Below are positions 1 through 64,000 of a stretch of DNA of 64,000 nucleotides, piece after piece (position 1 is the stretch's first letter; the number at the start of each line of letters is the position of its first letter). The translations under genes were made by a program, and so were the position numbers. Origin of the DNA: a virus. The notes beneath the pieces were generated by a model. That model was given only the letters and a program-made list of their open reading frames with translations, did not search any database and was not told where the DNA came from. Location of the stretch: positions 20,703 through 84,702 of IMG/VR virus record IMGVR_UViG_3300050821_001592; one strand, written 5' to 3'.

Positions 1-298
1 CGTTTAACGACTGGAGTATGGCGGATAGCCCGCCGACCATAGAGACACTCTGGTCAACTAGCCCTGTTTGTAGAAGAGAAATCATCGTGTCTGAAGGATT
101 TCCTTGCGGGGCGAGGGCGAAAATATCAGACGGGTCCGCGATGGTGTACGGGGTCGATACAAAGACATATTCCATCGTGACGGATATGAGATTGACGTAT
201 GTCCCTGCGCCTGTCGGGGGTATGATGGTTATAGGCGTTTCTGTCAACGCGAGAAGTTCAGCGGAAGACAGTACGACGGTAGCAGATTGAATAGCCAT
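1..298 (-). CDS. Virion structural protein, partial (C-terminus outside window)
   Basis: The reading frame starts at an ATG at 298 behind a clear AAGGAG site and runs off the left edge, giving the first 99 residues. The visible part opens with a beta-rich stretch (TVVLSSAELLALTETPITII) followed by a PPTGAGTYVNL segment. The same IIP-x-x-GAGT-x-(I/V)N pattern occurs in the C-terminal half of the next gene (307-1224), so the two share a domain. Its place at the end of the tail and internal-protein block suggests a virion or tail-tip protein. No catalytic motif is visible. Function is inferred from position only. Confidence 0.7.
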   Translation of the reverse strand, partial: MAIQSATVVLSSAELLALTETPITIIPPTGAGTYVNLISVTMEYVFVSTPYTIADPSDIFALAPQGNPSDTMISLLQTGLVDQSVSMVGGLSAILQSLN

Positions 299-306
299 GT
301 TTCTCC

Positions 307-1224
307 TTAGTGAATCGATTCGACCGTGTAGTACGAGATGACCCGTAGGGTGAGCGTCCCCGTGAGGCCCCGAGAGGTGCTAAGCATATACGGTTGATTG
401 TTGAATAGCGATACGGCCAACGGGGCCTCCCCCTCCGTTTCGGAAGTCTCGTTTGAAAACAAGCTGGATATTCTTTCTGCTGAGTTGAGCACGAGGACAG
501 CATCGACATTAAATTCTGGTGTGTTGTTCGCGAGAGCCTGCGGGGGTCCAAGATTGAATTTAACCCCGGTACCGTCAGGTGTTCCGGCGCTGCTTTGGAA
601 CACCATATTTACCACATTGATTCTTGTTCCCGCGCCCTGAGCGGGTATTATTTGAACAGGGACAGCTAGGGAGTTATTTAAAGCACTAGCCGGGATATCT
701 ACCTGAGCCCGTTGGAGTCCCACCGGAATAGGGATTGTACCTGTTACGACAAGTTGGATGAAGGTGTACTCCATATTAGGGATTGGGACACGCGACGAAG
801 AGCCAAGGACTGTTATCGTGTATCTTCCTGCGGGTACGGAACTATCCACCGTTATAGTGGCTAGACTGGTGGTAGTCACGAGAGACGGTGCAAACGTCAC
901 TGTTACCCCAACCGGGGTTCCAAAAACCCGTAGTGATTCACTATTAACCCCTAGGAGATTAGTCAAATCTATGGTCGTTGTACCCACCCCACCCGGAGAG
1001 ACTATTACGACACTAGGCACGGTTTGTAAAGAAAAAGAAACCTGATTCCCGAACATATTAGGGGTCGGCGACCCTGACACCGGATTCCCGTTTAGGGTGG
1101 AGTTGGATTGGGGTATTACGTTTCCAAAAGGCTCGGGCTGACCAATCAGATTTCCAAAATTGTGAGGCAGGGTCATGGGAGTTCCGTTACGAAAATCTCC
1201 AGACCTTACGAGTCCTTGAGGCAT
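307..1224 (-). CDS. Virion structural protein with duplicated beta-domain
   Basis: A 305-residue protein. It begins with an Asn/Pro/Gly-rich stretch (about residues 1-65), then an Ig-like beta domain (about 66-165) rich in Thr/Val/Ser, then a C-terminal domain (about 170-305) that resembles the start of the gene at 1-298 (IIPAQGAGTRINVVNMVFQ against IIPPTGAGTYVNLISVTME). The spacing to both neighbours is short, so it is probably cotranscribed. There is no signal peptide and no enzyme motif. A role in the tail or host contact is inferred from domain style and position. Confidence 0.75.
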   Translation of the reverse strand: MPQGLVRSGDFRNGTPMTLPHNFGNLIGQPEPFGNVIPQSNSTLNGNPVSGSPTPNMFGNQVSFSLQTVPSVVIVSPGGVGTTTIDLTNLLGVNSESLRVFGTPVGVTVTFAPSLVTTTSLATITVDSSVPAGRYTITVLGSSSRVPIPNMEYTFIQLVVTGTIPIPVGLQRAQVDIPASALNNSLAVPVQIIPAQGAGTRINVVNMVFQSSAGTPDGTGVKFNLGPPQALANNTPEFNVDAVLVLNSAERISSLFSNETSETEGEAPLAVSLFNNQPYMLSTSRGLTGTLTLRVISYYTVESIH

Positions 1225-1233
1225 GACATCTCC

Positions 1234-1887
1234 TTAATATTCAAATCCGACAATAACAACGGTTACGACAGCGGTTGTAGCACTCGCTAATTCTGAGATG
1301 CCGATTTGTTGCCCGCCTGTAATCTCCATACCGTCGGGGAAGTCCACGCTAGCCTGTGCCCCCAGCCCGCTCGTAGCAGCGGACGTAGCGGCTTCCAATT
1401 CAGCGATGATGTCAGAGCCGACAGCGACAGCCCCGCCGCTCGCAGCACCCTCCCGCACCCGAATCGCGGCGTTGACCAACGCGGCTGAGTTGCTCGTAAC
1501 GCCAAGGAATACGGACTGAATGCGAAATGTCTTACCGGAAGTAACGGTGTACGATGTACCCGTAGTTGGGGCCGCATCGCCTTTTTTAATCGTCATGGTG
1601 ACGAGCGCCTCGGAGGTTATCGCGGCTGCTTTAGTCAGGGTGAGTATTACCTTTGACCGTCCGCTGTCTTTGGCGTCTTGAACACAGAGGAGGTAGGTCC
1701 CTTGTGTTCCTTTCGGTTGTACAGCAGCTACCTGCGTCCCCGTTGTGGGGTCCTGAATCTGTATTGCCATTTGAGATACCTGTAAATTCCCACCACTAAA
1801 ACCTACGAACAACTGTCCAGTGTCAACGGCTAAATAGAACTCTCCATCCCCGAGAGTAGGTATGTTCGCTAACACACCCCGCAACAT
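1234..1887 (-). CDS. Putative tail-fibre or virion protein, start uncertain
   Basis: About 217 residues from the ATG at 1887. The N-terminus reads MLRGVLANIPTLGDGEFYLA, the RG-x-x-AN-(I/L)-x-TL-x-x-GE module found at the start of many phage tail-tip proteins. Residues just upstream (IPRNIAIQ) also fit that module, so translation may start at an ATT codon at about 1910 that overlaps the stop of the gene before it, or be coupled to that gene. A longer frame opening at 2058 lies over the upstream gene and looks like a shadow. The rest is Ala/Thr/Val-rich and beta-like, ending in TTAVVTVVIVGFEY. Confidence 0.7.
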   Translation of the reverse strand: MLRGVLANIPTLGDGEFYLAVDTGQLFVGFSGGNLQVSQMAIQIQDPTTGTQVAAVQPKGTQGTYLLCVQDAKDSGRSKVILTLTKAAAITSEALVTMTIKKGDAAPTTGTSYTVTSGKTFRIQSVFLGVTSNSAALVNAAIRVREGAASGGAVAVGSDIIAELEAATSAATSGLGAQASVDFPDGMEITGGQQIGISELASATTAVVTVVIVGFEY

Positions 1888-1910
1888 CTGAATAGCGATA
1901 TTACGCGGAA

Positions 1911-2456
1911 TTAGAAAGTTCCGCAATCGACGAGGGTGAGGGATGAACCCGCGCCGATAGTTGCTGGGAGTTGAGTCTGGGCGATAGAACCGGAAACATC
2001 CGCGAACGCAGGCTGAGATAAATGTTGCACGCCTGACGTATCGACGTATGCGACCCATTGGTGGGCTGTTCCTGAAGATAGCCCTTGAATCGCGGTTCCT
2101 AACACCCCGATTTGAGTCCAGTTAGCGAACGTCGCATAAGCATTGACGACAAACGCCGTCAACATGAAAACTTGATTGATATCCGTGCGTACGCAGATGT
2201 CACCTGTCATCGCCCCGGAGAGCGCAATCTGTGCGGCTTGACTAGAAGCTGTGAAAACTTGAGTACCTGCGGCGGAACGTATCCACGCCTTCCCAGAACC
2301 CGGATTACCGATACCTGCGGTGCCTGACCCTTGGTCGATATACAGCGCGTTCGTGTCTGTTGCGAGGGCGAGTACGCCTGCTTGGCCCGTCGATGCTAAC
2401 GCGGAGAGGTTAGCTTCTACGCCCCGATAAAGGGCGATTTTAGTGTTGAGTGCCAT
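1911..2456 (-). CDS. Putative tail-fibre or virion protein
   Basis: A 181-residue protein. Its first 45 residues (YRGVEANLSALASTGQAGVLA and an ALATDTNALYIDQG stretch) follow the same RG-x-x-ANL...DT-x-x-L(Y/F) pattern as the downstream neighbour, so the two are diverged copies of one N-terminal module. The C-terminus, LVDCGTF, matches the LVDGGTY end of the next gene upstream (2466-2657). This suggests the three small genes are built from shared modules. No enzymatic residues are visible. Structural function is inferred from position next to the tail genes. Confidence 0.75.
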   Translation of the reverse strand: MALNTKIALYRGVEANLSALASTGQAGVLALATDTNALYIDQGSGTAGIGNPGSGKAWIRSAAGTQVFTASSQAAQIALSGAMTGDICVRTDINQVFMLTAFVVNAYATFANWTQIGVLGTAIQGLSSGTAHQWVAYVDTSGVQHLSQPAFADVSGSIAQTQLPATIGAGSSLTLVDCGTF

Positions 2457-2465
2457 ATAGCCTTT

Positions 2466-2657
2466 CTAATACGTTCCCCCGTCCACGAGTGTTTCGGAGA
2501 TAGACCCCGAAGCCGAAGACATCACAGAACCATCGGAGAACTCAACGGTCCCGAATACGGCTTTTGTTGCAGCAAACCCGTCGTCTGTGACTTCAACGAC
2601 ACCGCTCTGTGTGTTACAGACCCACGGAGCTATAATATTTATTGGTTGTTTATTCAT
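2466..2657 (-). CDS. Small virion-module protein
   Basis: A 63-residue protein starting at MNKQPINII (ATG at 2657). It ends in SETLVDGGTY, the same ending as the next gene downstream. An in-frame longer start exists but lies inside the tRNA-like sequence at 2664-2738 and is unlikely to be used. The central part (GVVEVTDDGFAATKAVFGTV) is short and beta-like. The function is not recognised. Confidence 0.6.
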   Translation of the reverse strand: MNKQPINIIAPWVCNTQSGVVEVTDDGFAATKAVFGTVEFSDGSVMSSASGSISETLVDGGTY

Positions 2658-2663
2658 ATTGAT

Positions 2664-2738
2664 TGGCTGGCGCGGCAGGACTCGAACCTGCAACCACGCG
2701 GTTAACAGTCAGTCGGATTGCCGCTATCCTACCCCACA
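2664..2738 (-). tRNA. tRNA-Asn(GTT)-like sequence, degenerate
   Basis: Read on the minus strand there is a perfect T-arm (GCAGG, TTCGAGT, CCTGC), a D-arm (GGAT, AGCGGCA, ATCC), an anticodon loop CTGTTAA with GTT in the anticodon position, and a 3' end with an encoded CCA. All arm spacings are correct for a 72-base tRNA. However only four of seven acceptor pairs form and the anticodon stem is badly mispaired. It is either a decayed tRNA gene or a tRNA-derived sequence. It overlaps the end of the HNH gene by a few bases. Confidence 0.4.
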
Positions 2739-3034
2739 ACAGCGGCGAGCCCGTCCTCAACTTCTCGGTGGCAATTCGCACAGAGTAGGACGGTCTTCGC
2801 GAGTTCTTCCTGTATCTTCGTCCAGCTTCGGGTTAGGCCACGCTCGCTTAGAGCGAAGCCCTTCTCGTCTGGGTCGATATGATGGAATTCCAGTGCCCGA
2901 ATACAGCGACTATATCCGCAAAGTTGACACCTGCCGCCCTTCAAAGCTACTGACATCTGTTTCAATTTCTTACGACGCTTCTTCACCGCTATCATGTTTT
3001 CAACACGACGGTCGGCGTACGTTCTAATCTCCAT
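2729..3034 (-). CDS. HNH endonuclease
   Basis: A 101-residue HNH-family nuclease. A basic N-terminus (KKRRKKLKQM) is followed by CQLCGY, the LEFHHIDPDEK core and CANCHREVE, which together give the zinc-binding Cys pairs and the His-His-Asn catalytic motif. Proteins of this size and layout are usually free-standing homing nucleases or packaging-associated HNH proteins. Here it sits beside a tRNA-like sequence and far from the terminase, which favours a mobile homing gene. It starts with ATG at 3034. Confidence 0.85.
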   Translation of the reverse strand: MEIRTYADRRVENMIAVKKRRKKLKQMSVALKGGRCQLCGYSRCIRALEFHHIDPDEKGFALSERGLTRSWTKIQEELAKTVLLCANCHREVEDGLAAVVG

Positions 3035-3144
3035 GCTGCACCGCCTTCTTGGCGATGTAGCCCAACAGCAGTGTGCCAGCCACTCGGTTTAAGTCCGAGA
3101 ACTTACCTCGCCACGTTTGTTAGTCGTGACGCTACACGCCAGAG

Positions 3145-3870
3145 TTAGAACCCGGTTTCGGTCTTAACGAATTGTCGGGCAAGAAATCCCGTCACGAATC
3201 CAATTTCGAACCACTTACGCCTGCCCTTACGAGCGGCGTCTTTCGCGACCTTGACCTGTTCCTTGCAAACTTGAGCATCGTCGACGGCTTTGAGCTTCAA
3301 GCCCGATACCTCTGTATTTAAGTCCGAGACTTGCTTAGCGTCTGCGGAGAGTAGAGAAAGGGCGTCTGTGGTTTGCTGGGTGCTGTTCGCGAGCTGTTGT
3401 GTTAACACAGGGACTTGTTCAAGAACATCAACCGTGGCGTGGGCATTCGCGGGAGAGACATCCACCCCTCCATCGGGGGTCATCGGAGCGCCATCGAACT
3501 TAGCTTGAGGGACTAGTGTCTGCCAACGTGCGATTAGTTGTGACGTAGTCATGACATCGTCCGTCTTTTGTTGTTTCGCCAAAGCGGTAGACAGCGCAGT
3601 ATTCGCTTGTATCAACGCGGCATCTTGTGCTTGCATTTTCGCTTGCAGTGCATCAAATGCAATTCTATCCGAAGCGACTTGTGCAGCAATCGCAGCGTTT
3701 GCGTCTGCTTGTGCTTTATCGGCGAGGAGGGCCTTGCCGTATTCTACGTTGTCGTGAGCGGCTATGGTAGACTCGACCTTGCCCGCGACTCCGAAGACAA
3801 GCCCGGCTGCGAGCACAACCATCAGAATAGTTTCATGAGCTTTGACGAATTTTATGTATGACTCAAGCAT
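3145..3870 (-). CDS. Membrane-anchored coiled-coil protein, spanin-like
   Basis: 241 residues from the ATG at 3870, which has a GTGGAG ribosome site. The N-terminus is MLESYIKFVKAHETIL followed by one hydrophobic segment (about residues 14-32), then a long Ala/Gln/Asp-rich predicted coiled coil (about 45-215), then a basic end (RKGRRKWFEIGF). One N-terminal membrane anchor plus a periplasmic coiled coil is the layout of inner-membrane spanins (Rz type). Holin- and endolysin-like genes lie 4 kb away on the same strand. The longer in-frame ORF to 4086 covers two other small genes and is not used. Confidence 0.55.
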   Translation of the reverse strand: MLESYIKFVKAHETILMVVLAAGLVFGVAGKVESTIAAHDNVEYGKALLADKAQADANAAIAAQVASDRIAFDALQAKMQAQDAALIQANTALSTALAKQQKTDDVMTTSQLIARWQTLVPQAKFDGAPMTPDGGVDVSPANAHATVDVLEQVPVLTQQLANSTQQTTDALSLLSADAKQVSDLNTEVSGLKLKAVDDAQVCKEQVKVAKDAARKGRRKWFEIGFVTGFLARQFVKTETGF

Positions 3871-3872
3871 GA

Positions 3873-4011
3873 TTACTCCACGTATCCCAGAATCGCTTCC
3901 TGTGTCGGGTTGAATCGGGCACACCAATCGGTAGCGAGAACCTCCCCCGATACGACACCGCTCGGGCCCCTTGGCCGGATGTTCAAAGGCCACTTGTTGT
4001 TTCGTGAACAT
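3873..4011 (-). pseudogene. Small gene with apparent +1 frameshift
   Basis: An ATG at 4011 has an excellent AAGGAG site and begins MFTK. If the frame shifts by +1 after the AAA codon, the reading continues NNKWPLNIRPRGPSGVV and then ends LATDWCARFNPTQEAILGYVE before a TAA two bases ahead of the next gene. This gives a coherent 45-residue protein. Without a shift the frame fuses in frame into the spanin-like gene through a Cys/Arg/Pro-rich stretch that looks non-coding. Either a base was gained here or a programmed shift exists. The function is not recognised. Confidence 0.4.
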
Positions 4012-4013
4012 AT

Positions 4014-4178
4014 CTACTCCTTCCGCAAAAGCTGTTGTAAAAGCTGTTGTAAAAGCTGTTGTATATCTTCCGGTAGGCTGCGGCATAAATGCAGCTCAGG
4101 ATAGTACGGAAAAATCAAACGGAGAAGGTATTCCGATGTCTCTAGGCTGACCCATCCCGTACGGGAGATTTCAATCAT
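4014..4178 (-). CDS. Small hypothetical protein with Gln-Leu repeats
   Basis: A 54-residue frame starting at an ATG at 4178 behind GGAGG. It opens MIEISRTGWVSLETSEYLLR and ends with three copies of QQLL followed by RKE, giving an amphipathic Leu/Gln helix. Its TAG stop lies within the ribosome site of the next gene (AAGGAGTAG), indicating tight coupling. The 12-base DNA repeat at 4027-4062 encodes the Gln-Leu repeats. The function is not recognised. Confidence 0.6.
   Translation of the reverse strand: MIEISRTGWVSLETSEYLLRLIFPYYPELHLCRSLPEDIQQLLQQLLQQLLRKE
4027..4062. repeat. Three tandem copies of a 12-base repeat
   Basis: Three exact copies of AAAAGCTGTTGT (plus strand) lie head to tail. 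On the minus strand they encode the repeated Leu-Gln-Gln-Leu units at the end of the gene at 4014-4178. Slipped-strand expansion would lengthen the helix by four residues per unit. Confidence 0.9.
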
Positions 4179-4232
4179 AGGCCTCCGATAAAAGCTCGGT
4201 CGTCGGGGTGTCCTCTAAATTACAATGGCGGC

Positions 4233-4724
4233 CTATACCGTATTACCGATTACATATGTATCTTGAGTGACCTTTTTTGCTGCTCCATCTCGGAACTTCT
4301 TATGTCGCTCCTGCATTGCTGGGATTTTTGACGCGACATAATCCAACGCTTTCGCATAGAGAGACGTTGAGTTCCCCACAACAGGTCGGTCATCTATTAG
4401 ATTGCCTGTTGTTTGGGCGTCGAGAAGAATGCCCATACACGCTCTAGCGTGACCAAGATGGTGGCATCCAGAGTCTTCGGCCTCTTCTTGGCCTTCGAAC
4501 CACAAGTCGAGGTGGCGCTTCGCCGCCGCTACATATATCGACGCGATAACTTTATTTGCTCTCCAGTTAAACGGGTCATATTTGCCCGCGCCGTCCATCA
4601 TAGCAAGACCTTCCCATGCGAGAGCGATAGCGGGGATTTTTGTGACGTCTACCTTCTTAGCTCCTAGAATGTCCTTAGGATTACTTCCCAAGGCTTGTGA
4701 GGTTGGCGCAACCGTCGTGGACAT
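4233..4724 (-). CDS. dATP/dGTP diphosphohydrolase-domain protein (DUF5664-like)
   Basis: 163 residues from the ATG at 4724 (strong GGAGGAAAGAG site). The start lies within the preceding gene's last codons. The sequence shows the family pattern NPKDILGAKKVDVTKIPAIA, GAGKYDPFNWR, an AAAKRHLDLW helix, then EDSGCHHLGHARACMGILLD. These are the Asp/Glu/His clusters of MazG-related nucleotide pyrophosphohydrolases annotated as dATP/dGTP diphosphohydrolase N-terminal domain. The expected role is to trim the phage dNTP pool. It is paired with a nucleoside deoxyribosyltransferase-like gene, which strengthens a nucleotide-metabolism role. Confidence 0.75.
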   Translation of the reverse strand: MSTTVAPTSQALGSNPKDILGAKKVDVTKIPAIALAWEGLAMMDGAGKYDPFNWRANKVIASIYVAAAKRHLDLWFEGQEEAEDSGCHHLGHARACMGILLDAQTTGNLIDDRPVVGNSTSLYAKALDYVASKIPAMQERHKKFRDGAAKKVTQDTYVIGNTV

Positions 4725-5211
4725 CTCTTTCCTCCGATAGGTATTTCTTGACTTCATCCCACGTCCCAAAAAGTTTGACAGCCGGATACACCGAGGTCAC
4801 TCCCGCCCCGTCGAGATAGTGGAACACGTTTTCTTTCTTACCGAGTATGATGAGTTCTCGTGTGGGTTTGCCAAAATCTAAAGATTGAGCAACCGCGAGT
4901 CCATATACAAACCCCGATTCGAAATGTCGTCCTCCTCTCGAAGACGCCGCAACCGTCGCGTCAATGAGCATCTTGTCTTCCGGCACGGTCAGGACGACTT
5001 TGTCAGCCCGAAGGATATCTTCTAGGTCCGCGACTGCGGTCTCACGAAGATATTCGTCTGTGCATTGTTGGAGAGTAACGTTGTGCGGAACTTTCTCGTC
5101 CGCCCACCGCGAGGAACAGGCGATGCCAAGGAGTGCCAGCTCCTCGGCTCGCTGTTTAACACGGTCCTTGTCCGAGAACATGGACGCGATGTATACCGTT
5201 AGGGGCTTCAC
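4681..5211 (-). CDS. Nucleoside 2-deoxyribosyltransferase-like protein
   Basis: 176 residues. The N-terminus (KPLTVYIASMFSDKDRV) matches the IYIAxxF start of the family, an acidic centre (LEDILRADKVVLTVPEDK) follows, and RGGRHFESGFVYGLAVA matches the GGRxxExGYAxA motif that carries the catalytic Glu. This fold exchanges or hydrolyses the base of deoxynucleosides or nucleotides. It overlaps the diphosphohydrolase gene by 44 bases and the upstream gene by 4, so the three are an operon. Confidence 0.65.
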   Translation of the reverse strand: MKPLTVYIASMFSDKDRVKQRAEELALLGIACSSRWADEKVPHNVTLQQCTDEYLRETAVADLEDILRADKVVLTVPEDKMLIDATVAASSRGGRHFESGFVYGLAVAQSLDFGKPTRELIILGKKENVFHYLDGAGVTSVYPAVKLFGTWDEVKKYLSEERDVHDGCANLTSLGK

Positions 5212-5453
5212 AGGCCCAACTCCTTCAATTGACTCGGCTTGCCTTCGTTTATGATAGAGAACCCTGCGAAAAGGTTCATCAACTGCATCGTGGCAATCTT
5301 CCCGACGTCCAGAAACATATACGGGATGAGGAAAGTTTCCTCTTTCAGTTGCTTCGGGTCGTTCACGAGACGAGTGAAGACCTTGACCTCTGTAAGAGTC
5401 CCGGCTCCGTACGTGCCGTCTAGCCTAATACTCGTTGGTTGATTTTCATCCAT
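5208..5453 (-). CDS. Hypothetical protein in nucleotide-metabolism operon
   Basis: 81 residues from MDENQPTSIRLDGTYGAG at 5453, with a GGAGGGG site just upstream. The longer frame to 5513 overlaps the previous gene and lacks a ribosome site. The sequence is mixed alpha and beta, with a VKVFTRLVNDPKQLKEETF strand-helix stretch. It overlaps the deoxyribosyltransferase-like gene by 4 bases (ATGA-type coupling). The function is not recognised. Confidence 0.7.
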   Translation of the reverse strand: MDENQPTSIRLDGTYGAGTLTEVKVFTRLVNDPKQLKEETFLIPYMFLDVGKIATMQLMNLFAGFSIINEGKPSQLKELGL

Positions 5454-5490
5454 ATCCCCTCCAGAATTTAGATTCAAAAGATTGACGAGG

Positions 5491-7164
5491 TTACGCCCGC
5501 CATCTTTCTCCACGCTGAGTAACTATCGCACGCTGTCCGTTGTCGTATTGCAGGACGTGACTGTGAGACCACGCACTCGGGCCAACAGTATACCCCCACT
5601 CTTTCGTCAACACGGTTGACGTACCTGCAACATAGAGTCCGTGGAATATGCCTGCGGTGTGCGTGTGGGCTGTAGTGGCTTTCACGCCAATTTTACTGAG
5701 GTTGTTAGGTGACCCATTGGCCCCGTTCGCCCCGACGTGCCCGTGCATGTCCAGTGCGACCTCTCCGACGAAATATGGCTCGTCGGGGGTTAGGAAGGTC
5801 ACTGCGCCTTTCGGAAGGCCCGCTTCATTAACCATCGCCCGTTCGACGAGATTGACGTCCTTAGGCAATTTCCCCTTACGGATTTCCGAATACATGAACT
5901 CCTGCAATCGCAGAAATAATTCGGCGTTCGCGGGGTCCACCCGATAATCGAATTCACTCAACCAACGCTTCAACCATTTACGGTCATGATTAGCATCAGG
6001 AACGACGGTCTTGCACCACGGACGAAGGTATTTTTCAATAACGGCTTTCGTTCGTTTGAATTCCTCATCAACCCGATGCAAACCACGTAGCCAATTCGCG
6101 AACTTCTCGTGGTTGTCTTTATATTTCCGGTCATGGGGATTAAAACCCGCACCTTCGAATAAGTCATGAAGTGCCTGATGCCCCGGCTTAAGGGTGTCGA
6201 GCATTTCCATCGCAGCGGACGTAACTCTCGGGTCTGCTTTTGTAGCGTGGATGTCTCCCCATGTAATGGCGGCAACTGTTGCTTTTGTAGAAGTAACAAC
6301 CCCGTCCTCGACAAGGACATTCAAGTCTTGAATAACACGACCATTCTTACGAGCGGCAACTTGACGGACCCACCAATTTCCCTTACCGTCGACTTCTACG
6401 ATGAGGAAGGCATAGCGATGGTGGTGTTCTGCCTTCTGGCCGACCTTCTTCTGGATATAATTGAGTTGAGTGACCGCGCCTGTCGTATACAGCATTTTAA
6501 CCGGGCGGTCGGGCGGCATCGCTATAGAGCGCATCTCAATCTTCGTGTGAGGCACTATGATGCTGGAACTGCCTTTATGAGATTCGAGCCCCGACAGAGG
6601 CTTGTCCTCCGTCGGCATGATGTTCATTTCTCCACACCACAGTAAGTCAGGCGCGAGCAAAACGGCGGAATCTTTGATGAAGGGCTGAATCTTCTCGTCA
6701 AACCACAGAGTGTACTCGTACGGACGCTTTGTTCCGCGCTTTACTGCCAACTTACCGTAACGATTCTGGTTGTATGAGAACGTCCCTATCATGACTTGGG
6801 CGTCGTAGTGTTTCGAGAACGCGAGAACATTAGCCCAAAAAGCCTCGTGAACGTGCGTATTGTTTTGAGCAGAAGTCAGGATATACCGCTTAACATCCTT
6901 CGTGTTGGGCAACGCGGCCCGTTCTTCTTTGGATTTCAACTGTCCGCCTGCTAGCGGCTTACCGATGCCTGCCTTGCGCTGGGTCGGGGTTAACTTATCA
7001 GTGATTGCGGAAAGGATGTCATCGTGTTTCGAAAAAAACTTCGAACGCTGTTTATCTGTAAAAACTGACTTAGCTCGGAGATAATCACGAGTAAGCGGAC
7101 CCTGAAGAGTCAACGCGACCCTCAAAGCGTCATCAACAATCTGGGATTTCGTCACCTTTGTCAT
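5491..7164 (-). CDS. T5 A1-like protein with metallophosphoesterase motifs
   Basis: 557 residues from the ATG at 7164. The C-terminal half has the pattern I know from the T5 pre-early A1 family: ITWGDIHA, VVPDANHDRKWLKRWL, DYRVDPANAELFL, MHGHVGANGANG, TAHTHTAGIFHGLYVAGTST and GPSAWSHSHVLQYDNG. The D-x-NHD, HGH and HxH motifs are metal ligands of calcineurin-like phosphoesterases. In T5, A1 acts at the start of infection in DNA transfer and host DNA breakdown. Here the gene stands alone on the late strand but has its own promoter (7188-7216) carrying the early operator-like element. Confidence 0.75.
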   Translation of the reverse strand: MTKVTKSQIVDDALRVALTLQGPLTRDYLRAKSVFTDKQRSKFFSKHDDILSAITDKLTPTQRKAGIGKPLAGGQLKSKEERAALPNTKDVKRYILTSAQNNTHVHEAFWANVLAFSKHYDAQVMIGTFSYNQNRYGKLAVKRGTKRPYEYTLWFDEKIQPFIKDSAVLLAPDLLWCGEMNIMPTEDKPLSGLESHKGSSSIIVPHTKIEMRSIAMPPDRPVKMLYTTGAVTQLNYIQKKVGQKAEHHHRYAFLIVEVDGKGNWWVRQVAARKNGRVIQDLNVLVEDGVVTSTKATVAAITWGDIHATKADPRVTSAAMEMLDTLKPGHQALHDLFEGAGFNPHDRKYKDNHEKFANWLRGLHRVDEEFKRTKAVIEKYLRPWCKTVVPDANHDRKWLKRWLSEFDYRVDPANAELFLRLQEFMYSEIRKGKLPKDVNLVERAMVNEAGLPKGAVTFLTPDEPYFVGEVALDMHGHVGANGANGSPNNLSKIGVKATTAHTHTAGIFHGLYVAGTSTVLTKEWGYTVGPSAWSHSHVLQYDNGQRAIVTQRGERWRA

Positions 7165-7187
7165 GAGCACCTTTCCCCCACATTTCA

Positions 7188-7216
7188 ACAGTACTATACT
7201 TTCGTGCTATTGTCAA
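7188..7216 (-). promoter_or_regulatory. Sigma-70-like promoter with early operator element
   Basis: On the minus strand TTGACA (7216-7211) and TACTGT (7193-7188) are 17 bases apart. The spacer contains CAATAGCACGAAAGTATA, which matches the reverse complement of the palindrome found at the plus-strand early promoters between 57.4 and 61.7 kb (plus strand here: ACTTTCGTGCTATTG). A second half-site, AGCACCTTT, lies at 7166-7174 over the ribosome site. It drives the T5 A1-like gene. Confidence 0.65.
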
Positions 7217-7218
7217 CC

Positions 7219-7515
7219 CTAGAAATCTTCGCGCCGTCTCCGGCTATTGTCGGCAATGGTCGATAGACTCTTGTCCATCGAGTGGAGAAGGTCATCTTGA
7301 TTTTTCAGACTCGCTTCCATGTGAGGAAAATGATTGGTGGCGAGCGTGTCAATTTGTCCGATTGTCTTGCTCGCTTGTGCAGAGAGTCGTTCAAAATAGG
7401 TCGCTACTTTCCACGCAAAAATACACAACGTGGGCCAGCCAATGACCTGAAGATGCTGAGCTACCCATTCGAAAGGCGAACTATTTAATGTCTGTAGGTA
7501 CGTCAGAGGTATCAT
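7219..7515 (-). CDS. Small membrane protein, lysis region
   Basis: 98 residues from MIPLTYLQTL at 7515, behind AAGGAG. One hydrophobic segment (about residues 18-35, VIGWPTLCIFAWKVATYF) is followed by a helical, Ser/Asp/His-containing cytoplasmic tail (LSAQASKTIGQIDTLATN onwards) and a basic end RRRRED. It overlaps the 2-TM gene upstream. The layout resembles small phage membrane proteins that accompany holins; the exact role is not clear. Confidence 0.65.
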   Translation of the reverse strand: MIPLTYLQTLNSSPFEWVAQHLQVIGWPTLCIFAWKVATYFERLSAQASKTIGQIDTLATNHFPHMEASLKNQDDLLHSMDKSLSTIADNSRRRREDF

Positions 7516-7702
7516 TCGAAGCTCCTTGAGACTGTACGTAGGCGTGCCCTCCAAGGAAGCCTAAACAGGTAGTCGTGAACGCGACAAAACTCGCATCCAA
7601 TCCGTGGAATATGTGAATCGCCGCGCCGATGAGGAAAATGGCAGTACCGATAGCAACGTGCCCGTCGCTGTTGATTTTAGAAATCCATGAAGATATAGAC
7701 AT
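7481..7702 (-). CDS. Putative holin
   Basis: 73 residues with two hydrophobic segments (about residues 15-32, VAIGTAIFLIGAAIHIFHG, and about 36-54, ASFVAFTTTCLGFLGGHAY) joined by a short turn, and a charged, Asp-rich C-terminus. Small size, two membrane segments and position right after the endolysin-like gene (8 bases) fit a class II holin. The ribosome site is GGGGGC. Families of holins are very diverse, so this is by layout rather than homology. Confidence 0.6.
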   Translation of the reverse strand: MSISSWISKINSDGHVAIGTAIFLIGAAIHIFHGLDASFVAFTTTCLGFLGGHAYVQSQGASNDTSDVPTDIK

Positions 7703-7709
7703 GTGCCCC

Positions 7710-8162
7710 CTAGTCCCAGAAACTCAACGTATTTAGGTCCGCAATTCTCTGGTGTATGCGTTGGCCTGTCACGGGATTCGTAGCGGCGATGAGCTGCTTG
7801 AACCACGGTCTTTCGATTTTATTTAGAGCGCCGAAGTATAGTGCGCCCGTTTTATTCTCGCTGTGTGCCCCTCGGGTCATGTCAGAAACGGAACCATCGA
7901 ATATCCCGTCGACTGCGGAGAGGAGTTTGATGAATGTCGGTTCCCAGATTGATGGGTGACTGAGCGGGGGGATTTCATTCTCGGCCATACTTTCAGGAAT
8001 CGTGTCGAGAACACGGAGCCACGACCCCCACCCCAAGCGAACTCGATTAGCGAGGGTGTGCATTACCATTTGTCCCGCGAGATGACCGCCGCCGTATGAT
8101 TGGCCAAATCTCCAACCATACTCTACGAGTTTTCCCTTCACATAATTGTCTTGAGTTAACAT
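7710..8162 (-). CDS. Putative endolysin (SleB-like cell-wall hydrolase)
   Basis: 150 residues starting at 8162 behind AAAGGAGGG. The sequence has a helix GGGHLAGQMVMHTLANRVR similar to the G-x-x-AV-x-x-V-x-x-NRV core of SleB-type cell-wall hydrolases and a late SDMTRGAHSENKTGALYF segment matching their D-x-T-x-GA-x-(Y/H)F motif. No signal peptide is visible, so export would depend on the neighbouring holin. The 207 bases upstream (8163-8369) contain GC-rich hairpins but no gene that I can see. Confidence 0.6.
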   Translation of the reverse strand: MLTQDNYVKGKLVEYGWRFGQSYGGGHLAGQMVMHTLANRVRLGWGSWLRVLDTIPESMAENEIPPLSHPSIWEPTFIKLLSAVDGIFDGSVSDMTRGAHSENKTGALYFGALNKIERPWFKQLIAATNPVTGQRIHQRIADLNTLSFWD

Positions 8163-8369
8163 TGAGTAGCCTACCCTCCTTTCTTACTGCCTTACTAGGC
8201 TCACTCACGGCGGTTACCAGCCGCTTAGCAACGGGAGTGATATTAATAACACGGGTGGTAGGAAACTGCCGCCTACGTCTGCTGCACTCCGTTTATAGGC
8301 CTTGTATGTCAGCCGTGGAGCCGTCGCTCTGTCTACCTGAGACGTACACCCGTGATGGGGTACTGAAGG

Positions 8370-8804
8370 TTATTTCTTCGTCTTGGGTTCTGTCAACTTT
8401 CCTTTTTCCCGTTCGAGTTCTTCGTGAGTCGGGTAGTGGGGTTGGAACCTCGTAGGAGTCTCTGCATCCTCTTCAGGAGTCGCGTCGGCAGATTCTCCGA
8501 GATGGTTCAACGCAACGTAGTTCTCGCGAGTCATGGGGATTTTATATTTCCGCATGATATCCCCGATGGGGTCAAACGGTATGTTTTTATCCAGCACTCG
8601 TCTTGGTTTAATGTTTGCGGGGTTGCCCAGCGCAGCCCTGTCAACTTCCATATCGGGTGTCTGTAATGGGGCCTTGTCGACATTCATCTTCGCCGCAACG
8701 GGGGTAACCGTTTCAGGTGGGTCCGTATCAAGATGCGGTGCGGGGGTGGGCGGATTCGTCTGCTGAAGAATCCTACCCCCGAAATCTACGGGTGCGCCTG
8801 CCAT
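8370..8804 (-). CDS. Hypothetical Pro/Asp-rich protein
   Basis: 144 residues from MAGAPVDFGG at 8804 with GGAGAC six bases upstream; two earlier in-frame starts are less likely. The first half is Pro/Thr/Asp-rich and probably disordered. The second half contains a short folded stretch (PFDPIGDIMRKYKIPMTREN) and a Lys-rich end. It follows the giant internal protein gene by 48 bases and may be a virion or assembly protein. The function is not recognised. Confidence 0.65.
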   Translation of the reverse strand: MAGAPVDFGGRILQQTNPPTPAPHLDTDPPETVTPVAAKMNVDKAPLQTPDMEVDRAALGNPANIKPRRVLDKNIPFDPIGDIMRKYKIPMTRENYVALNHLGESADATPEEDAETPTRFQPHYPTHEELEREKGKLTEPKTKK

Positions 8805-8852
8805 ATTTGTCTCCATTAATACTGTACCACAAGGCTCAATCGAAGTCAAGCT

Positions 8853-11800
8853 CTATTTTTGAGAGGCATTCCACTGACTATCGGTCGTCCAGACGGGTCG
8901 TTTAAATCCGCCCGCTTTCTCGATAATCTGTTTTCGAGCTTCGTCTTTAGTAATCTTGCCTTCGCTCGCTTGTCGCCAGATATCCGCAGCGTCCTTACGG
9001 ATGCTACCTTTTTTGCCCTCACGACTAAACAAGGACCTTATGCCTTCCCAAGTTATGGATTGCATCTCTCTCGGAGAAACGCCGACTTCCTTTGCCGCCT
9101 GCTTATAGGCTTCATCATAGACCGGGTATGAACCACCCAGCCCCGTGCCCGCATGTTTGCCCGCGCCGGGTACACCCGGTGTAGACCCGCCGAAGTTGTG
9201 AGCCACCTCCGTATCTTTCTGGGAGAATGGTTTCCAATGAGCTGCGCCTACGGCGTGCGTATCAATAGTGACGTGCCCCCTGTCGGACCACGGGTTAATG
9301 ATGTTGTTATAGAAGTTCCTAATCTTGTGCCCGTTGCCCATCAAACGATTGATGTTCTCGATTGAACCGTCGTCTAGGAGGTTAACGGCCTTTGCGACAG
9401 CGTCGTATGGGCCCCAAGCAATCTTCTGCGACCCTCGGATTGTTCCGTCGGGGGCATACACTGGAATCTCGGGTGAGCCGTACGCTTGGTCAGCCATGCG
9501 AAGCCAAAGACCGCGCATTACGCTCGTTTCAGCGGGGGTGTCGCCCTGAAGCTCATCATAGGACTTACCACGCACGCTATCAAGGAACCCTCGGAATTCC
9601 GGCTTAGTCGACTTGGCATTACGGATGGCTGAAAGTTTCTCGTCCATCTTTTCATCCCAGATACGACCTCTGTCGTTCTTCCAACGCTCCATCAATCGTT
9701 GCGCCATGCCAACATTATTATCCCAAGGGTTGTTGGGTGACAGCGCAGCGATGACCGCAGCGGCTTGCTCGTGAGCTAGACCATAGTCATTAGCAAACCC
9801 CTTGCTCAAATCGTGTGCCGATTCATACCACTGTTTCGAGATACCGCGTATCGATTCGGGAATAGCGTTGTATAACGCTACGAGATTATCTTTGTAGTGG
9901 GCTACTGCTTTTTTGATAATTGAATTCGCGTGCTCAGCAGGCGTTTCCAATTCTTCGGGGGTGAGTTTTAGACCCGTATCTTTGTAGTTCGCCACCGCTT
10001 GAGCTATGGTCGCCTTCAACTTCGGAGGCGCATCGTTCAATGTTTTCATGCCGGAAGTACGGTCAGGGTTGTTAGTCGTGTCCGCGTTCACGGTTTGCGG
10101 ATTAGACGTCGCAATCTCTTTACTCTTCAAGGCGTCTGTATACTCGGGCGAGACCTTAGTTACGGGTCTCGCTTCCGGCAATGCCGCCGTCTTAAGTTCT
10201 TGAGCACGCTTAGCGATATCTGAGAAGGATGCGGTGTCTCCAAGCTCTGTTCTTGCTTGTTGAAAGAATGCCGTATCCCGAGCTGCGCCTTCGGGAGTAC
10301 CGACGGTTTGCGTCTTTGCCTGAGGCGGTTGAGGCATGTTTGGGTCACGGTTCATTGTTGCCCGAGCGCCCTCTGTTTGGTCAAATGGATTACTAATGGG
10401 TCGACGATTCTTGATAGCGTCTTCCAATTCAGCAGCAGACATCGTGGAACGCGACCCCGCCCGTCGTTCTTCGCCTGTATAAGATTCAGGTACGGCTAGT
10501 GAGTACTGTCCATTCTCTTCCCTTACAGCGTTTGGGAACTCCCGCTGTAGGGCCTGCCACACGCCTGCGGCTTTTGTCGTATTAGACACGTCCGACTCAA
10601 TCGTCTTGACACCCGCCTTCTGAGCTTCCTGAATGAGTTGTTTGTACGCACCAATACCGTAGCCTTTGCCTGTCTCTCCATTCTTAACAACTGCGTCTTT
10701 AACCGTCCATGTACCCGGAATCTGTTCCTCAACCTTGATATGACCGATAGGCTCGTCCCCCCGCATGATTTCCAAGCGGTCGGGCTTACCCTCGGCATCT
10801 GTGACCATGTCGTGGGTGACGGTCGGTTCTGGTTTCGCAACCTCGTCCAACAGAGATGAGGTCTGGGGTTGTGCCTGCGCCTTCACTTCAGCGGCGGCTT
10901 TACCCTGAGCTTGGTTCATAAGGTCTTCGAACTCGCGACCCGCCCCGCCTTCACCAAAAGGTTCACCTACTGTGCCGGGAGGGCCTAGCTCTCCGTGTTC
11001 ACGAGTAACAGCGTCTTTGAGATTAGTAGCCAACTTAGAAAACCATTGCCCCCAAGCTGGATTGAACATGATACGGTCCATCAAAAACTTGGATGCGATG
11101 GTACCTGTCATGCCGAAAGGTACCAAATGGGACGCCGCGACTTCCAGCGCGTATATACCCCAAGCCTTAATACCTTTAGGTGCGCCTTTAATAGGGTCGA
11201 ATAGCTTAGTGACGTTCTGCCAGTTGTCGTATCCTTCCTCACCTAATAGACGTTTGAAAGCTCCGGGGCCTTGCCCGCGACGAATCATCTTGTTATCGAT
11301 GTTAGCTTCGAGTCCGCGTAGAGTGTTTCCGGTTATCGTACCCTTCGCGGTTGCGCCGCGCAGGCCATTAGCTATCTCTTGAAAACGTTGAGAGTCTGCA
11401 TATAATTTCTTTGCCGAATCATACTCAGCGGGGGAGATGACATCGCTATGTTGTTTGAACCAGCTATCAATCGCCTTCTCGGCCTTCGGAATACCTGTTT
11501 TATATGCGTCCTCGCGAATAGCTGCGTCTTGGCTATTACTGTCCGCTTTAGCACGGTCCAATTCAGCCTTCAACTCGCTATACGACTGAGGCTTCTCGGG
11601 AATCGATACGGCGTTAGGGTCGTATACCGCATGGGGCATGGGCTCTTCGCCTTCAGAGAGGTTGGCGTTGTATGCGTCAATATTAGCGTTGTGACGGTCC
11701 AGCAGGTCCTTATGGTCATTCAACGCTTCCTTCACCGTGTGTTGCCACGCCGCGATATCCGCATCGGACGCAACATCAGCTTTTTTATATGTTTTTTGCG

Positions 11801-12950
11801 CGGTCGCTTCTGCGGCTTGCGCGGCCTCGTCATGCGTCTGGAATTTAGACAGAGTTTGGGTGCCTGCAATTTGGTCAGGCGTCGGTCGGCCATCCATGAT
11901 GGCGTTGTGTCGATTAATCTTATCCTCAGCGACTTGACCTATCGTGCTGGTGAGCTGACGTGTAGCAGCGGGGGCGGTCTTCGTTTTCTGAAATTCTTCG
12001 GCTGTTCCGGGGGTGGTCATCAGTCTTGTCGCACCCTTTGTAACGACCGACGGATTCTCCTGTTGGATGGCCGAAATCGGGGCTTCTACGCCCGCTGTTT
12101 TTTGTGTCGTGGGTCGAAGAGTTGTTCGTTCGCCTGCGACCGTACCGGGGGTTTTCGGCATCGGACCCTTGACTGTGGAGTTCAAAGCGTCGAGCTTCAG
12201 TTTATTCCACGTCGCATCTGTCGATGGGGTACGCCCCAGAGTTTCATCAATTGCACCTTTCACGGGATGAGCCGCAGCCATGGCGGCGACTTGAGAAACA
12301 GCCCCGCCGACATCGCCGCTCTCGGCTTTATCAACCAAACTGGCGACAAATGGCCCCGCGATAGGGACATATTCGCCTGCTGTATGGACGTAGGTGTTGA
12401 GAAGATGACCAATCGCCTCTGCACCTTTCGATTTAGTATATGCTTCCGCTTCAGCTAGAGCTTTCTGGCGCTCCTCAGCCGACGGAGCCGTGATGTATTT
12501 ACCGAGGAGAGTGTTCGCCTTGGGGTCGGTCCAAGAAATTTTCTTCTCGTCGGGCATAATAGCGGGCATCTTCGTGGAGATGAGGTCGTGCGCTACCCCG
12601 CCGAGGAATCCCGCCACCCCGTGTCCGAGGTTTCCAATATTATACGCGACGTTTTCATTCGTGAATCCGAGTTGTTTCGGGGGTGCGCTCGTCGGTGCTC
12701 CCCGCTCTGCTTCAGTCTCTTCATCGCCTGTTATACCGTGCCACAAAGCCTTTGCAGTGTTTGTAACGTGATTCTGCACTTCATCGAGATATGATGGCGT
12801 GGCGGTATCAATCGTGTTGACGGGGTTCGCAGTCTTCGGAGCTTCCGCTGCGACTTGGTCAAGCAGTGAGCCCTGATTCGGAGACGCGGGCGCATTCGGT
12901 TGTGGTGCTGGTGCTGGTCCAGCAACTTCGTCTAGTAAACTGCCCGCCAT
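8853..12950 (-). CDS. Giant internal virion protein with GNAT-like domain
   Basis: 1,365 residues from MAGSLLDEVAG at 12950 (AAGGAG site). The short motif S-(L/Y)-LD-(E/Q)-V occurs near residues 4, 28, 53 and about 698, perhaps a docking signal. Residues about 710-815 resemble an acetyltransferase core (GKGYGIGAYKQLIQEAQKAG followed by an ESDVSNTTKAAGVWQALQ stretch). Residues about 1000-1330 (QWYESAHDLSKGFANDYGLA, AALSPNNPWDNN, TIDTHAVGAAHW) match a domain seen in phage structural polyproteins (DUF7178-like). Size and position beside two other internal proteins suggest an ejected core protein. Confidence 0.7.
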   Translation of the reverse strand: MAGSLLDEVAGPAPAPQPNAPASPNQGSLLDQVAAEAPKTANPVNTIDTATPSYLDEVQNHVTNTAKALWHGITGDEETEAERGAPTSAPPKQLGFTNENVAYNIGNLGHGVAGFLGGVAHDLISTKMPAIMPDEKKISWTDPKANTLLGKYITAPSAEERQKALAEAEAYTKSKGAEAIGHLLNTYVHTAGEYVPIAGPFVASLVDKAESGDVGGAVSQVAAMAAAHPVKGAIDETLGRTPSTDATWNKLKLDALNSTVKGPMPKTPGTVAGERTTLRPTTQKTAGVEAPISAIQQENPSVVTKGATRLMTTPGTAEEFQKTKTAPAATRQLTSTIGQVAEDKINRHNAIMDGRPTPDQIAGTQTLSKFQTHDEAAQAAEATAQKTYKKADVASDADIAAWQHTVKEALNDHKDLLDRHNANIDAYNANLSEGEEPMPHAVYDPNAVSIPEKPQSYSELKAELDRAKADSNSQDAAIREDAYKTGIPKAEKAIDSWFKQHSDVISPAEYDSAKKLYADSQRFQEIANGLRGATAKGTITGNTLRGLEANIDNKMIRRGQGPGAFKRLLGEEGYDNWQNVTKLFDPIKGAPKGIKAWGIYALEVAASHLVPFGMTGTIASKFLMDRIMFNPAWGQWFSKLATNLKDAVTREHGELGPPGTVGEPFGEGGAGREFEDLMNQAQGKAAAEVKAQAQPQTSSLLDEVAKPEPTVTHDMVTDAEGKPDRLEIMRGDEPIGHIKVEEQIPGTWTVKDAVVKNGETGKGYGIGAYKQLIQEAQKAGVKTIESDVSNTTKAAGVWQALQREFPNAVREENGQYSLAVPESYTGEERRAGSRSTMSAAELEDAIKNRRPISNPFDQTEGARATMNRDPNMPQPPQAKTQTVGTPEGAARDTAFFQQARTELGDTASFSDIAKRAQELKTAALPEARPVTKVSPEYTDALKSKEIATSNPQTVNADTTNNPDRTSGMKTLNDAPPKLKATIAQAVANYKDTGLKLTPEELETPAEHANSIIKKAVAHYKDNLVALYNAIPESIRGISKQWYESAHDLSKGFANDYGLAHEQAAAVIAALSPNNPWDNNVGMAQRLMERWKNDRGRIWDEKMDEKLSAIRNAKSTKPEFRGFLDSVRGKSYDELQGDTPAETSVMRGLWLRMADQAYGSPEIPVYAPDGTIRGSQKIAWGPYDAVAKAVNLLDDGSIENINRLMGNGHKIRNFYNNIINPWSDRGHVTIDTHAVGAAHWKPFSQKDTEVAHNFGGSTPGVPGAGKHAGTGLGGSYPVYDEAYKQAAKEVGVSPREMQSITWEGIRSLFSREGKKGSIRKDAADIWRQASEGKITKDEARKQIIEKAGGFKRPVWTTDSQWNASQK

Positions 12951-12960
12951 AAACTCTCCT

Positions 12961-15387
12961 TTACTGAAGCAACCAACCGTTGTTTTTTGCCAGAGCAACA
13001 GCCGCGTTGCGGTCATTACCTGCTGCTTGATAGTATGCTCGGGCCATGTTCTTATCAGTCATCTGCGTAGCCTGATGGTTGACCCAACCGCGAGGTAACG
13101 GCTGTGTAAATGGCAGAGCCTTAGAGTCGATACCCATACGCTTCAAGGCATTCTGTGCGTCCGTTGACATCAAATGAGGGTAGGTCGTACCCATCGTATT
13201 TACATACGCTTGACCCAACCCCTTCAATCGGACGTCTGCGGTGTCCGCTAATTGGCGAATAACGCTTTTGACTTGTCGAAGAGGGAGTTTGTCACTCAAC
13301 AGGGCGTTCATGTTCGCCACATCTTCCGACTTCGTAGCGTAGCCCGCAGCTAAGAAGTTCTCAATCTCGTGTTTCACAGGTTCGAGAGCGGCGGTATACG
13401 CAGACCAATCTTTATCGTCGGTCAATTGGTTGCCGATTTCCTTCAACGTCATGTTGAGTACGGGGCTGTGCGTCAAGCCAAGTGTCTTTGATTCCAACCG
13501 ACCTTCGGCATCAAGTAATGCAGCCGAGTGCCCAAGATAGTTATCAAACGAGACGAGCTGCTTGCCCGTAGGTGTTTTCTGTCCGCCTGAATAATCCTTG
13601 TACATGTTTGCTTTGGCTTCGAGAGCCGAACCTCCGTACTGAGTCGTATCCAACCCACGGTCAGCGGCTTCGTCGTGAATGGCATTGATAGCGTTTTCGC
13701 GAGCGTTGCCACGCATACTTACAATCTTAGTGACATCGTTGACATCGCCTTCAATTGTATTACTCGCGGTCCTCTTCATTTGTTCGGGGTCGCCGTTGGC
13801 GAGCTTGTTCTTCTCTTGAATGCCTGCACGCATGGCAACAGCCGCGTCGAGACGCGCTGTCAACTTCTCCACTTGCCCTTGCGTCATCAGAATTTGACCA
13901 TCCTTACCAGCGGTCGGTACGTCCGCGAGTAAGTTAGTCTTGTCTGATTCTTCTAGGTCGGGATTTCCCTTAATGCTGTTCACGAGAGCGGAGGTCTGGG
14001 CGGGGTTAGCGGGGGCTTTCTCACCCATGCCGCCTTGCTTCGCTAATGCTTCAGCAGAAGCACGACGATTTGTGACATCGTTGATGTAGTTCTGCACTTT
14101 ATCCCGGTCGGTTCCGAGAGCTTTGAAAATAGCATCCCCGCCATCGGCGGCAAGAAGCCGTTGGAGCTGAGCGGCGGTATCACCACCGTGCGCGGTCGCG
14201 CTCTCGAAATCCAACAAGGCCCGCATAGCGGACGGGTTACCTCTAACCGCAGCGGCCAGACGGCCTTCGACATCGCCGTGAATTCCAAGAGCCTTCAGCC
14301 CTTCATCTTTAGAATCGGATATAGACTGAAGGAGGTCTTCCGCATGGTCCACACTATTAATCTGGTGAGTCACGGCGGCGAAACGCCCGAGATTCAATCG
14401 GACATCACCATTCGTTTGTTCGTACAAATTAGCGAAGCTTGGATTGATTTTCGCAGCCCGGTCAACCGCCTCTTTGTTGAGTTTGATGTCTACGTCGGGA
14501 TTAAGAACCGTCCAAGTCGGAACGGAATGCGTCTTTCCGGTGCTAGGGTCAACTACCGAACGAAGACCATCTTGAACCATTAATTGGCTCGTCATCTTAT
14601 CTTTGAACGGGGACGTCAGAAGTTCTTCCGTGGTCATGCCGGAAGTCAAGCGGGCTTTCGGAGCGTCAGGCGTATTTCGATTGTTATCAAAATCATCCGC
14701 GCTCGCGAGAATCGTCGACTTATTCTGGTCTACGATGCCCTGCCAATTTTTGGTCTGAGTCATTTCCGCTTCTGCGCCTTCTTTTTCGGCAGCGAACTGA
14801 GCTTGTTGCATTGACGCATAGCCGTGCATCGCAGCCGTGTTAGCCGCAACGGCGTTCAACTTTCGCGTCTGCATGTCGTCGTATTGCTTCTGAGCTGATT
14901 GGCTCAGCTCTTTACCTTTTTCAGCTCCGGTGCCAAACGCAGCGATGGTGCTTGACGGGTCGATACGTTGTGCTCCCCCCGGACCTTCGACATATTTATT
15001 AGGCGTCATCATACCCGCCATTACAGACGCCATGAACATCTTTGCCATCGACGGCGTAGTGCGTGCGTCAGTGATTGTTTGTTTACCGTCGGGGGTGGTG
15101 CGAATTACGGGTTGTTGGGGGGTTACGGCTTTCAGGATGTGATTGAACCACTCGCCCTTCGTCTTAGGGGCGGTTGCTACGGGCGAAGGTGTAGCTTCCG
15201 GTGCGGGACTTACCGGGGTGGACGTTGGGGAGGTAGTGGGGGTAGGGACCACGGGCGACAGGTTCGAAGGGTTCGGAGTCACTGTATTCGGAATGGAAGA
15301 GACCGAATCTGGTGCCTGAGTCGGAACGCCAGTACCTAAAGTACTTGAAGGGTCAATCTGTTGTGCTGTCTTTATCGGGTCTGGCAT
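12961..15387 (-). CDS. Internal virion or ejection protein
   Basis: 808 residues. The first 85 are Pro/Ser/Thr-rich and unstructured (VVPTPTTSPTSTPVSPAPE). The rest is Ala/Lys/Asp-rich and mostly helical with long coiled-coil-like stretches (about 185-235, 430-560). It ends AAVALAKNNGWLLQ, ten bases from the giant protein gene. High helix content and size are like the internal core proteins of podoviruses that line the DNA exit channel. No lytic transglycosylase motif is visible. Confidence 0.6.
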   Translation of the reverse strand: MPDPIKTAQQIDPSSTLGTGVPTQAPDSVSSIPNTVTPNPSNLSPVVPTPTTSPTSTPVSPAPEATPSPVATAPKTKGEWFNHILKAVTPQQPVIRTTPDGKQTITDARTTPSMAKMFMASVMAGMMTPNKYVEGPGGAQRIDPSSTIAAFGTGAEKGKELSQSAQKQYDDMQTRKLNAVAANTAAMHGYASMQQAQFAAEKEGAEAEMTQTKNWQGIVDQNKSTILASADDFDNNRNTPDAPKARLTSGMTTEELLTSPFKDKMTSQLMVQDGLRSVVDPSTGKTHSVPTWTVLNPDVDIKLNKEAVDRAAKINPSFANLYEQTNGDVRLNLGRFAAVTHQINSVDHAEDLLQSISDSKDEGLKALGIHGDVEGRLAAAVRGNPSAMRALLDFESATAHGGDTAAQLQRLLAADGGDAIFKALGTDRDKVQNYINDVTNRRASAEALAKQGGMGEKAPANPAQTSALVNSIKGNPDLEESDKTNLLADVPTAGKDGQILMTQGQVEKLTARLDAAVAMRAGIQEKNKLANGDPEQMKRTASNTIEGDVNDVTKIVSMRGNARENAINAIHDEAADRGLDTTQYGGSALEAKANMYKDYSGGQKTPTGKQLVSFDNYLGHSAALLDAEGRLESKTLGLTHSPVLNMTLKEIGNQLTDDKDWSAYTAALEPVKHEIENFLAAGYATKSEDVANMNALLSDKLPLRQVKSVIRQLADTADVRLKGLGQAYVNTMGTTYPHLMSTDAQNALKRMGIDSKALPFTQPLPRGWVNHQATQMTDKNMARAYYQAAGNDRNAAVALAKNNGWLLQ

Positions 15388-15395
15388 ATCTCTCC

Positions 15396-16166
15396 TTAAT
15401 TACCTTGTGCGATTGCGTCAGGTGACTGTGCAGGGGTGTCATCGCCGCCCCCACCAAAGAGCTTACCGACGGGGGAGTTTTTCACCGCGTCCATGCTGAA
15501 TCCCGAACCGGGTGTCTTGCCATTTCCCCCCGGTGCAAGGGTACTGAGGGGTAACCCCGTAGCCGCCCCGGCTGCGCCTAACGCGCCTTTAACTACCAAG
15601 GGTTGCCACCAATTTTTCGCGGTGTCAATACTCTGTTGGCTTTTTTCAGCCGTCTGTTGTTCTTCAGCAGCGGCTCTGTTCGCTTCATTTGACGTCGCGA
15701 ATACGCCCGGTAATGATTTCTCCTCGCTCACCGCGTTAGTGAAATTCTTTCGACCTGCTTCATAGTCCTGTTGTATACCCTCAGCTTCGGCAGCACTGGC
15801 GTACTGCTCGGCTTTATCGGCAATAGCAGCCGTGTTCACACCTTGGGTCCCTGTATTGCCAACCGACGGACCCCCCGGAACGGACGAACCAATAACGGCT
15901 TTCTCGTCGCGAGCTGCCGCCGCCGCACGTTGGATTACAGAGGTGTTGTAGGCGTTGAACTGAGATTGACTCCAGCCTGCTTGAGATGGGCCTCCTTGGA
16001 CAATCCTCTGGAGGGGCGTCATGAGGTTGTTGAAGGTTGTCGAAGCCGCTATACCCTCAGCCTTGGCTTGCTGCGTCATAGACTGGCTGAATGACTGAAT
16101 CTGATTGTTGAGCGCCATAACTTGCGACGACGGCGCTCCAAAGGCAGCACCCAAAAAACTTCCCAT
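15396..16166 (-). CDS. Internal virion protein, helical
   Basis: 256 residues, starting MGSFLGAAFGAPSSQVM. Ala/Gln/Ser-rich helices fill residues 10-170, followed by a hydrophobic Gly/Ala stretch (VVKGALGAAGAATGLPLSTL) and a Gly/Asp-rich end. The hydrophobic stretch could insert into a membrane during DNA ejection, as in small internal podovirus proteins. It is nine bases upstream of the larger internal protein, in one operon. Confidence 0.55.
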   Translation of the reverse strand: MGSFLGAAFGAPSSQVMALNNQIQSFSQSMTQQAKAEGIAASTTFNNLMTPLQRIVQGGPSQAGWSQSQFNAYNTSVIQRAAAAARDEKAVIGSSVPGGPSVGNTGTQGVNTAAIADKAEQYASAAEAEGIQQDYEAGRKNFTNAVSEEKSLPGVFATSNEANRAAAEEQQTAEKSQQSIDTAKNWWQPLVVKGALGAAGAATGLPLSTLAPGGNGKTPGSGFSMDAVKNSPVGKLFGGGGDDTPAQSPDAIAQGN

Positions 16167-16179
16167 GATGATTATCCTT

Positions 16180-16656
16180 TTAGAGGAGTTCGGTCTCTAC
16201 GTAAAGAGAGAACTTCATTTGACTCGGTGTATTCGAGGCGTAACTCGCGGTACTTACTGATATAGCAGACGCACTCTGTGCGGATATGAGCGTCGTAGCG
16301 GAGCCCTTCGTAGTTAAAAGATTACCCGTTTGGGACGCGACTAAAGTTAACGTCTGATTAGTCGAATTATCGGCGTCCTTCCACGCGAGTGTAACTGATG
16401 GTAGGGTAGATGACACCGAATCGACGGTCGTAATGATGATGTAGACTGTTACCCGGTATCGAGCGTTATTCGGAACGGATGCCACGAGGTTCGTAACACC
16501 GACGTTCGCACCTTGCCCCGTCAGAGCTAATTCGGTCTGTACGACAGCCGACGAGGGTACGGACGCAGATACATTACCGCTCGCGTCTTCCGCCCATACG
16601 ACATTATTACTGCCCGCAGGGGCGGCTGGCAGTGTTGAATTCAGATTGATAGCCAA
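16180..16656 (-). CDS. Virion structural protein
   Basis: 158 residues, beta-rich, starting MAINLNSTLPAAPAGSNNVV. The centre has an alternating pattern (YRVTVYIIITTVDSVSSTLP) typical of a beta-sandwich, and the C-terminus is FSLYVETELL. There is no signal peptide. The neighbours before and after are also short beta proteins, suggesting a group of tail or collar proteins. The family is not recognised with certainty. Confidence 0.65.
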   Translation of the reverse strand: MAINLNSTLPAAPAGSNNVVWAEDASGNVSASVPSSAVVQTELALTGQGANVGVTNLVASVPNNARYRVTVYIIITTVDSVSSTLPSVTLAWKDADNSTNQTLTLVASQTGNLLTTKGSATTLISAQSASAISVSTASYASNTPSQMKFSLYVETELL

Positions 16657-16665
16657 GGTGTTCTC

Positions 16666-16962
16666 CTACGCCCCGTTAACCAAAACAGGTGTTCCTGAAT
16701 TGGTACTCAAAGGCAAGTTGCAAGAAATCTCGTAGTCGTCACTGACGGGCACGCCGTTGACTTGAATACTTGTATCGAGGTCAGTTGGGACGTATTCGGT
16801 TCCACCTATCGCGACGAGCGTTTGTGGGACAGTGAGCGATGGGAGCGTAGCGGAGACCGGAATAGTTTGAATTCCTATGACGACGACCCGCACGGCCCCG
16901 GCTTCGGCACTTAAATCCCCTCGCAAGGGGAAAAGACTGGCTGGATATGCTTGACGGTTCAT
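16666..16962 (-). CDS. Small virion structural protein
   Basis: 98 residues, start ATG at 16962 directly after the stop of the preceding gene. Beta-rich (VVVIGIQTIPVSATLPSLTV) with a C-terminal PLSTNSGTPVLVNGA. Tight packing and composition place it with the surrounding tail or collar proteins. No function is recognised. Confidence 0.65.
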   Translation of the reverse strand: MNRQAYPASLFPLRGDLSAEAGAVRVVVIGIQTIPVSATLPSLTVPQTLVAIGGTEYVPTDLDTSIQVNGVPVSDDYEISCNLPLSTNSGTPVLVNGA

Positions 16963-17649
16963 CTAGGTCTCCAAGGGCACAAAGACCAGAGTCACGTTCG
17001 TACCCGCGATAGAGACGCTAGACGGATTCAGAACGGTGACGTAAATCGTGGTAGTCTGTGGGGAAGCTTGGTTCGCTCCACATATATTTTGACTATACCA
17101 GATAAACGGACTCGTGTCAAGTATTACGTCGATAATTATGTTTTGCCCGACTTCGGCAGGAACGGGTGCGTCTGGAGAGCGTGATGCGTCGAGGGCCTGT
17201 GCGGATACACTACCGTACAAGCGAACGTTGCACGGGTTGTTCGACGCGATGGATAAGAGCTGAAACGACTGCGACATCGGCACTGATAGCCGAATGAGCG
17301 AGTTGCTCGCTAAAAATGGTACAGACAGGGTGACCGTCTTAGGATTAATGACCGCCGGGGTGGAACTACTTGAACCGGAGGTTCCCGAACTCGTTGACCC
17401 GCCACTCGTTGTAGATATAACACTGCCCTGAAGTGGCGGAAGCGGCAACATTCGGAATTGTGGGTTTTGTCCTCCGCTCTCATTCTGACGAATTAAGTCC
17501 GCATCGGCATTCGTTGGAGGCAACGGCGTCCGCATCCGAGGGCTGGAGCGGACGGGCGTTGTCGATTCTGCTGCTGGGGAGCTGTCGAGCGGCGTGTATC
17601 CTTCAGGCCAGCCGTTCGACAAGTCTATGAGATTGTCCTTGCGTGGCAT
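16963..17649 (-). CDS. Virion structural protein
   Basis: 228 residues. The N-terminal 100 residues are Pro/Ser/Thr/Gly-rich (including a GGSTSSGTSGSSSSTPAV linker) and the C-terminal half is a beta domain (VTLSVPFLASNSLIRLSVPM, then VTVLNPSSVSIAGTNVTLVF). A disordered leader plus a beta domain fits an adaptor or tail-surface protein next to the large tail protein. It is eight bases downstream of that gene. Confidence 0.65.
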   Translation of the reverse strand: MPRKDNLIDLSNGWPEGYTPLDSSPAAESTTPVRSSPRMRTPLPPTNADADLIRQNESGGQNPQFRMLPLPPLQGSVISTTSGGSTSSGTSGSSSSTPAVINPKTVTLSVPFLASNSLIRLSVPMSQSFQLLSIASNNPCNVRLYGSVSAQALDASRSPDAPVPAEVGQNIIIDVILDTSPFIWYSQNICGANQASPQTTTIYVTVLNPSSVSIAGTNVTLVFVPLET

Positions 17650-17656
17650 AAGTCTC

Positions 17657-20600
17657 CTAGGACATCTGTGCGAACGAGCCGTAAATGGTAAAACTTTGCA
17701 ACTCGTTAAGAGCGGCTTCGGCGGGCCACTGAACCATCACTTGCATGTGTCGGCACAATGCTGCCGTATCGCCATTCCCGGCTTCAGACATATAAAACCG
17801 TTGACCCAGAATAGACGACGATTCGGGCAACGTGGGCGGGTCGGAAACCCAATCCTTGATGATATCGAAGCTACCTTGATAATACGGGAGGGCTTCATCG
17901 AATATAACCCCGATGATACACGGAGAGCCCACGTTTACTTGGTCGGTCGTAATGAAACTAATAGCAGCGACCTGTCCGGGTTGTGCTACGACATAAGACC
18001 CAAAAACTCCGAACGCCGGATAGGTCGTACCGTTGACCAAGAATCCGCCGTTGTAATCCCCAGAGCCCCCGTCAGTGGAAGCATCCAAATCGCGAAATAG
18101 GATTGTTCCGAAGCCTTCAGTACCACCACCTAGTGCGGGACCGATTAGCAACCTATGGTCACCCGGTGCTACTTCAATAGCACCGATAGCGCCACAACCT
18201 TGACCTGAGTACCCGTAGTTAGTAACCGGGTTTATGCTTGCAAAAGGACTCCAACACCCTCCTTCTAGACCTTCGGGCGCGGGCGTCTGGATTAGTCGAA
18301 ACCATCCATGGAGGCCGTCTGCTAAGAACCACCCCATATCTTCGCCGTTGACATACCACGCGACATAGCTCGTCGCAGGATTCCAATCGGTGCCTGCTAA
18401 CCCGGTTTGGAGACGGAGTAGGTTAGCAATAGGATGACCTTCGTGGTCCACCCCATGTTGCGGTGTGAATATTACAAACTGGTGGTCAGTAGTGAACATC
18501 CCGATTTGTGTTCCATTGGTGGACAGTGCGTTATAGCTGCTGAGACCGAGACCCGGAACGTAAGTCTGAACATTTTGAATAGCCCCACCTTGCGTCGGCA
18601 CAATATCCACGTCGGACAGCGTGAACGTCAAAATACCGATGGAGCTGGGGACTATGCGAGTGATGCGCGAGAGCGTAGAACTATTATTCCCCGGAGCGCC
18701 CCCGTTGATGCCATTACCCGACGGGTCCTGAGGACCTGACGTGTAAAATATTGTGTTCCCCACACTGTACCAGATACGATTAAGCGCGTATGCGAGGTTA
18801 ATCGCACCTGCTCGTGGGGGCGTATTCTGTTGGGCTGTTGCTCCCGAGACAAGTAAGTCTAACCCGGTGTCGGGGGTGTTGTCGACGTATCCGTTGGTGA
18901 GATACTGCACCAATGGAACTGTGTAATTGGTATTCCCTCCCGACGGGATGAGAAGCTCAATAGAGCCCCCATCTGTCGTACGATAAATCGCGACATAATC
19001 CGATTGGGGGTCAATGTTATTTAGGTTCAGCCCTTCACCCGGAGCAAATACAATCTCACCGTTCTTGACTTGAATGCCGATACCATTGACCGCATTCGTA
19101 GGCGACATATTAGAAACCGTGTTATCCAGTGTGTTAACCACAGCGATTCCATATATAAACCCCTGCGGGGTCGTAGCAGTAATCTTACCCGGAGTGTTAG
19201 TCGGGGTGGTGGAACTCCCCGTGTTAATCCAGAACAACTGCCCGACTGTTCCATCTTGAGTTGTGACGTTGCCTACATTTGGAGCTGCCGCGAAAATAGC
19301 TGTGGGTATAGTCGAACCCGAGATGCCCGTTCCATACGGTAGGAAGGTACTAGTGTTGACTACAATCCCCGAACCGGGCAGTGTATACAGGGTGTTCGGC
19401 ACGGCTACGAAATTACTCTTCGAGCCAAGATTCATCCATACGTAAAGTCCCCCTTGAAGAACTTCCGACGTCAATCCGCCGAATTGAATACCGTACGAGT
19501 ATGGAGCTGTCGTTTGCTCTATGACATACGGAAAGGTGTTATACGCCGCGCCTGTAACCGTGAAATTGTTGAATACTGGCTGAGTATGCCACGATAGGTC
19601 TTGGCCTACGGCGAGATTTTGTCCAATGACCGTAGTGCCTGATACGAAGGGTGCCGTTTGGGAGATGACCATAACGCCTTGGTCTTCCCAATTTACCCAA
19701 TCTGCTTCTAGGACATACACCCCTGAGTTAGGAAATGTAAAGGCCCCTGTTTCCGTCAAAACGCCCGACGCTGGGGGCGAACCTTCACCGCCGTTGCGAA
19801 CACTGTTGTTATTTCCAACGAGCTGAGCTATCGGAATGTTATACGCCGTCGAACCCGTCGTTGAGGATGCATTTACGGGGGGCCCTCCCGAAGCCGAAGC
19901 CTGAGAAAACCCAAAGAACGCACCATCGTCGTGCATGATGGAGAAAACGTACGGAGAACCGATGGTTGGGATGTAAACGTTGGCGACAATCGCCCCGCCC
20001 TGTCCGGGGCTAGTTTGACCGGAGTCGACTGCCGAGCCCAAGAAACCTGCACCATCCATGTTGTAGAAGAATATGTCGCCGCCCGAAGCAGAGGGCCATG
20101 CCCCGAACGCACCCGTGGGTTGAGTTGCACCCGAACCTGTCTGCATCCATAAACTCGGGGGCTCTGCACCAGCCGCGAAAGTAAAGTCGGGCGCATGGTT
20201 CGGTTCGAGGGGATAGAACCCCTTGAATGTCCCTTGATTCATGGTCGTGGAATTAAATCCGAAAAACGTCACGGGTGTAACAGGTGTCGTAAAGTTCGAT
20301 TGAATGGCGGGCTGGCCTGCACTGCGGCTTGGCGGAAGGCTATGAATGAAAGGCTGCACACCTTTTACAAGCTGTTGCCACTGGCTGTTGGCCAATACGA
20401 AATCATCCTCGTAGAAATGTTGAGCCCCAACCCAAGCGTTACAACCCGGAACTCCGTTAGCCGTTGCGGGTGGTTGTATGCACAACCACACTTCCGTCCC
20501 TGAAGAAAAATAAGACGCGAGCGTCGTGACCGCTGCGACACTCTTCGTTATGAGACCGTAACCCGCGTCTGCGATAATCCCAGCGGAAGATGCGAGACCT

Positions 20601-22240
20601 ATTGTAGATGACGCGGTCGCAGTCACCGTATATCGAGAACCCGTTGCAGCATTGTAAGACCCGTGGTCTGAAACCGAAACTACTGTGAATAACAGGCCGT
20701 TGCATGCAGTAGCATTAACAGGTGACTGCACTCGAAGACGATTGACAATAAACGTATCGCCCGCCACGAGCGCCCGATGTCCCGTTAGGTCTTCGGTGCT
20801 GAAAGTCACAGAAGCTAGCCCGCCTACAATACCGTTAAGGGTGACCGCGTAGAGGTCGAACTTCGGCGCGGGTGTAGGGGTGGCCGGAAAAGAAGCCGTT
20901 GAAAACCCAGAGCCTGTTGTTCCGGCTTTGAATATCTGCCACAAATATCCGGCATTGTCCTGAACAATACTCGCGGGAGAGTAATACGTGTTAGGAGACC
21001 AACTACCTGCGGACGCACCTGTGGAAGAGACCACGAGCGCCTCATCGGGGGCAGCAATCCCCCAATTCTCAACTGTTGACCCCCTGTTGACCCATAAAGC
21101 CTGTCCGTCGAGAGTGATACTTCCCCCGAAGTTATTCGCAGCCGAAGGGACCGTCGACCCGAATGTGGGCTTAGTCGGCCCAAGAAGGACGTACTGGCTG
21201 GGTTGGATAGACGGCACACTCCCGCCGTTGAGGATTTGTAAAAACGCAGTGTCGGGGTTCGTAATAGCTGTCGGGGGGATGTCCGCGTGGTCGACATTCG
21301 CTGTGACAGTCGTGCTATCCCACGTATCTGTTATAGTGATTTCCAGACCTTGCAGAGCTGCGAGAGTACCCCCTTTACCGAATTGACTCGCGCCAGCGGC
21401 GTTGTCTGTGCTCCAAATGAAAAATTGCGTACCGATAGGTGGTGCCGGAACCGAACCCGTAGCATCTCCGGTATTGAACGGAGCGGAACTCATCGTCAGA
21501 GTGAGAACGTTGTTAGAAATCTTCGCCGACGTAATATAAACATTACTCACCGTGGGTGAAGCTACGGTCTGGTCGGAACTCTGGACAATCGCACCAATGA
21601 GCTGCTGGATATCTCCGTTACCGTCTATGAGGTATGTCGTCATAAACGGGTAGGTATTCAATGGAAGAAGGTTGGGGCTGGTCGGGGTTGTGGGCCATTG
21701 AAACAAAGTCTGCAACCACTTCTTATTATCGACCCCATTACCGAAATAGAATTCATTGCCTACTTGGACGCCGTAAGTCTGGCCTGCGGACATGCTCGCG
21801 CTTTGCCACACAAGCTGTTTTGCTAACGCAGAGCTGAGAGCGGACAGGGATGCAGGCGTGTTGGAATACGCCGTCGATTCGGGGCCCTCGCTCACCATCG
21901 TGAATATGGCCTCGGTGCTTTGGCCAAATGAATCGCTCAAGGCCTTACTAACTCGAAATCGGTCAAAAGATAGCACATTCTGCCATTCATTAACCGTGTC
22001 GTATTCGGGATTTCCGGGGCGACGACCGAGGGTGAGTTTATTAGTAATCTCGACATTCAAACCATCAATCAGAGCGTCCCCAGCAGGGCCGTAGAATTTT
22101 TCAACCGTGCGGGTAGACTTGGCATCTCGCAAGGGAGAACGGTTGGTATTAATGCCCGAAAACATACGCCCTACATAGATAGGCGCAGCTTTCGTTTGTT
22201 TACCCGGATTTGCGCCGTTTGACTGGAGGACGTTTGACAT
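17657..22240 (-). CDS. Large tail protein (1,527 residues)
   Basis: The N-terminus (YVGRMFSGINTNRSPLRDAK and RTVEKFYGPAGDALIDGLNV) resembles the start of large podovirus tail or nozzle proteins. An Ig-like insert at about residues 240-330 shares the style of those in the genes at 23717 and 25477. A section at about 650-880 contains a FSIMHDDGAFFGF strand like the D-D-G core of PA14-type carbohydrate-binding domains. The last third is a beta-propeller-like region with many Gly/Asn/Tyr turns. It is probably the central tail hub or nozzle, with the PA14-like part possibly binding sugars on the host. Confidence 0.7.
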   Translation of the reverse strand: MSNVLQSNGANPGKQTKAAPIYVGRMFSGINTNRSPLRDAKSTRTVEKFYGPAGDALIDGLNVEITNKLTLGRRPGNPEYDTVNEWQNVLSFDRFRVSKALSDSFGQSTEAIFTMVSEGPESTAYSNTPASLSALSSALAKQLVWQSASMSAGQTYGVQVGNEFYFGNGVDNKKWLQTLFQWPTTPTSPNLLPLNTYPFMTTYLIDGNGDIQQLIGAIVQSSDQTVASPTVSNVYITSAKISNNVLTLTMSSAPFNTGDATGSVPAPPIGTQFFIWSTDNAAGASQFGKGGTLAALQGLEITITDTWDSTTVTANVDHADIPPTAITNPDTAFLQILNGGSVPSIQPSQYVLLGPTKPTFGSTVPSAANNFGGSITLDGQALWVNRGSTVENWGIAAPDEALVVSSTGASAGSWSPNTYYSPASIVQDNAGYLWQIFKAGTTGSGFSTASFPATPTPAPKFDLYAVTLNGIVGGLASVTFSTEDLTGHRALVAGDTFIVNRLRVQSPVNATACNGLLFTVVSVSDHGSYNAATGSRYTVTATASSTIGLASSAGIIADAGYGLITKSVAAVTTLASYFSSGTEVWLCIQPPATANGVPGCNAWVGAQHFYEDDFVLANSQWQQLVKGVQPFIHSLPPSRSAGQPAIQSNFTTPVTPVTFFGFNSTTMNQGTFKGFYPLEPNHAPDFTFAAGAEPPSLWMQTGSGATQPTGAFGAWPSASGGDIFFYNMDGAGFLGSAVDSGQTSPGQGGAIVANVYIPTIGSPYVFSIMHDDGAFFGFSQASASGGPPVNASSTTGSTAYNIPIAQLVGNNNSVRNGGEGSPPASGVLTETGAFTFPNSGVYVLEADWVNWEDQGVMVISQTAPFVSGTTVIGQNLAVGQDLSWHTQPVFNNFTVTGAAYNTFPYVIEQTTAPYSYGIQFGGLTSEVLQGGLYVWMNLGSKSNFVAVPNTLYTLPGSGIVVNTSTFLPYGTGISGSTIPTAIFAAAPNVGNVTTQDGTVGQLFWINTGSSTTPTNTPGKITATTPQGFIYGIAVVNTLDNTVSNMSPTNAVNGIGIQVKNGEIVFAPGEGLNLNNIDPQSDYVAIYRTTDGGSIELLIPSGGNTNYTVPLVQYLTNGYVDNTPDTGLDLLVSGATAQQNTPPRAGAINLAYALNRIWYSVGNTIFYTSGPQDPSGNGINGGAPGNNSSTLSRITRIVPSSIGILTFTLSDVDIVPTQGGAIQNVQTYVPGLGLSSYNALSTNGTQIGMFTTDHQFVIFTPQHGVDHEGHPIANLLRLQTGLAGTDWNPATSYVAWYVNGEDMGWFLADGLHGWFRLIQTPAPEGLEGGCWSPFASINPVTNYGYSGQGCGAIGAIEVAPGDHRLLIGPALGGGTEGFGTILFRDLDASTDGGSGDYNGGFLVNGTTYPAFGVFGSYVVAQPGQVAAISFITTDQVNVGSPCIIGVIFDEALPYYQGSFDIIKDWVSDPPTLPESSSILGQRFYMSEAGNGDTAALCRHMQVMVQWPAEAALNELQSFTIYGSFAQMS

Positions 22241-22249
22241 AGGACCTTT

Positions 22250-23416
22250 CTACCCGATGATGATTTGTGCGATAGAGAAAATATCACTGCCGATGGGTGA
22301 CATCAAAGATGTAGCACTAGCATCCGACGAGTGATTCCCTGAGAGGAATCCTGTAATCCCGCCATAAGCTTGCCATACGTTCCCGCCTGCATTTGATGTC
22401 GTGAAATATGCATTACCTGCGGAGGATGACGGGTCGATATATACCGCGATATAGTAATCATGGGCAGTATCGATTGTGATTGCCGCCGGGTTACTGAGGT
22501 AAAGCGTGCCCGCGCTAGAAAAAGACCCACCGGGCCACGTCAACGGAACCGGGGAGGTCGTCCATACGGATGACCCCGGCAGGGTGGCTCCGATACTCGC
22601 GGCATTAACAATAAACGGCAGGGTCGCCGTGGTGAGAAGGCCTACTTGGACGCTCGGTCCTACACCCACGATGTACGTCGCGGGGATTTTAAATACTAAC
22701 GTAAACCCATTCAATCCCGCGCTCACCGTTGTGGGGTTTAGAATCGGCATCGTCACTACGTTACTGCCTGCGGGGCTTCCTGAACCTGAAGCTGAGATTA
22801 AAATCTCCCCCGCTGAGGGGTTCGTAATAGCTATGCCCGTGCCTGCAACAAAGTTTATAGGATTGGTAGAAGTTATCGGAGTTCCACCGACCTCGACATT
22901 GAGAACAGATGTTGATGCCCACTCTAGTTCCCCGTTCCCTAAATCAGTTATGGTAATGCCCGCGCCTGCGGTGAAATTCGCGATAATCTGACTTTCGGCT
23001 GGGGTGCTGTTAACTTCTAGCAATAGTGGCTGGGTAGCAGGAAACCACGATATGACTGTATTCGGAAGCCATGCATCCAGATTAAAAGTCGCGCCGGAAC
23101 CGACTTGCTGGTTGTTGGGCCCAAAAGCTCTCTGGCCTTGCGAAGTAAACCCCGTAACGCGATAGAAATTATTCTGGGGGGACATCGCGAGATTGGACCA
23201 AACGAATTGATTCGCAGCAGCGGGGGTGGATATCGAAGACGCAACATTGCCCTGAGAGTCGAGTTGAATGATGATGTCAATGCCGGAACAAATCGTTCCC
23301 ACGCTCGGGACCAAACAATCCTGACTTAAATGAAACCTGAGAGTTCCGTTCGCTAGAGGCGACCCGGTGGGGGTTTGGAAAGAGCCTCCAAGTAGCTGTG
23401 TCTTCGTTGCGGGCAT
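22250..23416 (-). CDS. Tail-fibre-like virion protein
   Basis: 388 residues from MPATKTQLLGGSFQTP at 23416 (AGGAGATAGA site). The first 100 residues match the next gene (23425-23715) in the pattern GGSFQ...G(N/S)PLA-x-GT...LSQD, so they are paralogous modules. Residues about 130-220 contain two copies of a FxAGxGIxITxxxxGE(L/I) repeat (FTAGAGITITDLGNGELEW and FVAGTGIAITNPSAGEILI), a motif of trimeric phage fibres. The C-terminal part is beta-rich. A host-contact role is inferred. Confidence 0.65.
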   Translation of the reverse strand: MPATKTQLLGGSFQTPTGSPLANGTLRFHLSQDCLVPSVGTICSGIDIIIQLDSQGNVASSISTPAAANQFVWSNLAMSPQNNFYRVTGFTSQGQRAFGPNNQQVGSGATFNLDAWLPNTVISWFPATQPLLLEVNSTPAESQIIANFTAGAGITITDLGNGELEWASTSVLNVEVGGTPITSTNPINFVAGTGIAITNPSAGEILISASGSGSPAGSNVVTMPILNPTTVSAGLNGFTLVFKIPATYIVGVGPSVQVGLLTTATLPFIVNAASIGATLPGSSVWTTSPVPLTWPGGSFSSAGTLYLSNPAAITIDTAHDYYIAVYIDPSSSAGNAYFTTSNAGGNVWQAYGGITGFLSGNHSSDASATSLMSPIGSDIFSIAQIIIG

Positions 23417-23424
23417 TCTATCTC

Positions 23425-23715
23425 CTACGGGGTGAGGCTGAAGGTGGGGGCGTCCGGTACGACGACGACTCCGCGCCACACTTTCTGGCCTTTAGCGGAG
23501 TACGCGCTCATGTGATATGTCACGGGCCCCCAAAGGGTGGGACCTCCTGTGACGCTTCCGCTCGCATCCAAATTTAAGGTGCTTTGTAATCCCGCGCAAA
23601 GCTGTACTCCGATGTTAACGTCTTGCGACAATTCAACGATGACTGTACCGAGTGCGAGCGGATTGCCGAGACTATCCTGAAAACTTCCACCCGAGATTAC
23701 CGCTTCCTGACTCAT
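23425..23715 (-). CDS. Tail-fibre N-terminal module protein
   Basis: 96 residues: EAVISGGSFQDSLGNPLALG, then VIVELSQDVNIGVQLC and a beta-rich end VVVPDAPTFSLTP. It is about the same length as, and similar to, the first 100 residues of the gene that follows, so it looks like a single-domain copy of that module. It may attach fibres or act as an assembly partner. It starts at ATG 23715, two bases from the next gene's stop. Confidence 0.65.
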   Translation of the reverse strand: MSQEAVISGGSFQDSLGNPLALGTVIVELSQDVNIGVQLCAGLQSTLNLDASGSVTGGPTLWGPVTYHMSAYSAKGQKVWRGVVVVPDAPTFSLTP

Positions 23716-23716
23716 G

Positions 23717-24706
23717 TTACACCGTCCGCGATTGCATGCCCTGCTGTTTCTTCATCATCTGAGCATTGGTAAGTAAATCCCAATTGTTGAGGAATATGTT
23801 ACGGTCTTCGTCATCAATGCCCGATTGACGGGCTAACACAGCGGCCTTGAATTGAGAGTTATACATCGGGGCTCTCGGGTCGTCATTAAACGCTAACATC
23901 CAGCCGAGGAAGCCAAGGCTATAGACGTTTTCAAGATAGTCCGGTAACGGGGCCCACGTCTGGTTAATGCTTGTGATGAGCGGCGGGGTGAGCTGGGTGT
24001 GAATACTCACGGGGTAGTTTTTATTGGGTGAAGGCATGACGCGGAAAGTCATGTTGCCATTTGCGTCTTCGGATTCGGGGCTGATGAATGCCGACCGACC
24101 TTGTGTGGTATTCAGTGCAAGATTGTCTTTTACTGTCAACTCAACCCAATTCGGATTCGTATTTGTAATATCAAAAACCGAAGCGTGTTCGATATGTGAA
24201 AACCATCCGGTGGTTGCTCCCCCCGATGCGTTATACCCTGCGGGCGGGGCCACGACATAGTCTTGAGTCGTTGTCGCCGTGAATGTGCCTGTCGTATCGG
24301 TACCATCTGGTAAATTGACGAGCGCCGTAAAACCAGTGTAATTCGGAAAGGTTCCGATTACGCTCTGGACAGATACGAGAAATCCGTTGAGCTTTGTAAT
24401 AGTGCCGAATGCTGAACCCGTGAGAGGCATACCAACGCCAAAGCTATTGGCGGCGGTTACGGTCATCAGTCCGCCTGCAATGGTTACTGCGGTAGTAGAG
24501 GCAGAAGGCGCAACGGTCGACTCGTTGAATGTAATCTCCAGAGTGTTCCACCACCACACGAACGGGGGGCCGAGTATGGTTTGAATAACAATGTTGGCAG
24601 ACGTCAAGGCGGGCTCCAACGAATTCCCGATAACCGGGTTATGGTTGAAACACAACCTCTTAGCCCAATTAACTGTATCGCCTATCTTACGGGTTGACGC
24701 TGCCAT
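23717..24706 (-). CDS. Connector or tail-adaptor-like protein with Ig-like insert
   Basis: 329 residues. The helical N-terminus (DTVNWAKRLCFNHNPVIGNS) and C-terminus (FLNNWDLLTNAQMMKKQQGM) flank an Ig-like insert at about residues 70-145 (GLMTVTAANSFGVGMPLTGS, LNGFLVSV, FTALVNLPDGTDTTGTFTAT). The protein at 25477-26790 has the same plan and insert, so they are paralogs. The helical frame with an inserted beta domain and the position between tail and capsid genes suggest head-tail adaptor proteins. Confidence 0.6.
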   Translation of the reverse strand: MAASTRKIGDTVNWAKRLCFNHNPVIGNSLEPALTSANIVIQTILGPPFVWWWNTLEITFNESTVAPSASTTAVTIAGGLMTVTAANSFGVGMPLTGSAFGTITKLNGFLVSVQSVIGTFPNYTGFTALVNLPDGTDTTGTFTATTTQDYVVAPPAGYNASGGATTGWFSHIEHASVFDITNTNPNWVELTVKDNLALNTTQGRSAFISPESEDANGNMTFRVMPSPNKNYPVSIHTQLTPPLITSINQTWAPLPDYLENVYSLGFLGWMLAFNDDPRAPMYNSQFKAAVLARQSGIDDEDRNIFLNNWDLLTNAQMMKKQQGMQSRTV

Positions 24707-24716
24707 GATGGGTCCT

Positions 24717-25145
24717 TTAGACTGCTCGCAATTTACGAATTACATCAAACACAAAAAGAAACGGAGAGAATGCACCGAGCCATTCACCTAACATCAACAA
24801 AAAGTCGCCGATGGAATAAATCGCATTCTTCATGTCAAAAATGTCTGCGAGTAGGTTGAGATGGGTCTGGCTCGTCATAACACAATGAGTGTCGTCGATG
24901 AACCCCTCGGATTCGAGAGCCTGCAAATCGAACGTAGCTTGAATGACGATGTCGAGGTCTTCACTCGTGTCTGCCGTCTTTTCTAATCCTAAGCGGTACT
25001 GCGCTACTTTATAGGTGTTCCACATTACCGGGAATCGGTCGTTGTTCGCGTAAAGTACGGCTTGGTTAGAGGCTGCGCCTACCAGAGTGAGCACGATTGG
25101 TATAGCAAGGATGTAAAGAGAGGTCTTCCTGAGGGATTTGAACAT
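24717..25145 (-). CDS. Membrane protein, DUF5317-like
   Basis: 142 residues from MFKSLRKTSLYILAIP at 25145 (GGAGACC site). An N-terminal membrane segment or signal anchor (about 8-26) is followed by AVLYANNDRFPVMWN, then GFIDDTHCVMTSQTHLNLLA, and a second hydrophobic stretch SIGDFLLMLGEWLGAFSPFL. The NN-x-RFPVM and ID-D-x-HC-x-M-x-x-x-TH-L-N-x-LAD patterns are shared with small phage and bacterial membrane proteins that I associate with DUF5317. The function is unknown. Confidence 0.6.
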   Translation of the reverse strand: MFKSLRKTSLYILAIPIVLTLVGAASNQAVLYANNDRFPVMWNTYKVAQYRLGLEKTADTSEDLDIVIQATFDLQALESEGFIDDTHCVMTSQTHLNLLADIFDMKNAIYSIGDFLLMLGEWLGAFSPFLFVFDVIRKLRAV

Positions 25146-25235
25146 CGGGTCTCCGACAGAGCATCCTTTTTTATAGCGTGCCTGCGAACGCAGCCCTCTG
25201 TTCACGCTGTAGAGGGGGCCGAAGCCCCCGCTAGT

Positions 25236-25409
25236 TTACTTGACTGCGGTGCCTACGCACATGCAGAGATAAGGACCACCATCGCCACCGAAATAGCATT
25301 CCAGAACGGATGGAGGGGTACATTTGGGTTTCTCGTACGCATACACCCGAGCGGCGAACACGGTTGCCAAAGCGAACAAGGCCACTGCAAAGGCCAATTT
25401 CTTCTTCAT
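25236..25409 (-). CDS. Small secreted Cys-containing peptide
   Basis: A 57-residue frame with ATG at 25409, AGGAGACTTA as ribosome site and a consensus promoter upstream. MKKKLAFAVALFALATVFAA is a textbook signal peptide; the mature part (about RVYAYEKPK onwards) contains four cysteines (C30, C38, C49, C51) and Gly/Pro, ending CVGTAVK. It would be exported and could form disulphides. Two hairpin arms GGGGGC and GCCCCC (TTCG loop on the minus strand) lie at 25214-25229 after the stop and may end the transcript. The function is unknown. Confidence 0.7.
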   Translation of the reverse strand: MKKKLAFAVALFALATVFAARVYAYEKPKCTPPSVLECYFGGDGGPYLCMCVGTAVK

Positions 25410-25444
25410 TAAGTCTCCTAGGTCATACTTTTTCCACTCTTGCG

Positions 25445-25473
25445 ATTATAGCACAATCGAAAGAGTATGTCAA
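25445..25473 (-). promoter_or_regulatory. Consensus sigma-70 promoter within the late strand
   Basis: On the minus strand TTGACA (25473-25468), a 17-base spacer and TATAAT (25450-25445) match the consensus exactly. An interrupted palindrome (CTCTTTCGATT, GTGCTAT, AATCGCAAGAG) covers the spacer and -10 box and could be an operator. It lies between the stop of the gene at 25477 and the small secreted-peptide gene, giving that gene its own transcript. Confidence 0.8.
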
Positions 25474-25476
25474 GGG

Positions 25477-26790
25477 TTAATAAGACCCCCACTGCCCGTA
25501 AGGCCATTGAGGGCTGATTCCACTACCGTAGTTGAGGCCCGTATCCATGACTCCGGCTTCGCTCGGAACAAATCCAAAAGCATCGTCTTCGCGACTTCCT
25601 TGACTGACCGAGAGATTCAACGACTCCATCCACAGTTTTTTCGCCATTTCAAACTTCGCTCGGACCTTGGGGTCGGGCGATGCGGCGTAGCAATATGCAA
25701 AGAACCCCTGCTTGAAGTAGCGATAAAAATCATCGGGAATAGGGTCGAGCGTTTGATTGATATTAGTAAATTGCGCGATTCGGGCTTGTCCGATAGGTGC
25801 AATCTGCCATACAGGTCCCGTTTGAGAAGGCATCGGAGAGATACGGAAACCTTGGCCCTTAGGCCAGACGGCTGTCCACTGAACCGTACCGTCCATTACT
25901 GTAGTGGCTACCGTATTTTGGGACGCGAGGGTCGGATAGACGGGAGAGATAGAAAACGTGCCGACGGTGTCCGTTCCATTCGGAAGATTGACGGTTGCAG
26001 TAAACCCGGTTGGGCTCGCGGTCAGAATCGTTATGGGTAGCCCGTTCAAGTCCGTCAAGGTCGTAAAACCACTGCCAATTACAACGGTGCCTGTTTTCAA
26101 GCCATTAGGAGCTGCGACAGTGAGTGTCCCGCCTGAAATTACGACGGACGTAGCTATGGGCGCGAAGGGGTTGAAGACGCCGCAAGTGCCATACCCCCCG
26201 TTCGGGTTGAAAGTGGTTGAGGGTGTGATAATCCAAAAATTGCCTGCTTGGTCTTGAACTTGAGTGATGTTATTGGTAGGCGTGGCGGTAAGCCCGAGGG
26301 GGTTAGTATAAACAACGCCAGCGGAGGGGTTGCCGAGGCCGGAAAAACTCTGGATAGTGCTCTGGCCCCACGTACCATAAGTAAGGGTGTCGTTTTCCAT
26401 CCAGCAGATTTGCGCGTATCGCGAACCTTGTCCGTTTACGCCAGTCAGCAGTAAGTCCCGCTTTACTTCAATCACAGCCGTAGGTTTAGGTACCACAGTT
26501 GAAGAAGTGTTGTACGCGAGACAAGACTCTAGCCAACCGAGATTGGTCAAAGAGCTGGCATAGTCTTGCTGCCAAGAGTTGACGAAGAATTGGGGTACAA
26601 GGATTCGGTTGAATTTGAAATTAAAACGAGAGCCGCGAGCAGAACCCAGAAGCATGTCCGTCATCACGTCGTTAGTTATGCTGAGGGCCAGTGTTTCGTA
26701 ATATCCACCTGTGGGCAGAACGGGGGCTAGGTCCCCCATCGTACGGGCTTGGTCCACAAGATTTTGGACTGTGTAGGAACTGTTTGCCAT
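25477..26790 (-). CDS. Connector or tail-adaptor-like protein with Ig-like insert
   Basis: 437 residues from MANSSYTVQNLVDQARTMGD at 26790 (AAGGAG site). The N-terminus is helical, with a SITNDVMTDMLLGSARGSRF segment. An Ig-like insert at about residues 225-300 (GTLTVAAPNGLKTGTVVIGS, LTDLNGLPITIL, FTATVNLPNGTDTVGTFSIS) is closely similar to the one in the gene at 23717. The C-terminus is helical (DPKVRAKFEMAKKLWMESLN). A head-tail adaptor role is inferred from its place and plan. Confidence 0.6.
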   Translation of the reverse strand: MANSSYTVQNLVDQARTMGDLAPVLPTGGYYETLALSITNDVMTDMLLGSARGSRFNFKFNRILVPQFFVNSWQQDYASSLTNLGWLESCLAYNTSSTVVPKPTAVIEVKRDLLLTGVNGQGSRYAQICWMENDTLTYGTWGQSTIQSFSGLGNPSAGVVYTNPLGLTATPTNNITQVQDQAGNFWIITPSTTFNPNGGYGTCGVFNPFAPIATSVVISGGTLTVAAPNGLKTGTVVIGSGFTTLTDLNGLPITILTASPTGFTATVNLPNGTDTVGTFSISPVYPTLASQNTVATTVMDGTVQWTAVWPKGQGFRISPMPSQTGPVWQIAPIGQARIAQFTNINQTLDPIPDDFYRYFKQGFFAYCYAASPDPKVRAKFEMAKKLWMESLNLSVSQGSREDDAFGFVPSEAGVMDTGLNYGSGISPQWPYGQWGSY

Positions 26791-26809
26791 GACACTCCTT
26801 GAAATACTG

Positions 26810-26881
26810 TTGGACGGTGGGGGCGTTATACCCACGACCCCTCGGCGTCTACCCGAGTGCTCTACTCTGAGCTACGTCCAA
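26810..26881 (-). tRNA. tRNA-like sequence with aberrant T-loop
   Basis: On the minus strand a perfect 7-base-pair acceptor stem (TTGGACG with CGTCCAA), the usual TA, a D-arm (GCTC, AGAGTA, GAGC) and an anticodon arm (CTCGG, GTAGACG, CCGAG) are correctly spaced; the anticodon position reads AGA. The T-arm is GTGGG, a nine-base loop TATAACGCC and CCCAC, lacking the TTCRA loop of normal tRNAs. No CCA is encoded. It lies exactly between two genes. It is either a divergent tRNA, a decayed one, or a tRNA mimic. Confidence 0.45.
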
Positions 26882-26886
26882 GCTTG

Positions 26887-27609
26887 TTAACGAAGGTTGG
26901 TCGAGGCCATGCTGTCTTTATACTCTTTGTTCCCGTCGACCCACTGACGGGTAACCGTGTCCCATTTATGAAAGGAGCAAATGACGGAAGACGACGGAGA
27001 GCCCGTAGTCGTGAACTTACACGCTTCGCGATACTCACGGTCAGCGTTGATGAAGGCCGTTTTATCAAACGCGCCATCCTCGGGAGCGACTTGATATCCT
27101 TGAGCATCAAAGTAGAAGTTTTTCTCGACCGGAGGGGCCCAAGTCTTACCGCAACGGGTACAACGAACCCACATATCTCCGTTAATCATGCGGTGACGGA
27201 TGACCGAACGTTTCTCGGAATCGCCGCCCTCGTGTAGAACTCTTAGGTCCCGAGCGTGGGCCATCCCACCTTTACGGTGAGAACATACATTCTGGCGAAG
27301 GTGGTCGGTTGCACGTTGCTGGCCGAACACACGAGACTTCTGCTTCAAATCATTCTCAGCCTGCTTGCGTTTAATCTCGCGGTCAGACTGGCGTTTCTTA
27401 CTTTCGTCGATATTAGCGAGACGCTCCTGAATTTCGAGCTTCTTTGCAGTCAACTCTTCCTGCTTCAACTGGATTTCGAGTTGCTGGGCTTGCAGCTTGG
27501 CTGCCTTGATTTGGTCATCCATGCTCGGCTCTGCGGGCGGGGCCGGGACATATCGAACGTCAGCCGCGATGGGTTCTTTCGAATCCTTTACTTCCTTTTC
27601 GTTGTGCAT
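26887..27609 (-). CDS. Coiled-coil protein with C-terminal zinc-ribbon-like part
   Basis: 240 residues from ATG 27609 (AGGAGG site). Residues 30-105 form a strongly charged coiled coil rich in Gln/Lys/Glu. The C-terminal part has CSHRKGGMAH and then WVRCTRCGKTW with a further Cys, resembling a zinc-binding knuckle. It is separated from the tRNA-like sequence by five bases. The function is not recognised; a nucleic-acid or assembly role is possible. Confidence 0.65.
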   Translation of the reverse strand: MHNEKEVKDSKEPIAADVRYVPAPPAEPSMDDQIKAAKLQAQQLEIQLKQEELTAKKLEIQERLANIDESKKRQSDREIKRKQAENDLKQKSRVFGQQRATDHLRQNVCSHRKGGMAHARDLRVLHEGGDSEKRSVIRHRMINGDMWVRCTRCGKTWAPPVEKNFYFDAQGYQVAPEDGAFDKTAFINADREYREACKFTTTGSPSSSVICSFHKWDTVTRQWVDGNKEYKDSMASTNLR

Positions 27610-27617
27610 CACTCCTC

Positions 27618-28325
27618 CTATTTGCTCAACCTATTCCCCTGATTTCTAAAAGATTGCAGCGTCCGGTTGTAGCGATGAAACGCTGGTGTCGTAGGGGGCT
27701 TACCAAAAACCTCTTCAGCTTTCTCTCGGGAGATTCGACCCTTGAGGATGAGCTGAAGCAAACACGTCCTCCAACCACGGTATTTCTCTGTTGTGGGGAT
27801 GTTATGCTCGTCAAACCGCATGACACTCAATTCTGGCATAAACCCGAACTGAACCCAACACCCGACTTCGGCTTCTTTGGACTTCTCGTTAACTACCACA
27901 AGGGTGAGTTTGTCGGGGTGTGGGTGACGACGATACCAACAATTCAACCCGGTTTTTTGAAGCTCCGTTATGAAGGTAGCAACGCCTTTGACTTTTCCGA
28001 CTCTGTCGCCCGCGTTGGCGTACTCTTCTGGTGTTAGCCATTGGTACTCTTTCGCAGTGTGTTCGTTATTTTCTTGGATGCGACATAATTCTTCGTCGGT
28101 TTGGGCGGTAGGGGCGGCATCAGAGACGCGCTTCGAGTACTCTTCAATCGCGTCATTCAGCGCGGCGTCATTAAACTCCCCCATCATCTCTTTGTCATAC
28201 GTATCGACGTCTTGCTGCTTCGTCGCTCGGTTGAGGGCCGCTTCTTTTTGCTCCGGGGTCCAAGAGTCTACTAACTCCGGTGCAGACTCTTCCCATCTTT
28301 GCAGGTAATCTTCATTAGTGGGCAT
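27618..28325 (-). CDS. Hypothetical protein
   Basis: 235 residues. The first third is acidic and helical (RWEESAPELVDSWTPEQKEA). The middle contains a beta segment (KLTLVVVNEKSKEAEVGCWV) and FGFMPELSVMRFDEHNIPTT. The end (LILKGRISREKAEEVFGKPP) looks like a small helix-turn helix. It overlaps the upstream gene by 11 bases. I do not recognise the family. Confidence 0.65.
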   Translation of the reverse strand: MPTNEDYLQRWEESAPELVDSWTPEQKEAALNRATKQQDVDTYDKEMMGEFNDAALNDAIEEYSKRVSDAAPTAQTDEELCRIQENNEHTAKEYQWLTPEEYANAGDRVGKVKGVATFITELQKTGLNCWYRRHPHPDKLTLVVVNEKSKEAEVGCWVQFGFMPELSVMRFDEHNIPTTEKYRGWRTCLLQLILKGRISREKAEEVFGKPPTTPAFHRYNRTLQSFRNQGNRLSK

Positions 28326-28806
28326 GGTCCTCCAAGGTTTTTAGAGTGAGGCCCGGTTTTAGAGAATCGAATACGTTTGACGATGCGAAGTGAAACCGAA
28401 AAGAAATCCATCCCGGTATAAGAGCACACGGGTCATCCACGCTGGGCTGTGTGTTGATAACGAAGGTAAACTTCAGGTTCTTGTTTTCGAGCAAGTCAAT
28501 TATCACGTTATGTTGAAAGGTCAACCTAACGTTTTTGATAAGGGCGTTATATAGAATCGCACACCCCGCTCCCAAAATTTTTGCCTTGTCGACCGCGTTA
28601 TCCTCGGTCACATTAAGGTAGTCGGCATACTCGTGAACCAACGCTGCCTCCGGCGTAGAACCGTATGAAAACATCTCGATGCGCGTCACGCGTTGGTTGG
28701 GGACAGGCACGGTTATAAACCGTCGAACTTCGTCAATCTTAAGATGCTGAATAACGCTGTCGTGAAAAGCTGCGCTAACTTTGGATTCTAGTTCCTTGAA
28801 ATCCAT
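28315..28806 (-). CDS. Hypothetical protein sharing a capsid C-terminal motif
   Basis: 163 residues. Residues about 118-143 (NTQPSVDDPCALIPGW then ISFRFHFASS) closely match residues about 297-322 of the major capsid protein (NVAPTVADPEGLIPGW then TSYRVHFTTS). The rest (HDSVIQHLKIDEVRRFITVP, LGAGCAILYNALIKNVRLTF) is not obviously capsid-like. It may be an accessory head protein, a competitor that docks where the capsid C-terminus docks, or a fragmentary duplication. Confidence 0.65.
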   Translation of the reverse strand: MDFKELESKVSAAFHDSVIQHLKIDEVRRFITVPVPNQRVTRIEMFSYGSTPEAALVHEYADYLNVTEDNAVDKAKILGAGCAILYNALIKNVRLTFQHNVIIDLLENKNLKFTFVINTQPSVDDPCALIPGWISFRFHFASSNVFDSLKPGLTLKTLEDHAH

Positions 28807-28824
28807 ACCCCCTCCTAATTAACC

Positions 28825-28877
28825 AAAAAACATACCAAACCCGTTCATGACGATTCCGGGTCGACTCTGAACGGGTT
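28825..28877 (-). terminator. Rho-independent terminator
   Basis: On the minus strand a perfect 10-base-pair stem (AACCCGTTCA with TGAACGGGTT, 28838-28847 and 28868-28877) is followed by GGTATGTTTTTTGG. A second hairpin (CGATACT with AGTATCG, 28878-28898) lies just before it. The pair ends transcription from the gene at 28942 ahead of the gene at 28806. Confidence 0.7.
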
Positions 28878-28941
28878 CGATACTGACACTTAGTATCGGC
28901 ACGCGCCACGATAGCAAGTCGCGGTCGTAACCGACGCTTTC

Positions 28942-29220
28942 CTACTGCATCGATTCAGTAGTTCCACCGTCTACCGATTCGGGTAATCCACCGTCCTCGG
29001 ATTCGACGACATCTGCGTCAAACTCACCGTCGCAGAACCGTTTGAAAGTCTCGTCGTTCTCAGCCGCCGTTGCAACCTGACTACGAAGGCTTTCATTAGT
29101 TCGTCGTAACGTGCGAATCACAATTCGCAACGTAGCGTTTGTCTCGCGCAAGCGGGAGACCTCTTCCTGCAAAATCTCATTTGATTCCTGCAAAGCCGCA
29201 GCTAACGTTCCCTCTTCCAT
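28942..29220 (-). CDS. Small coiled-coil protein
   Basis: 92 residues. Residues 8-50 (ALQESNEILQEEVSRLRETN, then TLRIVIRTLRRTNESLRSQV) form a heptad-patterned coiled coil. The C-terminus is acidic (DADVVESEDGGLPESVDGGT). A dimerising adaptor or scaffold-like role would fit, but no family is recognised. Confidence 0.65.
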   Translation of the reverse strand: MEEGTLAAALQESNEILQEEVSRLRETNATLRIVIRTLRRTNESLRSQVATAAENDETFKRFCDGEFDADVVESEDGGLPESVDGGTTESMQ

Positions 29221-29240
29221 ATTCCCTCCTCAGGGTAGAA

Positions 29241-29402
29241 CTAATTCCTGCCGTTTCCAACAGTCTGTCCTGTGCCCGCGTGGTTTGCATTCCAAATCAT
29301 CGCGGCGTGTTTCTTAGCATTCTTTAGCGACATCGTCTTGCCTGTCTTCGGGTCTTTGTGAGTCAAGAACTTGTCGCGAATTTTCTCGTAGCCTCGTGGC
29401 AT
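29241..29402 (-). CDS. Small basic hypothetical protein
   Basis: A 53-residue frame starting at ATG 29402 behind AAGGAGG. The sequence (MPRGYEKIRDKFLTHKDPKT, then SLKNAKKHAAMIWNANHAGT) is basic and helical with an ending GQTVGNGRN. It resembles short phage proteins of the KAKKIAAMIWN type, whose function is unknown. It overlaps the frame at 29314-29493 by 89 bases. Confidence 0.7.
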   Translation of the reverse strand: MPRGYEKIRDKFLTHKDPKTGKTMSLKNAKKHAAMIWNANHAGTGQTVGNGRN

Positions 29403-29493
29403 GGACCTCCTTAATCTCTTGGGGTTTCCATTCTCGGGTAATCTGGCTGGGGTGGAAGTTCTGTCCGCCTACTCGACTTGATGAGTTTGACAT
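29314..29493 (-). CDS. Small hypothetical protein, overlapping frame
   Basis: 59 residues from MSNSSSRVGGQNFHPSQITR at 29493 (AGGAGGAAT site). Its first 30 residues are unique; the remainder overlaps the 53-residue gene at 29241-29402 in another frame and looks like its shadow. Either both are translated, or this frame is the N-terminus of a gene broken by a frameshift. Lower confidence than its neighbour. Confidence 0.4.
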   Translation of the reverse strand: MSNSSSRVGGQNFHPSQITREWKPQEIKEVHATRLRENSRQVLDSQRPEDRQDDVAKEC

Positions 29494-29506
29494 ATTCCTC
29501 CTAAAC

Positions 29507-29545
29507 AAAAGACAAGCCGCTGCGATTGCAAACGGCTTGTCTTTT
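29507..29545. terminator. Rho-independent terminator, symmetric
   Basis: A 13-base-pair perfect stem (AAAAGACAAGCCG at 29507-29519 and CGGCTTGTCTTTT at 29533-29545) with a 13-base loop. Because the A- and T-runs are part of the stem it can act on both strands. On the minus strand it ends transcription after the putative decoration protein gene. Confidence 0.9.
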
Positions 29546-29558
29546 CTGGGATTACAAA

Positions 29559-30182
29559 TTAAGCAATAACGCTAACGACCACCTGTGCATAGATAAACAT
29601 AATCGGACCCTCTTCAGGGGCCGTGTATCCATCATTATCGCCAAGAGTGTTGTCAAACGTTGGGAATTGACACTCAAGGATGCACTGTCCGACGTGGTTA
29701 GCGGTCACGACTACGTCGGCATCGTACGTCCCGTACGGAGCGCCCAGCGTAATTACACAAGCGTCGTAGTTAGACGTCGCGCTTCCGGTGGACGACCCGT
29801 TGTTCGGGCGATACCAACCTTCGGTGTTTGGAGCCGGGGCGCAATAAGCCTCCCACACGGCTTCGGTTTGGTTATATCCGCCGTTAGTGATGGGCTCATT
29901 CAGCACATCCACAAGAGCCGCAGTCAGCTCCGCAGTAGTGTTGTATTTCACGCCGTTGACTGTAGCGCCCGTGAGGCTGAGGGTCAAAGCATACTGAGCA
30001 ACGGGGAAATTACCCGGACCTGAACTTGGCCCAGCGGTCGCGCCGATACCCTGACCGTTAATGGGGGATGCTGTGCTGCCGGGGTGAACCAAAGACCCGC
30101 CAGCGGGATTCGTGACATTGACTCCGGCTACGTGAACATACGCAGCTACGCCGATGCCAGTCGTAGGGTTAGAACTAGGCAT
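29559..30182 (-). CDS. Putative capsid decoration or head-surface protein
   Basis: 207 residues. The first 65 are Gly/Pro/Ser/Ala-rich (PAGGSLVHPGSTASPINGQG). The C-terminal half has a beta-sandwich look (DACVITLGAPYGTYDADVVV then a cysteine-containing CILECQFPTF). It lies downstream of the major capsid gene, from which it is separated by an HNH gene and a terminator, and is followed by a strong terminator, so it is likely highly expressed. Decoration proteins commonly occupy this place. Confidence 0.55.
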   Translation of the reverse strand: MPSSNPTTGIGVAAYVHVAGVNVTNPAGGSLVHPGSTASPINGQGIGATAGPSSGPGNFPVAQYALTLSLTGATVNGVKYNTTAELTAALVDVLNEPITNGGYNQTEAVWEAYCAPAPNTEGWYRPNNGSSTGSATSNYDACVITLGAPYGTYDADVVVTANHVGQCILECQFPTFDNTLGDNDGYTAPEEGPIMFIYAQVVVSVIA

Positions 30183-30183
30183 G

Positions 30184-30612
30184 TTATCTCTTTTCTGCCT
30201 CTTTAGAGGCTAACTGCTGTGCGAACGCATGAATTGAATCGATGCGTTGCTTGACAACCCCAAAAGGTACCGGGGTTCCATAAGCCCGAGACATATTACG
30301 CTCCATCCAGTGCAGAAGGGAAAATCTTGACTTACTGCCATGGCAGGAGAGCTGTGGGCTTTCGTAATGAGAACTGCATACAGGAACTACATTTCCGTGG
30401 ACAAAACCGCGTGACCAGTCAATCCGGTCGAGTCCCCAAACTTTACCATTCTCGGGAATTCTCCCGCAGTAGGCACACGGTCGAGGTTGACCGTTATTCA
30501 GAAAGTAGTGAATCGCTTCGTTGAGATGTGAAAATCCAAACGGGCAAGACTCCTGTCTAGCGACCCATCGCATGGCAAGATACCGTTTTTTGATGCTCTT
30601 GTCATAGGGCAT
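30184..30612 (-). CDS. HNH-type homing endonuclease
   Basis: 142 residues from MPYDKSIKKRYLAMRWVARQ at 30612 (GGAG site). PRPCAYCGRIPENG, then LDRIDWSRGFVHGNVVPVCS-SH is the zinc and HNH-like layout (C-x-x-C ... DRID ... N-V-V-x-x-C) of phage homing nucleases. It sits between the capsid gene and its likely companion, a classic site for selfish insertion. Its codon and ribosome-site quality are ordinary. Confidence 0.75.
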   Translation of the reverse strand: MPYDKSIKKRYLAMRWVARQESCPFGFSHLNEAIHYFLNNGQPRPCAYCGRIPENGKVWGLDRIDWSRGFVHGNVVPVCSSHYESPQLSCHGSKSRFSLLHWMERNMSRAYGTPVPFGVVKQRIDSIHAFAQQLASKEAEKR

Positions 30613-30699
30613 TTCGTTCTCCGCACGCAGTGGGCTCTGTATTGCCTTCAGGAGGCGTCCAGTCGGCGTCACTGTTGACGTAAAAGCTGTTAAGCGTCG

Positions 30700-30739
30700 T
30701 TGGAAGAAAAAACCAAAGGGTGTAAATTAAATTACACCC
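30700..30739 (-). terminator. Rho-independent terminator after major capsid gene
   Basis: On the minus strand an 8-base-pair stem (GGGTGTAA with TTACACCC, 30718-30725 and 30732-30739) is followed by TTTGGTTTTTTC. It lies 24 bases after the capsid gene stop and should end or attenuate capsid transcription before the HNH gene. Confidence 0.85.
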
Positions 30740-30762
30740 CTAAGTTCTTTCAAATCAACGAG

Positions 30763-31788
30763 TTACGAAATCGCGCTTGCCGCGTCAATTTCCCGAATTC
30801 TGATTGTGGTGTCTGGTCCGAGGCTGGTCGTGAAGTGTACACGATAGCTCGTCCACCCCGGAATCAGACCTTCGGGGTCTGCAACGGTAGGTGCAACGTT
30901 CTGCACGACGTTGCACTTGATGTTCTGCCACTGACCTTCGCCGAAAGTCGTGTCGTTCTGCGCTCCGAGGTTGATGGAGAAAATACCATCTTGCCCGAAA
31001 ATGTAAGTACGCAGGGCGGTCAGACCCGTCACGCCTTGGTAATTAATCGTCTGCGTGACGAGGTTGGTCTGGAAGAACCGAACGCCGCTAGACGGCAGCT
31101 CAACGCTACCTTCGAGGTCGGTGCTCACCAATTCGTCCATGGTCATCTGACCCTGAGCGGTGTGCTTCAGGATGTCGATGGGGGAGTCGTTCGAGTTGTC
31201 AGCCAACACGTCGCCAAGAGCGAACGGGTGGATGACGCCCACGAACATATCCTTCATGAACGGCTTCACAGAGCGGCCAGCCAGAGACTGAACGCTGTTA
31301 CGAATCTGGGAGAGACTCAGAGCGGTAAAGCTCGAAGTGCTCGACGCAGCCAGCTCCACGAGAACGCTAGAATCGATGCTGTTCGCACCGTCTGCGGTCG
31401 CACGGACCAGAGCCGACAAAGACTCGCCCAACTGATAGGACAGTTCCTTCGCCACGTTCTCGACGGTGTTATCAATGGCGGTAGCCAAAGACAAGCTGGA
31501 GAAGTTCGCGTAGTCTGCGTATTCGCCAATCGTCGCGGTGGTGTTCAGGACGTTGACGCTCAAGGAGCTACCAACCGTTCCTTCGGTGGTCTGAGTGGTC
31601 AGAGCCGCCAGCGGAACGTACATGAACATCTCATATTGATTTCCCGAATTCTTCGGGAGGTCCAAACGCTGAGAGCAACGAACGAACGGAGTCTGCGCCT
31701 TCAAATTCTCGCGAAAACGTTTGTCGTAGTACTTCACAGTGCTCTGGGGCAGGTTAGAAAGCTGATTGCCTGCGGGACTAAAAGCCAT
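30763..31788 (-). CDS. Major capsid protein, N4 gp56 family
   Basis: 341 residues. The pattern YYDKRFRENLKAQTPFVRCS, RLDLPKNSGNQYEMFMYVPL, then TTEGT...TATIGEYADYANFSSLS and FVGVIHPFALGDVLADN matches the N4 gp56-type major capsid family, an HK97-fold protein that forms the shell. The gene is preceded by a scaffold-like gene and portal and ends with a terminator. Its C-terminal segment (LIPGWTSYRVHFTTS) is echoed in the protein at 28315-28806. Confidence 0.88.
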   Translation of the reverse strand: MAFSPAGNQLSNLPQSTVKYYDKRFRENLKAQTPFVRCSQRLDLPKNSGNQYEMFMYVPLAALTTQTTEGTVGSSLSVNVLNTTATIGEYADYANFSSLSLATAIDNTVENVAKELSYQLGESLSALVRATADGANSIDSSVLVELAASSTSSFTALSLSQIRNSVQSLAGRSVKPFMKDMFVGVIHPFALGDVLADNSNDSPIDILKHTAQGQMTMDELVSTDLEGSVELPSSGVRFFQTNLVTQTINYQGVTGLTALRTYIFGQDGIFSINLGAQNDTTFGEGQWQNIKCNVVQNVAPTVADPEGLIPGWTSYRVHFTTSLGPDTTIRIREIDAASAIS

Positions 31789-31812
31789 GGCTATTTACCT
31801 CGTGGTGAGAAG

Positions 31813-32919
31813 TTAACGCTGTCTCGCCGCTCGACGGAGGTCAGCTTCTTTTTGAAGCCTATCCACTGTCGGAAGGAACGTCGGGTCTTCTTTTGACCTC
31901 TTGGCGTACACATCGGCGGACATCTTGTCAACTTCTGCCAGTGTCAGAGTGCGCTCGCTCGCGGGTGTTGCTCCGTTGGATGAAGACACGCGGTCATTCA
32001 ATCCTGAGGGCGTCTGGCGTCTGGCGTTTTGTACCGTCTGTGCGTCACTAGTAATCCGACTAGCTGCTACAGGGGGAACCTGCGGTTTCGGTTCCGTTTC
32101 CACTGCCACGGGGGCTGCCTGTGCCAGTTGTACGACTGGAGCGGGTACTAGCAATGCGCTAGTTCTCGCTAAGGCGATTTCGAAATTATCAGTAGTGGGT
32201 TCGAGATTCCTCTCACCCATCCACTTAGTTAGGATTTCACGATTGGCTTCTACGTTATAGAAACCATCGCCAACCCTGTCAATGAATTCTTCAAAACTAC
32301 GTACGACCTGATTCTCCAAAAGGAGTCGCTGACTTTGATTCAGCACTTCCGTAATAACTTCAGGCGTAGCGCCGAAAGTAGCTTCGGCAAGTCTGACCTT
32401 CGCGTCTTCGAACTTCGCGGGGTCATTCAAATCTTGTGTCAACTGATATCGCTCGTCAGCATTCAACTGCTTCGGTTTTAATCCCCCAAAATTCTCGGGC
32501 AGCCGTTTCGCCCTAGTGGGTACTTCCTGTTCGGGGGTGAGACCGAGGCGAGCATCCCGAGAAAGTTTCCTCATCTGTCGAAGGATGCTGTTGTTCTGTT
32601 CCGTGAATTTCTTAATTAACTCTTCGTGCGTTTTATAAATAAGAACTTGCTTACCGCCGAACGGCTTACCCATCTCGTCCGTCGGCTGCCATTCATACCG
32701 TTGTTCAACCGGGTCCGCCGCCGCTACCGTAGTAACAGCCGGAACGGGGGGTTCAGCCACAATCTCTACGACTGTTTGGGGTACGGCAGGGAGACCCGTC
32801 TCAGGGTCCAGAACTTCAACCGGGAACATCGCGTTAACGGCGGCGATGAACTCCGGGTCCTGTAATTTCGCAGCGTATTCGCTTGCCGACATGTTGTCAA
32901 TATCTGTTGACGTGTACAT
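31813..32919 (-). CDS. Scaffolding-like protein
   Basis: 368 residues. Acidic and proline-rich N-terminus (AVPQTVVEIVAEPPVPAVTT), helical middle with charged repeats (about 85-250), and a basic helical C-terminus (DRLQKEADLRRAARQR) that could bind the inner capsid surface. Location directly upstream of the capsid gene with 24 bases between fits a scaffold. A downstream methionine (MSASEY) is an alternative start. Confidence 0.7.
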   Translation of the reverse strand: MYTSTDIDNMSASEYAAKLQDPEFIAAVNAMFPVEVLDPETGLPAVPQTVVEIVAEPPVPAVTTVAAADPVEQRYEWQPTDEMGKPFGGKQVLIYKTHEELIKKFTEQNNSILRQMRKLSRDARLGLTPEQEVPTRAKRLPENFGGLKPKQLNADERYQLTQDLNDPAKFEDAKVRLAEATFGATPEVITEVLNQSQRLLLENQVVRSFEEFIDRVGDGFYNVEANREILTKWMGERNLEPTTDNFEIALARTSALLVPAPVVQLAQAAPVAVETEPKPQVPPVAASRITSDAQTVQNARRQTPSGLNDRVSSSNGATPASERTLTLAEVDKMSADVYAKRSKEDPTFLPTVDRLQKEADLRRAARQR

Positions 32920-32947
32920 AATTTCCTCCTCTTGGAAATCCTAAACT

Positions 32948-33304
32948 TTAAAACGCTTCTTGCCCTTCAAACTCTGGCGGGTAGTACGGCCTTTCGGGGT
33001 CTTCTATAGTGCCTATGGTGGACGTTTCGTTCCTCAAGAGAGTAATCTCTTCTTCGATTCTCTGTAGCAAGCCTTGGTAAATCATGCCCGCTGCTTTCAC
33101 CATGCGATGTCTTGATAAAACTTCATCACTGCTTGTAGGGTCCGTATTCACCAGTCTCTGATTGAACAGTTTGATTTCATCCTCAATCATCTGCTGGATG
33201 AGCTTGAACCCTTCCGTGTGGATGTATCCCGCGAGGACCCCCCGCTGCTGGCGATTCAATTTCGACAAAGGCTCCATCCCAATCTTCGCGATATCAATCT
33301 CCAC
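32948..33304 (-). CDS. Hypothetical helical protein, head region
   Basis: 118 residues if it starts at GTG 33304, which has AGGGGGAGAC upstream; ATG 33277 is a possible alternative and the longer frame to 33427 begins in hairpin-rich DNA. The protein is helical with amphipathic stretches (AGYIHTEGFKLIQQMIEDEI, AAGMIYQGLLQRIEEEITLL) and ends YYPPEFEGQEAF. It lies between portal and scaffold genes and may help head assembly. The 33305-33467 interval has hairpins but no gene that I can support. Confidence 0.65.
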   Translation of the reverse strand: MEIDIAKIGMEPLSKLNRQQRGVLAGYIHTEGFKLIQQMIEDEIKLFNQRLVNTDPTSSDEVLSRHRMVKAAGMIYQGLLQRIEEEITLLRNETSTIGTIEDPERPYYPPEFEGQEAF

Positions 33305-33436
33305 GTCTCCCCCTAAAATTTGTGGCAGTTTAGAGTGATGCCCAGCACTAGCGGTCTTTCGACCAGATATCTCTGCGGCTCCTCGCGGACCCCCGCAGTG
33401 CGGGGTTAGTTTTGGATGAGGAACCAACTGTCCTCG

Positions 33437-33459
33437 AAACGGGCGAGCGACACCCGTTT
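33437..33459 (-). terminator. Stem-loop, weak terminator candidate
   Basis: A perfect 7-base-pair stem (AAACGGG with CCCGTTT) and nine-base loop just after the gene at 33468-33698. On the minus strand only TTT follows, so termination would be partial. A second hairpin (CCCCGC, AGT, GCGGGG) lies at 33391-33405. Confidence 0.4.
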
Positions 33460-33467
33460 ATGTTTGA

Positions 33468-33698
33468 TTACGCAGCCGGAGTTGCCGGAGTTGCAGGCGC
33501 GGGGGTCAACGCGGCGACTACGGAAGCGTTGATTGCATCAACACTGGCCTTAGCGGCGTCCACCTGTGCCTGAGGCACCGTATTGGCTTCTTGTGCGATA
33601 AGCGAGGCAACGTTACCTGAGAGGGTAGCGATACTGGTATTCAGTGCGTCAATTGCCATTCTTAGTCTCCTTAATTCATGAATCAGTTCAAAGTCCAT
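33468..33698 (-). CDS. Small helical protein with Pro/Ala tail
   Basis: Up to 76 residues. Two in-frame starts both have good ribosome sites: ATG 33698 (GGAGGG) and ATG 33659 (AAGGAGACT), giving 76 or 63 residues. The core (IDALNTSIATLSGNVASLIA) is an amphipathic helix with a heptad-like pattern, followed by an Ala-rich helix and a PAPATPATPAA tail. It lies 12 bases after the portal gene. The function is not recognised. Confidence 0.6.
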   Translation of the reverse strand: MDFELIHELRRLRMAIDALNTSIATLSGNVASLIAQEANTVPQAQVDAAKASVDAINASVVAALTPAPATPATPAA

Positions 33699-33710
33699 AC
33701 ACCCTCCAGA

Positions 33711-35837
33711 CTACTCGACGGTTGGTAACTGGCCCTGTAACCCTTGTTGGGACGGTTCGCCGTTCACGCTCTCCGACATCCCACTAGCCTTAGCGGCCTC
33801 GCGTGTGATGTCCCGCTTAATTCGGTTGTCTGAAGCTTGGTCTTCGAGCTTTTGTTTCTGTACAAATTTTTGTTGGTCGCTTTGTTGCTTAACCTGCATC
33901 GCTTGCGCTTGCAGAGCAGCCTTCGAGTTCGCATCCCGACGTTGTTTTTCTTCGGGAGTCATATCCTCGACGATATCATTCTTGTTCTTCCACTCCGAGG
34001 CTTCCATCCACATATCGATAATCGGCTCGATATTAATCTTCTTGCCGACTTCCGATAGCATCGTTTGGATTTGCGGATTATCTAAAATCTGCGTGAGCAT
34101 GACCATAGATTGCGCCATTGTCCGCTTTGCCGCGAGGGACGCGCCTGCTAGGACCTCGTATTCAATCTGAGCGTCGTGGAATTCCTGAAGGGTAAATCCC
34201 TCCAGCATATCCTCGCCCATCTTCTTACCAAGAACGTGCTTAATAGCAAAATCAGACATGACCGTAAAGGTCAACATGTCGATAACGCCAATGAACGGTT
34301 TGAAAACTTGTTCTATGAAGTTATCTAAAGGCCCGTCAAGTCGGGTTGCGGACGCCCCGGCCATCAGATTCGCACCTGTAGCAGAACGTCCCATACCTGC
34401 ACGAGGCCCCGCTGAACTCCCTTGAACGAGAGTCTGGTCGGCACCTGAGGAACTCTCGGTTGCGGCCTCATTCTCTTTCATTGCCGACCAAATGTCAGAC
34501 GGCACCTTTGGGGATTCGAGCAGCTTATAGGATTTCTCTGTATCCGTCACACTAATAATCTTACCGATTCCAGTACGGATGGTCTGTGTGGGCGCGTTGT
34601 CATCCCGATGGCGAAGATAAATCGGATTAACACCGTAACTCAGGATTTTCAGAATTGAGTTGATTGTGCCTTGGTCGACGCGCTGATTTTGTCCAACGAT
34701 TAGACCGAGACCCATACCGTAGAAAGCCCGAGGGCGATTCCACCAGTTGGACGACAAGAACGGAATGCGTTTGAATTCGTTCTCGCCCGTATAGACGATT
34801 TTCTCTTTGTTCAGAACAACAATCTTTCGACCGCCGTCCCAATATTCCATCAACTCTAGTTTCGTTCGTCGTGGGTCGGGGCTCGCCTGATTATTGACCT
34901 CCTCAGCGTGGAATACTACCCCGCGCACTTGGGTAGTCATATCCAAGTCTTGAATCTGCTGTCCTGCTTGACCGTCCCACATACCCGCGATTTGAGCATC
35001 GGACGGAAATATCCAACCGTCAATGGCGACACCCTCTTCGCCGTCTTCTATCGCACCACGAATACTATTCTTCAAATCCATGAACTGGTACCAGTCCATG
35101 TAGCGGATATCAATGACCCACCGGGCTTCCCGAATATCCGAAACTTCCAACTGCGGGTCAACGAGAACGCGATTTAACGGACGATGCTCAAAAAAAGGCA
35201 TCGGCACGATTTTCACCGTACGCTCTATGCTTGGCGGCTCATCCAACGCAATGTCCTGTCGTGTGGTAGACCCGTCGGCGTTAGGTAAATCAACATGCTT
35301 GACTGTCGCTGTTCGCTTGACAGTTACGATTTCTTTCCAGTCATATCCCCATTTGAAAATACCCGTACCGAGATGAGCCATCTGCTCAAGCCCCCACTTC
35401 GTGTGGTTCTTGAACTTACACTCATCGAGAATATAGGAGTATAAAGCGGTCTTCGCGTCAACAACCTTTTGACTCGTACCCGGACGGGGGCGAATAAGCA
35501 TCGGCGGGTCGTCGTAGAACAGACCCTTGTATAGTTGAGGTACGACAGCATTACAAACTTTCGCGACGGTAAAACGCTGTACATTCGGTTCGAGAACGTA
35601 GGTATTCTCGTACACCGTCATCGGACGGGGCGATTGGAACAACAAATCCGCGTCTCTCCACATCAACGTCCATTGACGGTTTTGAATATACGCCTTTGCG
35701 AGTTCCGCCGAACGGCATACGAGGGCGAGTTCTTTATTGATAGGGAGGTCCCCGGTTTTAACGTTTTTGAAATCTTGGGGCGCGATATTTCCGTTTGGGT
35801 CTCCGTCGCGGATGACCGCTTCCGTAAGTACGTCCAT
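33711..35837 (-). CDS. Portal protein
   Basis: 708 residues, in the size range of podovirus portals. Features include a long helical N-terminus, a RPLNRVLVDPQLEVSDIREA segment followed by WVIDIRYMDWYQ, the NWWNRPRAFYGMGLGLIVGQ stretch typical of podovirus portals, a Gly/Ser/Ala-rich hinge (about 470-500), and a Gln/Lys-rich coiled-coil C-terminus (about 640-690) like a barrel or tunnel loop region. It lies between the large terminase and the head genes, as expected. It forms the ring at the head vertex through which DNA is packed and ejected. Confidence 0.85.
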   Translation of the reverse strand: MDVLTEAVIRDGDPNGNIAPQDFKNVKTGDLPINKELALVCRSAELAKAYIQNRQWTLMWRDADLLFQSPRPMTVYENTYVLEPNVQRFTVAKVCNAVVPQLYKGLFYDDPPMLIRPRPGTSQKVVDAKTALYSYILDECKFKNHTKWGLEQMAHLGTGIFKWGYDWKEIVTVKRTATVKHVDLPNADGSTTRQDIALDEPPSIERTVKIVPMPFFEHRPLNRVLVDPQLEVSDIREARWVIDIRYMDWYQFMDLKNSIRGAIEDGEEGVAIDGWIFPSDAQIAGMWDGQAGQQIQDLDMTTQVRGVVFHAEEVNNQASPDPRRTKLELMEYWDGGRKIVVLNKEKIVYTGENEFKRIPFLSSNWWNRPRAFYGMGLGLIVGQNQRVDQGTINSILKILSYGVNPIYLRHRDDNAPTQTIRTGIGKIISVTDTEKSYKLLESPKVPSDIWSAMKENEAATESSSGADQTLVQGSSAGPRAGMGRSATGANLMAGASATRLDGPLDNFIEQVFKPFIGVIDMLTFTVMSDFAIKHVLGKKMGEDMLEGFTLQEFHDAQIEYEVLAGASLAAKRTMAQSMVMLTQILDNPQIQTMLSEVGKKINIEPIIDMWMEASEWKNKNDIVEDMTPEEKQRRDANSKAALQAQAMQVKQQSDQQKFVQKQKLEDQASDNRIKRDITREAAKASGMSESVNGEPSQQGLQGQLPTVE

Positions 35838-35848
35838 GGATTTCCTTC

Positions 35849-37843
35849 CTAGCTAAAAACGTCGGATAGTGGGTCACAATAATCCGACCCTAACCCTGCG
35901 CCCGTAGTTGATTCTCCCCCGGTGTCAGGAAAACTCGCGGCAAGAGCGGCCATCTGAGATTGGTCAACAGCCTTCCCCTCATATACTTGTTTGTACGCCG
36001 CATTCATTCTGGGGTCGAAGTATGCGTCTTGGGCTGCGGATACTTTCGCCTCGTTCTCGGCGTATGCACAAAATTGATTAACGAGGATTGCAAGAACGTC
36101 CACGATGTCGTCGTGTAACGCGGCTGCGGTTCCGAACTTAGACAGCTCGTCATAAAGTTCATCGAGGCTCGGACAGGAGTTCAAAAACAACAACTTTCCC
36201 TCGCCGAGATATCGAAGTACGGGACCCGCTTTCTCGGACTTCGACTTGGTCTTTTTGCCTTGACCTAGAGAAACCCATTCAATAGGTACGCGGACTTTCA
36301 ATTTGTCCATCTCGCGGTAGGCTTCGCGGCCCATCCACTTCACGCCGACAGACTCCTCAATGCACATCCTACGAGGCTTCCACTGTAGGGCGGTAGCCGC
36401 AATCAACGCGGGGAGTTCAAACTCGTTGTAGCGCCCCCGCTTCATATCGATGATATAGAATCGTCCCCCATATATCAGCGCCGTTATGATTACCGTGTAG
36501 TCAGCCCATGACTTAGTCGAATATGCTGTATCGACACAAGTGACAATCATCCCCGAGTTGGGCAACATCGCAGCCGGGACGGTACGACGCACCAAAAGCT
36601 CCCGAGGGAACTTGATGACGTGCATCTGAGTCGGGTCGTTGAGATACTTAATCGCGAACCACGGGTCCGTTTTTTTCTTGTGTTGCAGGAACTTGAATGT
36701 CAGGGAGTGTTCGTTCTCTGGAACATTGAACCAGTAATCGTAATCACTCTCCGTCATCTCAGATTCGACTTTACCCGCCGACCGGGCTTCAGCATTCTGC
36801 CACCATGCCGCACGGATATAAATCTTCATCGGGAACTGTGAAACAGCCCCGCCCTCTTCAATCCATTTCTTTAGGTTCAGGATATCCTGACCGTAGGTGT
36901 CTTGCGAATCGTACCACGTCCCAATCTTGTCGTAAAAGCCGTACGGGTGCAACATCGCGGCGTTAATGCTAACCTGTTTGTTGATATTCAGAATACGGTC
37001 AGCAGTCTGGGAGTTCTCGTTGGTGACCACGTCATCCAATTTCATGATGCAGACGTGCCAACCCGCTAGATTCTGCTCAATCGATGCCGCGAATACGGTA
37101 CATTCTTTTTCAACAGCGGAAACCGCTGGGGTTTGGTACTCGTACCCTTTACCGTCGTCCTTTTCAATGCAGTGTTCGGGAAATAGAACCTGAAACATGC
37201 TTTCGGTTCCATCGAGCATGATGCGCGGGCTGAGGCTTTTCTTCTTTATGAACAGCCCTGCTGGACCCCCATCATTAAGAGTGAAGTGGCCTTTAATTTC
37301 TCCAACGAAATCTTTCGCGAGGTCTAACACACCCGTCAATACGAGGATAGTTACTTCGGGGAACGCGATAATCCATTGAACACAATCCGCCATATTCATG
37401 GAGGATTTAAACCCGCCTCTGGGTACGAGAAGCAGCCGTTCTTTTTGCTCGATATAGCTGTCTTTCGACGCGAAGTCTTTGAAGGTCTTTTTAGTCGGGT
37501 CTTTTTTTACAAAAAACTCATTGCATATTTCTTCGTGGGTGTTATGTACAAGGCCGTCCGTCCAGACATACTCGTGGTCGGTCATATCCTTGTATTTTTC
37601 TAACAACTTGCAAAGTGCGAACAGGTTCGTCTGGGCCATAAAACGAAACCGATAGATGTCTATCTCGTTCGTAAGCCCCTTCAAGTGACAAACTGTTATT
37701 ACCTTCATCTGCTGGTCTGGGGTCAATCGCAGGAAGCTCGTCTTCGCCTGTTGGTCAAACACCTCATCGGACATATCACGGTGTTGATAGTTCTTGTCGT
37801 GTCGATGTTGGTCAAACCAAGAGGTTAGATTTTCCGCGTGCAT
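35849..37843 (-). CDS. Terminase large subunit
   Basis: 664 residues. The N-terminal ATPase has Walker A PRGGFKSS (residues 141-148) and a Walker B-like IMKLDDV (acidic D270-D271). The C-terminal RNase H-like nuclease has VTCVDTAYSTKSWAD (D438), MCIEES (E496-E497) and LHDDIVD (D578-D579). This is the motor that pumps DNA through the portal and cuts it. The size is in the range of podovirus terminases. No small subunit is obvious; the helical gene at 40216-40497 is one possibility. Confidence 0.88.
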   Translation of the reverse strand: MHAENLTSWFDQHRHDKNYQHRDMSDEVFDQQAKTSFLRLTPDQQMKVITVCHLKGLTNEIDIYRFRFMAQTNLFALCKLLEKYKDMTDHEYVWTDGLVHNTHEEICNEFFVKKDPTKKTFKDFASKDSYIEQKERLLLVPRGGFKSSMNMADCVQWIIAFPEVTILVLTGVLDLAKDFVGEIKGHFTLNDGGPAGLFIKKKSLSPRIMLDGTESMFQVLFPEHCIEKDDGKGYEYQTPAVSAVEKECTVFAASIEQNLAGWHVCIMKLDDVVTNENSQTADRILNINKQVSINAAMLHPYGFYDKIGTWYDSQDTYGQDILNLKKWIEEGGAVSQFPMKIYIRAAWWQNAEARSAGKVESEMTESDYDYWFNVPENEHSLTFKFLQHKKKTDPWFAIKYLNDPTQMHVIKFPRELLVRRTVPAAMLPNSGMIVTCVDTAYSTKSWADYTVIITALIYGGRFYIIDMKRGRYNEFELPALIAATALQWKPRRMCIEESVGVKWMGREAYREMDKLKVRVPIEWVSLGQGKKTKSKSEKAGPVLRYLGEGKLLFLNSCPSLDELYDELSKFGTAAALHDDIVDVLAILVNQFCAYAENEAKVSAAQDAYFDPRMNAAYKQVYEGKAVDQSQMAALAASFPDTGGESTTGAGLGSDYCDPLSDVFS

Positions 37844-37852
37844 ACTCCCCCG

Positions 37853-38542
37853 TTATTTCTTTCCGTTTTTCCAACCGTGCATGGCCACCGCCATGACGCC
37901 CATTTTTCTTACGTGAGGATTATCGCTATTCGCGGCTTCTTGCTTTTTATCCAGCGGGATGGGTTGTCCTTCAGGAATCCCGAGATGCCTATGTAAACCG
38001 CCTTGATTCAAGTGACTCATCGCCCTATGGAAATGCGATTTTTCTTCCGGTGTGTGCTCCACCATCCCTCCTTTGTCAAATAAAGGGGCCTTGGGTGTCG
38101 GTTTGATTTCTGGCGTCACGTCATTCGCGTCACGCATTGTTTTACCACCGATGGGTAGCTTCGTAGGGGCTTTCCCGTCTACGCCCATGACCTTCTCGTA
38201 ACGTTTGTTCTGGTCTCCTGTCAAGACCCGTTCACCGTCTTTAACGATGGCGACTTGGTGCTTTCCATCGGCGACGTTGACCTTCCCGCCGTTGTCATAT
38301 ACGGGTGCCGCGCCGAGATTCTTGGTCATCTTCTTTAACTCGTGCGCGGGAATTCGCTTTTCCCCTTTGATGCGGGCTGGGCGGTCGGTCACTAAATCCT
38401 GCTTGTACACGGTATCATCCTTGGCGGGCGTACCTGTGATGGCGGCGGGGTGGGGGTTCAACTCCTCCATAGCATTTCTATGAGCGCGTACTGCTTCGCC
38501 TTCAGCTTCATCGCCGGGGTGGAACGGATTGCCTGCGGACAT
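37853..38542 (-). CDS. Hypothetical virion-associated-style protein
   Basis: 229 residues, rich in Lys/Asp/His/Gly. It carries two related segments, VYDNGGKVNVADGKHQ and LFDKGGMVEHTPEEKSHFHR, each starting (V/L)-(Y/F)-D-x-GG-x-V. The rest is charged and probably extended. It lies nine bases upstream of the terminase gene and starts at ATG 38542 behind GGAGAG. I do not recognise a function. Confidence 0.6.
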   Translation of the reverse strand: MSAGNPFHPGDEAEGEAVRAHRNAMEELNPHPAAITGTPAKDDTVYKQDLVTDRPARIKGEKRIPAHELKKMTKNLGAAPVYDNGGKVNVADGKHQVAIVKDGERVLTGDQNKRYEKVMGVDGKAPTKLPIGGKTMRDANDVTPEIKPTPKAPLFDKGGMVEHTPEEKSHFHRAMSHLNQGGLHRHLGIPEGQPIPLDKKQEAANSDNPHVRKMGVMAVAMHGWKNGKK

Positions 38543-38585
38543 ATTCTCTCCTTGTCAATATAGTGTCATTATGACAACATGTTGA

Positions 38586-38897
38586 CTACATGCCTGCGGG
38601 CGTGATAGCGGCGGGCGGCTCAGGAGACGGAGACGCCGTCAACTGCGGCACTGCGGGAGTCGTCGGAGCTTCACCCGGAGCGGGTGTACCTGCGTGGTTC
38701 TCCAGATGGTCATGAACGCCCGCCATGCTGTCGTGCATGTGCGTCTCGTCGTGCTTCTCACTATCAAACGGGGCGTGATGTTTGTGCGTCATGACATGCT
38801 TACCATTGTGGGTCTTGGTATACGTAATGGACTTGATTTCTTTCTTCGGACCTTTCGCACCTTTGTCCTTGAGGACTGAGTAGATGTCGTGTGTCAT
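38586..38897 (-). CDS. His-rich small protein
   Basis: 103 residues from MTHDIYSVLKDKGAKGPKKE at 38897 (AGGAGATAAC site). The middle is very rich in His (KHVMTHKHHAPFDSEKHDET, MHDSMAGVHDHLENH) and could bind metal. The C-terminus is Pro/Ala/Thr-rich. It shares the Lys/His/Asp flavour with the next gene downstream. The function is not recognised. Confidence 0.65.
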   Translation of the reverse strand: MTHDIYSVLKDKGAKGPKKEIKSITYTKTHNGKHVMTHKHHAPFDSEKHDETHMHDSMAGVHDHLENHAGTPAPGEAPTTPAVPQLTASPSPEPPAAITPAGM

Positions 38898-38898
38898 G

Positions 38899-39417
38899 TT
38901 ATCTCCTATTGAAAAACGTCGGTAGCTCAGACCAACGCTCTCGTGCATGCGCCCTCATGCCCCGACCGGGGTCGTAGGCGGGGTACAACGTGCGAAACTT
39001 ATGTTCGGCTCTCAAAAACCCTTCGGGCATCTCTCCTATTGTTCTCAAAAACATGAGCATCATCGTCGGCCCGCGTGTGTGTCCCGCAATGCAGTGTGAC
39101 AAAAGCTTATCGCCCTCGTCATACCTCTGTTTCAAAAAAATCAAGCCCGCGTCTACAGCTTCGCGAGGTATCATAGTGGGGTCGTCCACATCTATGAGAT
39201 TCAACGCCATGCGTGTCTTGTTCGATTGAACAAAATAGTAATCTTTATCCTTCGGAGCGCCGAGAGTTGTATACCCGAGTACCGCTCGGTGACAATCGGA
39301 AGAGCCGTCTTTACATGCCGCGAGGATGGAATATCCGTGCTTTTCCGCGACGGGGACGGATTCTTTGTCACCCACCCATAATCTTGGTATCACTTCGACT
39401 AAAATCGCTTTGTACAT
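38899..39417 (-). CDS. Tyrosine/dual-specificity phosphatase-like protein
   Basis: 172 residues. The P-loop HCIAGHTRGPTMM (His108, Cys109, Arg115) is the HC-x5-R signature of the protein tyrosine phosphatase family, and D77 to D79 (NLIDVDDP) may supply the general acid. The N-terminus PRLWVGDKESVPVAEKHGYS is the usual start of dual-specificity phosphatases. It would dephosphorylate proteins, nucleotides or RNA ends; the substrate is unknown. It starts at ATG 39417 (GGAGGGG). Confidence 0.75.
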   Translation of the reverse strand: MYKAILVEVIPRLWVGDKESVPVAEKHGYSILAACKDGSSDCHRAVLGYTTLGAPKDKDYYFVQSNKTRMALNLIDVDDPTMIPREAVDAGLIFLKQRYDEGDKLLSHCIAGHTRGPTMMLMFLRTIGEMPEGFLRAEHKFRTLYPAYDPGRGMRAHARERWSELPTFFNRR

Positions 39418-39748
39418 TCACCCCTCCGATAGTCAATCCGAGGGCTGTGAACGCATCGCGGACGTGCTCACGGAAATGGTTGTTGTCAAGTTTTTTAGAA
39501 AAAAGACTTGACCGTCGTTTAACAAGTTCGTCCGAATCTTTCCCAAATACAGAACGTTCTTCACACGGGCGTTTCGGGAATGCCGCCGACCGAATCACCG
39601 CCGTTGTGGCATACTTAACCTTACGGTCACGAGAGTCGGGACCGCGCAGAGCCGTAAGGACGTCCCACAGCTCGCCGCTGTATTCTTGACCATCCAGCAT
39701 GTCCTGAATCGCGTCGAGGGCCGAGCGTAATGTACGCGGAGTGGCCAT
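39368..39748 (-). CDS. Hypothetical protein
   Basis: 126 residues from MATPRTLRSALDAIQDMLDG at 39748, where ATG shares its A with the preceding stop (TGATG). The first half is helical and the middle contains ALRGPDSRDRKVKYATTAVI. The last 17 residues overlap the phosphatase start. An inverted T/A-rich stretch at about 39485-39512 (GTCAAG, T-run, A-run, CTTGAC) lies inside the gene. No family is recognised. Confidence 0.6.
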   Translation of the reverse strand: MATPRTLRSALDAIQDMLDGQEYSGELWDVLTALRGPDSRDRKVKYATTAVIRSAAFPKRPCEERSVFGKDSDELVKRRSSLFSKKLDNNHFREHVRDAFTALGLTIGGVNVQSDFSRSDTKIMGG

Positions 39749-39921
39749 CAGCAACAACTACAATCGCCGCCTTGCGGTACGAACTTGACAGAGTCACCGT
39801 TGATTTCCCAATGACCCGAACCGTCAATCTCGGGATTGACTTGATTCCGAAGCTCAATCTTTCGTCCCGAAAGTTCCGCTTTTACGGTCTTCGGCTCTTT
39901 CACATCTGATTCTTTTGGCAT
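39748..39921 (-). CDS. Small Cys-ended hypothetical protein
   Basis: A 57-residue frame starting at ATG 39921 behind AGGAGTGTT. MPKESDVKEPKTVKAELSGR then a beta-like IEINGD-style segment (GSGHWEINGDSVKFVP) and an unusual end QGGDCSCC. The stop overlaps the next start by one base. The C-terminal C-x-CC could bind metal. No family is recognised. Confidence 0.65.
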   Translation of the reverse strand: MPKESDVKEPKTVKAELSGRKIELRNQVNPEIDGSGHWEINGDSVKFVPQGGDCSCC

Positions 39922-39928
39922 AACACTC

Positions 39929-40216
39929 CTAATCGGTAAGTATGATGGCGCTCTTGGGCGCTTCGGTCCATCCCGAGGGTGAAGCGGGGGCTTGCTCGGC
40001 TTGTTTCTTTTGAGCCAGAGCTTTAATCTCTTCCACTACTTGTTTTCGAATCATCACGGAATAGTCGGCTACGAAACTCTTCAATACGACATTCGCAAAG
40101 TCAGTAGCAAAGCGTATAGTCACGCCGTCGATAATAGGCTTAACTCCGCTACCCATGTGCCATGCTTGTTTTTCGTACTGTCGAGTCTGCGCTTCTGTTA
40201 TCGTTGGAATAACCAT
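39929..40216 (-). CDS. Hypothetical protein
   Basis: 95 residues from ATG 40216 (GGAGGGG site). The first half contains QYEKQAWHMGSGVKPIIDGV, followed by a helical region (VLKSFVADYSVMIRKQVVEE) and a Pro/Ala-rich end. The start overlaps the stop of the preceding gene (ATGA-like). No family is recognised. Confidence 0.6.
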   Translation of the reverse strand: MVIPTITEAQTRQYEKQAWHMGSGVKPIIDGVTIRFATDFANVVLKSFVADYSVMIRKQVVEEIKALAQKKQAEQAPASPSGWTEAPKSAIILTD

Positions 40217-40497
40217 CACCCCTCCCGTTTTAATTTCAGTTTATTCATTAGCTCGGCAACTTCGGGGTCATACTCGACTTCCTCCGGCGCTGTTAACGAA
40301 CGCGGAGACCAACCTCGTATTCGGTCGAGTGCAAGAATTTCCTTGGGGAAAAACCCATCAAGCACCCCGATTCGGTCTGCGACTTTCAACAGAACGGACG
40401 GCTTCAACGGGGTCTTACCCGATTGATGCTCCTGAATCATTTTTACGAATAACATTCGCAAACGCTTTACTGACCGTGGTGTGTTCTTCCCAGACAT
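40216..40497 (-). CDS. Hypothetical helical basic protein
   Basis: 93 residues from MSGKNTPRSVKRLRMLFVKM at 40497 with GGAGGGGG upstream. A basic, helical N-terminus suggests nucleic-acid binding, and the C-terminus (EVEYDPEVAELMNKLKLKRE) is acidic then basic. A small terminase subunit or regulator is possible from size and location on the terminase strand, but no motif proves it. Confidence 0.55.
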   Translation of the reverse strand: MSGKNTPRSVKRLRMLFVKMIQEHQSGKTPLKPSVLLKVADRIGVLDGFFPKEILALDRIRGWSPRSLTAPEEVEYDPEVAELMNKLKLKREG

Positions 40498-40600
40498 CGC
40501 TAAACCCCCTCCGTGCTTGAATTTCGTTTGGTAGAGATGCGGATTCACAATAGTCCGCAAAATGGTAGGGGTCGAGCAAACAGTCGTAAATACGCTGCAC
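40415..40600 (-). CDS. Small hypothetical protein
   Basis: 61 residues if it starts at GTG 40600 (CAGGAG site), reading VQRIYDCLLDPYHFADYCES. It overlaps the next gene by 83 bases, which is long, so either its C-terminus or the neighbour's start may be wrong. A strong hairpin (GCGGGGCC, GAAA, GGTCCCGC on the minus strand) lies just upstream at 40618-40637. Confidence 0.45.
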   Translation of the reverse strand: MQRIYDCLLDPYHFADYCESASLPNEIQARRGFSDVWEEHTTVSKAFANVIRKNDSGASIG

Positions 40601-40650
40601 GACTAACTCCTGAATTATGCGGGACCTTTCGGCCCCGCCATCCAACAAAG

Positions 40651-40815
40651 CTACAGTTTTTTCACTTCGGCGGATACCGCGCTTGACACAGCCGAAGTTG
40701 CGGCAGTCTTAACAGCGGTCGCTTTCTTGGCGAAAGCGGATTTGATTTTCTTGGCGATGGACGGGCAGAACACCCCGAAAGCGACACCAGAAACAGCGAC
40801 TATAACACAAAACAT
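40651..40815 (-). CDS. Small membrane-type peptide
   Basis: A 54-residue frame starting at ATG 40815 (AAGGAT site). MFCVIVAVSGVAFGVFCPSI is a hydrophobic segment, followed by a basic Lys/Ala-rich amphipathic helix (AKKIKSAFAKKATAVKTAAT) ending VKKL. It looks like a one-pass membrane or antimicrobial-type peptide. The function is unknown; a role in membrane modification or lysis timing is possible. Confidence 0.6.
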   Translation of the reverse strand: MFCVIVAVSGVAFGVFCPSIAKKIKSAFAKKATAVKTAATSAVSSAVSAEVKKL

Positions 40816-40824
40816 AGGATATCC

Positions 40825-41166
40825 TTACTCGTGTTGCGGAGCTTGAGACAAACCGTCGACCGCGTGCGAACCTGCGGGCGGGGTCGGCACTACCCCAACA
40901 CCTGAGACACATACGAGCGCATTGCCTGTTGCGCCTGCGGTGCCGTCGGCTTTAATCTGTGAGGACCGCTGTACAACCCCACTAACGAGCTTCTCTTTGG
41001 GTTGACCCGGTTTTGTCTGAATCACGATGTTGCCGCTATCGTACGGGGTAATCGCCGTCGACAAATCAGTATTACTGTGGGTCGCCGTCAATTGATACTG
41101 CTGCGTAATTCCCTTGGGCTGAACGCCCGCTACTCCGCTACCTGCTGGCTCTAGAACGGCACTCAT
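40825..41166 (-). CDS. Hypothetical protein, possible surface or virion protein
   Basis: 113 residues starting MSAVLEPAGSGVAGVQPKGI. Gly/Ala/Thr/Val-rich with short beta stretches (GNIVIQTKPG, ALVCVSGVGVVPTPPAGS). It lies directly downstream of the glycan cluster and upstream of small genes. No function is recognised. Confidence 0.6.
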   Translation of the reverse strand: MSAVLEPAGSGVAGVQPKGITQQYQLTATHSNTDLSTAITPYDSGNIVIQTKPGQPKEKLVSGVVQRSSQIKADGTAGATGNALVCVSGVGVVPTPPAGSHAVDGLSQAPQHE

Positions 41167-41176
41167 GACAATCTCC

Positions 41177-41707
41177 TTATACTTTCGGAACGATGATTAG
41201 GTTGTTATCCCAACCCGAACAAAATACCCGTCGTTCAATCTTGTACGGCTGCTTGATATGCCGTGTTGCTGGCGCATCATCGCTGACATCCTCTATGATA
41301 TAAACCCCTCCGGGGGTCAACAGGGGATATAAGACTTGAAAACTGACGACTTGGTGAAGCGGAATATGCGAGCCGTCATCGATGATGACGTCAAAACGTC
41401 CGCCTGTTCGAGGACCTACTGTGCGTAGCGACTCGATTTTACTCTGGTCACACTGTAAACAGTGGATTCGTTCGTCTTCGAAAAATGATTCACGCTTGAT
41501 GTCAATTCCGTAAATCTCCGCGTGGGGGAAATAATCCCTCCACATTCGAAGACTCCCGCCGTGAGATATACCAATTTCTAACAGACGTTGAACTCTCCGG
41601 CCTTGAAAAAACGGATGGTAAAACTCCGTATAATCGTGGTGCGAATCCTTATTCACCCTAACTTTGTCCGTGTTGTACTTCAAAGCTATTTCGCACAGCG
41701 GGGTCAT
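41177..41707 (-). CDS. Class I SAM-dependent methyltransferase
   Basis: 176 residues. The glycine-rich SAM site is LLEIGISHGGSLRMWRDYF, and the acidic residue of beta-2 is in IYGIDIKRE. The next conserved part is FDVIIDDGSHIPLHQVVSF and VYIIEDVSDD. This matches the macrocin or sugar O-methyltransferase-like family. It starts at ATG 41707, overlapping the stop of the glycosyltransferase gene, so it probably methylates a sugar built by its neighbours. Confidence 0.8.
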   Translation of the reverse strand: MTPLCEIALKYNTDKVRVNKDSHHDYTEFYHPFFQGRRVQRLLEIGISHGGSLRMWRDYFPHAEIYGIDIKRESFFEDERIHCLQCDQSKIESLRTVGPRTGGRFDVIIDDGSHIPLHQVVSFQVLYPLLTPGGVYIIEDVSDDAPATRHIKQPYKIERRVFCSGWDNNLIIVPKV

Positions 41708-43308
41708 TTCGGCCCCCGAGGGTGTGTCGTAAACCAGTCAACAACTAAATCCTGTCTTAACGGCGGACGCATCGGGTTACCGTTATTCCCACGACGATAC
41801 TTTGGGTCTACCCACGACTTATCTCGATATTTCGCGGGAGCCGCTGAGGGGGTATCTTGATTTCTCACGGCATACGCATCCCGCATCACCTGATTATTGT
41901 AGACGTTCGGGGTGTCACAGAGATGCGATGTGATGAAATCGTTGTCTCGATGCGGTCGGTCGGTCGGTCGTCCGTATCGGGGGTCATGCTTCAGAAGAAT
42001 TCCGAAAGGGGCAAGAGAGCGCCCGACCCATCTATCCTCAGCCCAATCGTTAACGGGCACCGTCAGGACTAATTCAGTCGCTTTCTTACTGAGCCAATAA
42101 CCCGCCCCGCCTGAAGCGTATTTCGCGCCGGAACCTCCGCATTGATGACCTGTATATTCCGTGTCTTCAAACCCACTATCCATTAACTTCGGAATGTCAA
42201 TGAAGGTGTCAGGGAAACATTGGAATATGTAGTCATATCCGTGGTCCAGAGCCCAGCGATGGCTATGCCATGTCTTGTGACCTAAATAGAGATATCCATC
42301 AGGGCAATCAAGTACAACCTCGTCTTCCTGTGGGGTGTATGTGAAGGGGTCTTGAATTTTCGTGGAAATAGCTTTGTGTTTGTGCCCGCGAGTCGCGTGG
42401 GTCACGGAGTCTTCCAACCGAGATTCGTCCTCAACACTAACCGGGGTTCCGTTTCCTATGAAGAACCTATGGTCTAGAATTTTATGGTCGACGTCCTGTG
42501 CATACGTCTCGCGAATGGCTTGGTTATCGCCGTTTGTAGCACCTGTGACCCAGCTCGAAACGGCAATCAACGCCTTGAACGGTTGCGCCTGCATCGCCTT
42601 TCTAAGAGCGTGCATACGAGACGGCGTATATCCAGCCTTGAATCCCGCGTGCGTGGTAATGATATTGTTATACGGGCTGATGTCGTTATCACTATATCGA
42701 ACATCGTGTTTCAACACAATGCCCTTGGCTTGTGCGAGTGTCGGAAACCAACTATCGTCTGCACAACAATTAATCCGAGCTTCAATGACCCGAGACATTG
42801 TCTTACGACTTACCCACCAACCAGAACCTCCCGCGACGTTTCGTCCGTTCGGTCCACCGATGAAGTCATATTTCTCGAACCCACTACGCATCAGACGAGC
42901 GATGTCAACATACGTGTCAACGTCGCATTTGAATACGAAGTCATACCCTTGTGTGTAAGCCCATCGAAATATTTCTCGAACCTTAACGGCGAGATGGACG
43001 TAGTCGTCAGGAACCGGGAGGATAACCTCGTCTACTTGTGGGTCTACCGGAAGTTCCGCCGCAGTCTCTTTCGCCCGTTCAATCCCCTTAGCTTCGTAGT
43101 CAATACCCCGATTGCTATCGGATGTACCCCGCTGGGACTCCCAGATGGCGGCTTCGTCGTCATCTGTCGGGGTGTCATCCCCGATAAAAAATTTGTAATC
43201 AACTGTTGGGTGTTGTCGAATATCAGTCAACCATGTATCACGAACCCCTTGGTTGAACCCGTTGCGGGCGTCCCGGCGGCAGGATGCGATTGCTATCAGT
43301 ACCCGCAT
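41704..43308 (-). CDS. Glycosyltransferase with two tandem GT31-like domains
   Basis: 534 residues from MRVLIAIASCRRD at 43308 (GGAGGGACA site). Two copies of a galactosyltransferase or Fringe-like domain follow one another: residues about 1-215 and 243-480. Matching features are VLIAIASC against ALIAVSSW, FFIGDDTP against FFIGNGTP, FVFKCDVDTYVDI against YIFQCFPDTFIDI, and GIVLKHDVRY against GILLKHDPRY. The DVD metal-binding motif of the first copy (D129, D131) is FPD in the second (F365, D367), so the second copy may be inactive or act only as a partner. It probably transfers a sugar to a virion or host glycan. Confidence 0.75.
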   Translation of the reverse strand: MRVLIAIASCRRDARNGFNQGVRDTWLTDIRQHPTVDYKFFIGDDTPTDDDEAAIWESQRGTSDSNRGIDYEAKGIERAKETAAELPVDPQVDEVILPVPDDYVHLAVKVREIFRWAYTQGYDFVFKCDVDTYVDIARLMRSGFEKYDFIGGPNGRNVAGGSGWWVSRKTMSRVIEARINCCADDSWFPTLAQAKGIVLKHDVRYSDNDISPYNNIITTHAGFKAGYTPSRMHALRKAMQAQPFKALIAVSSWVTGATNGDNQAIRETYAQDVDHKILDHRFFIGNGTPVSVEDESRLEDSVTHATRGHKHKAISTKIQDPFTYTPQEDEVVLDCPDGYLYLGHKTWHSHRWALDHGYDYIFQCFPDTFIDIPKLMDSGFEDTEYTGHQCGGSGAKYASGGAGYWLSKKATELVLTVPVNDWAEDRWVGRSLAPFGILLKHDPRYGRPTDRPHRDNDFITSHLCDTPNVYNNQVMRDAYAVRNQDTPSAAPAKYRDKSWVDPKYRRGNNGNPMRPPLRQDLVVDWFTTHPRGPK

Positions 43309-43316
43309 TGTCCCTC

Positions 43317-44147
43317 CTAGACGTATGTCGTCTTGTGCTTCACCCACCGTTCGGGAACCAAATCTTGGTCGTGGAGCCATTCCACCCGGAACCAATCGTC
43401 AGGGGCCAACACGACGCTATTGCCCTTGTCCATGAGCCATGCGCCCCACCATGAGAAAGAACTGTTAGAGATGACCGCGTTCTCACACAGACTCATGAGA
43501 TATAAATCCCACGGGGCCATCGGGAAGGAATGCCCGGTGCCTCGATGGTCTATAATGACGCAATCTTTGAACTGCGACTTACACCAATCAGGGTCATCCG
43601 AGAAAACAAAAAATCTAGAATCCTGAATTCGGTCTTCGATATGTCTAGCAGCGGTTAAATAGTACTCAGCCGAGAGACATCCGAAATCTCGCTGAAGATT
43701 CGGGGTGAGATAATCACCGCGTCGAACACTGATGAATGCCGGGTGTTTACACGCTTTAATTTCTTTCGCGAGAGACTTTATCTCCTCGGGCATATCACCT
43801 GTCGGCACAGCTAATTCTTTTCGAAGGGCGGGGATGACTTCGGGGGCGAAATATTTCTCCGATTGCCAGTACCCGTGATAACACGTAGTCAACGGCTTAG
43901 CGTAGACCTCGGGCAGGAAACGAATCGAAGGTTCCCAAAAAAGTCTCGGGTCGGTCGAATCGAGTATATTGTCCGGTTTGTACTCCGTTTGCACGGGCCA
44001 ATCATTCAATCGATACAGACCTTTGAACTTCGTTGCGTAGTCTGTCTTATCGAAATAAACAGGCTCGTTACGAATTGCGGCGAGAGACCGTCCGAACGCG
44101 TACTGAAATAGTTGATTTCCTATCCCGCCCCGAATCTTGACAATCAT
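43317..44147 (-). CDS. Alpha-1,2-fucosyltransferase-like (GT11)
   Basis: 276 residues from MIVKIRGGIGNQLFQYAFG at 44147; the longer ORF to 44279 overlaps the previous gene. The GGIGNQLFQYA start, AFISVRRGDYL and ISNSSFSWWGAWLM are hallmark motifs of the GT11 alpha-1,2-fucosyltransferase family, which takes GDP-fucose. A GDP-fucose synthesis gene is not seen in the window, so the donor would be the host's. It overlaps the stop of the FkbM gene region by two to three bases. Confidence 0.8.
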   Translation of the reverse strand: MIVKIRGGIGNQLFQYAFGRSLAAIRNEPVYFDKTDYATKFKGLYRLNDWPVQTEYKPDNILDSTDPRLFWEPSIRFLPEVYAKPLTTCYHGYWQSEKYFAPEVIPALRKELAVPTGDMPEEIKSLAKEIKACKHPAFISVRRGDYLTPNLQRDFGCLSAEYYLTAARHIEDRIQDSRFFVFSDDPDWCKSQFKDCVIIDHRGTGHSFPMAPWDLYLMSLCENAVISNSSFSWWGAWLMDKGNSVVLAPDDWFRVEWLHDQDLVPERWVKHKTTYV

Positions 44148-44148
44148 G

Positions 44149-44820
44149 TTACCGCCTTTTGAAGTATCGGAGGCTTTCGGATAACTCCCGAGGCTGTAAA
44201 TCAAAGCCATGCTCGGACAAAAATTGTTGTATCTCCGGCAATAAGTACGGAGTGTTATATACCCCACACTGGCCCTCACTCCACACTTCTAAGAAAAGAT
44301 GTTGAACTGTCTTAAGGGTTTCGATTGCTCCACGCAATACTGGCAATTCATGACCCTCTACATCAATCTTCATCACAGAGACGTCATTATGCCCGTCGTT
44401 CAATGTCAATGAATCGAGAGTTGTCATGCGGGTTGGACTAATGCGACTCTCGCGAAGGGTCGCATTACCTTGATTGCCTTCCGGGGCGGTTACCTTGCAA
44501 AACCCCTCGCGGTCAGATAAGGCTAATTGGTAAGCGACACAATTCGTGATGTCATTCGCTTCGAGATTTCGTACGAGCTTGTTATAGAATGTCGAGCGGG
44601 GCTCAAAAGCGTAGACGTTTTCGGACGGACAGAACATGGAGAAGTAAAGAGCGTGCGTACCGATATAAGAACCCACATCGACGTAACTACCGGGGCACTG
44701 CAAACTCCTGATGAACTCCAGATTGGCGATTTCATACCACTTGCCTTTAGAGAGCATCTGCTCGATATAGTCTTTTGGATTGAGGTCGACGAAGGTGACT
44801 TCCCGGTTGTTATAAATCAC
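44149..44820 (-). CDS. FkbM-family methyltransferase
   Basis: 224 codons with GTG start at 44820 behind AGGAGGGGGAT. SYVDVGSYIGTHALYF is the SAM-binding motif, followed by VYAFEPRSTFYNKLVRNLEA and VMKIDVEGHELPVLRGA, which are characteristic of the FkbM family. These enzymes methylate sugar or other hydroxyls and often occur in surface-glycan clusters. It is the first gene of the glycan cluster on this strand. Confidence 0.8.
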   Translation of the reverse strand: MIYNNREVTFVDLNPKDYIEQMLSKGKWYEIANLEFIRSLQCPGSYVDVGSYIGTHALYFSMFCPSENVYAFEPRSTFYNKLVRNLEANDITNCVAYQLALSDREGFCKVTAPEGNQGNATLRESRISPTRMTTLDSLTLNDGHNDVSVMKIDVEGHELPVLRGAIETLKTVQHLFLEVWSEGQCGVYNTPYLLPEIQQFLSEHGFDLQPRELSESLRYFKRR

Positions 44821-44829
44821 ATCCCCCTC

Positions 44830-45129
44830 CTAGTCTCGACGTTTGTTCCTATTTCCAGAGGCGAATTGAGTGAGCACCCCATCCCCCGCGTCTTGCACGC
44901 GTAACTTCCATTTCATGAGAGTGATGGCCTCGCTGCGAAAGCTCCTCTGCTCAGTACCTGATATTTTGAAGCCGTGCTCTGTCAAGAGTTCTCGATGGGC
45001 GGCTTGATTCGTTAACACTTCGAAGTTAAGAAAGCCTGCGTTATTGGCCGCCTCAACTTGCTCACGGACCCACGAAGCTGTCATATCTACCGGGGCGAGA
45101 ACGGTTTTTGTACAGGTATTATCCGACAT
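44830..45129 (-). CDS. Hypothetical protein
   Basis: 99 residues from MSDNTCTKTVLAPVDMTASW at 45129 (GGGGGGACT site); the longer frame to 45159 starts inside a terminator hairpin. The middle (NFEVLTNQAAHRELLTEHGF then KISGTEQRSFRSEAI) is alpha/beta with a C-terminal KRRD. It precedes the glycan cluster. No family is recognised. Confidence 0.6.
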   Translation of the reverse strand: MSDNTCTKTVLAPVDMTASWVREQVEAANNAGFLNFEVLTNQAAHRELLTEHGFKISGTEQRSFRSEAITLMKWKLRVQDAGDGVLTQFASGNRNKRRD

Positions 45130-45138
45130 AGTCCCCCC

Positions 45139-45183
45139 AAAGATAAGAAGCCCGCTCAACGCACTGGCATGCGGAGCGGGCTT
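45139..45183 (-). terminator. Terminator-like hairpin
   Basis: A perfect 10-base-pair stem (AAGCCCGCTC at 45148-45157 and GAGCGGGCTT at 45174-45183) enclosing an inner CGCA/TGCG pair. On the minus strand it is followed by CTTATCTTT. It separates the 45.2-46.2 kb small-gene operon from the glycan cluster. Confidence 0.65.
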
Positions 45184-45228
45184 AGGTATCAGGGGTGCGT
45201 AACCGCTGGGCGGCTACGGGAGGAGGGG

Positions 45229-45435
45229 TCACCCCTGTTTGTCGTGTAGCTTGTTACTAAAGTGTACGAGATTTACAGGCTTGAGTCGCCCGTTTTGTGT
45301 CGTGGCATATACCTCATCTGGGGGTTCTCGTGGACCTAAACTTTTTCCTCACTCTTCAGTAAATGCGAGTTTCTTCGACGTAGGGGGCGTTTTGCGGCAC
45401 GTAAAACACCGTAAGTCCTTTAGAATCAATTGCAA
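45229..45435 (-). pseudogene. Small zinc-finger-like gene interrupted by an in-frame TGA
   Basis: Read on the minus strand, a continuous frame gives LRCFTCRKTPPTSKKLAFTE then E, TGA (45351-45349), and continues GKSLGPREPPDEVYATTQNG and RLKPVNLVHFSNKLHDKQ, ending in TGA at 45229. Both halves look protein-like and are in the same frame, and the first contains a C-x-x-C pair. No start codon with a good ribosome site is present (TTG at 45435 is a guess). It is probably a recently broken gene, or a stop codon that is read through. Confidence 0.4.
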
Positions 45436-45445
45436 GAAAAATATG

Positions 45446-45652
45446 TTACTCAGCGTTCTTTTTAGGTGGAACTCGCCCCATGTCTGTGAACTTCGCCCCC
45501 TCTACCGATTCCAAAACCGAAGAATCGCCTAAGTAGGTCAATCGAGCACTTCGACCCCTTTCCATTGATAAACCCTCTCTGGTCAACAGCTTAGACCAGT
45601 ACTCTTTGCTCTGGTAGTCTAGACCCTCCAAACCCTTACGCTTACGCGCCAT
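45446..45652 (-). CDS. Small hypothetical protein
   Basis: 68 residues from MARKRKGLEGLDYQSKEYWS at 45652. Basic, with a MERGRSARLTYLGDSSVLES centre and a PPKKNAE end. The start overlaps the stop of the preceding gene. The function is not recognised. Confidence 0.6.
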   Translation of the reverse strand: MARKRKGLEGLDYQSKEYWSKLLTREGLSMERGRSARLTYLGDSSVLESVEGAKFTDMGRVPPKKNAE

Positions 45653-45851
45653 TTTCGTCCTCTTCCACACGATTCAACTTCTTGATTTCGTACGCTCGGA
45701 TGCCAAGGGCGGGGTTATCAAACGTAACCTCCTGAAGAAACAAAAAAGTCATCTTGCCCGCATCTATCTCGCATTCCTTGATGAGGTCTCCCGTTATAGT
45801 TCCCGTGCCTGTGAAAGTGCTCGTTACCCGCTGACCTAAATCAAAAGCCAT
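45642..45851 (-). CDS. Small hypothetical beta protein
   Basis: 69 residues from MAFDLGQRVTSTFTGTGTIT at 45851 (GGGAGTGACC site). The pattern LGQRVTSTFTGTGTITGDLI followed by MTFLFLQEVTFDNPALGIRA resembles a small SH3-like beta-barrel. It overlaps the next gene downstream by eleven bases. No family is recognised with confidence. Confidence 0.6.
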   Translation of the reverse strand: MAFDLGQRVTSTFTGTGTITGDLIKECEIDAGKMTFLFLQEVTFDNPALGIRAYEIKKLNRVEEDENGA

Positions 45852-46047
45852 GGTCACTCCCTTTCGACTCTATCCTGCAATCACGACAGCAACCTTTAGA
45901 GACCGCCGTCTTTTCAGACGTCTGTCCCCAACGGTGCCAGCACTCTCTATACCGACGCTCCTCGAACTCTTCTTTCGACACCTTATCGGCATCGATGAAG
46001 TAATAGGGGGTCGTCCCGTCGTCCACAAAAAAGTCTTTGTACTTCAT
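45841..46047 (-). CDS. Small Cys-containing hypothetical protein
   Basis: 68 residues. The N-terminus KYKDFFVDDGTTPYYFIDAD is beta-like, and GCCRDCRIE near the end contains three Cys that could bind metal. The start overlaps the stop of the preceding zinc-knuckle gene by four bases. No family is recognised. Confidence 0.6.
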   Translation of the reverse strand: MKYKDFFVDDGTTPYYFIDADKVSKEEFEERRYRECWHRWGQTSEKTAVSKGCCRDCRIESKGSDHGF

Positions 46048-46208
46048 CTCTTGTCCAAGAATTTCGCAACCATCTTGATGAGTTCGTGATTACATGCACA
46101 GCAGAGGTCGGCGAACTTGCGAGCCGAGCTATGGGTCGGAATCTCTACTTGGTCCATCTGGCGGTCGGCTTCAACCTTACACCTGTCGCAAATATACTTT
46201 TTAGCCAT
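46044..46208 (-). CDS. Small zinc-knuckle protein
   Basis: 54 residues from MAKKYICDRCKVEADRQMDQ at 46208 (GGAGGG site). Two C-x-x-C pairs (CDRC and CCACNHE) suggest a small zinc ribbon. It is the first gene behind the minus-strand promoter at 46226-46254 and begins the small-gene operon. Such proteins often act as transcription or nucleic-acid cofactors, but the role here is not known. Confidence 0.65.
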   Translation of the reverse strand: MAKKYICDRCKVEADRQMDQVEIPTHSSARKFADLCCACNHELIKMVAKFLDKR

Positions 46209-46225
46209 GTTCCCTCCACTATTCA

Positions 46226-46254
46226 AAGATAACACGGAAGCATGAAAAAGGCAA
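46226..46254 (-). promoter_or_regulatory. Promoter for the minus-strand operon (candidate)
   Basis: On the minus strand TTGCCT (46254-46249), a 17-base spacer and TATCTT (46231-46226) are a plausible sigma-70 promoter, 18 bases before the zinc-knuckle gene start. It is back to back with the plus-strand promoter at 46268-46296, so this 160-base interval is the switch point between the late and replication arms. Confidence 0.5.
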
Positions 46255-46267
46255 CCCCTAAAAACTA

Positions 46268-46296
46268 TTGACTTTACGCCCTTCGCATGCTAATCT
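46268..46296 (+). promoter_or_regulatory. Promoter for the replication operon
   Basis: TTGACT (46268-46273) and TAATCT (46291-46296) with a 17-base spacer, 72 bases ahead of the gene at 46369. It differs from the palindrome-linked promoters of the 57-62 kb region, suggesting different control of replication genes. Confidence 0.65.
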
Positions 46297-46368
46297 AGGA
46301 AGAGTCGAGGGACGAAAGTTCTATCGAGTGTACCAGTATGTCCACAGCCTACGGGCAAAAGGAGAACT

Positions 46369-46758
46369 ATGGGTATTGTCATTAAGAAGAAAGTGTATGA
46401 ACTCGCAGACGAGGGTCTTCACAATGTCGTCATCACGCGGATTGAGGATATCGGTCTGGTGGAAACCCAAAACGGCACAAAGGACCGGGCGGCGATTTAC
46501 TTCACCTGTCTGGACCAAAAAGGCAAGGATGGGAGCGACGTTGACCTCCGTTACCAAGTCAATAAGGTCATCAATGACCGCTCGACTCTGGGCAAACTGC
46601 TCAAGAGCCTTAAGGTCTCCGCTGATGACAACTTTGACATGGATGACCTCATCGGCATCAAAGCTCAGGTCGTAGTTGAGCACACTTCAGCCGACGGCAA
46701 CAACTATGCCAACATCACGAGCTTCATCCCGGTTAAAAAGGGAGTCGAGCAAGTATAG
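46369..46758 (+). CDS. Putative single-stranded DNA-binding protein
   Basis: 129 residues with AAAAGGAGAACT upstream. The pattern KKKVYELADEGLHNVVITRI, an acidic loop, then AQVVVEHTSADGNNYANITS resembles the OB-fold phage proteins related to DUF669 and other SSB-like replication proteins. It is the first gene of the replication operon, immediately before the primase-helicase, which fits a role in coating single-stranded DNA during replication. Assignment is by layout and neighbours. Confidence 0.6.
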   Translation: MGIVIKKKVYELADEGLHNVVITRIEDIGLVETQNGTKDRAAIYFTCLDQKGKDGSDVDLRYQVNKVINDRSTLGKLLKSLKVSADDNFDMDDLIGIKAQVVVEHTSADGNNYANITSFIPVKKGVEQV

Positions 46759-46819
46759 TTGTTATTTGTAAAAAAGCGGGGCTGTGCCAGCAGTCTCGCT
46801 TATTTTTTCTTGGAGGGGT

Positions 46820-48883
46820 ATGCCCGACTCAAAGTTGGTTGAGGAGATTCTCGCTTCAGCACAAGATGCGCTGGCTCGGGGGTTTGCAATTCTTACATGC
46901 GAACCTCACGACAAATCTCCATGGGCGTTATACAGCCCACACGCGGTCAATAGTTCCACCCGAAACCCTGAAGTCGCATTAAAGCCGTGGGTAGTCGACA
47001 AAGTAGAGGCTAACTATGGCGTGGGGTGCGGGCCATCCAACATCACCGTGGTTGACGTAGACCACGGCGTGAATTCTATTGAAGACTTTGAAAAGTGGCG
47101 CACGGACCACGGTTTCCCCGAGACTTTTACTGTCATCTCGGGTCGAGACGGTTTCGGGGCGCACTTGTACTATTCCGGTGCTGTCGCAACGACGGGTTTT
47201 GATATTGGTGGAGTGACTGGAGAGTTGAAAGGTCACGGCGGGTATGTCGTAGGGCCCGGTTCGGTCCATCCCTCAGGCAAAAAATACTCCATCTACAAAG
47301 ACATCGCTATCGTCCCTCTGCCCGACGGTGTGAGGTCCCTCGCAAAGGAAAAGAAATCTGCGAACTACACGCCTGTGAAGGATGGCGGCAAACTCATTGC
47401 AGCCGGAAATCGATGGCTTCATCTTCAATCCGCATCGGGAAAATTCCGTAATGCAGGCCTCGACGAAGAAGGTATTTACGCAGCCCTGAAGAACTTCGCT
47501 ATCAACAATTGCGAGGACGGAGACAATTATCCTGATGAAAAAATTAGAGAGATTGCCAATGCAGCATTCAATAAGTTCGAGGCCACTGAAGCTGCGCCTA
47601 TTGTGTTCTTCGGCGGCAGCTCCAAGATTGACGTCAACATTACCGAACTGCCACAAACTGCTGTCGACGGAGATTGGATTGGAGAACTATCCCACTGTGT
47701 CGCTGACGGAACTTTTATCCCCCTCTCCTTTGCCAGAGCGCAAATCAAGACAATTCTTGCTGCCTCATTGGATGGTAAGGTAGGATTCCCCGGACAACCT
47801 GACCTCCACATGAAACACTGGAGTATGCTCGTGTCCTCCCACCCAGAATCTGGGAAGGGGGAATCTTGGAAACGTGTAGGCGAACAAGCTCTCGCTAACT
47901 ATATTTCAAAAACCAACATCGGATTGCCAAAATCTGGATGGTTCTCATCCGGCGAGCACATGGTAAAGAAACTCTGCGATGAGCAGTTCGAAAACAAAAA
48001 CTGTCTTGTATATTTCGATGAGTTGAAAATACTCTTCGAAAAAGGCGGGTCGAGCAACTCCACGTTATTCTCGAAAATGATTGAACTGTATGACCGGAAA
48101 GACTCTAGCGCGGGTTCCCTCTCGCACGAAGGTGGGGAGTTCAACAACATCTCTCTGTCCTTCACGGGGGGCTTCACCCGGTCGTCTTACGAGTCCGCAT
48201 TATCCGGCAAGGGCGCGGGCGGTGATGGGTTCTTATCTCGTTGCGTTCTGACATACACCGGAGATGTCACCCACACGGGGGATTGGTCTGAACTGAACCC
48301 CCTCGCGGTAAATGACCTCGCAAACAAGATGCTTCTGCGGTGGCAGATGATTAGCAACAGCATGGGGCTTAATGAAGGGAAACCTTTACAGATATCCGAG
48401 ACGTCGGAAGCCTATGACCTCCGTATGAAGTTTCAGAAAAGCTTAGCAATCCAACGAGCCCGTTTGAATGAAGAGATGCCCGGTATGGGTATGACCTCTC
48501 GTCTGGAGAGTCATTTCAAACGCGACCTCCTACTCCGTGCTATATTCTCGGGAGACCCTGAAGTCACGCCCCTCATTACCGCTGACATGGTTGAGCGGTC
48601 TGTTATTTGGGCAGAACACGAACTTTACCTTCGCGAGGAACTATGGCCTATCGATAAGGGCAACCTTGTCGAGCGCATGGAACAAAGCATGAGAAAGGCT
48701 CTGAAAAAACACGAGGCCTTAACTAAAAGCCAGCTTATGACCGCGTGTAATGTTTTCAGGGCGGGGTCTGGGGGCATGGAAACTTTCGACCGGGCTTTTA
48801 AAGCTATGCTTCGTGGAGCGTTAGTGGTTATCGGCAAAACTTCTAAAGGGACCGAGAAGTTCGGGTTAGACGAGTCCCTCTAA
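46820..48883 (+). CDS. Bifunctional primase-polymerase / helicase-like ATPase
   Basis: 687 residues from ATG 46820 (GGAGGGG site). The N-terminal AEP-type primase (about 1-175) has GVGCGPSNITVVDVDHG with catalytic acids D79 and D81, SGRDGFGAHLYYSG with the conserved His, and GELKGHGGYVVGPGSVHPSG. The C-terminal half has a P-loop SSHPESGKGESW (residues 339-350) and a Walker B-like LVYFDELK (D400-E401), as in DUF3987/SF3-like ATPases. One protein therefore combines priming and unwinding. Confidence 0.82.
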   Translation: MPDSKLVEEILASAQDALARGFAILTCEPHDKSPWALYSPHAVNSSTRNPEVALKPWVVDKVEANYGVGCGPSNITVVDVDHGVNSIEDFEKWRTDHGFPETFTVISGRDGFGAHLYYSGAVATTGFDIGGVTGELKGHGGYVVGPGSVHPSGKKYSIYKDIAIVPLPDGVRSLAKEKKSANYTPVKDGGKLIAAGNRWLHLQSASGKFRNAGLDEEGIYAALKNFAINNCEDGDNYPDEKIREIANAAFNKFEATEAAPIVFFGGSSKIDVNITELPQTAVDGDWIGELSHCVADGTFIPLSFARAQIKTILAASLDGKVGFPGQPDLHMKHWSMLVSSHPESGKGESWKRVGEQALANYISKTNIGLPKSGWFSSGEHMVKKLCDEQFENKNCLVYFDELKILFEKGGSSNSTLFSKMIELYDRKDSSAGSLSHEGGEFNNISLSFTGGFTRSSYESALSGKGAGGDGFLSRCVLTYTGDVTHTGDWSELNPLAVNDLANKMLLRWQMISNSMGLNEGKPLQISETSEAYDLRMKFQKSLAIQRARLNEEMPGMGMTSRLESHFKRDLLLRAIFSGDPEVTPLITADMVERSVIWAEHELYLREELWPIDKGNLVERMEQSMRKALKKHEALTKSQLMTACNVFRAGSGGMETFDRAFKAMLRGALVVIGKTSKGTEKFGLDESL

Positions 48884-49130
48884 TCACTGTCAAACGGTTG
48901 ACAGTGATGAATACTGTATAAGTCCTTTAGAATGAAGGGCCGACTACAATCACTGTCAAAACACCCTATATATATATACGTGAGGATGAGTTTTTTTTTC
49001 CTAATATAGGGGTATATATATACAATACTTTTGACAGTGATTGACGGGAAACTGTTGATAGTAAATAAGATACGCCGCAAAAACTACTCGACAGTGATTG
49101 ACAGTGATTGACCGTGATTGACAGTGATTG
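48882..49130. other. Iteron-type replication origin or operator region
   Basis: Copies of a ten-base unit ACAGTGATTG occur in both orientations: reverse at 48882-48893 and 48947-48960, forward at 48898-48908, 49029-49045 and as four head-to-tail units at 49091-49130 (one with a C change). Between the outer copies is AT-rich DNA with alternating TATATA runs (about 48968-49025). Iterons around an unwinding element, between the helicase and polymerase genes, are typical of a replication origin. The same repeats contain TTGACA, so an operator role is possible too. Confidence 0.6.
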
Positions 49131-49142
49131 GAGGAGGTAACT

Positions 49143-51167
49143 GTGGTAACATCGCAAAGAAGACTGTGGATGGATTATGAATCCCGGTCCCATATTGACA
49201 TCAAGAATTACGGTCTGGATAACTACGCGAAGCATCTGACAACCGAGCCGTTGATGATGGCGTATGCTTTCGATGAGTCCGAACCTAAGCTCTGGAAAAT
49301 TTGGATGGGGGAGGAGATGCCCGAAGACCTTAAAGAGGGTCTGCTTAACCCTGAGGTCATGCTCGGCGCATGGAATTTTAACTTTGAAAAAGATATAACC
49401 GAATATAAAATCGGGATTCAAACGCCCCTGTCCCGATGGTTCGACCCGTCCGTCTTGTGTGCGTACATGTCCCTCCCTATAGGTTTGGACCGGGCATCTA
49501 AGGCCCTCGGACTCAAAGAGAAGAAGATTCACCAGACGGGCCCGAAACGCGGTATCGCTTTGTTTTCAAAACCCAGCAAGACGAAGAAGACGTCCCTGAA
49601 GAAAGACCCAACTCTCCCGCCGACGTATTTCAAAGATTGGAACAGCCACCCCGAGGATTGGGAGATTTGGTGCCAGTACTGTTTGCAGGATGTCCGAGCT
49701 GAGCGAGAGGCATGGCATAGGGCCGTAGAATATAACTGCCCGATGACAGATGAAGAGTTCCGTGCGTGGCAGCTCGACCAACGGATGAACGAGACGGGCC
49801 CCTATATCGACGAGCAATACGTCACCAACGCTAAGGCTCTTGCTGAAGCTGAAGCTGAGGAAATCCTATCGGAGATTAAAGCCAACACAGGCTTGGAGAA
49901 CCCAAACAGTCGCGACCAGATGCTTGAATGGTTGACCGACCGTGGATATCCATTCACATCCCTCGATAAAGAGCATATCGAAGAGGCCCTGAAACACAAA
50001 ACTCTGAAACCTCTCGTCCGTCAAATGTTAGAACTAAAACAGAAGCTCGGCGGTAGTGCGTACAAAAAACTCGAAGCAATTCTGGACCGCATGGGGGTCG
50101 ATAAACGGCTGCGCGACCAGTTTATCTATCACGGGGCCCACACCGGACGTTGGGCGGGTCGTGGAGTACAGCTCCAGAATCTATTCAAGCCCGACCGTAA
50201 TGTCCTCGCGTACTCATGGGAGAAAGACACCACAAAGCGGTTGGATATCTACACGCGGGCTATCCGAACGGGTAAAAAGATTTACTCCCCGTTCACCCCT
50301 ATGAACCTCGTCGCAAGTACAATCCGGTCGGCGTTTGTCGCCACACCGGGGCACAAACTAGACGTCGGCGATTTAGCACAAATCGAAAGCCGGGTTCTGT
50401 GCGTTCTCGCCCGTTGCGTATCGATGTCTGAGGCATACGCGGCAGGACGGGACCTCTATAAAGAGTGTATGGCGAAGCAGCTCGGGATTGATATATCTCA
50501 GGTCACGAAGGCCCATCGCGACCGGGGCAAGGTCCAAGTTCTCGGCTGTGGTTACGGGATGGGTTGGGAGAAGTTCATCGCGTATGCCGCAACTTACGGA
50601 CTCATACTCACAGAGAAAGACGCTAAGGAAAGTGTCTACGGTTTTCGCGAAGCCTATCCTGAAATACCGGATTTGTGGAAAGAGTTCAACACGGCTGTTA
50701 TCCGAGCTGTGAAATCAAACATCTGCGTCTACGTGAAGGGATGTGTCGTTGACGGAAGAGACGCTCGCGTTCTGAAAATTAAGCTCCCTTCCGGTCGGGC
50801 ACTTCACTACTTCAGTCCGTACGTCAACATCAGTATGAAGTTCGGGCGTCCGCTGGAACAGGTGTCTTACACTCAGTATGACGCCAAGGGTTCGAAGCTT
50901 TCGGATTTGTACGGCGGGCTTATCGTCGAGAATGTCGTGCAAGCTATAGCTAGGGACATCCTATTGAACGGCATGTTCGAAGCGGAGAAAGCGGGCTTTA
51001 CGATAATCATGACTATTCACGACGAAATCGTAGCAGAATCTTTAATAGATTCAAAATTAAACCTTGACACCCTGCTAGATTGTATGGTCAAATGTCCTCA
51101 GTGGGCCGAGGGTATGGGCTTTACGCTCAAGGCTGAAGGGTATGAAGGACTGTATTACAAGAAATGA
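49143..51167 (+). CDS. DNA polymerase, family A
   Basis: 674 residues from GTG 49143 (GGAGGAGG site); the earlier TTG at 49128 lies inside the ribosome site. N-terminal 3'-5' exonuclease: LWMDYESRS (D11, E13), AWNFNFEKD and QYCLQDVRAE. Polymerase: HTGRWAGRG, motif A LDVGDLAQIESR (about 406-417), motif B RDRGKVQVLGCGYGMG (from about 459) and motif C MTIHDEIVAE (about 626-628 HDE). The motif order and the length match T7-like phage polymerases with proofreading. It is probably the replicative enzyme. Confidence 0.92.
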   Translation: MVTSQRRLWMDYESRSHIDIKNYGLDNYAKHLTTEPLMMAYAFDESEPKLWKIWMGEEMPEDLKEGLLNPEVMLGAWNFNFEKDITEYKIGIQTPLSRWFDPSVLCAYMSLPIGLDRASKALGLKEKKIHQTGPKRGIALFSKPSKTKKTSLKKDPTLPPTYFKDWNSHPEDWEIWCQYCLQDVRAEREAWHRAVEYNCPMTDEEFRAWQLDQRMNETGPYIDEQYVTNAKALAEAEAEEILSEIKANTGLENPNSRDQMLEWLTDRGYPFTSLDKEHIEEALKHKTLKPLVRQMLELKQKLGGSAYKKLEAILDRMGVDKRLRDQFIYHGAHTGRWAGRGVQLQNLFKPDRNVLAYSWEKDTTKRLDIYTRAIRTGKKIYSPFTPMNLVASTIRSAFVATPGHKLDVGDLAQIESRVLCVLARCVSMSEAYAAGRDLYKECMAKQLGIDISQVTKAHRDRGKVQVLGCGYGMGWEKFIAYAATYGLILTEKDAKESVYGFREAYPEIPDLWKEFNTAVIRAVKSNICVYVKGCVVDGRDARVLKIKLPSGRALHYFSPYVNISMKFGRPLEQVSYTQYDAKGSKLSDLYGGLIVENVVQAIARDILLNGMFEAEKAGFTIIMTIHDEIVAESLIDSKLNLDTLLDCMVKCPQWAEGMGFTLKAEGYEGLYYKK

Positions 51168-51173
51168 GGGATT

Positions 51174-51359
51174 ATGAAAGTCAATGTCGTTGAGACTTGG
51201 AGGCATACGTACTCTGTCAGGCTCGGACAGTTCCGATTGGATTTTGAAGGGACGAAAGCTCGCGCCGATGAAATCGCGGCCTATCTCAAGCGGTCTATCA
51301 ACCGTTCGGGCACGAAAAAGAAAAGCTTGACAGCCGCGTCGAGGTTTGATACTCTCTAA
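51174..51359 (+). CDS. Small hypothetical protein
   Basis: 61 residues starting at ATG 51174, six bases after the polymerase stop and behind GAGGGA. It is beta then helical and basic (VVETWRHTYSVRLGQFRLDF then DEIAAYLKRSINRSG). The next promoter lies over its last codons. The function is not recognised. Confidence 0.6.
   Translation: MKVNVVETWRHTYSVRLGQFRLDFEGTKARADEIAAYLKRSINRSGTKKKSLTAASRFDTL
51327..51355 (+). promoter_or_regulatory. Strong promoter for the structured-RNA locus
   Basis: TTGACA (51327-51332) and TACTCT (51350-51355) are 17 bases apart. The expected start is close to 51362, immediately at the first GGGGG of the non-coding structured region, as would be expected for a stable RNA. 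It overlaps the last codons of the small gene at 51174. Confidence 0.75.
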
Positions 51360-51361
51360 AT

Positions 51362-51778
51362 AGGGGGAACCAATCCCGAAACGAATGAGCGAGGCTAACC
51401 TTGGGACCTCGCCCTTGAATCGGTGGAAAACCCCTCTAATTCTAGAAACAGGCGTGGATGGGAGATTCGGGTCATCCTAGGATTGACACGTTGAAGCCTG
51501 TACCCGTCGAGTCCAGTCCACACAACGACGGGAATTTTAAGTTTGGGTAGCGCAGGACTTCCGTTGCGGTCTTCCGGGTGACCGGAAACACACTTGCCGG
51601 GAGTCCAGAGCGGACCCAATTATGGGCATACGCTGTTAGGGAAAGCGGGCCTTAAACCCGCCACAGCATTGCATGGAGACGTTGTCTAAAAGAAAACAGG
51701 TAAAGACTGAGGTAACTCTGCTAGTAGCCTGTTAGTAATCCATGCAGAACGACGGTTCGATTCCGTAGGTGCCCACCG
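51362..51778 (+). ncRNA. Structured non-coding RNA with tRNA-like 3' end (class unknown)
   Basis: No protein frame fits, and the region folds into many paired segments: GCGAGG/CCTCGC (51389, 51407), CAGGC/GCCTG around CGTG/CACG (about 51450-51500), CCCGTCG/CGACGGG (51503, 51526), TTGGGT/ACCCAA enclosing GGACT/AGTCC and a TTCCGG-GTGA-CCGGAA tetraloop hairpin (51542-51619). The last section (about 51623-51778) pairs GGGCAT with GTGCCC, contains GCGGG/CCCGC and TGCATGGA/TCCATGCA, and ends with a T-arm-like ACGG-TTCGATT-CCGT and CCACC. It begins at the promoter start. It does not match RNase P, 6S or SRP that I can see. Confidence 0.6.
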
Positions 51779-51779
51779 A

Positions 51780-52240
51780 ATCTAAGTTTGCGGCAAGTCG
51801 TGGATTACCTGCTACGCCTATCGAGGGCGTCGTAATGCAGGAGAGCCGCAAAAATTATTACGGTATGAAGGCGTGGTTTCCATTGCCAGACGCGGGTTCG
51901 ACTCCCGCCGCCTCCACCCGACAACACGAAGCGGACTTAGAGCGCAAAACCTTTTGGGGCAGCGATGACGGCTCGCCATTAGGGAGTAGGCTCGAACGGC
52001 TCCGACCTAGACAGTCAACTAGCGTATGCTTCGTGTTGCCCGGTGGGGGCGTCACGGAATCGATGGGGATGATGAAGGCACGCTGGACTGTACGAGGTTA
52101 CATGGCCCTCGTTAATCAGACACGTAAATCACAAATGCCACGCCAAAACGTGCGTTTGCTGCCGCTGCTGGACGCTAACCCGTCCTGCACGACTGAGTTC
52201 GCGGGGCACTTGGAAACAGAAGCCCCGCAAAAATTGACCT
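51780..52240 (+). ncRNA. ssrA: Circularly permuted tmRNA
   Basis: The 3' acceptor half comes first: T-arm GCGGG-TTCGACT-CCCGC (51892-51908) and CGCCTCC-A-CC (51909-51918). The 5' half follows: GGGGGCG (52045-52051), which pairs with CGCCTCC in all seven positions (one G-U), then a D-like ACGGAATCGATGGGG as in tmRNA. P2 pairs TGGGGA/TTTCCA and CACGC/GCGTG link the halves. A processing stem CAACACGAAGC/GCTTCGTGTTG (51922-51932, 52028-52038) joins the halves. PK1 CGAGG/CCTCG (52093, 52107) precedes a tag frame from GCC 52137 to TAA 52178, ATPKRAFAAAAGR. A GCGGGGC/GCCCCGC stem (52201, 52222) follows. It rescues stalled ribosomes. Confidence 0.8.
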
Positions 52241-52430
52241 AATCCTGATTCCCAGAGGCGGAACATGCTAGCCACCGTTTGTTGGGATAAAGGAAGCAGT
52301 GAGGGGGCACAGGGCTCGCAAAGCGAGACCTGACTAAACGCTGGGCAGAAATGCCGAAGCCCCCGAATTTGACGTTGCTGTCTGACCATCCGAGCCTTGG
52401 GCTACAGACAGGCGCTTAATTGAAACACGG
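52241..52430 (+). other. Structured non-coding downstream segment
   Basis: No gene is visible. Strong paired segments include GGGGGC/GCCCCC (about 52303 and 52358) enclosing a CTCGC-AAA-GCGAG hairpin within CAGG/CCTG arms, and CTGTCTG/CAGACAG (about 52380-52412). It may be the 3' part of the tmRNA precursor, a separate small RNA, or a transcription-ending structure before the gene at 52481. Confidence 0.5.
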
Positions 52431-52480
52431 CTGTGCGCGACCGCGAGGTCATACAGGCGAACCAGATTCTAGGAGGGCTC

Positions 52481-52702
52481 GTGGATAAGACAACACAAAT
52501 ATTCGTAGTAGAGGCGGGGCAAGAGTTTGAAATTCAGGTCATGGGCTCTGAGGCTTCGGTAGCCGACCCGACAGGTATCATCAACGGAATCACGTACCGC
52601 TATCGAGCCGACTCTAGCGGGCTTACTCAACTCGGACAAGCCTACCGCTCCGTACCAAGTCGAATCGAAGGTCGTTGGATGCTCGAAAGGAAACCCCTCT
52701 AA
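52481..52702 (+). CDS. Small hypothetical protein
   Basis: 73 residues from GTG 52481, behind AGGAGGG; the longer frame to 52433 begins in structured RNA. The sequence VDKTTQIFVVEAGQEFEIQV with a SVPSRIEGRWMLERKPL end is beta-rich. The stop codon TAATG overlaps the start of the metallophosphoesterase gene. No family is recognised. Confidence 0.6.
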   Translation: MDKTTQIFVVEAGQEFEIQVMGSEASVADPTGIINGITYRYRADSSGLTQLGQAYRSVPSRIEGRWMLERKPL

Positions 52703-53295
52703 TGGAAATCTTCATTACGAGCGATGAGCACTACGGACATCGAAACATCATTACGTATTGTAAACGTCCGTTTGCAAACACAGATGCGATGCGAGATTAT
52801 ATCATCGCTCAGCACAACAAGAAGGTTCCGCGCTCGCCGAACTACCTTACGATTCATGCGGGCGATATGTTCTGGAATACCCTGACTCAAAAAGAGGCGG
52901 CTGAAATCCTCTATCAGTTGAATGGCAAGCATGCCTTCCTGTATGGGAATCATGACGAGTTAATCGAGAACAACCCTTGGATACGCTCTGAATTTATGTG
53001 GGTCAAGGGCGAGAATAAGGTCGGCGGCGCAACCATAGTTAATTTTAACAACAAGAAACTCCTCGTCAGCCATTTCGCACATCGTGTGTGGGAGAGAAGC
53101 CATAAAGGGAGCTACCATGTTTACGGACATTCGCATCAGGAATTACCGCCGTTGGGTCAATCTTTTGATATCGGAGTTGAGGGACACGATTACAGCCCTT
53201 GGTCGCTGGAAGAGATTTTTTCAAGAATGGAGACGCTTAAACCGCACCATGTAATTCCGAAGGACCAGATATGGGATGGCAAGTCTACCGAATAG
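52702..53295 (+). CDS. Calcineurin-like metallophosphoesterase
   Basis: 197 residues from MEIFITSDEHYGHRNIITYC at 52702, overlapping the previous stop. Ordered metal-binding motifs are FITSDEHYGHRN, TIHAGDMFWN, LYGNHDE, VSHFAHR and VYGHSHQE, the D-x-H, GD, GNHD, H and GHxH set of this superfamily. Small phage members of this type act on phosphodiesters or nucleotide phosphates; the substrate is unknown. It is short, as expected for single-domain members. Confidence 0.85.
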   Translation: MEIFITSDEHYGHRNIITYCKRPFANTDAMRDYIIAQHNKKVPRSPNYLTIHAGDMFWNTLTQKEAAEILYQLNGKHAFLYGNHDELIENNPWIRSEFMWVKGENKVGGATIVNFNNKKLLVSHFAHRVWERSHKGSYHVYGHSHQELPPLGQSFDIGVEGHDYSPWSLEEIFSRMETLKPHHVIPKDQIWDGKSTE

Positions 53296-53513
53296 TCAAC
53301 GAAGAGGGGCTCAAGATGCTCGGCCCCTTTAAGACGCCGCACATGGCGAAGCTGAGGGCCGAACAAAATGCGAAGTATCTGAAATCCCTCGGGTATGACC
53401 TAGTGTGGTACAAAGTGGAGGAAATAATTGGCGATTATGACTCAAACCCACTCAACCCACTTAACTCGGTTATATTTCCAACAGTGGGTCGGGACGGCTG
53501 GCAAACATTTTGA
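53271..53513 (+). CDS. Small hypothetical protein
   Basis: 80 residues starting at ATG 53271 within the last codons of the phosphoesterase gene. MGWQVYRIVNEEGLKMLGPF and KLRAEQNAKYLKSLGYDLVW look like a small alpha/beta fold. The C-terminus overlaps the next gene. The function is not recognised. Confidence 0.55.
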   Translation: MGWQVYRIVNEEGLKMLGPFKTPHMAKLRAEQNAKYLKSLGYDLVWYKVEEIIGDYDSNPLNPLNSVIFPTVGRDGWQTF

Positions 53514-53826
53514 AGTGGAGTTCGCCACACCAACAGTCGTTGACCCTTTTGACCGTATGCGGATTGTGTGTCTGAAGTGCCGCCAGACCCTTACGGGAGA
53601 CGTCCCTGAAACACCGGAGAAGCTCGATTGGACGATGCAGAGGTTCGTAGAGATTCACGCTCATAAAAACACTGGTATACCGTGTATACCGAATTCGACT
53701 GTGAATGCGGTTGACCCTATGTCAACGAAGCCCGTGACAGCGGATTTCAAGCCCGTGAAGCCCGTGAAGCCCGTGAAGCTGAGCGTCTTTTCAAAATCTG
53801 GACGGAGGTTTCGTGAAGCTAACTAG
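53437..53826 (+). CDS. Hypothetical protein with KPV repeats
   Basis: 129 residues from ATG 53437 (MTQTHSTHLTRLYFQQWVGT); a TTG at 53428 with GGAGG seven bases upstream is an alternative start. A C-x-x-C pair (MRIVCLKCRQTL) suggests a zinc knuckle. Residues near the end read KPVKPVKPVK, encoded by three nine-base repeats (53749-53778). It overlaps the GNAT gene by 14 bases. No family is recognised. Confidence 0.55.
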   Translation: MTQTHSTHLTRLYFQQWVGTAGKHFEVEFATPTVVDPFDRMRIVCLKCRQTLTGDVPETPEKLDWTMQRFVEIHAHKNTGIPCIPNSTVNAVDPMSTKPVTADFKPVKPVKPVKLSVFSKSGRRFREAN

Positions 53827-54250
53827 TGCAGAGAAAACGACTGAGATGCTTAACACCCTTCGGGGGGTGAGCGACCAGTGTTTCAATATTGACAGTCCGC
53901 CCGAGAGTGAGTTCTCGTGGAGGTTCGAGGCGGGGGACGTATTCATCCTTCGATTTGACCCCATGCTCGGTATTGGATTTGGGCCTGTCGTAGCGTACGC
54001 GATTTGTACTCCTATGAATTTTTTGTGGCAGATAGCGACCTTTCCGCCGTACCGTGGGCGCGGTTTTGCGACTGATTTACTGAAAGAGATTTTCGAGGAG
54101 TATAAAGGGGACATTGAACTCACAGTAAGGCTTGACAACGCGACCGCGCAGATGCTATATTTGAAGAATGGTTTTAGAGTCGTGTCAGTTCTTCGGAAGT
54201 ACTTCCCCCCTGAAGACGGCCTTCTCATGAGGAGAGTTCATGTTCCTTGA
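53813..54250 (+). CDS. GNAT-family acetyltransferase
   Basis: 145 residues with GTG start 53813 behind ACGGAGG. Motif A is IATFPPYRGRGFATDLLKEI with the RGRGFA acetyl-CoA loop, followed by LDNATAQMLYLKNGFRVVSV, the N-x-A-x-x-x-Y-x-x-x-GF motif B. It transfers an acyl group from a CoA donor to an amine; the substrate is unknown. The stop overlaps the start of the next gene. Confidence 0.8.
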   Translation: MKLTSAEKTTEMLNTLRGVSDQCFNIDSPPESEFSWRFEAGDVFILRFDPMLGIGFGPVVAYAICTPMNFLWQIATFPPYRGRGFATDLLKEIFEEYKGDIELTVRLDNATAQMLYLKNGFRVVSVLRKYFPPEDGLLMRRVHVP

Positions 54251-54812
54251 ATGTTCGAAGTGTGAAGACCTAGTTGATGTTGAAACACGGACGGTTGTTG
54301 CGCCATTCGTATGTAAGTGGTGCGAGGAGGGTTTCATCGTGGACTATCCAAAATACATCATTGAAGTTTTTCTTACCCTCTCGGGGTGGCAACGGTCTAT
54401 TGACCTCAACGGAGTGTTCTCATCGTACGATGAGGCTCAAGCCGCGATTGATTCGTTTCAAGACAGCATGACCCGTCGGGTTGTACCCCTCGCTTCCCCC
54501 ACCCCGCCACAGCCCCAGAGTCCAGCATACATGGATTACGTCCACATGGATGATTCGAACGACTCAGACAACTCGGATGACCCGAACCACCCGGATGACA
54601 TACTCGGGATTGACCCCGTTCCGGTTGATAACCAGTTCGCCCTCGATACGAAATTGATTGAGGATATTGAGGCGCAACTAGCTGAGGCGAATAGTATGAT
54701 TGATTGTTATGAGAAAACGACATCAACCCTCCAAAAAATCGTCGATGAGCAAGAGAGTGACATCCGAGTGTACCGCAAGCTCCTCGGGCTGTCAGTGTCT
54801 GAAAATTGTTAA
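54240..54812 (+). CDS. Hypothetical protein with zinc-ribbon and acidic linker
   Basis: 190 residues. The N-terminus MFLECSKCEDLVDVETRTVV with a second CKWC pair is a zinc ribbon. The middle is strongly acidic (DDSNDSDNSDDPNHPDDILG) and the C-terminal 60 residues (IDIEAQLAEANSMIDCYEKT-like, QKIVDEQESDIRVYRKLLG) form a coiled coil. The layout suggests a nucleic-acid or protein-binding adaptor. It starts within the previous gene's stop (ATG at 54240). Confidence 0.65.
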   Translation: MFLECSKCEDLVDVETRTVVAPFVCKWCEEGFIVDYPKYIIEVFLTLSGWQRSIDLNGVFSSYDEAQAAIDSFQDSMTRRVVPLASPTPPQPQSPAYMDYVHMDDSNDSDNSDDPNHPDDILGIDPVPVDNQFALDTKLIEDIEAQLAEANSMIDCYEKTTSTLQKIVDEQESDIRVYRKLLGLSVSENC

Positions 54813-54836
54813 CTTGTTAAATTAGAAGGAGTTTCA

Positions 54837-55937
54837 ATGAAGATTTTTTCGATTGTGCTGTTGATATTGGCCATGGCTATGGGCGTGTCCGCTCAGACTT
54901 ACGACACCCTCCTCGTCAATGGAGCTGCCACCCCGTCACAAATTCCTGACCTCATGGCCTACCGTGCGGTGTTCGTCCACATGCAGGACCCCAATGATTC
55001 TGTCCCCGTAGCGGACCGCGTGTCCCAGATTCCGTTCACGAACTTACAGGACATGTCAACCTTTGAAACGACGACACAGAGCTTCTACTCCGCGTACACA
55101 TCTGCTACGACCCGCGCTCAGAAAGACGCGATTGTGCAGAACACTATGAACTCCTTGAATACTAATCTGAGTTCTCCGGGGTCTCTGACTCTCAACAACT
55201 ACATCCAGAGTCAGAAGTCGGGAATCAACGTATACGGCGGGGTCATCAACGGAAATAGTATTGTCCTGTACACGACGTACTATTCTGTTACCGCTCTCTA
55301 CACAGGAACTGTTGAGTCTATCTGGGATGATTACAGCAGTGATGAAGGGTATGACGACGTCGGCGGCGGTGGTGGGTTGGTGTGCTCTGATTCACCGCAG
55401 AACCCTTTGCTTCAATACGGAATCACTCAAATCCCCGGTACGGTCACCGGACAGACTAGCTCCGTAGCGTATAACATCCCAAACGGCAGCACTTCTGGTT
55501 TTGGTGCATCAGGCGGGTACCCCGGAGCTGGAACGATTTACACGTCAACAACGACCTATAAGTTCCTCCAGTTCTGTACCATCCAAGGTCGGGACCCGTG
55601 GTACCAAAACATTTCTTTCTCGATTAGCCCTCAGTTCGAGATTGCGTATACGAAGTCTCTCAACACCGGAATCGCGTATGGTTGCTGGGTAAATCACGCC
55701 GGAGTTACGACATGTTGGTACCCGACGTCCGCGTGGTGTCAGGTCCCCAATCCCGACTACAACCCATCGGCAATTAGCGATACGCAGTTTTGGGCAGCTT
55801 GGTACGTCGAAGCGGCTTGTGGCCGACTCGGTACCAGTGGTCCTTGGACGTGTGTCCTAGGATTGGCGAAGGGCACGACAAACCAAATACGAGCTGGTAG
55901 TTTCGGAAGCCCTATGCCATGTTCATATAACCCGTAA
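54837..55937 (+). CDS. Secreted protein of unknown function
   Basis: 366 residues behind AAGGAG. MKIFSIVLLILAMAMGVSAQ is a signal peptide with a cleavage-like ASA/SAQ end. The mature part has Tyr/Ser/Thr-rich stretches, an acidic turn (DDYSSDEGYDDVGGGGGLV), and eight or more cysteines in the C-terminal half (CTIQGRDPWY, CWVNHAGVTTCWYP, WCQVPNPDY, CGRLG, WTCVLG, PCSYNP). It lies on the replication strand, not with virion genes, and is followed by a hairpin, so it may be an exported host-modifying or defence protein. No family is recognised. Confidence 0.65.
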   Translation: MKIFSIVLLILAMAMGVSAQTYDTLLVNGAATPSQIPDLMAYRAVFVHMQDPNDSVPVADRVSQIPFTNLQDMSTFETTTQSFYSAYTSATTRAQKDAIVQNTMNSLNTNLSSPGSLTLNNYIQSQKSGINVYGGVINGNSIVLYTTYYSVTALYTGTVESIWDDYSSDEGYDDVGGGGGLVCSDSPQNPLLQYGITQIPGTVTGQTSSVAYNIPNGSTSGFGASGGYPGAGTIYTSTTTYKFLQFCTIQGRDPWYQNISFSISPQFEIAYTKSLNTGIAYGCWVNHAGVTTCWYPTSAWCQVPNPDYNPSAISDTQFWAAWYVEAACGRLGTSGPWTCVLGLAKGTTNQIRAGSFGSPMPCSYNP

Positions 55938-55958
55938 TTCAGGCCGTAACCCGGACTC

Positions 55959-55976
55959 GGGGGTCGAAAGACCCCC
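55959..55976 (+). terminator. GAAA-loop hairpin after the secreted-protein gene
   Basis: A perfect 7-base-pair stem (GGGGGTC with GACCCCC) closed by a GAAA tetraloop, 22 bases after the stop at 55937. It lacks a U-run, so termination would be partial, but such a stable hairpin also protects the 3' end of the message. Confidence 0.5.
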
Positions 55977-55991
55977 ATTAAGTGAGGTATT

Positions 55992-56231
55992 ATGAGCTTT
56001 TTGATTTTCGAAGAAGGTCCGAGTTCAATCAGCGGAAAAACTAAGACGTGGATTATCAACGGTGGTAAGCTGGGGTCAATCCTGTGGTACCCCCATTGGA
56101 GAAAGTATTGCTTCTTTCCTCAGGCGAGTACCCTGTTCGACAACGATTGCCTTTTGACGATTGCGAACTTTTGTTCAACAGAGACACAGAAACACAAAGA
56201 CGCACACAAAGACGCACACAAAGGCTCGTGA
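55992..56231 (+). CDS. Small hypothetical protein with repeat C-terminus
   Basis: 79 residues from ATG 55992 (GTGAGG site). SILWYPHWRKYCFFPQASTL and FDNDCLLTIANFC form a small folded core, and the end (KHKDAHKDAHKG) is encoded by a 12-base tandem repeat (about 56195-56223). The WRKYxFxPxxxTxFDxDCLxxIA pattern is shared with short phage proteins of unknown function. Its stop overlaps the next start. Confidence 0.65.
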   Translation: MSFLIFEEGPSSISGKTKTWIINGGKLGSILWYPHWRKYCFFPQASTLFDNDCLLTIANFCSTETQKHKDAHKDAHKGS

Positions 56232-56443
56232 TGACTGAAACTGAAGCATATGAAACCCTCGGATGGCCCCGAGCGGGGAGTGCGATGTTTATCCTCCCCA
56301 TCTCTGGTTCTGACCGAACCGATTGGGAAACGTACGAATGCCCGAGAGGGTGTTACCGGGGGTTGACTCTTCCTGAGGCGAAGGCACAGCCCGAGTTTAT
56401 GGGCAAGTGCCCAAGATGTAACATCCCTTGGATTTGGGGTTAG
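56231..56443 (+). CDS. Small zinc-ribbon protein
   Basis: 70 residues from MTETEAYETLGWPRAGSAMF at 56231. The C-terminal half has CPRGCYRGLTLPEAK and CPRCNIPWIWG, two paired Cys sets that would bind zinc. Nothing else is recognised. It is the last gene before the 900-base non-coding stretch. Confidence 0.65.
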   Translation: MTETEAYETLGWPRAGSAMFILPISGSDRTDWETYECPRGCYRGLTLPEAKAQPEFMGKCPRCNIPWIWG

Positions 56444-57351
56444 CTAGGCTCACTATGTAACACGTCTCGTAACCCTCTATAACACCCTCCGCGACACCCT
56501 CGTTCGACCCCCTCGTTTTAAATGTAACAAATCCCTAAAAATTAGAAAATCGGGCACCCACCCCTGAAGCGGACGGTGACATACCCCGTAGCCGTATACG
56601 ACATCCCGTCCCCTTAAAGACCCCCTATATTGGGACCCGCCTCGGATGGGACCCCCGACCCTTCCGGGTCCTCAGGACTCGTGTTTGTAAACCCCAGAAA
56701 ATAAAAATTTTATATGCCGCGTGGGAGAGTCCGTATAGGACCCATATGGGGCCCGCACTGTCAAAGGGGGGTATAGGGGGGACCCACAAGGACCATGCAC
56801 GCTCGTGTGGCTAGGCCAAGCTCGGCTGGCTGGCGACAAGGGGCTGGGGTGACCGCCACGGCCTGTTTCTTGGCAGTTAAGACCCCCTTTTGAATCAGTA
56901 GCTTAGGGGGAGAATCGTACATAGTGTTCGCTCCGTATTCGCCACGATTAAGTGTTTTATTTAGTGAGAGATGCAGAGCGAGCCGAGCGGAACAGGTGGC
57001 ATTTTATCTAAATGTAGGATTGCAAAGGGCTTAGATGGTTGTTACACTAGGGTGTTTTGTAACACGGCTGATGCACGAGGGTCGAGCGTCGTCCATGGCC
57101 CGTTAGTGGGGCGAATAAAACGCGGCGTAGCCACGACCACACGCGACACACACGCGACACACACGCGAGCCACGACTCAGGCTGCATCTCTACCCTTCGC
57201 TTTATCTTTGTGTTATTACATATAACACTGGCTCAAACCCAAGCTAGCCATTCTCTACCTCTCTATTCCCTTCGCTCTCTCCTATAGCGTCCGTTATCGA
57301 GGCTGCCCGATTTCTTGAATTGATACCGTAATACAATGATAGATGTAACAC
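56444..57351. other. G/C-run-rich non-coding region, 0.9 kb
   Basis: No supportable gene. It holds many C- and G-runs, GGGACCC repeated at about 56633, 56649 and 56777, and recurring TGTAACA motifs (56456, 56523, 57058, 57344, with inverse copies near 57040). There is a GTGTTAT-TACAT-ATAACAC palindrome (57210-57228) and a tandem ACACGCGACAC-type repeat (about 57140-57175). It is the largest gene-free interval outside the structured-RNA locus. Candidate roles include packaging or terminal signals, early regulation or a second origin; I cannot choose among them. Confidence 0.5.
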
Positions 57352-57373
57352 ATGTGTTTCGCCTTCTATTCGC

Positions 57374-57416
57374 TAGACCTTCGTGCCATTGCATTTGTTT
57401 TATTACTTGGTAGAAT
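57374..57416 (+). promoter_or_regulatory. Early promoter with operator-like element (copy 1)
   Basis: Variant element TAGACCTTCGTGCCATTG (57374-57391) overlaps a -35 TTGCAT (57389-57394); the -10 is TAGAAT (57411-57416) after 16 bases. A leader of about 16 bases with GGAGG precedes the gene at 57439. Confidence 0.6.
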
Positions 57417-57438
57417 GGTCACGGTTGGAGGACACAAT

Positions 57439-57678
57439 ATGCGCTTCGATTACTCAATTCAAGGCTGGCAGAACAACGGTCGCGTATGCGCTAGCGTTCA
57501 AGCTTCCGCCATCGTCGCAGAATTCAATCGCCTTAATATGCCCGTACCCAAGTCACTTGTCGAGATTACGACTAACGGAATACAGTACAGCAATCAAGAC
57601 TTTGATGTCCTCTCGCACGCCATGAATCTCTTGTGGCAGGTCGATAATGATGTGTGGGCACGAATTGCAACGAAGTAG
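57439..57678 (+). CDS. Early hypothetical protein
   Basis: 79 residues from MRFDYSIQGWQNNGRVCASV at 57439 with TTGGAGGAC upstream. A small alpha/beta protein ending NDVWARIATK. Its TAG stop (57676-57678) is also the first three bases of the operator element of the next cassette. Function unknown; likely takeover-type early gene by position. Confidence 0.6.
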   Translation: MRFDYSIQGWQNNGRVCASVQASAIVAEFNRLNMPVPKSLVEITTNGIQYSNQDFDVLSHAMNLLWQVDNDVWARIATK

Positions 57679-57719
57679 CACCTTTGTGCTATTGCCCGTC
57701 CTCGCGGGTGTGGTATGAT
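57676..57719 (+). promoter_or_regulatory. Early promoter with operator-like palindrome (copy 2)
   Basis: Element TAGCACCTTTGTGCTATTG (57676-57694), a perfect TAGCAC/GTGCTA palindrome, overlaps -35 TTGCCC (57692-57697). The -10 is TATGAT (57714-57719) after 16 bases. The ATG of the next gene is at 57727, eight bases past the -10, giving an almost leaderless message. Confidence 0.75.
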
Positions 57720-57726
57720 TATCCTC

Positions 57727-58080
57727 ATGGCGCAACGTAAACACCGGAAGCAAATGACACGCGGGGAGATAGCCGCTATCGAATCCCTCATCAAGGCTGT
57801 CCCGTCTTGGGTCAGCAAGTCTCACTACACCGTACGTAGCCGCGAGCGTCGGATTGCCCGCATTGAGGTATTTCAAGCCGTGCGCTACGGTGAGGTCATT
57901 GAGGCGAAGGATGACAACCGCGTCGTCATGCGTCACCATTCCGGGGTTTGTGTCGTATTAAGTGTGCCCGACCACACCGTTGTCACAGTCTGGTATAACG
58001 CCCCTGAGGACCAACATTACACACTCGATTTGAGCCAATACCGATGGAGTATTGACCTCACGAAATGGAGCCCGCGATGA
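57727..58080 (+). CDS. Early hypothetical protein, DUF4258-like
   Basis: 117 residues from MAQRKHRKQMTRGEIAAIES. The middle, SHYTVRSRERRIARIEVFQA, and VVMRHHSGVCVVLSVPDHTV then VVTVWYN match the pattern of DUF4258-like small toxin- or nuclease-like domains. Basic N-terminus. No ribosome site is present between promoter and ATG, so translation is probably leaderless. The stop overlaps the next start. Confidence 0.55.
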   Translation: MAQRKHRKQMTRGEIAAIESLIKAVPSWVSKSHYTVRSRERRIARIEVFQAVRYGEVIEAKDDNRVVMRHHSGVCVVLSVPDHTVVTVWYNAPEDQHYTLDLSQYRWSIDLTKWSPR

Positions 58081-58322
58081 GAGGCGACAGTCAGTGGTTC
58101 AAGGACGTATACGAACAGGCCGAGACGGCTACACGGTTAGAGCATGCCATGTTCGATGCTGGACTCGACTGTCGGACAGATGCAGGCTTTTCAGCATGGT
58201 TTCATTTCAATCACTCGGGCCCGTTGGCTCGTCAACACAGGTTGGATTGTCAGCCCGTGTGGGAACACCGGACGTTCCAAGCTTGGGGCGGATATGCCGG
58301 ATACATCGAATCTCTAGAGTAG
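58077..58322 (+). CDS. Early hypothetical protein
   Basis: 81 residues from MRGDSQWFKDVYEQAETATR at 58077, sharing ATGA with the stop of the gene before. Helical then Trp/His/Gly-rich (GFSAWFHFNHSGPLARQHRL, TFQAWGGYAGYIESLE). Its TAG stop is the first codon-sized piece of the next operator element. No family is recognised. Confidence 0.6.
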   Translation: MRGDSQWFKDVYEQAETATRLEHAMFDAGLDCRTDAGFSAWFHFNHSGPLARQHRLDCQPVWEHRTFQAWGGYAGYIESLE

Positions 58323-58364
58323 CACCTTTGTGCCATTGCGCGATTCGTGTCGTAGATGTAACAT
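58320..58364 (+). promoter_or_regulatory. Early promoter with operator-like palindrome (copy 3)
   Basis: Element TAGCACCTTTGTGCCATTG (58320-58338); -35 TTGCGC (58336-58341), 17-base spacer, -10 TAACAT (58359-58364). The ATG at 58371 begins six bases after the -10, so the message should be leaderless. TAG is the stop of the gene before. Confidence 0.75.
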
Positions 58365-58370
58365 TATTAC

Positions 58371-58817
58371 ATGGAAACGAATTGCATATCAGGTGGCATT
58401 AAATTCGCCCTCGCTGATGCGCTAGCTGTGCGGGATGAAGCGCACGCGACGGAGCATAACGATTGCACAGTTCGGGCGCTGAGGGTCGCGGCAGGCGTCC
58501 CGTATGCCGATGCTCACTCATTATGTGCCCGATTAGGCCGCCGTAATCGTAAGGGTATGAAAACCGCGGAACTCTTCAATATGTGCGCGTTACCCCACGT
58601 CTATGGATACAAAGTCACGCGGGTTATACTGCCGATGTTCGTGAATACCCTAGGGCGTGCGATGCCTCATCTGCGAACAGGGCGTTATCTCATCGTGAAG
58701 ACAGGCCACGCTATCGGCTGTATCAACGGCGTCCTATATGACACGGCACCGAGCGGTCCGTCTTCTCGGATTAAGATGATATTGAAATTCACTCCGACGA
58801 GCGAGGTCGGGCTTTAG
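58371..58817 (+). CDS. Putative cysteine-peptidase-like early protein
   Basis: 148 residues. EHNDCTVRALRVAAGVPYAD, ARLGRRNRKGMKTAELF and GRYLIVKTGHAIGCINGVLY follow the papain- or NlpC-like layout of phage and bacterial proteins with a catalytic Cys (C34) and a GH-A-x-x motif (His near residue 117). It may be a peptidase, deamidase or acyltransferase. It follows a leaderless promoter, as an early gene. Confidence 0.5.
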   Translation: METNCISGGIKFALADALAVRDEAHATEHNDCTVRALRVAAGVPYADAHSLCARLGRRNRKGMKTAELFNMCALPHVYGYKVTRVILPMFVNTLGRAMPHLRTGRYLIVKTGHAIGCINGVLYDTAPSGPSSRIKMILKFTPTSEVGL

Positions 58818-58824
58818 AATTCGC

Positions 58825-58854
58825 TTGACAGGGTTTTACATCCTACGATAGGAT
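58825..58854 (+). promoter_or_regulatory. Early promoter without palindrome
   Basis: TTGACA (58825-58830), 18-base spacer, TAGGAT (58849-58854). The ATG of the mini-gene at 58861 lies six bases after the -10, again a leaderless arrangement. It lacks the TAGCAC element. Confidence 0.65.
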
Positions 58855-58860
58855 TATCTC

Positions 58861-58905
58861 ATGAAACTCACTCTTGAATTGCCAGCGATTGGAGGCCTAG
58901 CGTGA
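58861..58905 (+). CDS. 14-residue leader peptide or truncated copy
   Basis: ATG 58861 reads MKLTLELPAIGGLA and stops at TGA 58905. The first 23 bases are nearly the same as the start of the gene at 59111 (MTKLTLELP), a 22-base repeat. Its GGAGG serves the next gene, which starts at 58902. It may be a leader peptide coupling translation to the next gene, or a leftover of a duplication. Confidence 0.45.
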   Translation: MKLTLELPAIGGLA

Positions 58906-59114
58906 GAACTGACGGCGTGCCTTTCCTACAGGACGCAGTAAACCAATGGCGCAAGGCGGCTGCAATGTTTCCCGAAAATCCATCGCATGCGGCGGAGTGC
59001 AATCTTGCCGCACGGTCGCTCGAACTAGAAATTGAGACAGGCGAACCGCACTGCGTCTGTCACCTGATACCTTCGACTACTTGTCCGAAACGAATTGCGA
59101 GGGAAATACGATGA
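58902..59114 (+). CDS. Early hypothetical protein
   Basis: 70 residues with GTG start 58902 (GGAGG upstream, inside the 14-residue peptide). MRTDGVPFLQDAVNQWRKAA and NLAARSLELEIETG are helical; CVCHLIPSTTCPKR has three Cys. Its end overlaps the next gene's start. No family is recognised. Confidence 0.6.
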   Translation: MRTDGVPFLQDAVNQWRKAAAMFPENPSHAAECNLAARSLELEIETGEPHCVCHLIPSTTCPKRIAREIR

Positions 59115-59497
59115 CGAAACTCACTCTTGAATTGCCCGCATCTGCCGCAGCAAAACTCGCCACACTCACATCCGCGCAGCTAGCTGAATTGGGCGCTATC
59201 CTCGGCTGTGAAGTCAAGAGTGTGGCCATCCAACCGAGCGAGTACACACGTCGGTCGCGTGTGAATGCTGCGCTCTATGACCTGACAACCAAGGGCGTAT
59301 ATCCCGATACCGTGCCGTGGCAGGAGATAGATGCAATACTCGCCGAGCATGGTTTTGACTGGCGGCGAGACGAGAGCGCCGTGACTACAGGCGCTGACGG
59401 GCGCGTGCATTATCAGGTAGGCCCTAAGACGTGGCTACTCGTGTCGTGGTATCGCATGCCTTCTGGACGCTATGAGGTCGTCGCGTATGTCAGCTAA
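59111..59497 (+). CDS. Early hypothetical protein
   Basis: 128 residues from MTKLTLELPASAAAKLATLT at 59111 (ATGA coupling with the gene before). A helix TSAQLAELGAILGCEVKSVA, then NAALYDLTTKGVYPDTVPWQ and a beta-rich C-terminus (YQVGPKTWLLVSWYRMPSGR). Not recognised. Confidence 0.6.
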   Translation: MTKLTLELPASAAAKLATLTSAQLAELGAILGCEVKSVAIQPSEYTRRSRVNAALYDLTTKGVYPDTVPWQEIDAILAEHGFDWRRDESAVTTGADGRVHYQVGPKTWLLVSWYRMPSGRYEVVAYVS

Positions 59498-59831
59498 AAA
59501 TATAGCTTGCGTCACCCCCGGTTGTCCAAACAACGGGGAGCTAATCATGGGTATGCGTGCTTCCTTGTGTACGGAGTGTATCGCACAACCAGAACCGAGC
59601 CCCATGCGACAGCAAGCGGCTGAATTACTTAAGCGGGCGCATATCCCAACTACTGAGCCCGACATCACGACACTCGCTAAGGACCTCGAACTCGTTCATT
59701 ACGAACGGGGGCTAGACTGCGTGTGGAAGAGGAACTACTCCGCGCCTGAATTATTGCTGTCGCGTATTGGCGGTATTGGCGCACTATCACGATATCTATC
59801 CACCATACGACCTACGCGGAGGGGAAAATGA
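59487..59831 (+). CDS. Early zinc-binding hypothetical protein
   Basis: 114 residues from MSAKNIACVTPGCPNNGELI at 59487, overlapping the previous gene by 11 bases. C-x4-C (CVTPGC) and CTEC give a possible zinc ribbon in the first third. The rest is helical. Its stop shares ATGA with the next gene. Confidence 0.6.
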   Translation: MSAKNIACVTPGCPNNGELIMGMRASLCTECIAQPEPSPMRQQAAELLKRAHIPTTEPDITTLAKDLELVHYERGLDCVWKRNYSAPELLLSRIGGIGALSRYLSTIRPTRRGK

Positions 59832-59983
59832 TTATCGAATTGACTGACAAGGAACTCACTCTGGCCCGCGTTGCACTACGGGCGTATCGCAATGACTTGC
59901 TCGACGAGGCCCACATCGACGATTGGGTTTATATCGCAGCGGAGGACATACAGCGGTTGCACGACAAGCTGGAGCGGCAATGA
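59828..59983 (+). CDS. Small acidic helical protein
   Basis: A 51-residue gene (ATG 59828, TGA 59983) coupled on both sides by ATGA overlaps. Sequence MIIELTDKELTLARVALRAY then DDWVYIAAEDIQRLHDKLER is an acidic, helical, probably small protein of the helix-bundle kind. The ATGA overlaps at both ends argue strongly that it is translated. Function unknown. Confidence 0.7.
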   Translation: MIIELTDKELTLARVALRAYRNDLLDEAHIDDWVYIAAEDIQRLHDKLERQ

Positions 59984-60231
59984 GACACGAGCATAAAGAC
60001 CGCGTCGGGCGTGCCTGCACGATATTGAATTCCGGCGGGCATTACGAAGTCTGCGAGTGTGGAGCTACTCGTTTAGTCCCATCAGATGGTCGCCCGAAGA
60101 TTACCGGGGGAGACGACCGTGAGGGGTGGCACACTTGTCCGATATGCACTCCCGACTTTTTTCTCACTGAAGGCCCGCCAACGGATTGGACGAAACTCTT
60201 ATCCCGCGAAAAGAAAGCGAAAATACGATGA
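59980..60231 (+). CDS. Small zinc-binding early protein
   Basis: 83 residues from MRHEHKDRVGRACTILNSGG at 59980 (ATGA overlap). CECGATRLVPSDGR and HTCPICTPDFF give two C-x-C/C-x-x-C pairs, so a zinc ribbon is likely. C-terminal KKAKIR is basic. Function unknown. Confidence 0.6.
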   Translation: MRHEHKDRVGRACTILNSGGHYEVCECGATRLVPSDGRPKITGGDDREGWHTCPICTPDFFLTEGPPTDWTKLLSREKKAKIR

Positions 60232-60446
60232 CGCTATTAGAGCGCATAGAATCACTCGTGGGTACCGTTACTGCGTACGACGGTCGGTTGTGCTTCTGGG
60301 CTAATGCACGACCGAATGACGTAAGGGATATCGCCCCACGAGTCAATGCCCACCCACTAGATGTCATGGCCTGTATGCCCGTTTTTGAACGTGTGAAGCG
60401 AGGCAGAGAAAAGCCCGAAGCCTCAGAACCCGAAAGCGAGGAGTAA
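60228..60446 (+). CDS. Early hypothetical protein
   Basis: 72 residues from MTLLERIESLVGTVTAYDGR at 60228 (ATGA overlap). The folded core is LCFWANARPNDVRDIAPRVN and the end is acidic (KPEASEPESEE). No family is recognised. Confidence 0.6.
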   Translation: MTLLERIESLVGTVTAYDGRLCFWANARPNDVRDIAPRVNAHPLDVMACMPVFERVKRGREKPEASEPESEE

Positions 60447-60447
60447 T

Positions 60448-60654
60448 ATGGACGTTACATATAAAATCGGCGTCGAACTCGATGAATCTGAATTAGACGA
60501 ACTGATTAGCGCGGTATGGCACGCGCAACAGGATTCGAGCCCGATGTATTATGAACGGCTCGCTAAGTTGCGTGCCCTGCTAGAGCGTAGCCGAACTGCC
60601 CCCCGTATTGCTCATATAGGAACAGGGGATAACATGATAGTCGTTCAGCAGTAG
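60448..60654 (+). CDS. Early hypothetical protein
   Basis: 68 residues from MDVTYKIGVELDESELDELI, with GAGGAG upstream. An acidic then basic helical protein (HAQQDSSPMYYERLAKLRAL). Its TAG stop opens the next operator element. Confidence 0.6.
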   Translation: MDVTYKIGVELDESELDELISAVWHAQQDSSPMYYERLAKLRALLERSRTAPRIAHIGTGDNMIVVQQ

Positions 60655-60696
60655 CACCTTCGTGCCATTGTGTTATTTCTACAAACCTCTTATGAT
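60652..60696 (+). promoter_or_regulatory. Early promoter with operator-like palindrome (copy 4)
   Basis: Element TAGCACCTTCGTGCCATTG (60652-60670); -35 TTGTGT (60668-60673), 17-base spacer, -10 TATGAT (60691-60696). The next gene starts at 60772 behind AGGGGG, so unlike the others this promoter has a leader of about 70 bases. Confidence 0.7.
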
Positions 60697-60771
60697 GTAT
60701 TCACGCTGGCTTTGAGCAACGACGAATACGAGCTTAGGCAAACGGTCGGGCCAGCGAAAATAGGGGGACAC

Positions 60772-61113
60772 ATGGGTTACTCTTGCACAAAGGACGCGGC
60801 TGATATGCTGGGGCTCATCCGCAATCAGTTCCGTGATGGAGAGACCTCCAATGGTTTACGTATCGGCGCTGCGACATTTTTCTATGAGGTAGGCCGCGAG
60901 CAACCAGACGGCTCAATCACGGGCACGCTGTTCGAAAACATCGACGCGACTCACGCGAGAAAGTACGGCTCTTTCAAGATTTCATATTCGGGCGGTATCG
61001 TTCGATTCCCCGGCATCAAGCGAGATATGCGTACCTCCCTACAGTTTCGATTTTTTGAACTTCGTCGCGTCAATCCCGCGTTACTCTCGTCCTATTCTCA
61101 CGGAGGCATCTAA
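60772..61113 (+). CDS. Early hypothetical protein
   Basis: 113 residues from MGYSCTKDAADMLGLIRNQF at 60772 (GGGGGACAC site). The sequence is mixed alpha/beta (GAATFFYEVGREQPDGSITG) with a basic, Phe-rich part (DMRTSLQFRFFELRRVNPAL). Its TAA overlaps the next ATG. No family is recognised. Confidence 0.6.
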   Translation: MGYSCTKDAADMLGLIRNQFRDGETSNGLRIGAATFFYEVGREQPDGSITGTLFENIDATHARKYGSFKISYSGGIVRFPGIKRDMRTSLQFRFFELRRVNPALLSSYSHGGI

Positions 61114-61436
61114 TGTCTTGCACCAATCCGAATTGCGAATGCAAGCCCGGTACGTTTGCCAACATGAACCCGCCGAGGGCACTCGTATATGAGGGCTTCG
61201 GCCAGTTCAACCCACAGATGATTACCGACCTCGAATGGCAGAAGAAAGTCAGCGTCAACACTGCAAGCGGTAAGTACCGCGTAGAGATTAGGTGGGCCCT
61301 CGACTGCTATGACATCTATGTATGGCGTCGTGTGCAGGAGCCTGAGAGGGTCGTAGCCTACCACTATGCTAACTATTCTCGTACAGCCGTCAAGACGGCG
61401 AATCGATTACTCCGGCATTATGGTCGGAGTTACTAG
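61113..61436 (+). CDS. Early hypothetical protein with Cys-rich start
   Basis: 107 residues from MSCTNPNCECKPGTFANMNP at 61113. The CTNPNCEC start could bind metal. The rest is beta then helical (VSVNTASGKYRVEIRWALDC, YHYANYSRTAVKTANRLLRH). Its TAG stop opens the next operator element. Confidence 0.6.
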   Translation: MSCTNPNCECKPGTFANMNPPRALVYEGFGQFNPQMITDLEWQKKVSVNTASGKYRVEIRWALDCYDIYVWRRVQEPERVVAYHYANYSRTAVKTANRLLRHYGRSY

Positions 61437-61477
61437 CACCGACGTGCTATTGAACGCTCTCCCCCGCGTGTTATAAT
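61434..61477 (+). promoter_or_regulatory. Early promoter with operator-like palindrome (copy 5)
   Basis: Element TAGCACCGACGTGCTATTG (61434-61452), arms perfect; -35 TTGAAC (61450-61455), 16-base spacer, -10 TATAAT (61472-61477). ATG 61484 begins six bases after the -10, so it should be leaderless. Confidence 0.8.
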
Positions 61478-61483
61478 CATTAC

Positions 61484-61699
61484 ATGAACTGGAGACGGCA
61501 ACAATTTCTCGAAGATTGTAGGGACGCTCAGAAGCCCTGCGAATGCCAGAATAATAGCGACCTCTGTAACCCATGTCGTGCTCGTGAAGTCGTAGGTATG
61601 GCGAAGACCCCGAGCGAAGCGTGGGCGATGGTCGCGCATCAGAAACGGGCAATCGCCGAATCGGAGCAGCACCTAAGTGCTATTGACGAAATTCGGTAG
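61484..61699 (+). CDS. Early Cys-containing hypothetical protein
   Basis: 71 residues: MNWRRQQFLEDCRDAQKPCE then CQNNSDLCNPCRAREVVGMA carries six Cys, probably a zinc or disulphide cluster. The C-terminal third (AVAHQKRAIAESEQHL-like) is helical and is read through the next operator element. Likely leaderless. Confidence 0.6.
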   Translation: MNWRRQQFLEDCRDAQKPCECQNNSDLCNPCRAREVVGMAKTPSEAWAMVAHQKRAIAESEQHLSAIDEIR

Positions 61700-61711
61700 A
61701 CGCGATATTAT
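61667..61711 (+). promoter_or_regulatory. Early promoter with operator-like palindrome (copy 6)
   Basis: Element CAGCACCTAAGTGCTATTG (61667-61685); -35 TTGACG (61683-61688), 17-base spacer, -10 TATTAT (61706-61711). ATG 61721 lies nine bases past the -10, a near-leaderless design. Here the element lies inside the coding end of the gene before rather than at its stop. Confidence 0.7.
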
Positions 61712-61720
61712 GATTTCACT

Positions 61721-61948
61721 ATGAAGAACTTAAACGCAATGCGGCTCCTGAAGAATGCAGCGGTGCAGACGCCCCTTAACAGTCCCGAATGGAATACTCT
61801 GGTCCATGCGGCCATATTCGTTGAGAAGTCGCAAAGCGAGTTAGCGGCGAAACGTCGCAATGCGGCCCGTAGGGCTCGCCACGAGGCGTTGACCTCTCTC
61901 GGATTGAAGCGGGTCAAGGGGGCTCTGGGCGGGACATATTATGAATAG
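61721..61948 (+). CDS. Early basic helical protein
   Basis: 75 residues: MKNLNAMRLLKNAAVQTPLN then SELAAKRRNAARRARHEALT is strongly basic and helical, suggesting DNA or RNA binding. It overlaps the next gene. No family is recognised. Confidence 0.6.
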   Translation: MKNLNAMRLLKNAAVQTPLNSPEWNTLVHAAIFVEKSQSELAAKRRNAARRARHEALTSLGLKRVKGALGGTYYE

Positions 61949-62141
61949 CACGGAGCTATATACGTTAACGGATACGGAAAGCGGGTTTACGACTGCCCTC
62001 GAATTGACGCTCAGCTTGAGGCGAGTGGGGTTCAAGACGCGACTAGCGGAACGTAAATTTAACCGATTCGGAGTGGTGACCGTGGTTGCGACATATCCGA
62101 AGAGACCGAACAGGAAGGAACGCGGGGCTAGTCTTAATTGA
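61941..62141 (+). CDS. Early hypothetical protein
   Basis: 66 residues from MNSTELYTLTDTESGFTTAL at 61941. Beta-rich start then a basic end (TYPKRPNRKERGASLN). Overlaps the gene before by eight bases. No family is recognised. Confidence 0.6.
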   Translation: MNSTELYTLTDTESGFTTALELTLSLRRVGFKTRLAERKFNRFGVVTVVATYPKRPNRKERGASLN

Positions 62142-62243
62142 TTGCCTCTGATACATCGTGGCCAAACGTGGACGCACGGCTCTGGATGAAGCGAAGGTTA
62201 ATCCCTTAGCAGGAGATGGCGGCGCTGTATCAGAGGCAGTCAA
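62138..62243. repeat. 18-base inverted repeat around a 70-base loop
   Basis: TTGATTGCCTCTGATACA (62138-62155) and TGTATCAGAGGCAGTCAA (62226-62243) are inverted copies with one mismatch that can pair G-U in RNA. The loop overlaps the small frame at 62158-62262 and the repeat ends just ahead of the promoter at 62259. Confidence 0.7.
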
Positions 62244-62262
62244 TCAGGAAAATAACTCTTGA
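62158..62262 (+). CDS. Possible 34-residue peptide
   Basis: A GTG at 62158 opens a frame reading MAKRGRTALDEAKVNPLAGD then GGAVSEAVNQENNS. The composition is protein-like, and the TGA stop lies in the -35 box of the next promoter, as the stops of several genes nearby lie in promoter elements. No ribosome site or promoter is evident. The repeat at 62138-62243 covers most of it. Confidence 0.3.
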   Translation: MAKRGRTALDEAKVNPLAGDGGAVSEAVNQENNS

Positions 62263-62287
62263 CACAGGAGTGGTCATCCGGTAGGAT
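62259..62287 (+). promoter_or_regulatory. Early promoter without palindrome
   Basis: TTGACA (62259-62264), 17-base spacer, TAGGAT (62282-62287). ATG 62294 begins six bases after the -10, so the AAA+ ATPase message should be leaderless. Confidence 0.75.
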
Positions 62288-62293
62288 ACTCAC

Positions 62294-63853
62294 ATGGCAA
62301 ACAAGACCTTCACCGAACAGTTTCTTGAGGCGCGGTTAGTCAGCACTCCGCAGGTTGTCATACGCACCCATGATGCTTTCGCTACTACAAAGGCGATTGC
62401 AAAGGCTTTCGATAAACGCGAGGACATGCCCTTTATTTCTTGGGACGCTATCAACGGGCTCAAGGGCTTGACTGACGCGGGCGTCACTGAAATCGGCGAT
62501 ATGCTGAAACCTACTGAGACGGCACCAGCGGAGACCGTGGACCTCTCAGTCGCACTAGGCGTACTCGCGTCAGCATCGAAGGATGTAATCGCTTTCATCC
62601 ACAATCCGCATCTCGTGTGGGATACAGACAAAAAAGTTCTTCAGGGTATCTTGAATCTCCGCGACGACTACAAGGCCAACGGTAACATGGTGGTGTTTCT
62701 CCTCGGCGTGGGCGATGAACTTCCGAGTGAAATCGGACAGGATGTCCTCGTGTTAGAAGTCCCATTGCCTACCCGCGAACAGCTTGCGTCAATCGTAAAA
62801 TCTATTTACGAATACGCGGGACAGGAGACGGCGTACAAAGCGTGCAAAAAAGGCCCCGATGCCGAAACCCTGCGACGTGCAACTGACGCGGGTATCGGAC
62901 TCCCGCAATTCCCCTTCGACCAATCGACCGCAATTTGCCTCAATAAAGTCACGGGCGTGCTCGATATAGACGCTCTGTGGACGCGTAAGCGAGAGATTGT
63001 TACGCAAAACCCCGGATTGACCTACCACGCGACGGTAGAAACCCTAGCGGACATGGCGGGCTGTTCTTCGTGGCTCGACTCCGCTCAATTGTTGATGAAT
63101 GGTCCGAAACAACCGACTGTTATCGTCCGTATGGACGAGATACAGCGGCAATTCGCGGGCAACGAGACGGATTCCTCCGGCACAAAAGGCAACCTCATGG
63201 GGGAATTCCTGAATTGGGTGAACGACCGGAAGGTCATCTGTACTCTCAACGTAGGCGTCTCAGGAACATCTAAATCATGGGCACCCTACTGTATTGGCGG
63301 ACAGGCGGGTAAGCCCGTAATTAATTATGACCTCGCGGCGATGGAACATGAGCACGTCGGCAAATCCGCCCGCCACATGCGGAACGCGAATCGCTGCCTC
63401 GATGCTATCGGAGACGGTAAAATCTGGCTCATTGCAACGGCGAATAAACTCGACGGTCTCCCGCCTGAGTTGATATCCCGGTTTCAGTTAGGCGGTATCT
63501 GGTTTTTTGATATGCCTACGGATGAGGAGAAGGCCGCTATCCTGAAGATTAAAGTAAAAGCATACGGGCTCGATGCGAATCAACCTATGCCCGCGATGAC
63601 CGGATGGACGGGGCGAGACATCGACAACTGCTGCAACAAAGCGAGCCTTTTCGGTACTACCCTACAGCGGGCGTCCAAATACATCGTACCGTTGCACGAG
63701 TCGCATCACGAGCAGATTGAGGGTATTCGCATGGCCGCGAGTGGTCGCTTCCTATCCGCTTCGACGGAGGGCATCTATCGATACTCGCCTTCGCCAATTA
63801 AGCACGAACCCGCATCGAAGGTCGTCGAGGGGCGAAAGTTCAGGACTGAGTAA
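62294..63853 (+). CDS. AAA+ ATPase with rearranged Walker motifs
   Basis: 519 residues. The N-terminal third resembles the domain before the ATPase in Ycf46-like AAA proteins (VLEVPLPTREQLASIVKSIY). The ATPase motifs are out of usual order: the Walker B-like VIVRMDEIQRQFAG (D281-E282-I283) and GEFLNWVNDRK come first, then a Walker A-like GVSGTSKS (321-328), VGKSARHMR (355-363), ATANKLDGLPPELISRF (sensor and arginine region, 381-397). In the usual family Walker A precedes DEI. Walker A is also degenerate, with Ser for the Gly before Lys. It probably acts on proteins or nucleic-acid complexes; the target is unknown. Confidence 0.65.
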   Translation: MANKTFTEQFLEARLVSTPQVVIRTHDAFATTKAIAKAFDKREDMPFISWDAINGLKGLTDAGVTEIGDMLKPTETAPAETVDLSVALGVLASASKDVIAFIHNPHLVWDTDKKVLQGILNLRDDYKANGNMVVFLLGVGDELPSEIGQDVLVLEVPLPTREQLASIVKSIYEYAGQETAYKACKKGPDAETLRRATDAGIGLPQFPFDQSTAICLNKVTGVLDIDALWTRKREIVTQNPGLTYHATVETLADMAGCSSWLDSAQLLMNGPKQPTVIVRMDEIQRQFAGNETDSSGTKGNLMGEFLNWVNDRKVICTLNVGVSGTSKSWAPYCIGGQAGKPVINYDLAAMEHEHVGKSARHMRNANRCLDAIGDGKIWLIATANKLDGLPPELISRFQLGGIWFFDMPTDEEKAAILKIKVKAYGLDANQPMPAMTGWTGRDIDNCCNKASLFGTTLQRASKYIVPLHESHHEQIEGIRMAASGRFLSASTEGIYRYSPSPIKHEPASKVVEGRKFRTE

Positions 63854-63904
63854 CAGGGCTGAGTAGCAGGAGTAACCGTCTAAAAAAAATTAGGGAAGGC
63901 TAGA

Positions 63905-64000
63905 ATGATTACTTTTCTGAAGGAAGATGAACAGCACCAGCATAACGGCGGCGGTTGGGTCGCTAACACCGCGACCGTAGAAGACACCGCATATATCGGA
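63905..64000 (+). CDS. Hexapeptide-repeat-like protein, partial (3' end outside window)
   Basis: ATG 63905 (GGAAGG site) begins MITFLKEDEQHQHNGGGWVA then NTATVEDTAYIG. The ANTATVEDTAYIG pattern is the start of left-handed beta-helix hexapeptide proteins common in phages. Only 32 residues are visible. Confidence 0.6.
   Translation, partial: MITFLKEDEQHQHNGGGWVANTATVEDTAYIG

Follow-up and report, generated by a model that had tools for sequence, protein, structure and literature searches.

Circularly permuted tmRNA genes in phage genomes are an established kind, and 53 two-piece tmRNAs from public phage genomes have already been published (PMC9004378). In E. coli, recognition of the tag by ClpXP depends above all on the terminal Ala-Ala and its free carboxylate (PMC7652416), and in a survey from 2014 Carsonella ruddii was the only known case of a charged tag end (PMC4131195). 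A preliminary description of the locus studied here had proposed a phage-borne permuted tmRNA and had left it undecided whether such genes were described in phages, which they are.

The window, by which we mean the whole stretch of 64,000 nucleotides that was analysed, spans bases 20703-84702 of a virus record in IMG/VR that is 84.7 kb long. The only tRNA or tmRNA gene that ARAGORN called there is a permuted tmRNA (tmRNA*) at 51824-52269 (+). RF04321 (tmRNA_permuted) was the sole Rfam family above its cut-off in the window, matching at 51859-52172 (+) over the full model length with 70.5 bits (E 1.6e-11; gathering score 47). The locus is a phage-borne circularly permuted tmRNA: the acceptor half lies upstream of the 5' half, P1 pairs across the two halves and carries the G3-U70 wobble (the alanine signal), and a T-arm and a tag frame with resume region and stop codon are present. 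The gene, its parts and its neighbours are arranged as follows.

49128-51167 (+), DNA polymerase (family A), phrog_17, upstream of the tmRNA in the same order as in relatives
51624-51777 (+), RNA2, a second conserved, tRNA-shaped RNA of 154 nt without Rfam match
51824-52269 (+), permuted tmRNA gene (ARAGORN span; also Rfam)
51892-51908 (+), T-arm GCGGG-TTCGACT-CCCGC of the acceptor piece
51909-51918 (+), P1 3' strand CGCCTCC (51909-51915), then discriminator A and CC (ACC end, 51916-51918)
51919-52044 (+), intervening sequence, 126 nt, closed by the processing stem
51922-51933 with 52027-52038, processing stem, 12 bp including one G-U
52045-52051 (+), P1 5' strand GGGGGCG, start of the coding piece; its third G pairs with U70
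52092-52112 (+), PK1 region, stem ACGAG (52092-52096) with CTCGT (52108-52112), from sequence and Rfam alignment
52137-52178 (+), tag reading frame ATPKRAFAAAAGR, with GGA CGC (Gly-Arg) at 52170-52175 and TAA at 52176-52178
52201-52228 (+), 3' terminal hairpin GCGGGGC...GCCCCGC of the coding piece, weak beta_tmRNA match

All elements named in the preliminary description, among them the acceptor pairs GGGGGCG/CGCCTCC, the T-arm, PK1 and the tag frame, are thus present, and its 11-bp processing stem is contained in the 12-bp stem. The extent given there, 51780-52240, falls short at the 3' side, where the ARAGORN span continues to 52269. Models for the alpha, beta and cyano permuted forms had been suggested as a check, and the proposal was not refuted by it: the merged RF04321 recognised the gene. 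None of RF01849, RF01850 and RF01851 reached its cut-off. For beta_tmRNA (RF01850) the match was partial (8.5 bits against a cut-off of 84, with clan competition hiding lower matches), and a relative, L166, scored 66.8 bits, below the same cut-off. Folding of the 421-nt tmRNA stretch was better than that of 100/100 shuffles (z -3.58).

Relatives were gathered via the DNA polymerase of the record (27-77% identity), and no DNA-level relatives of the window were found in the phage collection searched. Nine relatives besides the window have a permuted tmRNA downstream of the polymerase, and a T-arm pattern scan of IMG/VR found dozens more phage permuted tmRNAs. In most of the group P1 is GGGGGCG/CGCCTCC. 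Both strands are altered in Tunturi_3 (GGGCTTG/CAAGTCC) and in L349 and L357 (GGGCCTG/CAGGTCC), with pairing and G3-U70 retained, so that the co-variation between the halves on which the preliminary description had staked its proposal was indeed observed. G3-U70 is invariant among the copies read, the T-stems differ across the group with compensation, and the processing stem, 9-12 bp long in the nine phages compared, is for the most part unlike in sequence from one to the next. The 3' end encoded in the window is ACCC, where the other copies read by script have ACCA. The tmRNA of L344 may be decaying, because its T-loop is shortened and its end is ACT. This copy, together with the lack of the last A of CCA in the window, could point to a non-functional remnant of a captured bacterial gene, but the compensatory changes, the invariant G3-U70 and a tag end that changes only synonymously argue against a remnant, which we regard as highly improbable.

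The terminase of the record has one strong match among phage isolates, Tunturiibacter phage Tunturi_3 (48.5% identity over 94% of the query). This nearest isolate has a host belonging to Acidobacteriota, and its record contains a permuted tmRNA that is not annotated (63.3 bits; PP885686.1 88172-88396, minus strand). The word tmRNA is absent from the main text of the paper describing Tunturi_3. The same record also has an annotated release factor with RF-1 domain (ORF125). Because of this one relative and a similar tRNA-like domain, the window phage probably infects soil Acidobacteriota. In that phylum, one-piece tmRNA (RF00023) was above cut-off in 86 of 99 genomes. RF04321 exceeded its cut-off in 6/199, and all six were rejected as permuted genes: five are one-piece tmRNAs according to ARAGORN (four of them beside tRNA-Asp), and the sixth (G057) is one-piece according to RF00023. 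A permuted gene was thus confirmed in none of the 199 genomes, where the inspection took in part of the weaker matches.

The tRNA-like domain of Terriglobia, GGGGGCGTCACGG...GGACGCGGGTTCGACTCCCGCCGCCTCCACCA, is nearly identical to that of the phage, GGGGGCGTCACGG...AGACGCGGGTTCGACTCCCGCCGCCTCCACC. The phage therefore has an Acidobacteriota-like domain in a gene order unseen in that phylum. The phage RNA, with its host-like domain, could also serve as a decoy that competes for host SmpB or AlaRS and dampens trans-translation of the host instead of tagging; an RNA of the type of phage DS6A, which has a tRNA-like domain only, does inhibit tmRNA (PMC4131195, PMC11915505). A pure decoy would need no tag frame, start region or stop codon, however, and these are retained in every member examined, which makes this reading very unlikely.

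The polymerase-linked group together with L172 gave 11 distinct tags:

window phage, ATPKRAFAAAAGR, ends Gly-Arg
L369, AETKPLAMAAAAGR
L345, AKTNTLAMGAAAGR
L347, AETEKPRAFAAAAGR
L355, ATTKPRAMAAAAGR
L349, ATTEKPKTFAMAAGL
L357, ANTNVKAMSASAGA
L344, ATTEKPKAMSATAGM (read by hand)
L342, AKTNVKAFAAHA
L343, ATTEKPKAFAAAA, ends -AAAA
L172, ATPKAKAFAAAA, ends -AAAA

The window tag does not end in the C-terminal Ala-Ala of the ClpXP-type ssrA degron. A Gly-Arg end is found in 5 of the 11 tags (five phages), and is not universal in the group, as two tags end plain -AAAA and one -AAHA. Ends other than Ala-Ala occur in 9/11 group tags compared to 8 of the 64 further unique viral tags that the T-arm scan yielded, kinship not being controlled. 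Among those 64, 56 end -AA and one lacks the final Ala, while the tags of 51 bacterial one-piece tmRNAs end -AA (49) or -TA (2). A charged final residue was seen in 0/64 and 0/51 of these tags, respectively. Scanning for codons of -AAAGR recovered the four known relatives and six other matches, and the latter were rejected since ARAGORN finds no tmRNA there. L349 and L357 have closely related DNA polymerases and yet quite different tag frames, which suggests an exchange of the tag part.

Between the window phage and L369, the last six codons and the stop codon show five synonymous differences and no amino acid difference. Local hairpins around the stop codon were found in all six members folded. 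They extend over the Gly-Arg codons, whose conservation may therefore be due in part to RNA structure. This bears on a reading as an ordinary phage tmRNA, in which ClpXP or some other host protease degrades the tagged chains as usual, and neutral drift or RNA structure near the stop codon accounts for the tag end. Other host proteases with other rules exist, and the -AAAA ends of L343 and L172 fit this reading as well. On the other hand, the window phage uses different codons and a different hairpin and still encodes Gly-Arg, and the excess of ends without -AA in the group (kinship not controlled) speaks against it. We consider an ordinary tmRNA possible but rather unlikely.

We favour a functional permuted ssrA of a probable Acidobacteriota phage that works with host SmpB and adds a degron-weakened tag, and give this a probability of roughly 0.55. 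The gene form, the pairing, the tag and the conservation can be read in the sequence; how the RNA would be processed, charged and used, and what would become of the tagged proteins, is inferred. The precursor would fold such that the processing stem closes the intervening sequence. Host RNase P and 3'-end enzymes would then turn it into two pieces, an acceptor and a coding one, held together by P1 and P2. The host CCA-adding enzyme would complete the 3' end, of which the window copy encodes only ACCC, and host AlaRS would charge the RNA via G3-U70. Host SmpB, assumed because the Pfam families listed for this record include no SmpB, would bring it to stalled ribosomes, where translation would append A plus ATPKRAFAAAAGR. 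By the E. coli rule, a tag that lacks Ala-Ala-COO- should be recognised less well by ClpXP; with Gly-Arg at its end in place of Ala-Ala, the tag should make rescued chains poor substrates of host ClpXP. The infecting phage would then have ribosomes recycled while fewer tagged chains are destroyed, or while their destruction is redirected. Such a course would give the phage the control over ribosome rescue that the preliminary description had supposed.

Outside the window, the record encodes a compact Clp/Hsp100 ATPase of 418 aa that consists of the D2-like part only (G000 (L300) 7440-8696). It matched ClpC chains at 1e-57 and has the Walker motifs, the pore loop and a ClpB_D2-small domain. All eight homologues compared retain the pore loop GYLG and a tripeptide [LIF]GF; the tripeptide sits at what we take to be the ClpP-docking loop of ClpX, ClpA and ClpC, and on this tripeptide ClpP docking is putative. 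Also outside the window is a T4-type RNA ligase (L300 3854-5086), and a GroES-like (Cpn10) match is among the ORFs of the record.

Tunturi_3 and G261 set aside, the compact Clp is present in all eight tmRNA-group records that are 75 kb or longer; the two set aside have ordinary -LAA/-VAA tags. Among 28 further records with a tmRNA, four gave a Clp match, which in every case lies in an open frame of 734-862 aa. The distribution within the tmRNA group, with the motifs common to the eight homologues, would fit a private pair of tag and protease, where the phage Clp docks host ClpP, reads the modified tag and provides its own degradation route. Most of these phages are related, though, so co-occurrence is confounded. 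Moreover, no tmRNA match was seen in G262 although it encodes the Clp protein, the tags of two Clp carriers end -AAAA, and the docking is deduced from the tripeptide. We regard such a pair as possible but unlikely.

RNA2 ends 46 nt before the ARAGORN start of the tmRNA. It has an acceptor and a T-arm, with a long structured arm where a tRNA would have its anticodon loop, and is not an ordinary tRNA: neither ARAGORN nor Rfam (including RF00005) gave a match, and no anticodon loop was recognised. Its acceptor stem has G3-C70, which is not the alanine signal. A model (R1) was built from five members found by sequence, the window and four relatives; L355, outside the model, scored 93.8 bits with two acceptor pairs changed on both sides. 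Across six sequences 96% of cells pair, and 14/25 pairs change on both sides, a count reached in 0/500 shuffles (shuffled mean 5.1; slid controls 0-4). The alignment was fitted to the tested structure, which favours that structure, but the margin is large. RNA2 is a candidate new structured RNA family.

Strong matches (at least 93 bits) were found in seven phages. In five, RNA2 lies less than 1 kb from the tmRNA, on either side, and in the 332-kb record L073 it lies among tRNA genes. The 60 Acidobacteriota genomes searched gave no strong match and two weak ones (at most 27 bits). L373 was discarded since only the pattern and not the rest of the RNA matched, as were L374 and L375, which look like ordinary tRNAs. 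Seven records combine tmRNA, RNA2 and compact Clp, kinship not being controlled; W02-W04, three huge phages in which a Clp match was seen, have neither RF04321 nor RNA2 and were set aside. We give little credence to a fully separate phage pathway, in which ClpXP would read the -AFAAAAGR tag poorly, the phage Clp would read it, and RNA2 would belong to the same module. Structured-looking leaders with G-rich and C-rich arms were seen at 51360-51620 and 52300-52360 of the window and at 8390-8480 and 9200-9330 of L342, in the latter directly before a ribosome-binding site and ATG; they are possibly a repeated regulatory element.

What is most unusual about the locus is that its tag ends -GR, that the phylum probably hosting the phage uses one-piece tmRNA, and that a second RNA precedes the gene. 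The combination of a -GR tag, a phage group of one-piece hosts and an adjacent tRNA-shaped RNA was not found in the open-access literature searched. The unannotated Tunturi_3 tmRNA, the Acidobacteriota-like domain in a permuted gene, the -Gly-Arg tags, RNA2 and the trio in seven phages look new. The locus bears on why phages carry tmRNA. A degron-escaping tag, if true, would mean that the virus wants the ribosome back and not destruction. The host-like tRNA domain suggests either that the permuted form arose separately in phages or that host sequence recombined into a permuted gene.

Compared with known systems, the locus shares gene order, P1, T-arm, G3-U70 and tag frame with the permuted tmRNAs of Alphaproteobacteria, Betaproteobacteria and Cyanobacteria (RF01849, RF01850, RF01851), and fits their merged model RF04321, unlike the older lineage models. 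Methylophilales phage Melnitz and related marine phages likewise carry a permuted tmRNA gene (PMC9004378). That gene is akin to the tmRNA of Alphaproteobacteria, which usually have the two-piece form, whereas the probable host phylum here has the one-piece form; unlike the Melnitz type, the window tag ends -GR. The one-piece tmRNA of Acidobacteriota (RF00023) has a nearly identical tRNA-like domain, but is not permuted and has tags such as ANQQMAYAA that end -AA. The tmRNA of Carsonella ruddii belongs to a reduced endosymbiont genome (PMC4131195), whereas here five phages share the Gly-Arg end.
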